The notes under the pieces are model-generated. The model had not been told where the DNA came from. It saw only the letters and a program-made list of their open reading frames with translations, and ran no database searches. The position numbers and the translations under genes were made by a program. Shown here piece after piece: positions 1 through 37,680 of a stretch of 37,680 bases of DNA; position 1 is the first letter of the stretch, and the number at the start of each line of letters is the position of its first letter. Source of the stretch: Desulfurococcales archaeon (GTDB taxonomy: Archaea > Thermoproteota > Thermoprotei_A > Sulfolobales > Desulfurococcaceae). The stretch is from contig JAMOVL010000034.1 of assembly GCA_027067785.1 (NCBI GenBank), positions 1 through 37,680 of the forward strand, read 5' to 3'.

Positions 1-1
1 G

Positions 2-1285
2 GGTGTTGAAGCTGAGATAACTCTTCAGGGAAGCATAGCTCATGACACATGGCTTAGCGGAGAAAGGGATATGGATGTATTTGTCCTATTCCCCAAGACA
101 TGGAGCACTGAAGAGCTGAAAACTAGGGGTTTCAAGATATTATTGGAAGCGGCTGAAAAACTAGGTAGTTATATGATCAGATATGCCGAGCACCCATATG
201 TTAGAGTCGTTATCGATGATGTCGAAGCTGATCTTGTCCCTGCGTTCAAACTAGACGATCCATCGGAGATCAGGACGGCCGTGGATAGAACTCCCTTTCA
301 CACCAAGTATATACAGGAAAACCTGCGAGAAGAGCTAAGAGATCATGTTAGGCTGTTGAAGAAATTCCTGAAAAGCATAGGTGTTTACGGGGCCGAGATA
401 AAGACTAGGGGTTTCTCAGGCTATTTGTGCGAGCTCCTCATAATAGCTTATGATGGATTCAAAGATCTATTAAAGAAAGCAAGGCACTGGAAACCACCTG
501 TTAAGGTCTCTACACTTAGAGAAGAGCGAGGCCTCGATAGGATCTTTAAAGAGCTTGCAAGAAGATATCCTGACAGCTACATGTATGTGCCCGACCCCGT
601 TGATCCGAGGAGAAATGTTGCAGCTGCTGTTTCTCTGAAAAGCATAATAACATTAAAGATCGCAAGCTTCTGCTATACTATTAATCCCCGTATCGAGTAT
701 TTCTTCCCGCCTAGACAGAGGGAAATAAGTAAGGACGAGATCCGTGATATGATTAAGAGGAGATGTATAATCCTAGTAATGCTACCTGTAAGAGAAGCCC
801 TAGCTCCAGATATTCTTTGGGGGGAGATCCAGAGAATAGCTGATAGAGCATATAAGTTACTGAGGAACTTTGACTTCACACCTATTGATTGGAGCGTATG
901 GACTGATGAAAGAGAAATAGCGGTAATAGCCCTCGAGATCGATGAGTGCTCCAAGCCCTATCCACGCCTGTACTATGGGCCTTCCCCATATAGCCTTAGA
1001 CGCGTTCATAGTTTCATTAAATCTCACGTTATGAGAGGAAGTTTTGGGCCGTGGATAAATGAGCGGGGAGAACTAATGGCTTTATCGGGTAGGAAATATC
1101 CAGATGCTAAGAAATTACTCATAGAGCGTGCAAACGAGTATATAGTTACACCGCACTTCAGGGGCTTAATGCCACGTGTTGAGGCTCTAAACGAGTGCAT
1201 CAATAAGCTCAAGGAGGATATGATGGAATGGATAATATCATTTGTGAAGAAGAGGCCTTATTGGATGGACTACTGCATAGACTAG
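2..1285 (+). CDS. cca: CCA-adding enzyme (archaeal class I tRNA nucleotidyltransferase), 5'-truncated by window edge
   Basis: Frame stays open to the window start (GVEAEITLQGSIAHDTWLSGERDMDVFVLFPK), matching the GS...DTWL...DxD nucleotidyltransferase motif; the listed ATG at 71 is internal. Confidence 0.9.
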   Translation, partial: GVEAEITLQGSIAHDTWLSGERDMDVFVLFPKTWSTEELKTRGFKILLEAAEKLGSYMIRYAEHPYVRVVIDDVEADLVPAFKLDDPSEIRTAVDRTPFHTKYIQENLREELRDHVRLLKKFLKSIGVYGAEIKTRGFSGYLCELLIIAYDGFKDLLKKARHWKPPVKVSTLREERGLDRIFKELARRYPDSYMYVPDPVDPRRNVAAAVSLKSIITLKIASFCYTINPRIEYFFPPRQREISKDEIRDMIKRRCIILVMLPVREALAPDILWGEIQRIADRAYKLLRNFDFTPIDWSVWTDEREIAVIALEIDECSKPYPRLYYGPSPYSLRRVHSFIKSHVMRGSFGPWINERGELMALSGRKYPDAKKLLIERANEYIVTPHFRGLMPRVEALNECINKLKEDMMEWIISFVKKRPYWMDYCID

Positions 1286-2040
1286 ACCCTACGGACCCCT
1301 TTATTTCCAGAACGATTTGTTTCCCTCTGGAAAAATGTGATGAATTAGAGGAAAGGATCAAGACTATGCGTTTCTATGGAGTAAAGGGTTTGCTAAACTA
1401 TGGTAGGGTAGTTATTGATAAAGATATACGTGTAATCGGCAAGGGTTATTCATCTATCGTTGTGCTCTCCTGTATGGATGATAACTATAAACCTATTGTT
1501 CTTAAGATTAGAAGGCTTGACAGTAGGAGGAAAAGCCTAGAATACGAGGGAATTATACTTGACTACTTGACACCCTCCAATTATACACCAGCACTTTATT
1601 TCTGGTCGAAAGACTTCATTGCTATGGAATACGTTACGGGTCTGAGCTTGGAGAAATATATTGAACAAACAATAACCTCGAATAAAGCCTCATTACTCAG
1701 AATGCTTGTCAGAATTATATCGTCATCTTACTTCTTCGACCTCATAGGCATAGATCACACAGAGCTTAACAGGCCTTACGGACATGTATTAGTGACGAGA
1801 AAAAATTACCCAGTCTATCTTGATTGGGAGAGCGCGAAGATAAGGCGTAAACCTCATAATTTAACGATGATAGCCTCCTATTTGTTCATAAGATCAAGGC
1901 ACAGCGAGAAAATACTTGAACTACTAAACATAGAAAAAGAAACTATTATACCTCATCTACGTATGTACAAATATAATCCGACAAAAGAATATCTCTGGCT
2001 CATTAAACTAGTGTGGGGAGCCTATCAGAGACTGGTATGA
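1228..2040 (+). CDS. RIO/Ser-Thr kinase-like protein
   Basis: GKGYSSIVVL (P-loop-like), VLKIRR (Lys), AMEYVTGLSLEKYI hinge, VYLDWESAK (DxD/DFG-like). Overlaps the cca 3' end by 58 nt. Confidence 0.7.
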   Translation: MDNIICEEEALLDGLLHRLDPTDPFISRTICFPLEKCDELEERIKTMRFYGVKGLLNYGRVVIDKDIRVIGKGYSSIVVLSCMDDNYKPIVLKIRRLDSRRKSLEYEGIILDYLTPSNYTPALYFWSKDFIAMEYVTGLSLEKYIEQTITSNKASLLRMLVRIISSSYFFDLIGIDHTELNRPYGHVLVTRKNYPVYLDWESAKIRRKPHNLTMIASYLFIRSRHSEKILELLNIEKETIIPHLRMYKYNPTKEYLWLIKLVWGAYQRLV

Positions 2041-2293
2041 TATTCTCCTGCGCAGTTCCCATGATGCGCTGATTTATAATCGTCTCCAGGATAGATGGTT
2101 CCCTCTTTCTCGCGATACTTATCTTGATATCTTTCAAGCTAGGCCTGCGTAGGTCGTGTTTACACCTAGGACAGATGCCTCCATGTGCATTGATTACCTC
2201 GCTAGGACTGGGTAGGCCGAAATAGTCCTGACCGACCTTGTTAAATTCCCATAAAACGTATCCACAGTGACGACAAACATATTTAACCGGCAT
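2003..2293 (-). CDS. Small zinc-ribbon protein
   Basis: Two CxxC pairs (CRHCGYVLWEF...CPRCKHDL). Confidence 0.65.
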   Translation of the reverse strand: MPVKYVCRHCGYVLWEFNKVGQDYFGLPSPSEVINAHGGICPRCKHDLRRPSLKDIKISIARKREPSILETIINQRIMGTAQENIIPVSDRLPTLV

Positions 2294-2322
2294 GAGTGTT
2301 TCACCAGGTTAGTCTTTATAGT

Positions 2323-2452
2323 GGTATTACCGTACTTAGATAGACCTACTAGTAATACCTTAATCAGTTATTTAAAAATATCATGGAGTAGTATTACTGT
2401 GGGTATTATCAAAATGTAAAACCTTGTTTAAACAGGTATTACAAGTATTACT
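2323..2452. promoter_or_regulatory. Cluster of six RGTAWTAYN operator-like 9-mers
   Basis: GGTATTACC 2323, AGTAATACC 2351, AGTATTACT 2390, GGTATTATC 2402, GGTATTACA 2435, AGTATTACT 2444 within a 130-bp AT-rich intergenic region. Confidence 0.5.
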
Positions 2453-2584
2453 AGAGGAAAGACTTATATATGGACACTCCTAGCCGAAACTTTCGATTTA
2501 AAAGAAACTGCTATTCAGAATATCCTAGTCGGCCTAATACCTATAAACCCCCTATCTATGTCTATATTATTTCACGGGTACTGA

Positions 2585-2694
2585 GGGGCCGTAGTCTAGC
2601 TTGGCTAGGATGCCGGCCTGGGGGGACACCCCGCCTAGCCAAGCCTGGTGTCACAGAGCGCCGGTGATCCCGGGTTCAAATCCCGGCGGCCCCA
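2585..2694 (+). tRNA. tRNA-Pro (GGG) with a 35-nt intron at 37/38
   Basis: Acceptor GGGGCCG/CGGCCCC, T-arm CCGGGTTCAAATCCCGG, anticodon stem CCGGC/GCCGG. Removing 2624-2658 gives loop CTGGGGC. Confidence 0.85.
2624..2658 (+). other. tRNA-Pro intron (bulge-helix-bulge type)
   Basis: Inner helix GACACC/GGTGTC, 3-nt bulges GGG and AGC with cuts after the second nt, short central helix CTG/CAG. Confidence 0.75.
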
Positions 2695-2901
2695 TTAATT
2701 CTTCGGGATACCTTTAAAAGGATCAATAACAAACAGCTATAGGTAGGGGTTAGGATTATTTACCCTTTTTTAGGATCACTTAAATTATTGAGAAGGAGAA
2801 CATTAGCTCTGTAGACATATTCAGAGATATATTTAATAACGTTGAAATACTATATGCATCTAGTTATATATGTCGCAAAGGAAACTCTTGGGTGAAAAGG
2901 C

Positions 2902-3294
2902 ATGGTAAAAATCAAGGAACTACTCGAACTCGTAAAAGACATGAAGTGTTTCGACGAGCTAGAAAAGTTCTATCAGGACAAGCTAGACCAGGAGATCAAA
3001 GTACCCAGTGACGAGGAGCTAAAGAAGTATCTCGACATCATCGAAGTACTCGCCAACCCGTTGAGGCTAAAGATACTAGCACTGATCAGCCAGCAGGAGC
3101 TACCAGTATGTATGCTGACAAAGATCACTGGTAAGGAACAGAGCCTAATATCCCACCACCTATCACTACTGAGAGAACGCGGCCTCGCACAGGTTAGAGT
3201 AGCAGGGAAGTTCAGGTATTACAAGTTCGTAGGGCCGAAGTGGGTGAAGCAGCTACTAGATCTAATCGTTCACGGAAAAGAGTTCTGCGAGTAA
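2902..3294 (+). CDS. ArsR-family winged-helix transcriptional regulator
   Basis: ANPLRLKILALIS...LTKITGKEQSLISHHLSLLRERGLAQVRVAGKFRYYKF. Confidence 0.85.
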   Translation: MVKIKELLELVKDMKCFDELEKFYQDKLDQEIKVPSDEELKKYLDIIEVLANPLRLKILALISQQELPVCMLTKITGKEQSLISHHLSLLRERGLAQVRVAGKFRYYKFVGPKWVKQLLDLIVHGKEFCE

Positions 3295-3430
3295 AAACAT
3301 AATCTTTTTACTTTTTTATCACCGTAGTGCAGGGTTCTAGGAGTGCGTATTTAGTATTAGGTTAGACTAGACAAAACTATACTATAAATTAATCATCTTA
3401 CGTTGCTTAGCCTAATGGTTGTTAAAAGCA

Positions 3431-3715
3431 TTACTGGGCTTCACTCGTCTCTTTTTCTCTTCTCTCTATCCATCCAGCCCTGTACTTCCACAGGGTTGGC
3501 GGTGTCCATATGATCCATGCGGGTATCTTCTTTATTAGCTCGTATGCTTCGTCCCAGCCTTCGAGACCTAGTTTCTCGGCTAGCTCGTCGAGGCCCATGG
3601 GTCTATGTAGGTATTCTCTTATTATGTTGAGTGTTTCCAGGTTTACCTCGATCTCTTTATCACCGATCCTGATCACGTATTGCGGTGCTTCAGACATCCC
3701 AGTATCATCTCCCAT
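3431..3715 (-). CDS. Conserved hypothetical protein
   Basis: 94-aa ORF with coding-like composition; no recognised family. Confidence 0.55.
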   Translation of the reverse strand: MGDDTGMSEAPQYVIRIGDKEIEVNLETLNIIREYLHRPMGLDELAEKLGLEGWDEAYELIKKIPAWIIWTPPTLWKYRAGWIERREKETSEAQ

Positions 3716-3846
3716 AGTTATTTTATCCTGGTCGTTCTGGTAAGGTTTATGAGTATGGGGATTTTTAATCTTATGTAGCCGATGAAGAGGCGTTCCAGCC
3801 CTGATCTATGAGGATAAACCTTTCGCCCCACCGAGGCTCCTAGGTA

Positions 3847-6800
3847 TTATTTTATCTTCGCGATCACACCTGGTTTCGGCTCATAGATGGTGCCTTCTCT
3901 CTTCAACTTCCTGAGCATCTCATTGGTAAAGTCTCTAGCGAACCCCTTATCCATAGCTTTCCTCACAAGCTCCTTGTACTCGATCTCATCGGTCTCCTCA
4001 AATATCTCATCGATAAACCTTATGAAGGCCTTCATACGCTCCTGTTTGCTTCTCGGCGTACCTACCATTATCGTATCTATATCTATCCTACCAGTCTCAA
4101 CATCTATTCCAGCCCGCTGGAGACTATAGTACATGAGCCTGACAGCTTCTTCAGCATCCTCTATAGTCACCTTATTCTTCAACGCCATCTTCGCATGGGC
4201 TTCGCTAAGTCTAACGAGGGCCTCAAGCTGCCTAGCAGTAATAGCTATCGGTGCCTCCTCCGAGACGCCGCTGGCCCGTCTCATCGAAACAAAGAATTCT
4301 TCGAGAAGATGAACAGCTTCCTGTGTCAGCTGGGGCCTGATATATCTCCTCGCATAGCTGATGTATTTCTTCAAAAGCTGCGGCTCTATCATAGGCTTTG
4401 CCTTCTCTACATTGCCGTGAACAGCTAGTATGTGGCGTGCAAGCATCCTATCTCGTTTCTCGTGAGGTATATCCTGTATTATGAATATAAGGTCAAATCT
4501 AGACAGTATAGGCGGAGGAAGATCTATGTTTTGCCCAATAGATTGTTTCGGATCATACCTTCCAAACTTAGGGTTACCAGCTGCAAGCACAGATGCTCTC
4601 GCATTAAGCCTAGCGACTATTCCTGCCTTCGCAATACTAATAGTATTATGCAGCACAAGGCCATGTGATACAAAGAGATGATAAGGCTCTACAGTGACAT
4701 CATACACCCATTCAACATCATTATTCTCGACAATCTCTTTACCAACAATGATCCTGGGTATATTAGGTTCTCCCATCCTTTTCTCGAAATCCAGAAGTAC
4801 TTGTCTAAGCTTATTCAGAGAATCACCTATCTCGGCGAAGAATTTATGTATGTCTCGACCAGCGGTCAGCATTAATATTAAGGAGTAATGCTCAACCGAA
4901 ACACTGTCAAGACCACCAGCAGTACCTATAAGGTCGCTGAGTATGTCTGACACCATAGACTCCATAATCTCCTCCGTAATCTCCCCGAGAATTATTCTCT
5001 CAAACAATTCTTCCCCAACTAGTTCTCTAAGACCACCTGCAACCGCATACGCTATCTCTAACCACGAATCAGGATAGTCTTTAAGCTTCTCCATAGACCT
5101 CTGTATACGCTGACATGTTCTTTCATCTGTAATGTATTCAAGCAGTTTTTCAAGGCTTTTTGGACCCGATATAATTAGCTCTCCGTTATTAATGAAACTA
5201 TTTATTCCAAGTCTCCAGAGCATTTCCTGAACTACGAGAGCAGCTCTGGGTTCAAGTTTTAGAGATACCATATAGTTGTGACCACCTGTTTCTCTAGAGA
5301 AGAGAAGTGTAAGAACCCTGCTGATAACATCTTTGGATGATACGATTTCATTTATGAAGCCATTCTCGATTTGACCATTAGCACCGATTATGTCATAATT
5401 CCTTAACACCTCGTATTCGTTCGACGAGATCTCTCCCACCAACACTCTATAAACAAGTTCAGACGCTCCCTCCAATCCATACTTCTCGATAAGCTTCTCT
5501 AAACGTGCGCTATATGCAGCTAGAACAGGGTATCTCTTGACTCCAAGAACAATCATATTCGGCTTTACATCTTCGGCTGGAATGACAGAGATTTTTCCTT
5601 CGAGAAACACTACTACGGGATGCTCGGGGGTTACGAGTATTTCACGCCCATTACTAAACCTTAGCTTTACAAACCTGTTCGGAGCCCTATGTCTGCTGAC
5701 TCTATCGGCTTTAACAATGAGCGGTCTACGACTATACAGATCGTATCCTATCAGGAAAACATCATCGGTGAATAGTATCTCTGTTTCTTCTCCACGCAGT
5801 ATCTTCTCATTATTCTCCGCCATAAGAGAATCCACGTATTCACCAATACTTACTAGGCGGCCATCCGCAAGCATAATTTTAAAGCTGGGATGATAGCTCT
5901 GCTGCTCGAGCGCCTCGTGAATAGCGCTTCGATCCTCCTCCCTCATCTTATCGATCTCATCTATTGCTGCGAGGCCACCGTCAGCGAGCACGAGAGCACC
6001 AGCTTCAAGATACCATTCTCCCGTATGTTTATCACGTAGAACGCTAGCGGTGAGACCTGCTGCTGATGAGCCTTTTCCACTAGTATATATTCCTCTAGGA
6101 GCTAGACGGGCAGCATATTGGAGCATCTGTGACTTAGCTGTACCGGGATCACCGACGAGCAGTACGTGGATGTCTCCACGTATCCTCGTACCGTCCGGGA
6201 GGATCTTAGGGACTCCGCCGAACAATTGTAGTGCTATTGCCTCCTTTATGTTCCAATGCCCATAGATTGACGGCGCTATGCTGGCAATTATCTTCTCTCT
6301 TATCCACGGGTCTCGTGCCATCTCCCTGATCTTCTCCTCGTCCTCACGGGTGATCTCTATTTCCTCTAGAATTTTCTGCTGTACATCAACATAGTTGGCC
6401 TCAATATAGAATGAGAACACGGCTTTACTGCCAGCTTTCTGCATGGACGCTGTAGGCATTACTCTTAATATACCAGTTATCGTTATCCTGTCTCCAGGCC
6501 TCGCTATATCGACAAGATCGCCTGTTAGAACAACCTCAATACTTCTCGGTATCTGTCCAGGCGGGATCTCTTCCGGTTTCTCCTGAACAACTATTTTCTG
6601 CCAGTCAATGAACTTCGACTTATCAGGGAGGAGCTGAAACTTGCCTCCTCTACCACATATAGGGCATATAGCTGGCTTCTCGATTCTCTCTCCCATCTCC
6701 CCGAATTCCGGGTAATCGAATTCAGCACCACACTCAGGGTCTAGATGCTTATACCTCGCCTTGACAAGCTTTGCCTCTACCCTCGTGAGCCTTGTCAATA

Positions 6801-7194
6801 TACCTTCAATAGCGATCATCTTACCTATGTATTCGCTGGTGAGCTCTCTCACCCTTATTATCCTAGACAGGTTTCTGAATCTAGGATAGAACTTCTCCAC
6901 TGCTTGAGCATAGTCGGGGTTTTCCTTGAGAAGCAATTCCTTTATAGCACGGCTAGCAGCGTCGAGCGCTATCTCCGGGTTATCCTCAATTATGTGTGCG
7001 AGTTTTCGATCGAATAATGTTATATCATCAAAATCTATGACAAGGCTCTTCTGCCCCATTAACGCCATCTGGGATAATCGTTCACGGTATTTGAAACTCC
7101 TCGTCCTACGATCCATGTATTCCCATAGAAATCTCTTAAACCTAGTCACAAGATCGTCGAGCTCTTGGGTCTGTGTCTCGACATCAAAACTCAT
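3847..7194 (-). CDS. mcm: Replicative minichromosome maintenance helicase MCM, interrupted by an intein
   Basis: Walker A GDPGTAKSQ, Walker B AAIDEIDKM, zinc finger CPIC, GNPKFGRYDP, LSRFDLIFI; extein is 697 aa after intein removal. Confidence 0.97.
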   Translation of the reverse strand: MSFDVETQTQELDDLVTRFKRFLWEYMDRRTRSFKYRERLSQMALMGQKSLVIDFDDITLFDRKLAHIIEDNPEIALDAASRAIKELLLKENPDYAQAVEKFYPRFRNLSRIIRVRELTSEYIGKMIAIEGILTRLTRVEAKLVKARYKHLDPECGAEFDYPEFGEMGERIEKPAICPICGRGGKFQLLPDKSKFIDWQKIVVQEKPEEIPPGQIPRSIEVVLTGDLVDIARPGDRITITGILRVMPTASMQKAGSKAVFSFYIEANYVDVQQKILEEIEITREDEEKIREMARDPWIREKIIASIAPSIYGHWNIKEAIALQLFGGVPKILPDGTRIRGDIHVLLVGDPGTAKSQMLQYAARLAPRGIYTSGKGSSAAGLTASVLRDKHTGEWYLEAGALVLADGGLAAIDEIDKMREEDRSAIHEALEQQSYHPSFKIMLADGRLVSIGEYVDSLMAENNEKILRGEETEILFTDDVFLIGYDLYSRRPLIVKADRVSRHRAPNRFVKLRFSNGREILVTPEHPVVVFLEGKISVIPAEDVKPNMIVLGVKRYPVLAAYSARLEKLIEKYGLEGASELVYRVLVGEISSNEYEVLRNYDIIGANGQIENGFINEIVSSKDVISRVLTLLFSRETGGHNYMVSLKLEPRAALVVQEMLWRLGINSFINNGELIISGPKSLEKLLEYITDERTCQRIQRSMEKLKDYPDSWLEIAYAVAGGLRELVGEELFERIILGEITEEIMESMVSDILSDLIGTAGGLDSVSVEHYSLILMLTAGRDIHKFFAEIGDSLNKLRQVLLDFEKRMGEPNIPRIIVGKEIVENNDVEWVYDVTVEPYHLFVSHGLVLHNTISIAKAGIVARLNARASVLAAGNPKFGRYDPKQSIGQNIDLPPPILSRFDLIFIIQDIPHEKRDRMLARHILAVHGNVEKAKPMIEPQLLKKYISYARRYIRPQLTQEAVHLLEEFFVSMRRASGVSEEAPIAITARQLEALVRLSEAHAKMALKNKVTIEDAEEAVRLMYYSLQRAGIDVETGRIDIDTIMVGTPRSKQERMKAFIRFIDEIFEETDEIEYKELVRKAMDKGFARDFTNEMLRKLKREGTIYEPKPGVIAKIK
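4645..5898 (-). other. MCM intein, 418 aa, degenerate LAGLIDADG-type
   Basis: Extein junction EALEQQ^SYHPSFKIM...VLHN^TISIAKAG; splicing blocks GREILVTPEHPVVVF and VYDVTVEPYHLFVSHGLVLHN. Confidence 0.93.
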
Positions 7195-7217
7195 ATAGAA
7201 TTACACCATCCACGAAA

Positions 7218-7802
7218 CTATATCCTTTCTATTCCGAGCTCTGATACCCAGGTCATCAATGAATCTCTAAGGATCCTGTATAATAGTTTCTCCTCCATGC
7301 TCATCTTATCCAGGAAATCCTGTGAAACCTCGATCATCATCAGTGTGTTTATGATTTTCCTAAGCCTTATACGCCCTATAGTGTAAAGTAAATCAATATA
7401 CTTCTTAAGATCGTCTAGGAGATTAATATCCTGGCGCTCCTGAAGACTTTTCTTAATGTTCTCGATCTCCTCCCTAACAAGCATGTAGAAATGAGGTGGA
7501 AGCTTAACGAGCTGAGGTTTCTTCAGAGTAGCTTCTTCGTTGTAGGCTATCTTAGATAGTTTTTCAAGATCAATGTTTTCCTCTTTTATCTTAACAACAC
7601 CTTCTTTCTCAAGTATTTTAGCTATCCATCTCGGAAGAGTGTATTCGGATCCTTTAGAAAGATCTATGAATCCTTCATTGGTGAAAATACGGGAAATATC
7701 GTTTAGAATCTCGATTTTTACCTCTTCTTCCTCATAATCTCTTCTCAGTATATCTAGTGAACGATTAACTATAAGCGCTGACAATGATTCCTGCAAAACC
7801 AT
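7218..7802 (-). CDS. GINS complex subunit
   Basis: GINS-like helical N-terminus and C-terminal domain; adjacent to MCM and divergent from RFC. Confidence 0.65.
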   Translation of the reverse strand: MVLQESLSALIVNRSLDILRRDYEEEEVKIEILNDISRIFTNEGFIDLSKGSEYTLPRWIAKILEKEGVVKIKEENIDLEKLSKIAYNEEATLKKPQLVKLPPHFYMLVREEIENIKKSLQERQDINLLDDLKKYIDLLYTIGRIRLRKIINTLMMIEVSQDFLDKMSMEEKLLYRILRDSLMTWVSELGIERI

Positions 7803-7905
7803 GCCCGCCCCATAACCTGTATTCCCAGTATTTTGAAATAACTATTAAGTAAGACCCCATATAACATTATTTTGAGACACTCAATACTGACAAGGTGCGT
7901 CATTT

Positions 7906-8892
7906 ATGAGTTCAAGCAAGGTTCTCGCAGAACTATTATGGGCTGAGAAGTATAGACCACGCTCGCTGGACGAGATCGTTAACCAGGAAGAGATAGTGTC
8001 TAGGCTCAAGAAATTCGTACAGGAAAAGAACATGCCACACCTACTATTCGCAGGCCCGCCGGGCACAGGAAAAACTACTGCTGCACACTGTCTAGCCCAT
8101 GACCTCTACGGCGAGAACTATAGGCAGTACATGCTAGAACTTAACGCTAGCGATGAGAGAGGAATTGATGTTATTAGAAGCAAGGTAAAAGAGTTCGCAA
8201 GGACAAGGATCCCTGGAAACATTCCGTTCAAGATAGTATTGTTGGACGAAGCCGATAACATGACTTCCGACGCTCAGCAGGCCCTCCGTAGACTAATGGA
8301 GATGTACACCGCCACTACCAGGTTCATACTGATCGCCAACTATCCGAGCAAGATCATAGAGCCTATCCAGAGCAGATGTGCTGTCTTCAGATTCACACCT
8401 CTGAAGAAAGAAGATGTTATAGCGAGGCTGAAATGGATAGCTGAGCAGGAGAAAGTAGAGTATGATATCGAGGCCCTCGAAGCAATATATGAGCTCAGCG
8501 AAGGAGATATGAGGAGAGCAATAAACATACTGCAGGCAGCAGCCGCGATCGGCAAGGTAACCGTCGACGCCGTATATAAGGTTGTAGGGCTAGCACATCC
8601 CAAGGAAGTAAGGCAGATGATAAACCTTGCATTATCAGGTAATTTCACCGAGGCGAGGAACAAGCTTAGACAGTTAATGATAAATTATGGTCTAAGCGGC
8701 GTAGATGTGATCAAACAGATCCACAAGGAGATCTTTAGTCAAGAGATCAAGCTACCCGACGAGTACAGGATAATCATAGCGGATCTTGCAGGAGAAATCC
8801 AGTTCAGACTCGTCGAGGGCGCAGATGACGAGATACAGCTAAACGCGTTCCTGGCAAGACTGGCCTTCATAGGTAAGAAGCTAAAGGTGTAG
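7906..8892 (+). CDS. rfcS: Replication factor C small subunit
   Basis: EKYRPRSLDEIV, GPPGTGKTT, LLDEADNMT, SRCAVFRF. Confidence 0.97.
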   Translation: MSSSKVLAELLWAEKYRPRSLDEIVNQEEIVSRLKKFVQEKNMPHLLFAGPPGTGKTTAAHCLAHDLYGENYRQYMLELNASDERGIDVIRSKVKEFARTRIPGNIPFKIVLLDEADNMTSDAQQALRRLMEMYTATTRFILIANYPSKIIEPIQSRCAVFRFTPLKKEDVIARLKWIAEQEKVEYDIEALEAIYELSEGDMRRAINILQAAAAIGKVTVDAVYKVVGLAHPKEVRQMINLALSGNFTEARNKLRQLMINYGLSGVDVIKQIHKEIFSQEIKLPDEYRIIIADLAGEIQFRLVEGADDEIQLNAFLARLAFIGKKLKV

Positions 8893-8900
8893 CCTAGGCC

Positions 8901-10172
8901 TTGACTAGACGACTTCCCTGGATCATCAAGTACAGGCCGAAAAGAGTCGCGGATGTAATAAATCAGGAGCAGGCGAAAAAGACTTTCCTACAATGGCTAG
9001 AATCATGGTTAAAGGGTAAGCCCTCTAAGAAAGCAGCGCTACTATATGGTCCGGCTGGATGCGGTAAAACCAGCCTTGTCGAGGCAGCGGCTAGAGAGCA
9101 CGGCCTAGAAGTCGTCGAGATGAACGCCAGCGATTTCAGGCGGAAACAAGACATCGAGAGAATAGCCAAAGTAGCTGCTACACAGAGAAGCCTGTTTGCA
9201 CGGGGCAAAATAATTCTCCTGGACGAGGTAGACGGTATAAGCGGCATGGCGGATAGGGGCGCGGTCGACGCTATACTACATTTGATCGAAACCACCAGAT
9301 ACCCTGTCGTTATGACGGCTAATAATCCATGGGACCAAAAACTCAGACCAATACGTGAAGCATCACTACTCATACCCTTCAAACGACTCACAGAACGCGA
9401 TGTAGTAATTGCACTGAAACGCATATGTTCGGCCGAAAAGATCGAGTGCGACGAGAAAGCTCTTAGAGAGATCGCTAGGCGTAGCGAGGGAGACCTGAGA
9501 AGCGCGATCAACGACTTACAAGCTATCGCTGAAGGATACGGCAAAGTAACATTAGAACTGGTAAGGATGCTGTCAACCTACAGAAACAGGCAATATGCTC
9601 CCTTCGAGGCGTTAAAGAACCTATTCAATGCAAAATACATCTTCCAGGCTAAAAACGCTGTCTCACAAGCCGATGTCGACTACGAGACAATGATGATCTG
9701 GATAAACGAGCATATACCAACATATTATGATGATCCCGAGGAGATCTGGAGAGCATACGAAGCGCTGAGCAGAGCAGACGTGTACCTAGGAAGAATAAAG
9801 AGAACAGGAAATTGGAGCCTATTGCCTTATGTGTTCGAGATGATGGGGCCGGGAGTAGCGTTTGCGAGAAAGATCTATAGATATAAGTGGAAGGCATTCA
9901 GATCACCTCAAAGACTCCAGTTATTAGCCCAGACAAAGAGAAGCAGAGAGATCAGGGAGGGAATAGCGCGAGCCCTAGCACCATCTCTATTAACAAGTAG
10001 ACGAAGGGTAAAGACAGATGTTATACCATATCTGAAGATAATATTCGAGAAAAATCCGAAATACGCTGCAAAAATAGCTATAGGTTACGGGCTAACAGAA
10101 GAGATGATACGGTGGCTAGCAGGTCCTAATGCGAGACAAGTGCTACAGTATTATAGAAAATATAAAAAGTGA
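8901..10172 (+). CDS. rfcL: Replication factor C large subunit (TTG start)
   Basis: [38 protein letters not shown]. Confidence 0.95.
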
Positions 10173-10179
10173 TAAACAG

Positions 10180-10371
10180 TTATTTGACTAGCCTAAACAA
10201 TCTCAGTCTACCGAAACGTCTCTCCTCAACAACGCCTTTTTCCTGGAGCTCGCGTAGCTTCTTAACAAGCACTCTATAGTGGAGACCTGTTATTCTGGCC
10301 AGCCTCGTAATATTTAGCTCACCGTATTTCTGTAGTGTATCGATAATTAGTTGTTCGCTATTGCCCCTCAT
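10180..10371 (-). CDS. Small winged-helix DNA-binding protein
   Basis: INITRLARITGLHYRVLVKKLRELQEKGVVEERRFGRLRLFRL; 4-nt ATGA-type overlap with cdc6. Confidence 0.6.
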   Translation of the reverse strand: MRGNSEQLIIDTLQKYGELNITRLARITGLHYRVLVKKLRELQEKGVVEERRFGRLRLFRLVK

Positions 10372-11648
10372 CTCCTTCTACCCATGTATTTCTTACTGAT
10401 TTTCTTCTGTATAAGATCAACTACATATTGCTCAAGGAGATCTAAGGGCCCATAATGAATACTAATTAGAGTAGTTCTCCCTCTAAGCCCTTTACCACTT
10501 GTCCTAGCATCTATAACATTTGCTTTCTTCAAGTTCATTATATAACCATACACCTGAGTATGCCTGCGGGGCTGTTGATCGAATTCCTCACATACTAGTT
10601 CGTATTCTTTCTCAACATCGCCCATCTTAACATATGTTTGCCCAGTTCTTCTAAGCAGCCTAATAATAGCCAGCAATATCATGAGTTCGTGTAATGGGCT
10701 ATAGAGAATTGTTTCTGAAATGTTTATTATTTCTCTGCTTGTCCTAGAGATCGCTTTTCTAACATGCTCTATAGTTATCCTGCTACTTCCCTCATGCTCC
10801 GCTGCGTCGCCGGCTAGGAGAAGTATTTCGATCGCGTGTCTAGCGTTTCCTCCGCCGCCCTTGTCGCTGCCCTCATATTCCGCTATAAATTTCAGTACTT
10901 CATCGTCTACAACGCCCGGATAGAAGGCTTGTTCTGCACGATACTTCAGTATATCGTAGAGCTCTTTGCTAGTGTAGGGTTTCAATCGTATCATATGTTT
11001 TAACAGATAGCTCTCAGTGGATGGATCAAGAAGTGATAGCTTAGATGTGTCGAGCGAGATGAAGATGAAGTTTAACCGCTTAAGAGACGCTATAGTATCA
11101 TCGTATGTTCTAACTATGAAATATACTGCATCACTCCCGGCTATACTGGCGAAATAATGGAATTCGTCAAGTGTTATTATCGCGTAAATATTGTTTTCCT
11201 CTAGATGCCATAGAATAGCGTCATACATTTCTTTAACCGATAATCCTCTCTGGGGAAGGGGTACTTCTAGCTGGCGGGCTATCTCGGCTACGACGTTATA
11301 TAGTGTCCTGTTTCTATGACAGTTAACATGAACATATCTGAGATTATAGCCTTTCAGCCGGGCTATCCTGGCAAATTCTCTACCAAACACTCTTGCGGTA
11401 ACTGTTTTTCCAACACCAACACCGCCAACCAATAGTACGCGCTGTGAGAAACTACCAGGGGATATTATTAGGTGTTTGAAAGCTGAAGCCAATAGTTTTA
11501 TTTCTTTCTCTCTATGGGGAAGTTTATCGGGTATGTATTCTGGGGCTAGGCTCTCTCTGCTCTTGAATATTGTCGGTCTGCTAAGCTCTTCTTCTATGAT
11601 CTTCCATGTTTCATTGTCGTCGGAGTTAGGCCAGTTCAATATATACAC
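10368..11648 (-). CDS. Orc1/Cdc6 family replication initiator (GTG start)
   Basis: VLLVGGVGVGKTVTARVF, IITLDEFHYF, C-terminal winged helix. Confidence 0.85.
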   Translation of the reverse strand: MYILNWPNSDDNETWKIIEEELSRPTIFKSRESLAPEYIPDKLPHREKEIKLLASAFKHLIISPGSFSQRVLLVGGVGVGKTVTARVFGREFARIARLKGYNLRYVHVNCHRNRTLYNVVAEIARQLEVPLPQRGLSVKEMYDAILWHLEENNIYAIITLDEFHYFASIAGSDAVYFIVRTYDDTIASLKRLNFIFISLDTSKLSLLDPSTESYLLKHMIRLKPYTSKELYDILKYRAEQAFYPGVVDDEVLKFIAEYEGSDKGGGGNARHAIEILLLAGDAAEHEGSSRITIEHVRKAISRTSREIINISETILYSPLHELMILLAIIRLLRRTGQTYVKMGDVEKEYELVCEEFDQQPRRHTQVYGYIMNLKKANVIDARTSGKGLRGRTTLISIHYGPLDLLEQYVVDLIQKKISKKYMGRRR

Positions 11649-11696
11649 CCAGCACTTTCACTCTACTATTTACATAAAGGGATATAAAAAACGAAA

Positions 11697-12200
11697 CTAG
11701 CACTCAGCGATACCTAGAACCAATAGATCATCGATACCCTCAACATACAGACATACTTGGGAATCCGGGTCATGGCGTAAACCATGCTTCCCGAGGATCT
11801 TTAAAATATTCTTCCATAAAACAGGGCTTAATCCTCTACGTCCTCTTATCTTCATCTTAAGCCTAATCTTTGAAGACAGTTTCTTCTCCTCCAGTAATGA
11901 GTCTACAGCCTTTTCTAGCCTATCCGGATTTATACTATGGGGATAATAGAGGATTCTCTCTGCAGGAACTATTTTCTCAACGAAACCGTATTCATAGCTT
12001 CTAGCATACCTATATGCTTCTTCTGGCTCCAGCCTTGAAGAATAGACCATTAATAATCCTGGATATCTTGTCCTTAAAACCATTATTTCATAGTCTTTAT
12101 GAAATAATACATTACCTATTTCTTCCTCACACCATTCTTCGCTACCAGCCCTACAAGTTACTATTAATACAAGTCTTTTTCCTTCTATTTCGTCCTTCAT
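11697..12200 (-). CDS. THUMP-domain protein
   Basis: KIRLKMKIRGRRGL...VCLYVEGIDDLLVLGI resembles the THUMP fold. Confidence 0.6.
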   Translation of the reverse strand: MKDEIEGKRLVLIVTCRAGSEEWCEEEIGNVLFHKDYEIMVLRTRYPGLLMVYSSRLEPEEAYRYARSYEYGFVEKIVPAERILYYPHSINPDRLEKAVDSLLEEKKLSSKIRLKMKIRGRRGLSPVLWKNILKILGKHGLRHDPDSQVCLYVEGIDDLLVLGIAEC

Positions 12201-12856
12201 TTTGGCTCCTCGGCTAGTTTCCTGAGTAGCTCGTCTTGATATTTTGCTTTAACGAGGAATAGGATTATGTCATTGTATCTTATCGTGGTGTTTTCATCGA
12301 TAAATAATGATTCATCGCCTCGAAGGATCAATATAGGTCTAGCTTTATCATAGTCTATGTCTAGCTCCTTTATCTTTTTACCATCAAGTTCCTTGGCTAT
12401 CTTGATCGGGAGTAGCCTCGTGTCTCCTCTGAGTATTATTGATAAGTTAAGAATATTGAAATCCTTAAGTATCGAGAGAGCTTGAAACGATATTAGACGG
12501 CTTGGATTAATGATATTGTTTATACCCATATAGATTAGTAGGTCATTATAGCCTGTATCCTCTATCTTGGTAATTATTCTCTTGACACCCATTGTTTTCG
12601 CTATAAGAGATATGATGACGTTGTCTCTATCATTACCTGTCATAGCTATTAACGCATCTGCCTGATCAATACCGCTATCCTTCAATACTTGGGGATGAGC
12701 AGCATTGCCGTGTATTACTAGACAATCAAGTCTTTCTGCGAGCTCTTCGGCCCGTTGTTTGTCTTTCTCGATAACTATTACTTCATGTCCTTCACTGATC
12801 AACGCGTTTGCAAGTTCTACTCCTGTATCTCCTCCGCCAGCTATGATTACCCTCAT
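12197..12856 (-). CDS. trkA: TrkA-type K+ uptake regulatory subunit
   Basis: MRVIIAGGGDTGVELANAL Rossmann motif, VIHGNAAHPQVLKDSGI, TrkA-C domain. Confidence 0.92.
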   Translation of the reverse strand: MRVIIAGGGDTGVELANALISEGHEVIVIEKDKQRAEELAERLDCLVIHGNAAHPQVLKDSGIDQADALIAMTGNDRDNVIISLIAKTMGVKRIITKIEDTGYNDLLIYMGINNIINPSRLISFQALSILKDFNILNLSIILRGDTRLLPIKIAKELDGKKIKELDIDYDKARPILILRGDESLFIDENTTIRYNDIILFLVKAKYQDELLRKLAEEPK

Positions 12857-12873
12857 GGCTTGCGAACCACCAA

Positions 12874-14229
12874 TTACCTATGGAACAAGTTATAGAATAC
12901 TATTATAAATGGAATTACCTCTACTCTTCCTAGCCACATATCGATTATCAATACTATTTTTAGAGGCGCTGCTAGACTCGGTGATGAAAGACCCACCGAT
13001 AAGCCCGTAGTGGCGAGAGCTGATGCTGTTTCGAAGAGGCTGCTCGATAAGCTGTAACCATATGTCATAAATACTAATGTGCTTATGATGAGGACAAAAA
13101 TGTACATGAAGAGGAGATTATATGCAAGCCTAATATCATCTTCTTGGACAGGTTCGCTAGATATTTTCACGGGCAAAACCGATCCTTTAGGAGAGATTGC
13201 CTGCTTAATATGTCTGGCGAAAGATTTGAACAGAATAATTATTCTAAGCTGCTTAATACCTCCCCCTGTGCTACCTAGACATGCCCCACTGATCATGAGA
13301 ATTATTAGTACAAATCTCGTAAAATCATTCGAGCCCGTAAGATCTATAGCTGTATAACCAGTAGTAGAAGCCGCCGAGACAACTTCGAAGACCGATTTTG
13401 CAAGAGGTACTCCTGATATAAGTGTTAGAAGAAGCGAGCCTATCAAGACCCCTATCGCAAAAGAAGTGATCTGCGGGAGAAACACTTTCTCGCGTCGGTA
13501 TTTAAAGAGCATATAGTACATTATAAGTGGCTGAGCACTAATAAACATGAAGAACGATACTATCGGCAACATGTTCTCAGGGAAAATACTGTATGTTGAA
13601 AAACCACCAGTACTAATCGTAGTCAGCGCATTGATAAGGGCTGAATAAGGAGTCATGCCAAAAACAACATATGCTATAAAAGCAAGCAGTGTAAGGACAG
13701 AGTATATTTTAAGTATCTCGACAACATTTTTTCTGCTCAAAGGACTTATTCTGATCTTACCGAGATGAGCTAGGTACAAGTTATACGCTGCCGAACCCGG
13801 AGACACCAGGATCGTTAACGTGAAGAACGCTATACCGAGGCCTCCTATCCATTGGTAGTATGAACGTAGGAAATTAATTGTTGGATCAATCATCTCGGGG
13901 GATAAACAGGATAAACCAGTAGTCGTTATGGAAGATACTCCTTCAAATAATGCATTGATGAAACTTATGCCTTTAGTCATTAGAGGAGATAATATCATAA
14001 AAGGAGGCACTATAAACGCGAAAACCATGATCGTTAATGCTTCTGTAAAACCAATGTTTTCCGGCTGATACTTCTTAGCCAATAGATAACCTATAATATA
14101 TATGATAATAGTCTCAACTATCATTACAAGCTTGAACGCTAATAATTCCTCAAACAACAACGCATAGATCGTAGGGACTATATTAGCTATAGACAGGACA
14201 AGCAAAACATTACCGATATGATGAAGCAA
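12874..14229 (-). CDS. trkH: TrkH-type K+ transporter (TTG start uncertain)
   Basis: Multi-TM with four pore-loop TTG-like segments (SSITTTGLS, TTISTGGFS, SAASTTGYT, ALATTGLS). Confidence 0.9.
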   Translation of the reverse strand: MLHHIGNVLLVLSIANIVPTIYALLFEELLAFKLVMIVETIIIYIIGYLLAKKYQPENIGFTEALTIMVFAFIVPPFMILSPLMTKGISFINALFEGVSSITTTGLSCLSPEMIDPTINFLRSYYQWIGGLGIAFFTLTILVSPGSAAYNLYLAHLGKIRISPLSRKNVVEILKIYSVLTLLAFIAYVVFGMTPYSALINALTTISTGGFSTYSIFPENMLPIVSFFMFISAQPLIMYYMLFKYRREKVFLPQITSFAIGVLIGSLLLTLISGVPLAKSVFEVVSAASTTGYTAIDLTGSNDFTRFVLIILMISGACLGSTGGGIKQLRIIILFKSFARHIKQAISPKGSVLPVKISSEPVQEDDIRLAYNLLFMYIFVLIISTLVFMTYGYSLSSSLFETASALATTGLSVGLSSPSLAAPLKIVLIIDMWLGRVEVIPFIIVFYNLFHR

Positions 14230-14379
14230 CGTGTCCTTACTGTACCTTCGGAACGACAGGCCCCACGACCCCCGCCACTAATAGTACCTCTAGATTTTTT
14301 GAAGCACTATGACTTATTACCATCAATATATAAAAACACATTTAACACATATCTCTGAACAAAGATCATTGGTTTCGGG

Positions 14380-15213
14380 ATGAAGACTATGACTCCCCCA
14401 GACCCGCTGAGGGATGAGGAGGGTTTCGCGCCCGGACCGTCATCCCTCGAAGAAGATAGACATGATAAACGCATAATTGTCTCGTTTCCATCGCACCCAT
14501 TAGTGTTTATGTTCTATCTAGTGCTTCTCTTCCCGTTATTTCTAGCCGCACCATATATTTTCGGGTACTTATCATATCTTCTCGGATTACCGAAAATCAC
14601 TGCGTTTCTAATAGGACCACTTATATTTCTTATGAGCCTCGTTCTCAGCCCGATCAATATCGTGATTAAACGGATAAGGACTGGGAGACAGTTACTTGTT
14701 TTTGAGCAGAGATACGTGAATTTCTTCGGGATACCCTTCCCTGTTATAACGCCTAAAATAGTGATGCAAGAAGTAGTCCTTGCGATAAATGTTGGGGGAG
14801 CAATTATCCCTATTACTATGAGCATATTGCTATTGTTCAGAATAGCTATGTTTTCCGCCGTATACTTTGTAGAATCACTCGTTGTTATAGCTATAACCGC
14901 CGCTATATCCTATGCATCATCACGCGCTATACCGGGCGTGGGAATAGCCGTTCCCGCATTTCTGCCTCCTCTAACAAGCGTTATAGCAACAGCCCTCCTT
15001 GTACATGAGACATTTATGGCGATGCCGATAGCGTATATCGGCGGTGTTCTCGGTAGCCTCATAGGTGCTGATCTGCTAAGGCTCAGTAAAGAACTAGAAA
15101 AATTCATTGAACAATACGGTGCAACGATGCTGAGCATAGGGGGAGCGGGCACTTTTGACGGCATCTATCTTTCAGGATTAATAGCATCATTATTTGTACC
15201 GTTATTCACATAA
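14380..15213 (+). CDS. DUF1614-like integral membrane protein
   Basis: Multi-TM; NVGGAIIPITMSILLLF and GVGIAVPAFLPPLTSVIAT segments. Confidence 0.6.
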   Translation: MKTMTPPDPLRDEEGFAPGPSSLEEDRHDKRIIVSFPSHPLVFMFYLVLLFPLFLAAPYIFGYLSYLLGLPKITAFLIGPLIFLMSLVLSPINIVIKRIRTGRQLLVFEQRYVNFFGIPFPVITPKIVMQEVVLAINVGGAIIPITMSILLLFRIAMFSAVYFVESLVVIAITAAISYASSRAIPGVGIAVPAFLPPLTSVIATALLVHETFMAMPIAYIGGVLGSLIGADLLRLSKELEKFIEQYGATMLSIGGAGTFDGIYLSGLIASLFVPLFT

Positions 15214-15270
15214 CCAAGATCAGAGAACACACAAGTTTAAATATCGTTAACAACTAAAACCCTAGTCCAG

Positions 15271-15552
15271 GTGACTAGCATGGCTAGAGGTAAGAAAGGA
15301 CGCAAAGAGGAAGCCACAGAGACGAAAAGGATAGTGTCTCTCGAGACACAGATCGAGGTCACCGGAGATCTAGTTAAACGATTCGAGCGTGATCTAAAAC
15401 GTGGTTCCTTCAAAGTTATCACTCCATATCAGTTAGCACAAGCATACAGTATCAGGATCAGCACCGCAAGGAAACTACTAAGGATTGCAAATGAAAAAGG
15501 ATTAATCAAATTATATAGTGGTGGGAGAAACCCAATATACATTAAAGCCTAA
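15271..15552 (+). CDS. rps25e: 30S ribosomal protein S25e (start may be ATG 15280)
   Basis: KVITPYQLAQAYSIRISTARKLLRIANEKGLIKLYSGGRNPIYIKA. Confidence 0.92.
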   Translation: MTSMARGKKGRKEEATETKRIVSLETQIEVTGDLVKRFERDLKRGSFKVITPYQLAQAYSIRISTARKLLRIANEKGLIKLYSGGRNPIYIKA

Positions 15553-15557
15553 GACGA

Positions 15558-16601
15558 CTATAGTATTTTGCCTAGTTCCTCGTTCTCATAAACTATAGTG
15601 TTATTCCTTGTGTTAACTACTAACCAGTTCTTCTCAGGATCAAATATTATTATCTCACCATAGAGTTCGGAAGCTCTAACAATATCATTAATATCTTCAA
15701 CTCTGATTACTTCTTTATTCCCTTCAATGAATCTACCCTTGAATATTCTTGACTTGTATTTCTGCAGTACCTTACCTGTGCGATATCCGCTGCTATCGTT
15801 AATGGTATAATAAGCTACGGCGCCCAGTGATGAGAGCATTATAGTTGCTGATATAAGGGCTGTGTAGAATGTTTTTTCTCGTAGCCATTCCGTATTGAAT
15901 GAGAGGCCGAGGATCGATGTATTCGTTGGTATGTATGTTGCACTCTCCCTGTTGATGCTTAATGTAGTGTTGTCTATTTTTGTTGTTATAACTCTGTTTA
16001 GTTCATTATAATGAACAGTTATTGTAGGTGTGAATGAGTGTACTTGATATGCGTAATTATAATTTATCGTGAATAATACTTTGTATTTTATCGTTATTGT
16101 GTATCCTATAGGGTGAAGGCCTATCTGGCTATTTACATCTTTTACGAATTTAGTGTATTTATCGAAGGATAAGTACCCTTTATCAGTAAATGTATTATTT
16201 GTGGTTAGCAGGTTTTCGTTGATAATAGGTTTTTTCCACGATGATGTCGATATTTCTACTATTTTGACTGCTTTGATCGATACATTCGTTGGCGATCCGT
16301 AATCGGGGTCCTCACCATACCTGTAATTGATCGTAATATTGTATAGTAACCCCTTGGCAAGCATCATGTAGATAGAACTGCTCTTAATCACTGTCTTGTT
16401 ATCGAATAGTATTGAGGGCTTTATATGATAGGCATAATTGATTTCTGCTCTTGCTTCTAGTATTTTTGTATTTATATTTCTCCTTATATATGAGGGTGTT
16501 TTATATGCTAGGCTGAGTGCAGATGCGGATATTATGAATACCGCCATAGATAGGACGAGTACTACTAGTAGTATTTTCTTATAGTTTTTAATTAACTTCA
16601 T
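15558..16601 (-). CDS. DUF5305-like membrane/extracellular protein
   Basis: N-terminal TM, beta-rich extracellular region, second TM; overlaps the signal peptidase by 14 nt. Confidence 0.6.
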   Translation of the reverse strand: MKLIKNYKKILLVVLVLSMAVFIISASALSLAYKTPSYIRRNINTKILEARAEINYAYHIKPSILFDNKTVIKSSSIYMMLAKGLLYNITINYRYGEDPDYGSPTNVSIKAVKIVEISTSSWKKPIINENLLTTNNTFTDKGYLSFDKYTKFVKDVNSQIGLHPIGYTITIKYKVLFTINYNYAYQVHSFTPTITVHYNELNRVITTKIDNTTLSINRESATYIPTNTSILGLSFNTEWLREKTFYTALISATIMLSSLGAVAYYTINDSSGYRTGKVLQKYKSRIFKGRFIEGNKEVIRVEDINDIVRASELYGEIIIFDPEKNWLVVNTRNNTIVYENEELGKIL

Positions 16602-17778
16602 ATCTATACCACCTTCTAATTAGTTTAATATAATATGATAAAAACAGGAATAGGAGAATAAGTGATACTAGGAATAATAATCCCATGTAGTATGTGCCAA
16701 ACAGATTGGATAATAGTATCAAGGGATAGCCTAGATATGGTATGATGAACATTGTTTTACCGATAATCTTATCCTGATCGATCCTCCACGGATCCGCATA
16801 ATTGTTTGCATCACCCTTCGTGATAACCCGGCTATTTTCAAAGCTGTATATCCTATGAACTATGATAGTACCACTGGTTGAGAACGCTATTATATCTCCC
16901 ACACTGTATTGTTCCATCTTCTTAACTATGACCATGTCGCCGGGATTGATCTCTGGTTCCATCGAGCCTGTTAGAACTACAAAAGAATGTACTCCTGCAA
17001 ACTGGGATATTGCTATAATGCCTAGAATTAGTACTGGAGCTATAGCTTTGATCTTGCTAATTATTCCTATTTCCTTTTTGGGTGTAAGCGTTGGGCTATG
17101 GGTGAACTTAGTGTAATCGAGGATTACAAGGGCAGCTATTAATCCTATCATTAACATAATGCCTGACATGTACGTTTTTATCATAGGCTGTATGGGGAAG
17201 TAGTACCATATGAGATCGACTCCTAGCCTATAGTAGAGTGCGGGGAGAAGACCGTAGAGTATGATAATTATACTTGTAGTTAAATTCATCATTAGTTCTC
17301 TTATGAATAATATACTTGTTTCACCAGCATTTGTCGCTAACTGTATTGGTTGTATCATTATAAACGACATGATTACACTAATGAGTATGACGAACACTAT
17401 GCTCCATTTCTTCAGCATTAATGCCTTTACATGTTCTATGGCCGACAAACTCGTTAGAGTCAGGATAAAGGGTGCTACGACTGCTAGTGGTTCAACGAAG
17501 TATATGCTTTTACCGAATCCAAAGAAAATTCCGGAAAAGAACAGGGGAGCTAGAGTTACTGCTATCATTAGGGGTATATAGGTTGAAATTACATTGTATG
17601 TTGGTTTCTTATAGATTACCCTCCTATATATGATAGTTATTACTAAGATATTCATAGTGATAAGCACTATGTAGAAAGACATACCGTAAAGTATGTTAAG
17701 ATACCTAATTAGATATGTTAATATCAGTAATAGAAACGGTATAATAATCGATAAGTAATCCTTAGTCGATGATAACAA
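16588..17778 (-). CDS. Polytopic S26B (SipW/Sec11-like) signal peptidase
   Basis: VVLTGSMEPEINPGDMVIVKK, VGDIIAFSTSGTIIVHRI, VITKGDANNYADPW. Confidence 0.9.
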   Translation of the reverse strand: MLSSTKDYLSIIIPFLLLILTYLIRYLNILYGMSFYIVLITMNILVITIIYRRVIYKKPTYNVISTYIPLMIAVTLAPLFFSGIFFGFGKSIYFVEPLAVVAPFILTLTSLSAIEHVKALMLKKWSIVFVILISVIMSFIMIQPIQLATNAGETSILFIRELMMNLTTSIIIILYGLLPALYYRLGVDLIWYYFPIQPMIKTYMSGIMLMIGLIAALVILDYTKFTHSPTLTPKKEIGIISKIKAIAPVLILGIIAISQFAGVHSFVVLTGSMEPEINPGDMVIVKKMEQYSVGDIIAFSTSGTIIVHRIYSFENSRVITKGDANNYADPWRIDQDKIIGKTMFIIPYLGYPLILLSNLFGTYYMGLLFLVSLILLFLFLSYYIKLIRRWYRYEVN

Positions 17779-17812
17779 ATTCTATCTCACTTTTTCATTA
17801 TTTTATACAAAA

Positions 17813-17829
17813 GGGTTTGTATATAGGGG
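17813..17829. promoter_or_regulatory. GTTTGTATAT motif upstream of signal peptidase
   Basis: GGGTTTGTATATAGGGG, same core as the tandem repeat at 19267-19292. Confidence 0.35.
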
Positions 17830-17870
17830 TTGAAAAACATTCCCCCTAATTTATGCGGTTAACTTATATA

Positions 17871-18551
17871 TTACCTGCCCGAGGGCACATTACTATCGTA
17901 TTCGTTCCACTGGATCGCATCATAGTATATTATGAATGTTAGATTTGCGTTCTGCGGCATGTCCTGGAGTATTGTTATGTCGAAGCTAATATCGGCTGTT
18001 TGTCCTGGGTGAAGCTGTAATCCGAAGTTGTCTCCCCACCACATGAGTATGTCGGGTTTACCGTCTCCGTTTAGATCAATCATTGTCCCGTTTGCGTTCT
18101 GCTCACTATATACTGAATAGTATGTCGATGTCCCGGTTCCATTGTAGAACCTTATACGCCATATCTTGAGCGGTATTGTTCCCGAGTTTACCACTGTGAA
18201 CCCTATGTGTGTATAGTACCATGGGTATCCATTTACGATTGTAACGTTTAATGCATCATAATCTCCATCACCATCTGTATCGATTAGCTTCACATATGTT
18301 GTTCCGACATCCTTGTTTTCAGGGACCGGTATGATTTCTTTCTGCGGTATTAGCGTATAGTTCACCATTTGGTCAGGTGTATTTACAGGGTCAGTCGTTG
18401 ATACCGTGCCATATTTGAATGCAAAGTCTAGTTTGCCTGTGTTTACATAGTTGTTTATTAGTAGTGTTTGATACCACATTGCATAGGCTACTATTGAGCC
18501 CACGAGCATTACGAGCGCGAATATTCCGATTATTGCGATTTGTTTTCTCAT
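17871..18551 (-). CDS. TasA/AbpA-like secreted pilus or fibre subunit with calcium-loop-like motifs
   Basis: Signal peptide ...GSIVAYA, then MWYQTLLINNYVNTGKLDFAFK; DTDGDGDYD and DLNGDGKPD; C-terminal QWNEYDSNVPSGR. Confidence 0.7.
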   Translation of the reverse strand: MRKQIAIIGIFALVMLVGSIVAYAMWYQTLLINNYVNTGKLDFAFKYGTVSTTDPVNTPDQMVNYTLIPQKEIIPVPENKDVGTTYVKLIDTDGDGDYDALNVTIVNGYPWYYTHIGFTVVNSGTIPLKIWRIRFYNGTGTSTYYSVYSEQNANGTMIDLNGDGKPDILMWWGDNFGLQLHPGQTADISFDITILQDMPQNANLTFIIYYDAIQWNEYDSNVPSGR

Positions 18552-18630
18552 ACATGTTCACCTTTCGTGATTGGAGGTATTACCCCCATGAAAAACTTAT
18601 CATTAACATTATGTTACGTATACACCCTTG

Positions 18631-19203
18631 TTACCTACCAGCTGAGCTAGGTACTTCGTTCCACTGTGCAAATGTTAGCTGTACTTCGAATGAATATGTC
18701 GTTAATTCTTCAGCTGCCTGCTTGACACCTATTGTTAGATAGTAGGTACTGTTCTCATTAGGATGTATTTGTGTATCTTTAGGTATTCTTAGGCTTACAC
18801 AAAGTGCTGTCTTGTTTAAGTCCTCAGATATATGAGGACGAAGCAGTTTAACTGGTATAGTGCCTATATTGGTGACGTTGAATTTTACTGTTACACAATA
18901 GCCTGGATATGCATTTACAATCGTAACATTTAGCTTGATCGTATTGTTTTGGTCATCGTATCTTTCAGGGGTAACGATTACATGTGCGACATCCTTGCCT
19001 TCATCGTTATTGAACTTTTCACCGCACTGAGGATCCGGTCCATTGTCGTTTGTTTGCCATCCACCGAATGCTACACGTACTTCACCTGTGTGAATGTACG
19101 TGTTTATCCGTATAGTTTCAGACCACATGGCTAGTGCTGAGCCAAACGCTACGAGGAGCGCGGCCAGCATTAGCACTCCAAGGGTTTTAGTTAAGGCGTA
19201 CAT
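18631..19203 (-). CDS. TasA/AbpA-like secreted pilus or fibre subunit (paralogue)
   Basis: Signal peptide ...FGSALA, then MWSETIRINTYIHTGEVRVAFG; C-terminal QWNEVPSSAGR parallels the neighbour. Confidence 0.7.
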   Translation of the reverse strand: MYALTKTLGVLMLAALLVAFGSALAMWSETIRINTYIHTGEVRVAFGGWQTNDNGPDPQCGEKFNNDEGKDVAHVIVTPERYDDQNNTIKLNVTIVNAYPGYCVTVKFNVTNIGTIPVKLLRPHISEDLNKTALCVSLRIPKDTQIHPNENSTYYLTIGVKQAAEELTTYSFEVQLTFAQWNEVPSSAGR

Positions 19204-19266
19204 CTTTTCACCTTAGGGGATAGGGTTGTGGATATACTTATATTTAGGAGAGGCAGGTTTTCTCCA

Positions 19267-19292
19267 GAGTTTGTATATGGAGTTTGTATATG
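19267..19292. repeat. Perfect 13-bp tandem direct repeat upstream of the TasA-like genes
   Basis: GAGTTTGTATATG GAGTTTGTATATG. Confidence 0.8.
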
Positions 19293-19435
19293 TATGAATT
19301 CTCTATACAAAGAAGTTTCCGGAAAATAAAATGTCTAAACTATAAAATAAAACAGACCAAAAAGAAGATCTTGTTTTTAGAAAATAATAGGTGTCTTGAA
19401 CCTATATGAAATAAAGATAAATAATTATTGAATGC

Positions 19436-20119
19436 CTAGAGTATTCTCAGCTCTCTAATTGTGAATCTTTCTTTTAGCTGTCTAAAACTATCACATCTTA
19501 ATAAGTTGAATAAGTGCGCCAGGTATCTTTTGACGTTTAATACTTTATCCTCTGATACGAACAAGACCACGTTGTAGCCTGTGTCTAAAGATACGATTAT
19601 TAACCATGACAGGATATGTTGAACCTCGATCTCTGTTGCTTCTTTGGAGAGAAAACCAATTATGTATTCTTTATCCTTTATTTTCAGATATAAGTCGACA
19701 AAATATGTTCTCGCAGACTGGCCTTTAATGCTTGTGCCTAGCCGTAGCGATTGCTCTATGCCGATGCATTCGGCTTCGCTACCTATTTCTTTACAAAATT
19801 CTCGTATGTTGTGTATTAGTCGCTGGTTAGAAACCATCGTGTTTTTCATTATCTTCCTTATCCTCGTAATGAGCATCAGAAGTCTTGCACCGAGGGGTGT
19901 TATTTTGTACATTTTCTTATCTTTTCCATTGCTAACGATTTCTAGGGCACCGTTATTTACTAAATCTGCAAGAATTGTTTCTAGGCTTCTCGTGTTTAGA
20001 TTAGCTGCGTAGAGAATACGTGTTTTCTTAGCGCTTCCCTCTCTTTCAACATATTTAAGAATGGCCTCGATAACCTCTATCTTGTTTCGATTACGTCGCT
20101 CTCTTTCCATCTCGCCCAA
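19436..20119 (-). CDS. Winged-helix transcriptional regulator with C-terminal sensor-like domain
   Basis: KIEVIEAILKYVEREGSAKKTRILYAANLNTRSLETILADLVNNGALEI...YKITPLGARLL. Confidence 0.7.
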   Translation of the reverse strand: MGEMERERRNRNKIEVIEAILKYVEREGSAKKTRILYAANLNTRSLETILADLVNNGALEIVSNGKDKKMYKITPLGARLLMLITRIRKIMKNTMVSNQRLIHNIREFCKEIGSEAECIGIEQSLRLGTSIKGQSARTYFVDLYLKIKDKEYIIGFLSKEATEIEVQHILSWLIIVSLDTGYNVVLFVSEDKVLNVKRYLAHLFNLLRCDSFRQLKERFTIRELRIL

Positions 20120-20288
20120 CTCATAGTTAAGGTAAAAACACCGTGTATGTACATGTTATACATAAAAATACTCTGTTATAAAATTTTTGTATAATTTCTT
20201 CAATTCCAACCACATAGAGTTTCATGGTATAAAACAATATATACAAGCAATTAATTGCAAAGACAAACCATAGGACAGGGAAAAAGCG

Positions 20289-20296
20289 TTATAAAA
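20289..20296 (+). promoter_or_regulatory. TATA box of tRNA-Gly
   Basis: TTATAAAA, 39 nt upstream of the tRNA 5' end. Confidence 0.6.
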
Positions 20297-20334
20297 CCAG
20301 GCAGAACTACAAATCTATACGGCTAAGAATAACT

Positions 20335-20413
20335 GCGGCGGTCGTCTAGCCTGGACTAGGACGCCGGCCCTCCAAGCCGGAGATCCCGGGTTCAAATCCC
20401 GGCCGCCGCACCA
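20335..20413 (+). tRNA. tRNA-Gly (TCC), CCA encoded, C at position 33
   Basis: Acceptor GCGGCGG/CCGCCGC, anticodon stem CCGGC/GCCGG with loop CCTCCAA, T-arm CCGGGTTCAAATCCCGG, then ACCA. Confidence 0.9.
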
Positions 20414-20496
20414 TTCTCTAATCAACATATAACCATTTTACTTTCTCATTCATATGGTATGATTACATTAAATTTCCATCCAATACATTATATAGT

Positions 20497-21723
20497 ATGG
20501 TAGGTGGTACGCTCATGGCCTTGTACCGTGTAGCCAAAATTGCGAAAGACTTCTATGTTCTCCGACTAGATGATACAGAAACAAAATACTTTGAAGGCAT
20601 ATGGGAGATCCCCGAAGGTATAACCTATAACTCCTACTTGCTTACACTACCTGATAAAACCGTATTGTTTGATGGATGGAAAAAGGATTACTCGGAAGAG
20701 TTCATAGAGGCGGTAAAAAGCATTGTTGATATCAATGATATCGACGTAGTAGTTCTTCATCATATGGAGCCGGACCATACAGGTTCTATACCTGTCCTCT
20801 TATCTAAAATGAATAGACAGCCAACAATATATGCCCATCCAATGGCTCGTCCAATGCTCATCTCATTCTACGGCCTGAAAATACAGAGGATCATAGCGGT
20901 TAAGGATAAGGATACCTTAGATCTTGGGGATGAGAAAATCACTTTTATTCATACGCCATGGCTACACTGGCCGGAGACTATCGTTAGTTATCTAGAGAGA
21001 CATAATGCATTGATCACATGCGACGTTTTTGGAAGCTATTCCGTGCCAAAAGGGATCTTTGACGATGAGTTAAACGAAGAAAGTATAAGTGAATACCTTC
21101 GTTATGCAAGGAAATACATGGTCACAGTCATAGGATATTATAGAAACCATGTTATCCCGGCGCTCAATAAGATCGCTGCTCTAGGTATACAGCCATCACT
21201 AATCGCGCCTGGACATGGCTTGATATGGAGAAAGAGCCCTGGCAAGATCATAGAGGCCTATAGGGCCTTCGCTGAGAGTAGGTACGATGATAATAAGATA
21301 ACAATGATATATACTTCCATGTATGGATTCGTCGAGAAAACCATGGAAAAAATCAAGGATTATTTAGAGAATAACGGCTACAAAATAGCCGAGCACAAGT
21401 TCACAGACAAGGATGAACCATTAGTCTCAGAAATACTCCTTGACGCTGATACATCGAAAGCTCTTGTGGTAGGGATCAGTAATTATGAGGCCTCACTACA
21501 TCCCCATATGGATAATATTCTCAACATACTAGCCAAGAAAATCAAAGCTTCAAAACCCGTTCTACTAGTCACAGTTTATGGATGGGGCGACGCAGCAAAA
21601 ACACTTGCTAAGAAGAAACTAGAAAACACACCACTTAACCCTGTAGAATACATTAGTTTAAGAGCCGGAGCAATACCCGATACCGAAATGATAAAGAATT
21701 TTCTCGAGAAAATAAAGGAGTAA
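20497..21723 (+). CDS. A-type flavoprotein / flavodiiron protein (FprA-like)
   Basis: HHMEPDHTGS (HxExDH), TCDVFGSY, APGHGLIW, flavodoxin-like IYTSMYGFVEKT. Confidence 0.93.
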   Translation: MVGGTLMALYRVAKIAKDFYVLRLDDTETKYFEGIWEIPEGITYNSYLLTLPDKTVLFDGWKKDYSEEFIEAVKSIVDINDIDVVVLHHMEPDHTGSIPVLLSKMNRQPTIYAHPMARPMLISFYGLKIQRIIAVKDKDTLDLGDEKITFIHTPWLHWPETIVSYLERHNALITCDVFGSYSVPKGIFDDELNEESISEYLRYARKYMVTVIGYYRNHVIPALNKIAALGIQPSLIAPGHGLIWRKSPGKIIEAYRAFAESRYDDNKITMIYTSMYGFVEKTMEKIKDYLENNGYKIAEHKFTDKDEPLVSEILLDADTSKALVVGISNYEASLHPHMDNILNILAKKIKASKPVLLVTVYGWGDAAKTLAKKKLENTPLNPVEYISLRAGAIPDTEMIKNFLEKIKE

Positions 21724-21765
21724 TTGCCCAGGGCCTGGTGAACAGAGCTGAGCACCGATAAAGAC

Positions 21766-22869
21766 GTGGTAAAAACAGCTATAGAGATGTACAAGGACGA
21801 AGTAGAGACGAGTATTATCTATAGAGAGCTTTCAAAATACACAAAGGATCCCGAGATATCAAAGAAACTATTAGAGCTCTCAGAAGTGGAGAGAAGCCAC
21901 GCCGATTTCTGGAAAGACTTTCTAGAAAAAAGAGGCGTTGATCCAACCAGAATAAAAATCAACAAAACACTATTACGTCTCAAAATAGCGTTGTTCAAAA
22001 TACTAGGATACGGCTTAACACTCAAGATCCTCGAGCTAGGGGAAGACGAGGCTATCAAATCCTATTCTAAACTCCTAGGCTCTCCCGAGTTGTCCGATGA
22101 TGAAAAACAAAGGCTTAGAAAGATACTTGAAGACGAGCTCGTACACGAGGAGGAGTTCGAGGAGGAAGAATCTAGGCTTAAAGATTTCCTAATGCATGTA
22201 AGAGACGCTATTCTAGGCATGAACGACGGCCTGGTGGAGATACTCTCGGTATCCGCCGGTTTGGCCGGTGCGTACGGTGATCCAATATATGTTGCGCTAG
22301 GCGGTTCAATCGTCGGCATTGGCGGAGCCCTCTCAATGGCTGTAGGTACGTATATTAGTGTGAAGGCTCAGAGAGATGTGAAGCTAGGCACTCTCGAAAG
22401 GATAAAGTTGGCGGCGAGATACGCCACTAATATATTGGTTGAAAGGGTTAAGGCGAGCTTACTGAAAAGAGGGTACAGCAGAGACGCCGTTGAGAAAATA
22501 GGGGAGGATGCAAAGGCCAACCCGGATATTCTGAGTAAAATACTTGCTGAAGAGGAATACGGTATATCAGAGGAATCTATAGAAAATCCGAGAATAGCTA
22601 GTCTTTACACTGGTATTTTCTATATTATAGGAGCATTCGTACCGCTTATACCATACTTCCTAGGCCTCCCGATACTATATGCGCTTATACTATCGTTTCT
22701 TATGGCTGCATCAATGCTCGCTGTCTCGGGAACGATAGTTGCTATATCATCGGGCCTCACAATAAAGAAAAAAGTCGTCGAACTAGTGTTGTCCGGCCTG
22801 GGATCAGCACTGGCTACTTATGGGATAGGAGCGCTAGCATCGCTACTCTTTGGTATACATACCGGGTGA
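21766..22869 (+). CDS. Ferritin-like (rubrerythrin-type) domain fused to VIT1/CCC1 transporter, MbfA-like (GTG start)
   Basis: N-terminal ExxxxxIYRELSKY...ELSEVERSHADFW; C-terminal VRDAILGMNDGLVEILSVSAGLAGA typical of VIT1. Confidence 0.88.
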   Translation: MVKTAIEMYKDEVETSIIYRELSKYTKDPEISKKLLELSEVERSHADFWKDFLEKRGVDPTRIKINKTLLRLKIALFKILGYGLTLKILELGEDEAIKSYSKLLGSPELSDDEKQRLRKILEDELVHEEEFEEEESRLKDFLMHVRDAILGMNDGLVEILSVSAGLAGAYGDPIYVALGGSIVGIGGALSMAVGTYISVKAQRDVKLGTLERIKLAARYATNILVERVKASLLKRGYSRDAVEKIGEDAKANPDILSKILAEEEYGISEESIENPRIASLYTGIFYIIGAFVPLIPYFLGLPILYALILSFLMAASMLAVSGTIVAISSGLTIKKKVVELVLSGLGSALATYGIGALASLLFGIHTG

Positions 22870-22890
22870 TAAATTAATGGTGAGCGCGAA

Positions 22891-23673
22891 GTGTTACCAG
22901 CATTAACATTATTTCTTTTATTCATAGGAGCATTAGCCGTAGGATTCGTCTCCGCGATCAGCGGTATCGGTGGAGGCAGCCTGATCGTACCATACATGAT
23001 CCTCGTACTGGGTTTTGACGTGAGAGTCGCTGTTGCCACTAGTCTTGTCGCAATAATAGTTACGTCATCTGTTGCCGCTAGCCAGTACTTAAAGGATAAG
23101 ATTGTCGATCTAAAAACAGCGCTTACACTTGAACCCATTACAACCGTTGGAGCCATTATTGGCGCACTAATAACCACTTCTATTCCTCCGAACATAATTA
23201 AGGCCGGGCTGGGATTCATACTGTTATATGTATCGATCTCTATGCTTGTAAAAACGCTACGCCGTAGAAGCCCTAGGGAATCCGCGGCGAGCAAAACAAG
23301 TAGTGCTAGAAAGACAATAGCATTACTGGTGTCTTTCCTCGCAGGATTATTATCTGGTATGTTTGGCATAGGAGGAGGAGTCCTCAAAGTACCTATCATG
23401 GCAGGGCTTCTAGGGCTCCCTATAAAGACCGCTGTTGCAACGAGCTCGTTCATGGTAGGCTTAACCGCTACAGGTGGAAGCATAGTATATGTATCTAAGG
23501 GGATCCCGGACCCATCAGCAGTAGCGGCTCTTGCACTAGGTATTATTCCGGGAGCTTATCTAGGAGCTAAGAAACTGGAAAGACTTAGGCCCAGAACAGT
23601 TAGATTAGTATTTGCGTTCATACTGCTCTATGCCGCTATTAGACTGATTTTATCAGTAGCACATATACTATGA
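22891..23673 (+). CDS. TauE/SafE-family membrane transporter (GTG start)
   Basis: Duplicated SAISGIGGGSLIVPYM / SGMFGIGGGVLKVPIM. Confidence 0.9.
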   Translation: MLPALTLFLLFIGALAVGFVSAISGIGGGSLIVPYMILVLGFDVRVAVATSLVAIIVTSSVAASQYLKDKIVDLKTALTLEPITTVGAIIGALITTSIPPNIIKAGLGFILLYVSISMLVKTLRRRSPRESAASKTSSARKTIALLVSFLAGLLSGMFGIGGGVLKVPIMAGLLGLPIKTAVATSSFMVGLTATGGSIVYVSKGIPDPSAVAALALGIIPGAYLGAKKLERLRPRTVRLVFAFILLYAAIRLILSVAHIL

Positions 23674-23684
23674 GGTGAAGTCTT

Positions 23685-23945
23685 ATGAGAGAATACCATG
23701 TATTAAGATATGGTGTGTTGCTAGGCTTAATAATTCTTGTAGCCGGGCTCATAATCTCAGTATTTGCTGATATAAATATAGTATTATGGATCGGGATATA
23801 CGTTATTATATCAACGCCGATAACATCTGTGATATTTATATTCGTTAGGAATCTGATTAAAGGAAATAACACAATTGCTATTCTCGCGCTCATTGAAGTA
23901 CTTGTTGTAATATTTTACATACTCATAGCTATACACGTATTATGA
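23685..23945 (+). CDS. DUF1634-like small membrane protein
   Basis: 86 aa, three TM segments, directly downstream of TauE/SafE. Confidence 0.65.
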   Translation: MREYHVLRYGVLLGLIILVAGLIISVFADINIVLWIGIYVIISTPITSVIFIFVRNLIKGNNTIAILALIEVLVVIFYILIAIHVL

Positions 23946-25292
23946 CGACTTAATATAGAGTTTCTTGTCTTCGAACATTACCTCAAAGTATCTTTGCGGG
24001 GGAGATGATAACCTCATTTTTCTGATATAGATTAATCGTTTAACCATTCTACCGGTCCTTTCAAAATTCATCTCGATAATACTGTCACACATAGTGCTGA
24101 GCCAAACGTATAGTTTTTCTTCAACGCCTTTCTCATATATCATGGATAGCATGATCGTCGCGTTTGAACTCTTAGAGTAATAGATTAGATCTCTAACGTA
24201 TCTGTGGAAATCATGGCCGAACTCCTTCCATAGACTATATAGTCCGTCGATGAATATCACTATTGGTCTGGTAAAGTCGACGATTCTATTGATTATGCTG
24301 AAGAACGAGTTTATTGTTATGGTTCTCGGATTAATTGATCTTATTTGTAGTTTTCTTCTGATATTATCTATACTGAATCCTAGGAACCTAAGGGTCTCGT
24401 ATAGTTGTTGTTCTGGCTCATCGAAACTAATGTAATATACTTGTTCTCCGTTCTTAGCCATGTTGTATGCCATGGTTAACATTAGTATTGTTTTACCTAC
24501 GCCTGACGGCCCGGTTAGGAGTGTCGATGTACCTCTTATTAATCCGCCGCCTAATATGTCGTCGAAACCAGGTATTCCTGTAGGTATCCTTATTTCGTGA
24601 TTTATACTGCTTTTTAGCTCCTTTAGGATACCGTGCGGGTGTATGATAACACCGTATTCTTTGCTTACATCTAGCTCGTAGATCATGCGTGTATGTGGTA
24701 TGTTCTTTATCTTTGCGAGTTCAATGAATCTTCTAGGAGCACCGTAGGATGGCTGTTCCATCTTTATCCTTACTATGATATCAGAGATCATTTCTGCTCT
24801 AGATCTCAAACCATGTAGAGTGCTACGGGAAATCATTAATACTATACAGTTCTTTGAGCCACAGTTCGATTTTATCATTTTCCTTATCGAGATTAGATCA
24901 GATGTTGAGGCAAACTCTATTATCGGATCGATAAAGTCTATAACTATTAATCCGGGCCCATATGTGTCGATTATATCGTTGAGAAGCTGTGAGATCGTTA
25001 TAAGTCGGTCTGAAACTGGTATTATCTCGAAAGCATAGTACTTGAATTTATCCTCAATCAAGTATTTATTGAGATCAGTTCTCAATATATTCGAAAATAT
25101 ATCTTTGATATCATTAAGCTCTAATAAAACACCAATCCATGCTACGTTTTGACCATATTTCTCCAGAACCTCTTTAGCAATGCTTGCACTGAATATTGTC
25201 TTCCCCGCACCTGTTGGTCCTTCGACAAGTATAATTGTGCCTGGCACCAATCCACCTACAATATCCCGTATGAACTCTATGTTCTTCGCCAT
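23940..25292 (-). CDS. KaiC-like dual RecA-domain ATPase (start probably at 25292)
   Basis: Two P-loops GPTGAGKTIF and GPSGVGKTIL; IRIPTGIPGFDDILGGGLIRGTSTLL; AGGTG upstream of ATG at 25292. Confidence 0.85.
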   Translation of the reverse strand: MAKNIEFIRDIVGGLVPGTIILVEGPTGAGKTIFSASIAKEVLEKYGQNVAWIGVLLELNDIKDIFSNILRTDLNKYLIEDKFKYYAFEIIPVSDRLITISQLLNDIIDTYGPGLIVIDFIDPIIEFASTSDLISIRKMIKSNCGSKNCIVLMISRSTLHGLRSRAEMISDIIVRIKMEQPSYGAPRRFIELAKIKNIPHTRMIYELDVSKEYGVIIHPHGILKELKSSINHEIRIPTGIPGFDDILGGGLIRGTSTLLTGPSGVGKTILMLTMAYNMAKNGEQVYYISFDEPEQQLYETLRFLGFSIDNIRRKLQIRSINPRTITINSFFSIINRIVDFTRPIVIFIDGLYSLWKEFGHDFHRYVRDLIYYSKSSNATIMLSMIYEKGVEEKLYVWLSTMCDSIIEMNFERTGRMVKRLIYIRKMRLSSPPQRYFEVMFEDKKLYIKSS

Positions 25293-25462
25293 GTATATTG
25301 CACCTATTTTACACTGCAATGTATTATTATTACAGTATGAGTTATTTATCGTATTCTTTATATCGTTTAAATACACTAATTCGATTTTAAGAACAGAATA
25401 CAGGATTTTTGAAAAACACTAAAGGATACAGATATTTATGTTTCGGGAAAAGATTCTGTTTT

Positions 25463-26122
25463 CTAATCCGAAAAATAAGGATCTAGTGCTCTATCACCAG
25501 CATCTCCTAATCCGGGAACTATGAAATAATTCTCGTCAAGCTCTTCATCTACAGCACATACTATAACACGGCTCACCGCAGCGTTTCCAAGAATCCTCTT
25601 AACTCCTTCTCTACTCGCAATTACTGATACTACTATGATTTTTGATGCGCCCCTGCTTTTTAGAAGATTTACAGATTTATTGAGCGTAAAACCTGTTGCT
25701 AGCATTGGATCGAGTAGGACGACTTCTTTTTTACGGAGGTCTCGTGGGAGACGTGTATAATAGATTTCGACGTCTGGATAATCATTTTCTTTCTCGATTC
25801 TTCTCGCAGCAATTAAGCCTATGCCGGCCCAGGGCATCGATTTTATAAAACCGTATAGTAGCGGTAGTGAGGCGCCGAGTACTCCAACAGCTATTAATTC
25901 ACGAGAAGGCCTCAGCCCGTTAGCTATTCCCAGCGGTGTTTTAACGTCTATTTCCTCCCAATCGAGATGTTTGGCAACTTCAAATCCTAAGTAGAACCCT
26001 ATCTTTTCCATGTAGTCCCTAAATATAGGTGGTTCTGTCTTGTAGTTTCTGAGAATGGTTAGATAATGTTTGATCAGTGGATTATCAATTATTACAATTC
26101 TTCTATCCATTGTGCCCTGCAA
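25463..26122 (-). CDS. upp: Uracil phosphoribosyltransferase
   Basis: LLDPMLATGFTLNKSVNLLKSRGASKI and VPGLGDAGDRALDPYF. Confidence 0.93.
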   Translation of the reverse strand: MQGTMDRRIVIIDNPLIKHYLTILRNYKTEPPIFRDYMEKIGFYLGFEVAKHLDWEEIDVKTPLGIANGLRPSRELIAVGVLGASLPLLYGFIKSMPWAGIGLIAARRIEKENDYPDVEIYYTRLPRDLRKKEVVLLDPMLATGFTLNKSVNLLKSRGASKIIVVSVIASREGVKRILGNAAVSRVIVCAVDEELDENYFIVPGLGDAGDRALDPYFSD

Positions 26123-26167
26123 ACCTTTAGAACTTATAACACTATTATATTTATCGCTGGGGATAAT

Positions 26168-26815
26168 ATGAAGATCTTAATTCTAGGATATGGAAGCTAC
26201 GATGGATACTTGTTCAACTCATGCCTCGACATAGCACTTGAATTAGGTAGGAAACTAAGAGGGAGACATCGAGATACACTAGTAAAGATACTGCGTGTCT
26301 CATTAAGAGAAGTAATGGATTTCTTCCTGAACAAAGTCCAGCAGATCAATCCAGATATCATTGTCGGCCTTGGAATGTATCCTGGTGCTAGACAACCAAT
26401 ACTCGAGGCTGCAGCGATCAATATAGCTAGTTATAAGATCCCTGATGCAGATGGGGTGATACATGATTTCAAAAAACTATACAATGATGGTGAATTATTA
26501 TTGACACCATTATTTGATCCCTTAAGCATGATTAATGAGTGTAGGAAAAAAGGTCACGATATAATTGTTGGGTTGTCAGCCGGTACTTATCTCTGTAATG
26601 CTTTAGCCTATAACATTTATAGATGGAGTAGAAAAACAGGTCGTTCTGGAGTGTTCTTTCATGTTCCGATGACTACGAATACCCTTCTACGGAATAAAGC
26701 GGTCATAGATGAAAAACGTTATCCCTTAGTTCCTATTGTGGAATGTGTTGAATCGATTTATTGTGTAATAAGTAAGATACTAGATCGCTTCGAGAAGCAT
26801 TGGTCTGACAAATAA
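26168..26815 (+). CDS. Pyrrolidone-carboxylate (pyroglutamyl) peptidase-like, C15 family
   Basis: MKILILGYGSYDG, SAGTYLCNALAY (active Cys), GVFFHVPM (His). Confidence 0.75.
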   Translation: MKILILGYGSYDGYLFNSCLDIALELGRKLRGRHRDTLVKILRVSLREVMDFFLNKVQQINPDIIVGLGMYPGARQPILEAAAINIASYKIPDADGVIHDFKKLYNDGELLLTPLFDPLSMINECRKKGHDIIVGLSAGTYLCNALAYNIYRWSRKTGRSGVFFHVPMTTNTLLRNKAVIDEKRYPLVPIVECVESIYCVISKILDRFEKHWSDK

Positions 26816-27205
26816 GACTCCCTTCACACTATTGATCTCTTTAACAAGATCCCTTATTATTTGAGAATCTCCTCTAACTAGGATTGCAAGCATACATTTT
26901 TCTCTGGTTAGATGAACGTGTAGTGTTGCAATTATAATATCTATGTATTCATGCTGAATATCAGTTAGTTTTTCATCAACGCCGTGGATATCGTGGTTGT
27001 AGACTACACCTATTACTCCGGCTACTTTTCCTTTAAGCCGCCATTTATTCTCGGCTATGAACAACTGGATTGCTTCTTGGATAGCTCTAGAACGACTCTT
27101 TATTCCTAATGTTTTCATACATTCTCGTAATCCCTTATCTAGATCTTCGTTAAGGTATACTCCGAATTTCACGCCATGAGCTCTTTTTCCACTCAATATT
27201 TTCAC
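26780..27205 (-). CDS. NikR-like ribbon-helix-helix metal-responsive regulator
   Basis: N-terminal RHH, C-terminal HDIHGVDEKLTDIQHEYID...HVHLTREKCMLAILVRGD ligand pattern. Confidence 0.8.
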   Translation of the reverse strand: MKILSGKRAHGVKFGVYLNEDLDKGLRECMKTLGIKSRSRAIQEAIQLFIAENKWRLKGKVAGVIGVVYNHDIHGVDEKLTDIQHEYIDIIIATLHVHLTREKCMLAILVRGDSQIIRDLVKEINSVKGVLFVRPMLLEAI

Positions 27206-27224
27206 CTAGTTATTTAGACAAAGT

Positions 27225-28265
27225 CTAGGAAAGAATATCTGCTGTTACTCCCCAAACACGTAGCAGGAGAGGCGTGTTTGTCCATTTTTTCACTTCTTCC
27301 AAGGCATCTAGGCCGAACATTTCTCCGGAAGATGTTATCACGTGGGCCCCCACTATGTTTTTCTGCGGGTCAAGCAGTATCTTGGCTTCATCACGAGAAC
27401 CTCTTTTCTTAACCGTTACATAGAGGAACTTATAACTTGCAATGTCCTTATTTTTGAGAAGCTCGTTTACGACATCCATGTCAAACGCATCAATCTTTGA
27501 ATCAGCTAATAGCTTGGAATTGAAGAGTATCTGGGCGACTGTCACAGGATCAGCTAGTTTAAGACTTCCTTCCTCAATGGATATTTTAGGCTTAGGCGTC
27601 TCTACTACTGTTTCGGCTGGCTTCTCAACCAGTGTTTCAGGCTGGACTTGTTCCTCTATTTTTGCCGCTATAGGCTTCGTCTCCTCCGCCGCGGGTACAG
27701 GTGTTGTCTCACTAACACTCGGGACGGTCTCGGCTATGACTTCTGGGCGTTCTTCTATACGTGTGCCTCTTATTTCTTCTACTTCCTTACGTGCTCTTTC
27801 CAAGAGTTTCCTTAGAATAACTGGTTCTTTTTCTCCAGGCTTATATTTGCGGTCGACAGGCCCATTTCTTCCAAGATAGGATCTTAGTTCTTGTACAAAC
27901 TTATTTACGAGCCCTGCTATTGCTCTCCTATTCTCGCCGGAGATTTCTATGGTTAGGTTAACGGTTGTCGTCCCCGGGAATAATACTTGGAGCTTAGCGT
28001 TTATCCGTATTTCAACAGTTGAACCGACAGCCTCAATCATTATGTCGTAATCGTCTAGGAGTTCTACTCTGAATAATAAGATGTCGCGAAACCTTGTTAG
28101 CCCTTTCCTCAGATTTATTTCCGCCAATACACCTTCTTTGGCTCTTTTAACGCTTCTGACAAAAGATAAGTACTTCAATAGTTCTTCTAGATCGATTAAA
28201 CCCAGTCTAACCCTATCTATTTCTAACGGTGAAACTACTACTCTTTTAAAAACTAGTGATGACAC
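27225..28265 (-). CDS. Two-domain hypothetical protein with P/E/T/V-rich linker (possible START/SRPBCC-like N-domain)
   Basis: N-domain, then low-complexity linker (EERPEVIAETVPSVSETTPVPAAEETKPIAAKIEEQVQPETLVEKPAETVVETPKP), then C-domain; GTG start. Confidence 0.55.
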   Translation of the reverse strand: MSSLVFKRVVVSPLEIDRVRLGLIDLEELLKYLSFVRSVKRAKEGVLAEINLRKGLTRFRDILLFRVELLDDYDIMIEAVGSTVEIRINAKLQVLFPGTTTVNLTIEISGENRRAIAGLVNKFVQELRSYLGRNGPVDRKYKPGEKEPVILRKLLERARKEVEEIRGTRIEERPEVIAETVPSVSETTPVPAAEETKPIAAKIEEQVQPETLVEKPAETVVETPKPKISIEEGSLKLADPVTVAQILFNSKLLADSKIDAFDMDVVNELLKNKDIASYKFLYVTVKKRGSRDEAKILLDPQKNIVGAHVITSSGEMFGLDALEEVKKWTNTPLLLRVWGVTADILS

Positions 28266-28374
28266 TTATTGTCACCTTTTTCCATATCCTATTATATATC
28301 AATGACGTAATAGATATAAGTATATATTTTGTCACGTAGTATATTATTGGGCCGTTATATCATTGTACTATTCA

Positions 28375-29214
28375 TTATGATGTTCCCACATCTATCTGTA
28401 CGGTATCGTTTGCTAAATCAATTGAGAAATTCGTCAATGAAGTGGGTCCGAGATTTTCTATTTTTGTATTTATAGGCAATTGTTTCTTTTCCAAATAATA
28501 ATGAACAGTTGAACTCATAAATACTATGCTTTTACCAGTGGTTAGCTTATAGTAATCATAGTACTTGTCACCACTGTTTTCCTTATTATCTCTTCTATAA
28601 TATATGAAGTATCCCTCAATAATCCTATTATCACGTACTGGATTGATACCTAGTATCCCTATAGCTATTCCGTGCTTAACGATCTCTGGATTCTCCACTA
28701 CTTTCCCAAGTATTTCCTCAGGGATCTTCCGGAAATCCTTACTTGATAAATATTTGACCAATCCATACGTATCAGATCTTCCGTCCTGATAATTCGTAAA
28801 GAACCCCGTAAAAGTACCATTCATGATTAGCCACACATCATAATTGTCATCTGTATAGAAGTGAAACGGGTGTGTGTCATTAAGCGCTTTGCTATAGCCT
28901 GGAGACGCTAGTCTTGCGTGGACTAAAAGCGCCGCAGTACTATTCTTTTTTCCGAGATATCCCAGAATACTGATTAGTTGATCGTATCCTTTGTTATCAG
29001 AATATATTGGTTCTAATGATTTGTACTCGTAGACCATGTTACTTGTTATTACGGTATATCCCCATCCATCATTATGCCTCCTCTTCTTACCATTAGTGCG
29101 TTCTGCCAAAAACGGATCGTACTCGGCAGCTCTTCGTAGCGATTCTATGAGATCTAGGGGTAGCTTTGACCTTATATCATCTTTTGAAAAAACAGCTACG
29201 ATCATCCTGCACAT
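28375..29214 (-). CDS. Class II glutamine amidotransferase domain protein
   Basis: MCRMIVAVF (Cys2), HNDGWGYTVI, LLVHARLAS, THPFHF, LIMNGTFTGF. Confidence 0.85.
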   Translation of the reverse strand: MCRMIVAVFSKDDIRSKLPLDLIESLRRAAEYDPFLAERTNGKKRRHNDGWGYTVITSNMVYEYKSLEPIYSDNKGYDQLISILGYLGKKNSTAALLVHARLASPGYSKALNDTHPFHFYTDDNYDVWLIMNGTFTGFFTNYQDGRSDTYGLVKYLSSKDFRKIPEEILGKVVENPEIVKHGIAIGILGINPVRDNRIIEGYFIYYRRDNKENSGDKYYDYYKLTTGKSIVFMSSTVHYYLEKKQLPINTKIENLGPTSLTNFSIDLANDTVQIDVGTS

Positions 29215-29254
29215 CCGTATTCACCATTATTAATGGTAGGGTCTTAGGAACTCT

Positions 29255-30049
29255 TTATTTATAGATCTTTACTTTCTCACCCGTCTCAACCTTGAGGATA
29301 TCCGCTGCACTTGATTTATTGATGCCTATTTCGAAGTAGCCCCAGGAATTGATGTAGCATGCAACTTCTCCTTCCGGTACATTACTGAAGCTACGAACGT
29401 ATGGGCATTCAAAGCCACGGGATCCGAGGATAACGTTGATTTTATCGCCTATTTTTACACCTATTTTCTCTACGAGCTCTTTCTTTATGTTGCTCATAAT
29501 ATTGCCGAAATGATCAATGTATATGATCCTGCCTTCGACACTGTTACCTCTGATCATTGGTGCTGGAATATCTATTTTCACGTATTCATCGATTGGCCTG
29601 CCCAGCTGTTCAGGCTTGATCCCACGAGATAGCCATGCAGCTATTGGTGCGAATATGTCCCTGCCGTGGAAAGTACCTGAAACCTCCGGGAGTCTAAATG
29701 GCGATTCCGATACATCATATAGGCCTATTACACCGTCTTCTTTGGCCAGCAACGATAAACACCCATTATCAGGGCCCACGAGATAATAGTTTCTGGTCAC
29801 AATAAGGATCGCGCGGCGCGAGCTACCGACACCTGGGTCTACTACGCAGGTAAAGATTGTTCCTTTGGGAAAATACTTTGCTGATACGAGGAGGATTACT
29901 GCCGCAGCGTTTATATCGAATTTTCTCACATTATGTGTAAGATCAATTATTTCGGCACCTGGGTTGATCGATTTAATAACGCCCTTCATAACACCAACAT
30001 ACGGATCTCTAAGGCCAAAATCAGTTATTAGAACCACTGGTCCAACCAA
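29255..30049 (-). CDS. S-adenosyl-L-methionine hydroxide adenosyltransferase (DUF62 family)
   Basis: LITDFGLRDPYVGVMKGVI, VVDPGVGSSRRAI, LVGPDNGCLS, FHGRDIFAPIAAWL. Confidence 0.92.
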   Translation of the reverse strand: MVGPVVLITDFGLRDPYVGVMKGVIKSINPGAEIIDLTHNVRKFDINAAAVILLVSAKYFPKGTIFTCVVDPGVGSSRRAILIVTRNYYLVGPDNGCLSLLAKEDGVIGLYDVSESPFRLPEVSGTFHGRDIFAPIAAWLSRGIKPEQLGRPIDEYVKIDIPAPMIRGNSVEGRIIYIDHFGNIMSNIKKELVEKIGVKIGDKINVILGSRGFECPYVRSFSNVPEGEVACYINSWGYFEIGINKSSAADILKVETGEKVKIYK

Positions 30050-30118
30050 TCTAAACCACCGCTTACCCGAGTATCATCAAAGATTAGGTTATATTAAGCA
30101 AAAATAAATGATACTAGT

Positions 30119-30187
30119 GGTTGCCGGGGATGGAGCCGATGGGCGGGCTGAACAGTGATGAACCATTGTAGCCACAACCCGGCAACC
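30119..30187 (+). ncRNA. Candidate structured RNA (69 nt, 10-bp terminal stem)
   Basis: GGTTGCCGGG/CCCGGCAACC perfect stem; internal ACAGTG-ATGAAC-CATTGT hairpin; CTGA-ACA-GTGATGA D'/C'-like k-loop string; TATA-like TTATATTAA about 30 nt upstream. Confidence 0.4.
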
Positions 30188-30294
30188 CATGAAGCTTATA
30201 ACCATGCAAAAATAATCACCTATACAGGCCCGATGACAGGCAGCGGATAAACGGATCATAAGATGAAGACACATCACGGGGAGGGCCAAACAAA

Positions 30295-30302
30295 TTTATA
30301 AA
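30295..30302 (+). promoter_or_regulatory. TATA box of tRNA-Ile
   Basis: TTTATAAA, 41 nt upstream of the tRNA. Confidence 0.6.
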
Positions 30303-30342
30303 CTAAGAACACGGTTACAACACTAATCGGAAAAGAACCAGC

Positions 30343-30417
<75 letters not shown>

Positions 30418-30473
30418 TATTCTCGCTATGAAAAACATTTTAAAAACTATATACTTAATTGGTGTAAGAATTA

Positions 30474-31326
30474 GTGTTCACACACGATCAAAAGTATGGA
30501 TTTCGCATTATTCTTGATCATATTCGTCTTTCAAATTTAAGTATATACAACGAGGCTTTACTACTTGCAAGTAAGGGTTACGGGTACAAAAAGATTACAA
30601 AAATGCTTTGTAAAAAATATAATATGAGAATAAATTACTCTACAGTATATAAATGGATACACAATCTTAATTCTCCATTAGGTCGTTACAATTACCCGGA
30701 AATATCTCCGGATTTATCATATGTTATAGGTGCATGGCTTGGAGATGGCACACTTGCATATAGAAAATCAAAACACGAATATATTGTAAAATTGCTTGTA
30801 AAAGATTATGATTTCGCAAAAGAATGGGGTAGAAGACTATCACGTGCACTCCAACGTAGCAGACCATACAAACCTGTTTGGGACAAGACTAACAAGCGTT
30901 GGTGTGTTAGAGGGTATAGTAAAATATTATATCTACTTTTGTTTGAGACACGTAGAAATTTATCAGTTATAAAAGAAATCGTATCTTCTTATCCAGCTGA
31001 AGCTATACGTGGGTTTTTTGACGCAGAAGGAAGTGTGATTAATAATCCACCAACTATTATCGCTTGCAATACAAGACTTGATATAATAATATTATTTAAA
31101 AAAACTATTATCAAAAATTTCTATTAAATCTAAGATTTCTATGCGACACAGAAAACCAGTCATGAAATGCCCAAAAACAGGAAAAATCTACTTAAGGAGA
31201 ACTAGTACACTATATTGTTTAAAAATAACACATATTGATGAAATAATCAAATATTCTAATATGGTAGGATTTTCGATTGAAAGAAAACAATCCAGATTGA
31301 AATGTTTCTTAAAGAATAGAACATAG
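30474..31326 (+). pseudogene. HTH-LAGLIDADG homing endonuclease, frameshifted at an A7 run
   Basis: YVIGAWLGDGTL and AIRGFFDAEGSV motifs; frame 30474-31127 continues in +1 frame (KKLLSKISIKSKISMRHRKPV...) to 31326 if one A of the A7 tract near 31098-31104 is removed. Confidence 0.85.
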
Positions 31327-31423
31327 TCATGTTTACTCTCCATATAATATACATTGATTTCTCAAAGTGTTTCATTCTAATGTTGTAAGGAATTTTATAT
31401 TAATTTTAATTAAGATTCATAAA

Positions 31424-31450
31424 TTCGAATCCCCCCGGGCCCACTATTCT
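31424..31450 (+). repeat. Displaced tRNA-Ile 3'-end copy (att-like)
   Basis: TTCGAATCCCCCCGGGCCCACTATTCT. Confidence 0.9.
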
Positions 31451-32343
31451 TCTCTTCTGATCCTCATTGTTTCAGTAATGTTTGTTGTTGGTATTATGTG
31501 GGGTGTTGGTGTGAGGTATTTTGCTAGTTTTGTTTCCATTGGGTTGAAGAGCAGGTATATGTTGTCGTATGTCTTGTTTTCTTTGTAGAGTAGTGTGGTT
31601 ATTGCTGCTAGTCCTAGTGGGCTTGATACGAGTACTGGTTCTCCTTTTTCTCCGAGACTTGTTATTAGTTCTCTTATTCTTTCTGGGTTATAGCTTGTAA
31701 TTTTTATCATATCTTTCTTTGTGAGAGTTATGCGTAAAGTATCATAGTCTATATGGTCTGTGATCTGTTTTGAAGGGACATGTATTCGTGGGGTTATTTC
31801 TCTGTCAACTAGTTCTTCGACGAGGATCTTCAGAACCCATAGCTGGATTGTCCCGCCGGGGATTAAGTCTATTTGTGTATCGCCTGTTATGAAATCAAAT
31901 ATTTTTGAGTGCTGCGCCCATGGTGTGGGCGGCACAGACATTATTTTCTGTATCTTCAGGGGATCGAGGTATCTATAATATAGTTTTTCATCACAATTGA
32001 GAACAGCTAGTAAATAGGTTATCCTTGAAATTATCGATTCTATACCTTGGGCCTTGAGAAAAACTATTTCTTCACGCAATCTCCGCTCAAGTACTCTAGA
32101 TACGTCTAGCATAGTCGAACGTATTTTATCGTAGTATTGCCTGTATTCACGGTATTTTTCCATATAGACATGCGTTTTAACCAGAAAAGCGTCTGTATAT
32201 GGATATATCACATGCGATAACAGATAGATATTTTTCAGCGCTTCGTCGACATCATATGGATTATTTAGAAGCATGGCTTTCTCTGTAAAGAAATCTATTA
32301 ACTGGCCAAACAAAGCTATGTTCAATACCTGCGATTCCCGCAT
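31444..32343 (-). CDS. Hypothetical protein
   Basis: Long ORF; its stop codon lies inside the downstream tRNA-derived repeat; likely operon with 32351-33190. Confidence 0.65.
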   Translation of the reverse strand: MRESQVLNIALFGQLIDFFTEKAMLLNNPYDVDEALKNIYLLSHVIYPYTDAFLVKTHVYMEKYREYRQYYDKIRSTMLDVSRVLERRLREEIVFLKAQGIESIISRITYLLAVLNCDEKLYYRYLDPLKIQKIMSVPPTPWAQHSKIFDFITGDTQIDLIPGGTIQLWVLKILVEELVDREITPRIHVPSKQITDHIDYDTLRITLTKKDMIKITSYNPERIRELITSLGEKGEPVLVSSPLGLAAITTLLYKENKTYDNIYLLFNPMETKLAKYLTPTPHIIPTTNITETMRIRREE

Positions 32344-32350
32344 ATAGACG

Positions 32351-33190
32351 CTACCATGGAGTGATTCTAGGAGGTTGGAGAATTAATGGTTCATTCTTAT
32401 CGATAAATAGCTCGCCAGCAATTATTACCGTGTCCGGCGGATACCCCGATCTTAGGAGATCCCTATAGTTCCTATGAGTAACGAGTTTAGGTGGTATGGT
32501 TATCCTGTAGAGGACTATATCTGCTCTCATATCCTTGACTATTCTACAGTCACCCATACCTAGTGCTTTGTAGGGTCGCCATAATACGTTTATGAGCTCG
32601 ACATCTTCCGGCTCAATATTATTCCTGCTCAGTAGGGCTGACACGTTATAGGTGTGTAGCCCCCTGAGATCCAATAGTTTGCAAGAATCATTTAGTTTGT
32701 TTGGACCACATATCTCGTTCCACCTAAATAATACATTGTTTATAGAGATACCATTATCTCCAAGTTTACCCTTAATATACACGTCTTTCTGATCCATGAC
32801 GACTTCTTTCTCTATGAGGACTGCAGGGAATTCTAGCTCCTTTAATACATTCCTCACAATACTATCTTCGTCATCGACAATTATTGGTAGGGTAACACCA
32901 TTCATTATCAGCTCATACAATGCGGCTCTTACGAGCTCCTTCTTATCAATACTGCCGTACATGGCTATGTCTCTATATCTTTCAGTCAATGATACAAGAG
33001 CGCTGAATCCGGGAAATGCGAGATATTCTCCATTGTAGTCTAGAACTAGTTCGGCAAATTCGTACTCTACAGGTATTTCTTCGCCGAGATCAGCTATGCG
33101 GTCATTGTCTATGTATATATAGATCTTCTTAAACCCCTCGTTGTCCGGGACAAGGACGTTTTTGAGCAAGATCCTGATCGCTGAGCTCAT
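32351..33190 (-). CDS. Degenerate amidohydrolase-like protein
   Basis: IRILLKNVLVPDNEG...IDNDRIADLGEEIP...YLAFPGFSALVSL and C-terminal RADIVLYRI...VIIAGELFIDKNEPL follow the amidohydrolase layout but lack HxH. Confidence 0.55.
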   Translation of the reverse strand: MSSAIRILLKNVLVPDNEGFKKIYIYIDNDRIADLGEEIPVEYEFAELVLDYNGEYLAFPGFSALVSLTERYRDIAMYGSIDKKELVRAALYELIMNGVTLPIIVDDEDSIVRNVLKELEFPAVLIEKEVVMDQKDVYIKGKLGDNGISINNVLFRWNEICGPNKLNDSCKLLDLRGLHTYNVSALLSRNNIEPEDVELINVLWRPYKALGMGDCRIVKDMRADIVLYRITIPPKLVTHRNYRDLLRSGYPPDTVIIAGELFIDKNEPLILQPPRITPW

Positions 33191-33214
33191 GCTGCATCAC
33201 ACCTATAGGTATAA

Positions 33215-33275
33215 AGTGTCAGCTAAAGGAATTATCTTCATCGCTAGCTCTAACCGGGGAGTACTCATCATCCAG
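33215..33275 (-). ncRNA. C/D-box sRNA, double guide for 16S rRNA 2'-O-methylation
   Basis: Minus strand: TGG-ATGATGA(C)-GTACTCCCCGG-TTAGAGCTA-GCGATGA(C')-AGATAATTCCTTTAG-CTGA(D). Guides complementary to 16S CUGGGGAGUAC and UUAAAGGAAUUG (recalled conserved sequences). Confidence 0.75.
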
Positions 33276-33365
33276 GACTTGTTCTAGGAGGAGGACGGTA
33301 TTAATTCTTGTTTTCATTACGAATATATACATGAATATATAGGTATATTCAATTGGTGTACACCC

Positions 33366-35186
33366 ATGCATGGATGGAGTGGCAAGATTCTACGCGTAAA
33401 CCTATCCAAGCAAAAAATAAGTGTGACTGACATAGATCCTGCTATCCTCAAGGATTTCATAGGTGGACGAGGACTAGCCATTAAGATCCTATGGGACGAG
33501 CTCCCGGCAGGAGTTGATCCTCTATCACCATACAATAAGCTAGTATTCGCGGTCGGACCCCTGTCAGGTATGCCCCTACCGAGCAGCGGCAAAATGATCG
33601 TTGCCTCGAAAAGCCCGCTGACAGGGGGATATGGCGATGGGAACGTCGGTACGATGGCGAGCGTCCACTTACGCAGAGCAGGATACGACGCAATAGTGAT
33701 CGAGGGTAGGGCTAGGAAACCAGTATATCTCTACATCGAGGACGACAAGGCAGAAATCAGAGACGCCGAACACTTATGGGGGCTAGACACCTTTACCGCG
33801 GAAGACAAGCTTATCGAAGAACACGGCAAGAATATCGGTGTCCTACTGATCGGTCCCGCGGGAGAACACCAGGTTAGATACGCAACAGTGATCTCCATGA
33901 AGGGAAGAAGCGGTGGAAGACCAGGTATGGGCGCAGTAATGGGTAGTAAGAACCTTAAAGCCATAGTGATAAAAGGCACGAAAGAACCAAGTATCGCTGA
34001 GCCCGAGAAGCTGAGAGAAGAAGCTAAAAAAGCATACGATGAAGTACTCAAGGCAGAAGGCTATGATTTCTGGATAAGACAAGGAACAATGATGACCATT
34101 AATTGGAGCAATGAAAACAGCGTCCTACCAACAATGAACTACAGGGAAGGAGTATGGGAGTATTACGAGAGGATAAGCGGCGACCTAATGGAGAAGATAA
34201 AGATCAAGCGTAGGGGTTGCCCCTACTGTAACATGCAGTGCGGTAACGTTGTAATTGACGACGTAGGAGAGGAGAGCGAGCTCGACTACGAGAACGTAGC
34301 AATGCTTGGAAGCAACATATTACTACCAGACCTCAAGAGAGTGGCAGAACTCAACAAACTATGTGATAAGCTTGGACTGGACACTATATCTATGGGTAAC
34401 GTCCTGGGATTCCTTATGGAAGCGTCTGATCGCGGACTCCTCGACGAGAAGATCGGGTGGGGAGACTATAAGGCGGCGAGACAACTAATCATCGACACAG
34501 CCTATAGGAGGGGGCTAGGATATCTCGCGGCAGAAGGAGTAAGAATAATCTCGAGACATCTAGGCAAAGAAGCCGAAGAATTCGCCATCCACGTGAAAGG
34601 ATTAGAAGTATCGGCATACGACTGCCACGCAGCCCCTGGAATGGCTCTAGCATATGGAACATCCCCGATAGGAGCACACCATAAAGACGCATGGCTCATA
34701 GGCCTCGAGGTCAAGATGGATAGGTTCAGCTATGATAAGGTAAAGGTTGAGAAACTATTATTCCTACAAAGAGTACGTGGAGGAATGTTCGAATCACTAA
34801 CAACATGCCGTCTACCATGGGTAGAGCTAGGAGTGAACCTAGAACACTATCCTAGAATGCTGTCATACATCACAGGTGTAACCTATACTATGGAAGACAT
34901 CTACACCGTAGCAGACAGAATATACAACCTGATCAGAGCCTTCTGGATAAGGGAGTACGGATGGTGGGACAGAACAATGGATTATCCGCCAATAAGGTGG
35001 TTTAAGCACCCACTGACGAAAGGCCCATTCACGGGAGCAAAGCTAGACCTAGACAAGTACAATGAAATGCTAAACCTATATTACCAGATGCGTGGATGGG
35101 ATGAAAACGGAGTACCACGCGAGGAAACACTGAGAAAACTAGGCCTCGACTACGTGATCCCTGTTATAAAGAATGTTGCTCACTAA
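33366..35186 (+). CDS. Tungsten-containing aldehyde ferredoxin oxidoreductase family
   Basis: GWSGKILRVNLS, GGRGLAIKIL, KSPLTGGYGDGNVG, CPYCNMQC cluster ligands, APGMALAYGTSPIGAHHKD. Confidence 0.95.
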   Translation: MHGWSGKILRVNLSKQKISVTDIDPAILKDFIGGRGLAIKILWDELPAGVDPLSPYNKLVFAVGPLSGMPLPSSGKMIVASKSPLTGGYGDGNVGTMASVHLRRAGYDAIVIEGRARKPVYLYIEDDKAEIRDAEHLWGLDTFTAEDKLIEEHGKNIGVLLIGPAGEHQVRYATVISMKGRSGGRPGMGAVMGSKNLKAIVIKGTKEPSIAEPEKLREEAKKAYDEVLKAEGYDFWIRQGTMMTINWSNENSVLPTMNYREGVWEYYERISGDLMEKIKIKRRGCPYCNMQCGNVVIDDVGEESELDYENVAMLGSNILLPDLKRVAELNKLCDKLGLDTISMGNVLGFLMEASDRGLLDEKIGWGDYKAARQLIIDTAYRRGLGYLAAEGVRIISRHLGKEAEEFAIHVKGLEVSAYDCHAAPGMALAYGTSPIGAHHKDAWLIGLEVKMDRFSYDKVKVEKLLFLQRVRGGMFESLTTCRLPWVELGVNLEHYPRMLSYITGVTYTMEDIYTVADRIYNLIRAFWIREYGWWDRTMDYPPIRWFKHPLTKGPFTGAKLDLDKYNEMLNLYYQMRGWDENGVPREETLRKLGLDYVIPVIKNVAH

Positions 35187-35277
35187 ACCCTTTTTTACAA
35201 CAATAATTGTTTCTCAATTCTAGCGAGCCATAATCATTCGGAGATAACAGATACTTTGCCGGAAGGATGAGATCACC

Positions 35278-35685
35278 ATGAGGAGGATCATTGTAAGAGG
35301 AATTGTTATGTCAGGACTTGGTGAAGGCCGAAAATACGTCACCCTATATGCGGATGAATTTAGAAAACACATAGGGATAACTCCTTATCCAGGGACACTT
35401 AACATTAGACTAGAAAAACCGCTAGACGATATCCTGTCGAGACTCAAACACATAGTGGTTGAGCCGCCTTCTAAAGAATTCTATCCAGTCCTTCTTTACT
35501 GTGCAGAGCTCGGAGGCCATAAAGTCTATCTCGTACGTCCGATTAAGACACGCCACGATAATAGGATCGCTGAAATAATCTCTGATAAGTATCTTCGCGG
35601 AGAACTGGGTTTAAAAGATGGTGATGAAGTAGTTTTAGAGATAATGGATTGCAGTAGTCAGGAAAGCTGCTCTGGTGATCTATAG
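35278..35685 (+). CDS. ribK: CTP-dependent riboflavin kinase (archaeal)
   Basis: GIVMSGLGEGRKYVTL...PYPGTLNIRLEKPL. Confidence 0.88.
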   Translation: MRRIIVRGIVMSGLGEGRKYVTLYADEFRKHIGITPYPGTLNIRLEKPLDDILSRLKHIVVEPPSKEFYPVLLYCAELGGHKVYLVRPIKTRHDNRIAEIISDKYLRGELGLKDGDEVVLEIMDCSSQESCSGDL

Positions 35686-36299
35686 GGGCATATACGCTGG
35701 AATATACAGTACTTGCACTCCCACTGCCATCTGGGATGAACACTATTATATATTAGTTCACGGAGCATGGTCTCTATATCAATGGCAGTTCTATCAATAC
35801 TGAACTCCAATAACCTGTCAGGAGTAATATAGATCAGTATTCCCTTGTCTAGATCGAGCATATTTAGATAGATCTGTAGCTGTAGTATATGGTGCTCCCG
35901 GGGAAGATTATGGTTTCCTCTACCACTTTTTATCTCGACAACTATTCCTTCTTCTTCATTATAGGCGTCAACTCTGCCTTTGAGAATATATTTTTCGTCA
36001 TCAATAGTGTATGTCTTCTCGATCGGTTTCTCCACAACGTATCCTTTATCACTGAGATAGGCTTCAAGACCTCTATGTATTAGCTCGCCGAAAACTGTTA
36101 TTGGTTCGAAATGAATTGTTAGTTCCGGAAAACTTCTACGTAACAAGTATTTGTGGGAACACGATATGAGATCAGTTACGTATATAATATGTGGATCACG
36201 TAGTTCCTCCAAACGCTCCATTTGCTCCTTGATCCTATCCCTATATATAATCGATATTATCCTGTGGCTTGGCCCTATAGAGTACTCCATCCTATCCAC
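35658..36299 (-). CDS. Cas4-like PD-(D/E)XK exonuclease
   Basis: CSHKYLLRR, GELIHRGLEAYL, LKGRVDAYNEEEGIVVEIKSGRG, QLQIYL, C-terminal CKYCIFQRICPY. Confidence 0.85.
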   Translation of the reverse strand: MDRMEYSIGPSHRIISIIYRDRIKEQMERLEELRDPHIIYVTDLISCSHKYLLRRSFPELTIHFEPITVFGELIHRGLEAYLSDKGYVVEKPIEKTYTIDDEKYILKGRVDAYNEEEGIVVEIKSGRGNHNLPREHHILQLQIYLNMLDLDKGILIYITPDRLLEFSIDRTAIDIETMLRELIYNSVHPRWQWECKYCIFQRICPYRSPEQLS

Positions 36300-36792
36300 C
36301 TGGCAGAGGAAGCACGTATTTCCTCAAAGAATCCAGAGCATGTTCTCCTCTAACAATATTCTTCCTAATAAAACGTATTAGGCGAGAAGTCGGGGGCGTC
36401 AATGGTGATGGCGGATGATCTAAATCATAGAAACCAGCATCAAGAGCATCACTGCCTGGTACAACACTGGATTCGTAGGGCTCCACTAATAGATCTATCA
36501 GTACAAAGTGCTCATCACAATCAGGGTAATCACCGGGAACGATCTCGTCTACCCATATGATGCCCAAAGGTTTGCCCGTAACACCTGTTTCTTCCTTGAG
36601 CTCTCTGAGGCAGGCATCAATTATGTGTTCGCCATACTCTAGATGACCTCCTGGCACCGCCCAGTATCCCTCTCCGGGAGGATGCCCTCTTTTAACCAGG
36701 AGTATACGGTTTTCCCGATCAATTACCACAGCGCCTATTCCAACGCTTAAAACTTTATTCATAACATGCACCCGTTTCCAGGCATAGTTCAA
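36292..36792 (-). CDS. NUDIX hydrolase
   Basis: GGHLEYGEHIIDACLRELKEETGV Nudix box. Confidence 0.95.
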   Translation of the reverse strand: MNYAWKRVHVMNKVLSVGIGAVVIDRENRILLVKRGHPPGEGYWAVPGGHLEYGEHIIDACLRELKEETGVTGKPLGIIWVDEIVPGDYPDCDEHFVLIDLLVEPYESSVVPGSDALDAGFYDLDHPPSPLTPPTSRLIRFIRKNIVRGEHALDSLRKYVLPLPGG

Positions 36793-37315
36793 GGTAGGTT
36801 TTGTACACGGGTTCTATACAGATGCCAATAAGTTCTTTTACTTTATTGATTTCGTCTTTTCGCCTGCATTCTATTTCTAGGAATACCCCTAATCCTTTAA
36901 CATGATCTAGGAGTATGTCGCAGTCATTATACCTGTATTTGTACCGCTTCTTTGAGACCGAAGCGATCTCCCTGAATCCGAGCCTGTCGAGGATCCTAAG
37001 TGTTTTCACCAGATCAGTTAATTCTATCTCTATTTCTTCCCTAGACTTGATCTCACCGCTCATTTTCCGGGGACCCTTATACGTTAATATCCATTTTTCA
37101 CCATCCGCACCAATCATTCTCCTTATACGGAGAGCTTCATCTGTCCGGGAGAAATCTCTACATGGATGCTGTAAGTATATATCATGCTCTTGGAGAACTT
37201 CTATGTAAGAAGCGCCTATCGATTCCAATAAGTGTTTTATCTGTTCAACGCTGCATACTATCCTATACTTAGCTTCTACTTCTTCGTCATGTTCGGAAGG
37301 ACTCATTTTATCCAC
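36755..37315 (-). CDS. CYTH-domain protein (class IV adenylate cyclase/CyaB-like)
   Basis: EVEAKYRI, YLQHPCRDFSRTDEALRIRR, WILTYKGPR, YKYRYNDCDILLDHVKGLGVFLEIE. Confidence 0.9.
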   Translation of the reverse strand: MDKMSPSEHDEEVEAKYRIVCSVEQIKHLLESIGASYIEVLQEHDIYLQHPCRDFSRTDEALRIRRMIGADGEKWILTYKGPRKMSGEIKSREEIEIELTDLVKTLRILDRLGFREIASVSKKRYKYRYNDCDILLDHVKGLGVFLEIECRRKDEINKVKELIGICIEPVYKTYLELCLETGACYE

Positions 37316-37680
37316 GCCTCATATAATTCATAGTTTTCTCAATTATTTTCTCCGATATACTAAGATACTTTCTTAGAAGAAACTGAGTTGTTACGGTTTT
37401 CCCTACACTCAAGCGTCTGGCACCACTGAGGCCATCGAGGAATGATATAAGGCCGTGAACTAGTCCTGTAGAATATCCGCCTTCAAGCAGAACTATGCCT
37501 GGAAGACCTGTTTTCCTGATAAGAGAACCTGCTAGGTAGTATGAGTTCTCAGTGAGCTGCGTATCAGCTAACCCGTCCCCCTTGTACCCGTCGAGCCCTA
37601 GCGATACAACTATTGCCTCAGCATTATATGTCTCAATAAGTTTCTCGACGAAAACCATGTATTTCTCAAAAATATCATCG
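37308..37680 (-). CDS. Histone deacetylase-superfamily protein, C-terminal part (runs off window)
   Basis: AIVVSLGLDGYKGDGLADTQLTENSYYLAG...VLLEGGYSTGLV; frame open to the window edge (DDIFEKYMVFV). Confidence 0.85.
   Translation of the reverse strand, partial: DDIFEKYMVFVEKLIETYNAEAIVVSLGLDGYKGDGLADTQLTENSYYLAGSLIRKTGLPGIVLLEGGYSTGLVHGLISFLDGLSGARRLSVGKTVTTQFLLRKYLSISEKIIEKTMNYMRRG

Follow-up and report, generated by a model that had tools for sequence, protein, structure and literature searches.

What might a tRNA intron do in the unspliced transcript when part of it is antisense to its own tRNA's D-loop? This question is raised by a tRNA-Pro(GGG) gene in the window examined here, that is, the whole stretch of DNA that was analysed (37,680 nucleotides (nt) of a Desulfurococcales archaeon, contig JAMOVL010000034.1). 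The persistence of archaeal tRNA introns is an open question, and a conserved intron strand able to hide the anticodon and the D-loop would give the intron a direct, testable role in ordering tRNA folding and modification.

A D-loop complement in the intron of tRNA-Pro(GGG)

The gene lies in a fragmented genome of 1.13 Mb whose close relatives are deposited Desulfurococcales archaeon MAGs. It was recognised with Rfam and left undetected at 2585-2694 by ARAGORN. The features on which the analysis turns are as follows.

2585-2694, + strand: tRNA-Pro(GGG) gene with a canonical 37/38 intron (Rfam RF00005, 53.2 bits; homologues order-wide)
2599-2609, + strand: D-loop and start of the 3' D-stem, G15-G23, target of the anti-D element (from sequence; paired in the minimum-energy fold)
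2619-2623, + strand: U33, anticodon GGG and G37, target of the intron CCCCG (paired in the minimum-energy fold; partner conserved)
2624-2658, + strand: intron of 35 nt between 37 and 38, with predicted splice sites (bulge-helix-bulge read from sequence; homologous introns in relatives)
2625-2630, + strand: 5' arm of the intron hairpin in the spliceable fold (fold A), overlapping the first two C of the anti-anticodon (sequence; 6-bp inner helix)
2629-2633, + strand: anti-anticodon element CCCCG, conserved in Thermoproteota (position counts against shuffles across 121 introns)
2634-2644, + strand: anti-D-loop (anti-D) element CCTAGCCAAGC, conserved in most Desulfurococcaceae (shuffle tests; covariation)
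2647-2652, + strand: 3' arm of the intron hairpin in fold A (sequence; 6-bp inner helix)
2653-2659, + strand: 3' strand of the central helix and 3' bulge of the splice motif, cut expected after 2658 (three of four central pairs with 2618-2621)

In tRNA numbering, A14 is 2598, G15 is 2599, G18G19 are 2603-2604 and G22G23 are 2608-2609; U33 is 2619, the anticodon GGG is 2620-2622, G37 is 2623 and C38 is 2659. (Note that the D-arm is partly palindromic at 2594-2611, CTAGC-TTG-GCTAG, and has an alternative self-hairpin of its own.) The splice motif comprises the 6-bp inner helix, three of four central pairs, which is slightly relaxed, and 3-nt bulges. Judged by its position (37/38) and its bulge-helix-bulge, the intron is a canonical archaeal tRNA intron with predicted cleavage sites. 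It shares with such introns (PMC4090602) the exon boundaries, the 3-nt bulges and a central helix formed by C32-G35 and the 3' end of the intron.

The D-loop segment 2599-2609 reads GCTTGGCTAGG and the intron segment 2634-2644 reads CCTAGCCAAGC, so that, as the preliminary description had reported, the two are exact reverse complements over 11 nt. The match takes in G22 and G23, bases of the 3' D-stem strand. The intron hairpin GACACC/GGTGTC described with it is also present (2625-2630/2647-2652) and holds the element in its 16-nt loop. When the intron was shuffled, an 11-nt match to its own D-loop arose in 11 of 300,000 trials (~4e-5), and one of at least 11 nt to any part of the 5' exon in 47 of 100,000 (~5e-4). 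An earlier estimate that put the probability of such a match below 1e-3 holds up for one gene and is weaker when the roughly 12 intron-bearing tRNAs are counted.

For the other parsed intron-bearing tRNAs of the same genome, the best D-loop match has a p value of 0.01 to 0.7. Two of these were considered as candidates and rejected. In tRNA-Asn, a 7-nt match (p=0.01 in its own genome) involves the stretch GCCTGGC, which stays the same while the D-loops of relatives change; it belongs to the splice region, where it is conserved without following the D-loop. In tRNA-Met, the match is longer and imperfect (p=0.03 in its own genome), and the matches of relatives scatter. Between genera of the window's branch, intron identity is 91% for Pro (five genera), 72% for Asn and 61% for Met (four genera). 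(In contrast to the Pro intron, a block AGCCTGG(C/T) close to the 3' splice side is retained in the family's tRNA-Asn(GTT) introns, L013 and L274-L302, whose remaining sequence varies.)

Conservation and covariation of the anti-D element

Homologous tRNA-Pro genes were gathered from relatives, from the order and from the phylum, giving 121 distinct introns of at least 12 nt each. With the element scored as kept when at least eight contiguous pairs (G-U counted) could form, it is kept in 26 of 38 readable Desulfurococcaceae genomes, as tallied by hand (G002 from a partial gene, G011 from L155). On the RpoB tree it is present in both deep branches of the family. Among the 120 introns whose best D-loop match was compared with shuffled versions, 11 have a match at p<0.001, 15 at p<0.01 and 23 at p<0.05, and nearly all of the significant matches lie at one place, straight after the C run, at intron offset 10-13. 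(In L155, Desulfurococcales archaeon AUK150, tRNA-Pro(GGG) has an apparent second insertion in the variable region besides its 37/38 intron; similar insertions are found in L147 and L189.)

Covariation between intron and D-loop, which the preliminary description had proposed to look for across Desulfurococcales tRNA-Pro genes, is seen within the family. In genera g14 and g16, the D-loop GCCTGGCTAGG accompanies the intron sequence CTAGCCAGGC or CCTAGCCGGGC, and in genera g1, g2 and g15, the D-loop GCTTGGCTAGG accompanies CCTAGCCAAG(C). In genera g4 and g7, U20a has been lost from the D-loop (GCCTGGCAGG) and its partner A is missing from the intron (CTGCCAGGC). A single genus outside the family (f4 g28) has a match of the same length, GCTTGGCAGG with CCTGCCAGGT (p=0.002). 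Three changes are found at position 17 of the D-loop, two of which are mirrored in the intron (U-A to C-G) while the other leaves a U-G pair; the deletion of 20a is mirrored on both strands, once. No change runs the opposite way, and the mirrored events, three in all, do not suffice for a sign test on the tree. These two mirrored substitutions and one mirrored deletion are nonetheless compensatory changes of the kind that pairing of the intron with the D-loop in cis would leave, albeit in few events.

The fit between introns and D-loops was also assessed by permuting the D-loops, with pairing scored without gaps. (MAFFT pair counting was set aside, as MAFFT misplaces the one-base deletion on both strands.) Among 15 family genera with one representative each, the observed total fit was reached in 7 of 20,000 trials, whereas in the rest of the order it was reached in 10,233 of 20,000, which argues that tracking of the D-loop is a trait of the family. 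Moreover, when 12 D-loop variants were scored, nearly all element-bearing family introns (G014 being the exception) fitted none better than their own, whereas in f4 and f6 genera, outside the family, the own D-loop is not the top-scoring variant.

The match of intron and D-loop is thus real, conserved and non-random, and its conservation with compensatory change is stronger evidence than the chance figure for a single gene. Nevertheless, relatives that have the same intron position and lack the complementarity, an observation that had been named beforehand as one that would refute the proposed interpretation, do exist in part of the family: 12 of the 38 family members have no match, several of them with an unchanged D-loop, and beyond the family most of the order lacks the element and there is no general intron/D-loop signal. 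Since about a third of the family has lost it, the anti-D element is not essential; it is a lineage-specific, dispensable trait of Desulfurococcaceae, a family of heat-loving archaea.

An anti-anticodon element beside the anti-D element

Directly 5' of the anti-D element is CCCCG (2629-2633), which is complementary to U33-G34-G35-G36-G37 and was missed in the preliminary description. Of 121 Thermoproteota tRNA-Pro(GGG) introns, 103 have CCCC somewhere between their nt 4 and 13, compared with a mean of 8 and a maximum of 18 in shuffled introns, and the base that follows is a purine, as pairing with U33 requires, in 102 of the 103. It is present in Pyrobaculum, Vulcanisaeta, Thermofilaceae and Nezhaarchaeota as well as in Desulfurococcales, even in introns of 16 nt, and its conservation is independent of the D-loop complement. 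Comparison of these introns indicates that the anti-anticodon element is older and far more widely conserved than the anti-D element, and that the latter is a dispensable, family-level extension of it in the tRNA-Pro(GGG) intron.

Intron pairing with the anticodon is familiar in itself. In archaea it usually involves the first two anticodon bases and takes place in the central helix of the splice motif (PMC4090602); the CCCC element of tRNA-Pro, in contrast, lies apart from that helix. Compared with the canonical 37/38 intron, the tRNA-Pro intron adds a conserved strand against G34-G37 (and, in Desulfurococcaceae, against the D-loop) that competes with the splice motif.

In eukaryotic pre-tRNAs, too, intron bases pair with the anticodon. 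There the pairing is part of the splice motif, whereas the hairpin predicted for tRNA-Pro uses G34-G37, leaves no room for that motif and continues into the D-loop. The C/D-box guide intron of archaeal tRNA-Trp resembles the tRNA-Pro intron in being an archaeal tRNA intron antisense to its own tRNA, whereas the latter has no C/D boxes and a length of only 35 nt. In yeast, free tRNA introns reportedly act in trans through complementarity; a role for complementarity is proposed in both cases, but the target in tRNA-Pro is the same tRNA and the evidence favours action in cis. A literature search, with subscription papers outside its scope, turned up no account of D-loop pairing by a tRNA intron in archaea, nor of any anti-anticodon separate from the splice motif. 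In plasmid and phage collections, the search returned nothing or short matches the size of tRNA exons only.

Predicted alternative folds of the precursor and their possible role

In the predicted minimum-energy fold of the precursor (fold B), the 16 nt at 2629-2644 (CCCCGCCUAGCCAAGC) are paired uninterrupted, 2629-2633 with 2619-2623 and 2634-2644 with 2599-2609; the fold is nested and free of pseudoknots, and its acceptor and T arms are native. Neither the D-stem nor the anticodon stem nor the splice motif can form in fold B. Fold A, which consists of the cloverleaf, the central helix and the inner helix 2625-2630/2647-2652, shares bases with fold B, and the two are mutually exclusive. In the energy model, fold B is more stable than fold A by 20 kcal/mol at 37 C and by 11 at 85 C. 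These values constitute weak evidence, as a nearest-neighbour calculation penalises bulges and takes no account of tertiary contacts or modifications. Competing folds are predicted also for relatives that lack the anti-D element, and for several relatives the lowest-energy structure at 37 C is one without the D-loop pairing, yet fold B is still far below fold A. Given the conserved complementarity of the intron to the anticodon and the D-loop, an alternative fold is probably open to the precursor before splicing.

With moderate confidence, we take the best explanation to be that 2629-2644 acts as one continuous antisense strand that would make the precursor two-state, fold A or fold B, and would mask the anticodon and the D-loop. 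Behind this stand the elements themselves and their conservation, the D-loop part's covariation, and the computed energies. The formation of fold B in cells, its timing and its purpose are inferred, most likely as follows. The 5' half and the intron are transcribed before the 3' half, so that during or just after transcription the intron strand could capture the G-rich anticodon and D-loop of the 5' half. Fold B would then keep these from mispairing and hide them from enzymes that read either one, until the 3' exon and the binding of the splicing endonuclease pulled the RNA into fold A and splicing could follow. More tentatively, the single strand that masks both may turn the pre-tRNA into a switch by which modification, charging or splicing is held back until transcription has finished; the anticodon part of the strand would be ancient in Thermoproteota tRNA-Pro(GGG) and its D-loop part a Desulfurococcaceae extension. 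In this tRNA, with four G at 34-37, correct modification of G37 matters for the reading frame. In Methanopyrus, tRNA ends are trimmed before the intron is removed, and the intron is still present in 89% of the reads of intron-bearing tRNAs (PMC3695527), which makes it plausible that the precursor passes through a stage in which its acceptor-T half is intact while its lower half is masked.

A different geometry had been put forward in the preliminary description, namely a loop-loop pseudoknot in which the intron hairpin stays in place and its apical loop pairs with the D-loop while the rest of the precursor keeps its native fold, sequestering G18G19 until splicing. The position of the anti-D element in the 16-nt loop of a 6-bp hairpin is what such a pseudoknot would need, and covariation alone fits either geometry. 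However, in the spliceable fold the anticodon stack carries the intron loop at its distal end, by our estimate roughly 60 A from the D-loop, with a linker of only 2-3 nt; pairing over the full length removes G22 and G23 from the D-stem; the hairpin stem and the anti-anticodon have two C in common; and in the element-bearing G112, G014 and G034 the intron hairpin is short (2-5 bp). The energy model (which covers nested folds only) favours the nested fold, with the intron strand running on into the anticodon. Because the 16-nt nested pairing is the predicted minimum-energy fold and the pseudoknot geometry looks implausible, the folding switch is preferred and the pseudoknot appears unlikely. Of the earlier proposal, what stands is that G18G19 could be hidden in the precursor, as their complement is conserved and covarying in the family.

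Alternatively, the excised and possibly circular intron might act in trans, as an antisense RNA against the D-loops of proline tRNAs, whether mature or still precursors. The D-loop is the same in every tRNA-Pro isoacceptor found in the source genome, and stable circular small RNAs are known in archaea (PMC3695527). We nevertheless regard this as distinctly unlikely: the D-loop of a mature tRNA is buried in the elbow, and the adjacent anti-anticodon is perfect for GGG and imperfect for UGG. Moreover, in G008 and G014, the only two informative genomes, where isoacceptor D-loops differ, pairing is stronger with the intron's own GGG D-loop (-19.0 vs -14.3 and -12.2 vs -11.1 kcal/mol), which argues for cis over trans. 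A guide RNA that directs D-loop modification, like the C/D-box intron of tRNA-Trp, is scarcely credible, even though guides can reside in archaeal tRNA introns and, for Sulfolobus tRNAs, 2'-O-methylation or targeting by guides has been reported at D-loop positions 17 and 18 (PMC7668247): the 35-nt intron is too short for a C/D or H/ACA fold and gave no Rfam match other than tRNA, and a C/D-box guide was rejected because both the C box (RUGAUGA) and the D box (CUGA) are absent. Somewhat less easily set aside, though in our judgement still unlikely, is that the pairing is a functionless by-product: a complement that arose by chance in an ancestor and has persisted because the intron evolves slowly, perhaps aided by the partly palindromic D-arm and hairpin constraints. 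Loss of the element in a third of the family, the small number of independent mirrored events and the lack of a general signal outside the family are all in keeping with such an origin, but it does not readily account for D-loop changes that are mirrored in the intron, a deletion included, for the permutation result (7 of 20,000), or for the clustering of significant matches at one place beside CCCC.

The existence of natural compensatory variants, presumably including those of the cultured Staphylothermus, Thermogladius and Thermosphaera, makes the proposed pairing with the D-loop easy to test. Elsewhere in the window, a gene for a CCA-adding tRNA nucleotidyltransferase (71-1285, + strand; Pfam) lies ~1.3 kb upstream of the tRNA-Pro gene, and 3847-7194 (- strand) encodes an intein-interrupted MCM replicative helicase, with an Intein_splicing match at residues 441-850 between its MCM domains (Pfam).

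Follow-up and report, generated by a model that had tools for sequence, protein, structure and literature searches.

AbpA of Pyrobaculum calidifontis is a donor-strand fibre of a thermophilic archaeon and builds the archaeal bundling pili. The AbpX fibre of Pyrodictium abyssi belongs to the ABP-like, donor-strand-exchanged bundling fibres (PMC11952670). In Bacillus subtilis, TasA carries an aromatic P2' residue and is processed by SipW, a dedicated ER-type peptidase (PMC10269814). The locus described here lies within a stretch of 37,680 nucleotides from a thermophilic Desulfurococcales archaeon that was analysed as a whole (the window); it runs from position 20119 to 15558 on the minus strand and comprises five genes, encoding an HTH_45 regulator, two subunits (A and B), an S26B signal peptidase and a DUF5305 protein. 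The products very probably form protein fibres on the cell surface, with two related subunits clipped end to end.

Gene set and distribution of the module

All five genes claimed in the initial annotation were present, on the minus strand and at the coordinates listed in Table 1, with an overlap of 14 bp between the DUF5305 gene and the peptidase gene. The order of the genes is repeated in most of the related loci examined, which was the outcome of a check on cluster conservation proposed at the same time, and the regulator gene recurs beside the module in related loci. Pfam and NCBIfam recognised neither a TapA-like gene nor a chaperone gene in the cluster; subunit B could fill the role of TapA.

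Of the 232 genomes analysed from the class, 82 have the A family, and the phylum contains some outlying members beyond the class. The module is present in two genomes taken to be those of Thermosphaera aggregans and Ignisphaera aggregans. Both species are described as forming cell aggregates, which makes a link to aggregation testable; the fibres may serve in cell aggregation, biofilm formation or bundling.

The regulator scored 58.5 bits against Pfam HTH_45 (cut-off 25.5), in agreement with its earlier designation as a winged-helix protein; its relatives match the same family (21/21), and its C-terminal domain of about 130 aa is variable. The naming of the last gene product as DUF5305-like was likewise borne out (PF17231, 32.2 bits, cut-off 29). 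Hydropathy placed two hydrophobic stretches at about residues 3-21 and 245-263, and the protein is likely to be a membrane-proximal partner with a membrane segment at either end of an outer domain; it would then carry a cytoplasmic tail of about 85 aa and may act as an anchor.

Table 1. Positions of the module genes, subunit segments and intergenic motifs in the window
Feature	Position	Strand	Description and basis
Winged-helix (HTH_45) regulator	19436..20119	-	227 aa, TTG start; Pfam HTH_45
Subunit A, secreted AbpX-type subunit	18631..19203	-	190 aa; phmmer and family profile to AbpX 9sj2
Signal peptide of A	19129..19203	-	residues 1-25, A-L-A then MW; sequence, relatives, AbpX chain start
Donor-strand segment of A	19069..19128	-	mature residues 1-20, MWSETIRINTYIHTGEVRVA; aligned to WSETLSLSATISTG of AbpX
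Subunit B, paralogue with two inserted acidic loops	17871..18551	-	226 aa; family profile to AbpX
Signal peptide of B	18480..18551	-	residues 1-24, A-Y-A then MW; sequence and relatives
Donor-strand segment of B	18420..18479	-	MWYQTLLINNYVNTGKLDFA; B-family profile match to AbpX, alignment
DxDxDG loop 1 of B	18255..18281	-	DTDGDGDYD, residues 91-99; alignment of relatives
DxNxDG loop 2 of B	18051..18077	-	DLNGDGKPD, residues 159-167; alignment of relatives
Polytopic S26B signal peptidase	16588..17778	-	396 aa, TTG start; TIGR02228
DUF5305 membrane protein	15558..16601	-	347 aa; PF17231, hydropathy, alignment
Inverted motif TATACAAA-N4-TTTGTATA, upstream of peptidase gene	17804..17823		genome-wide pattern search
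Inverted motif TTTGTATA-N13-TATACAAA, upstream of A	19283..19311		genome-wide pattern search
Extra TTTGTATA half-site upstream of A	19270..19277		absent in L034 and L035
TTTGTATA half-site upstream of regulator gene	20186..20193		block largely kept; relatives differ at one base

Homology to the AbpX filament and probable processing of the subunits

Subunit A alone (phmmer) yielded AbpX (9sj2) as the top PDB match with E=8.9e-6. Profiles of the A and B families, both built without AbpX, also had AbpX as their top PDB match, the former with E=7.5e-15 over positions 28-172 (donor segment plus sandwich) and the latter with E=3.7e-7. A match of the A4 profile to AbpX (4.3e-38) was discounted because A4 contains AbpX. 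The genome that encodes AbpX was identified by 100% identity over 147 aa, and in it the AbpX gene adjoins a long peptidase gene of the same type as that of the window (E=1e-56). The 9sj2 chain is 163 aa long, which is the length of the AbpX gene product counted from just after T-Y-A; the mature protein therefore starts with the donor segment. In the construct 9rhp the WSETL...TG segment is found at the C-terminus, the opposite end from 9sj2, and this placement identifies the N-terminal motif of the initial annotation as the donor strand. Taken together, the profile matches, the peptidase neighbour of the AbpX gene, the start of the chain and the position of the donor segment in 9rhp make it quite probable that the locus is an AbpX-type donor-strand fibre module whose subunits the neighbouring peptidase processes. 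In such a module A and B would polymerise.

The proposal of a TasA/AbpA-like donor-strand fibre served by an S26B peptidase of its own is thus supported by way of AbpX; the assignment to TasA or AbpA as such was not recovered. None of the 232 genomes had a match to TasA/camelysin (PF12389, Peptidase_M73) over the Pfam cut-off, and since AbpX itself reached only 10.1 bits, likewise below the cut-off, PF12389 does not discriminate. No AbpA chain was among the PDB matches of any profile, in a PDB set not confirmed to include AbpA. AlphaFold gave weak models for A (single sequence; pLDDT 62.3) and B (30-row alignment; pLDDT 70.8, pTM 0.61), with the donor region among their least confident parts, and Foldseek searches with these weak models returned no match below E 1e-3; the listed hits, with TM-scores near 0.1-0.4, were left out of account.

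A and B share 31% identity in BLASTP (E=5e-20), in line with their initial description as adjacent secreted paralogues; neither exceeded the cut-off of any curated family in Pfam or NCBIfam. The tryptophan of the motif is invariant in 30 of 30 relatives of B and 28 of 28 relatives of A (58/58), and a C-terminal W-N-E is invariant among the relatives of both. A terminal 'GR' had been named as a further feature shared by the two subunits; same-genus relatives end in SGA or NTLRI instead, so it is peculiar to the genome of the window and does not mark the family. Among the relatives of A, P1 is alanine in 27/28 and P2' tryptophan in 28/28, and in both subunits the donor strand directly follows the predicted signal-peptidase site.

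The peptidase exceeded the Pfam cut-offs for Peptidase_S24 (34.5 bits) and S26 (28.4 bits) and that of the archaeal signal peptidase family TIGR02228 (85.1 bits, cut-off 51.85). According to hydropathy it has about 10 hydrophobic segments, with the S24/S26 domain starting from about residue 244; Ser272, His308 and Asp323 are invariant (30/30), and comparison of 30 members related its N-terminal membrane region to no known family. Its earlier description as 'SipW-like' is right as to the S26B class but not as to SipW proper, since the score for the SipW equivalog NF046067, 59.6 bits, lies below the cut-off (190). The genome of the window also encodes a short, ordinary S26 peptidase, which makes the long one an extra enzyme. 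As S26B enzymes usually accept a wide range of substrates, the long peptidase might be a general second signal peptidase, tied to A and B by mere neighbourhood; this is unlikely, since across the 232 genomes of the class it tracks the A family (72 with both, 148 with neither, 12 with one), whereas the short peptidase is present regardless of that family.

In the mechanism proposed, an AbpX-type (TasA-like) donor-strand-exchange filament would be made outside the cell. Sec would export A and B, and the adjacent polytopic S26B peptidase would cleave after A-x-A, freeing an N-terminus that starts with M-W. The N-terminal segment MW.ETL.IN..V.TG would be the donor strand and enter the sandwich of the next subunit, which would chain the subunits without a chaperone. 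Alternatively, A and B could be type IV pilin-like or other secreted sandwich proteins (e.g., S-layer associated) that undergo no donor-strand exchange, a reading to which two weak similarities might point: one to a flagellin chain of archaeal origin (8fk7, E=0.043), the other to UpsA in 4/28 members (best E=4.2e-4). It is very unlikely, because the matches to AbpX surpass these by many orders and cover both donor segment and sandwich, because the signal peptide closes with A-x-A ahead of a hydrophilic N-terminus and is paired with an S26B peptidase rather than a class III prepilin peptidase, and because the cluster contains no pilus ATPase or platform gene.

Possible role of subunit B and candidate operator sites

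Donor-strand identity between A and B was 0.56 within loci versus 0.48 between loci (z=6.2, order-only set), with little within-locus excess for the bodies of the proteins (z=1.5, same set). This likeness suggests one common acceptor groove and hence A and B in one fibre. The excess disappeared when the nearest relative served as control; the covariation thus tracks lineage and is no proof of co-assembly, and from the aligned sequences the donor strands appear to covary across lineages only. Such co-assembly is put at slightly below an even chance. The covarying donor strands were not mentioned in the initial annotation.

A homopolymer with accessories, in which only A builds the shaft and B serves as a minor cap, an adhesive tip or an initiator (TapA-like or Saci_0405-like), is a serious if tentative option: the gene of the AbpX filament has no second subunit gene with it next to its peptidase, the first donor strand in Bacillus comes from TapA (PMC9674648), and B is longer than A and has extra loops. 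Against it, B keeps both the donor segment and the W-N-E end of A and is conserved as strictly, and loci L097, L127 and L120 carry two or three successive A-like genes with near-identical donor segments.

The two acidic loops of B are of calcium type and had been overlooked in the first reading. Loop 1 occurs in 28/30 relatives of B with small variations (e.g., DYDYDGDME in L069) and is lacking in L066 and L067, and the three Asp positions of loop 2 are invariant (30/30). Judged by their motifs, the loops probably bind Ca2+ and may stiffen B or its contacts; a calcium role for them in the fibre is a tentative proposal, close to but short of an even chance. Loops of this kind could also suggest cannula-like hollow tubes of the CanA type instead of thin bundling fibres, since Pyrodictium cannulae are calcium-driven donor-strand polymers according to work cited in PMC12326000. 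That A and B form such tubes is highly improbable: neither profile matched a CanA chain in the PDB to E=10, and B has a DxDxDG motif, which CanA lacks (PMC12326000).

Two inverted motifs lie upstream of the peptidase gene and of A, each the sole exact pair of its form in the 1.13 Mb genome, a feature of the intergenic regions that the initial annotation does not mention. The block around 17804..17823 is near-invariant in L034 and L035, and that around 19283..19311 is kept in both with one change in one arm. A G precedes the inverted-motif site. A search of other genera turned up no copy of the motif, which limits the support for an operator to this genus. The winged-helix protein probably controls the cluster via the inverted TATACAAA sites, if these are its operators; regulation of the cluster by this protein is held with some reserve, at just under even likelihood. 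The full combination of a two-component, calcium-dependent fibre with interchangeable, co-evolving donors, a specialised peptidase and a wHTH switch acting through its own operator is rather doubtful.

Comparison with described systems

CanA cannulae of Pyrodictium abyssi resemble the proposed fibre as an extracellular polymer from the same order with divalent-ion dependence, and differ in the lack of a sequence match and of DxDxDG. The Saci_0406 threads of Sulfolobus acidocaldarius are signal peptidase I-processed donor-strand filaments from the same phylum (PMC9715654) but showed no sequence match, and no member of the A family was found in genomes taken to be Sulfolobaceae. The tapA-sipW-tasA system of B. 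subtilis shares a dedicated ER-type (S26B) peptidase, the aromatic P2' (PMC10269814) and the N-terminal donor strand (PMC9674648); it differs in that no sequence match to TasA was obtained, PF12389 was missed, no TapA was recognised, and the peptidase encoded in the window is extended at its N-terminus by a large additional membrane region. The fibre would be a distant relative of these Bacillus biofilm fibres.

In genomes taken to be Pyrobaculum, two matches of the A profile lie side by side, and the same long peptidase is encoded close to them; an AbpA chain was recovered neither by the profiles nor by the proteins of these genomes, the PDB content being unconfirmed in this respect. AbpX of Pyrodictium abyssi comes closest, with a homologous subunit, the same donor segment after the signal peptide and an adjoining polytopic S26B peptidase of the same type. 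At its locus (L090) there is a single subunit gene, and neither B nor a DUF5305 or wHTH gene could be recognised in the neighbourhood, whereas the module of the window comprises all five genes, with two subunits of which B bears calcium-type loops, as well as covarying A/B donors and an inverted TATACAAA motif unseen at the AbpX locus. The single solved Pyrodictium fibre is thereby extended to a widespread multi-gene system.

Subunits A and B as relatives of AbpX

The five minus-strand genes of the cluster, encoding a wHTH regulator, subunits A (190 aa) and B (226 aa), a polytopic S26B peptidase (396 aa) and a DUF5305 protein, had been placed by the initial annotation at coordinates that agree with those obtained here; the host genome is a draft of 1.13 Mb in 78 contigs. 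In the family-profile search of the cluster proteins, HTH_45, S24/S26 peptidase (TIGR02228) and DUF5305 were matched above family cut-offs, and no curated family was matched by A or B, which are paralogous to each other (E=5e-20). The earlier assignments of the subunits to TasA and of the peptidase to SipW were not borne out by PF12389 and the SipW family, respectively. Foldseek searches with fold models of A and B, both of low quality, yielded nothing usable.

The top PDB match of A alone was AbpX, the bundling-fibre subunit of Pyrodictium abyssi (E=8.9e-6), and profiles of the A and B families from which AbpX had been left out matched it with E=7.5e-15 and E=3.7e-7, respectively. For ABPx of P. 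abyssi, donor-strand-exchanged bundling fibres resembling ABP and TasA have been described (PMC11952670). In G073, a genome whose match to AbpX is 100%, the AbpX gene is followed by a long peptidase gene, and its product, counted from the Q after T-Y-A through the end, comprises 163 aa, the chain length of the filament structure 9sj2. In 9rhp the WSETLSLSATISTG segment is found at the opposite end of the chain, which suggests a construct providing its own donor strand; the motif that the initial annotation had found conserved behind the signal peptides would thus be the donor strand. The two-subunit form may already have been described in the primary AbpX or AbpA literature.

In subunit B, two acidic loops are inserted. 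The first, DTDGDGDYD, occurs in 28 of 30 relatives, and in the second, DLNGDGKPD, all three Asp are invariant among relatives; judging from their sequence, the loops are putatively of calcium type. DxDxDG is a general calcium-binding motif, and CanA is without it (PMC12326000).

Distribution of the module and neighbouring genes

Of 61 related genomes, 31 yielded a relative of B. The gene order wHTH-A-B-peptidase-DUF5305 is retained in most loci examined; at times the wHTH gene is displaced or inverted, or DUF5305 was not found. Among the 232 genomes of the class, the A family occurs in 82 and the long peptidase form (defined by a best E <1e-37) in 74, 72 of which also carry A; the remaining genomes have A only (10), the long peptidase only (2) or neither (148). 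This association corresponds to a Fisher p=3.5e-46, a statistic that ignores relatedness, and part of the exceptions sit on short contigs. Some S26 match is present in nearly all of the 232 genomes, and short S26 enzymes occur both with and without the module.

Relatives detected by the A profile are also present beyond the class, in other families of the phylum. Three genomes of one genus (g97), which we take to be Pyrobaculum, have two A-profile matches side by side and a long peptidase close by; AbpX was matched by proteins from one of these genomes (E=4.9e-12 and 6e-7), and AbpA was not among their PDB matches. Carriers of the module include Thermosphaera aggregans (G021) and Ignisphaera aggregans (G038), for both of which aggregate formation has been described; a link drawn from two species is an anecdote, not a correlation.

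At loci L055, L060, L064 and L096 an extra long TasA-like protein, possibly a tip or adhesive subunit, is encoded between B and the peptidase (327-463 aa) or as a B fusion (502 aa). At L052, L054, L056, L057, L058 and L059 the wHTH gene has another, weakly A-like gene (186-217 aa) upstream of it.

Features of the window, with positions and strands
Feature	Position	Strand	Remark
MCM helicase gene	3847-7194	-	intein-like splicing domain inserted (PF14890, 45.2 bits, above cut-off)
Cdc6/Orc1 gene	10368-11648		near the MCM gene
DUF1614 membrane protein	14380-15213	+	function unassigned; adjoins TrkH transporter gene
Peptidase gene	16588-17778	-	residues 1-240: N-terminal membrane region common to its relatives, with a shared E..R at its middle
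Rubrerythrin-like domain fused to VIT1-type transporter	21766-22869	+	iron/manganese transporter

Donor segments and the intergenic motif

Over 32 loci, the donor segments of A and B (the first ~20 mature residues, starting MW) had a likeness of 0.59 within a locus versus 0.44 between loci, whereas the gap was much smaller for the remaining bodies (0.30 versus 0.275). For the 24 loci of the order, z was 6.2 for donor segments, 1.5 for bodies and 2.4 for signal peptides, and the donor likeness of A and B showed no excess over that to the nearest relative (0.558 versus 0.552, p=0.6); the covariation of the donor segments is therefore one across lineages. It is compatible with one acceptor groove for A and B, without proving it, and 5'-end gene conversion could also contribute to the likeness. 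Neighbouring paralogues at L097, L120 and L127 have donor segments 0.95 alike and bodies of ~0.3 identity, a pattern suggestive of gene conversion or strong matching.

Six exact copies of the 8-mer TTTGTATA occur in the window, all within the cluster's three intergenic regions; when these regions were shuffled, at least one 8-mer reached six copies or more in 4 of 2000 cases. Inverted arrangements, with spacers of up to 14, are of two kinds, each with one copy in the genome, both at the cluster. A backward control pattern has about one genomic occurrence as well, so that neither arrangement exceeds chance by itself and their shared place is what counts. The motif blocks are retained, with fewer copies, in L034 and L035, two loci from the same genus; no such motif was found in other genera. 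The wHTH protein may bind the motif.

The long peptidase and the predicted cleavage site

The peptidase has about ten hydrophobic segments, and its residues Ser272, His308 and Asp323 are retained in 30 of 30 members. A Pfam search with the N-terminal membrane regions of 30 members gave no family match. The signal peptides of A and B both terminate in A-x-A, followed by M-W, and the Trp at P2' is invariant (58 of 58 relatives). In B. subtilis the dedicated ER-type SipW processes TasA, whose P2' residue is Phe, and LepB of E. coli copes poorly with an aromatic P2' (PMC10269814). Since the same study placed the main block in TasA at a Trp at P2 and not at P2', a P2' rule for the long peptidase is offered as a hypothesis only.
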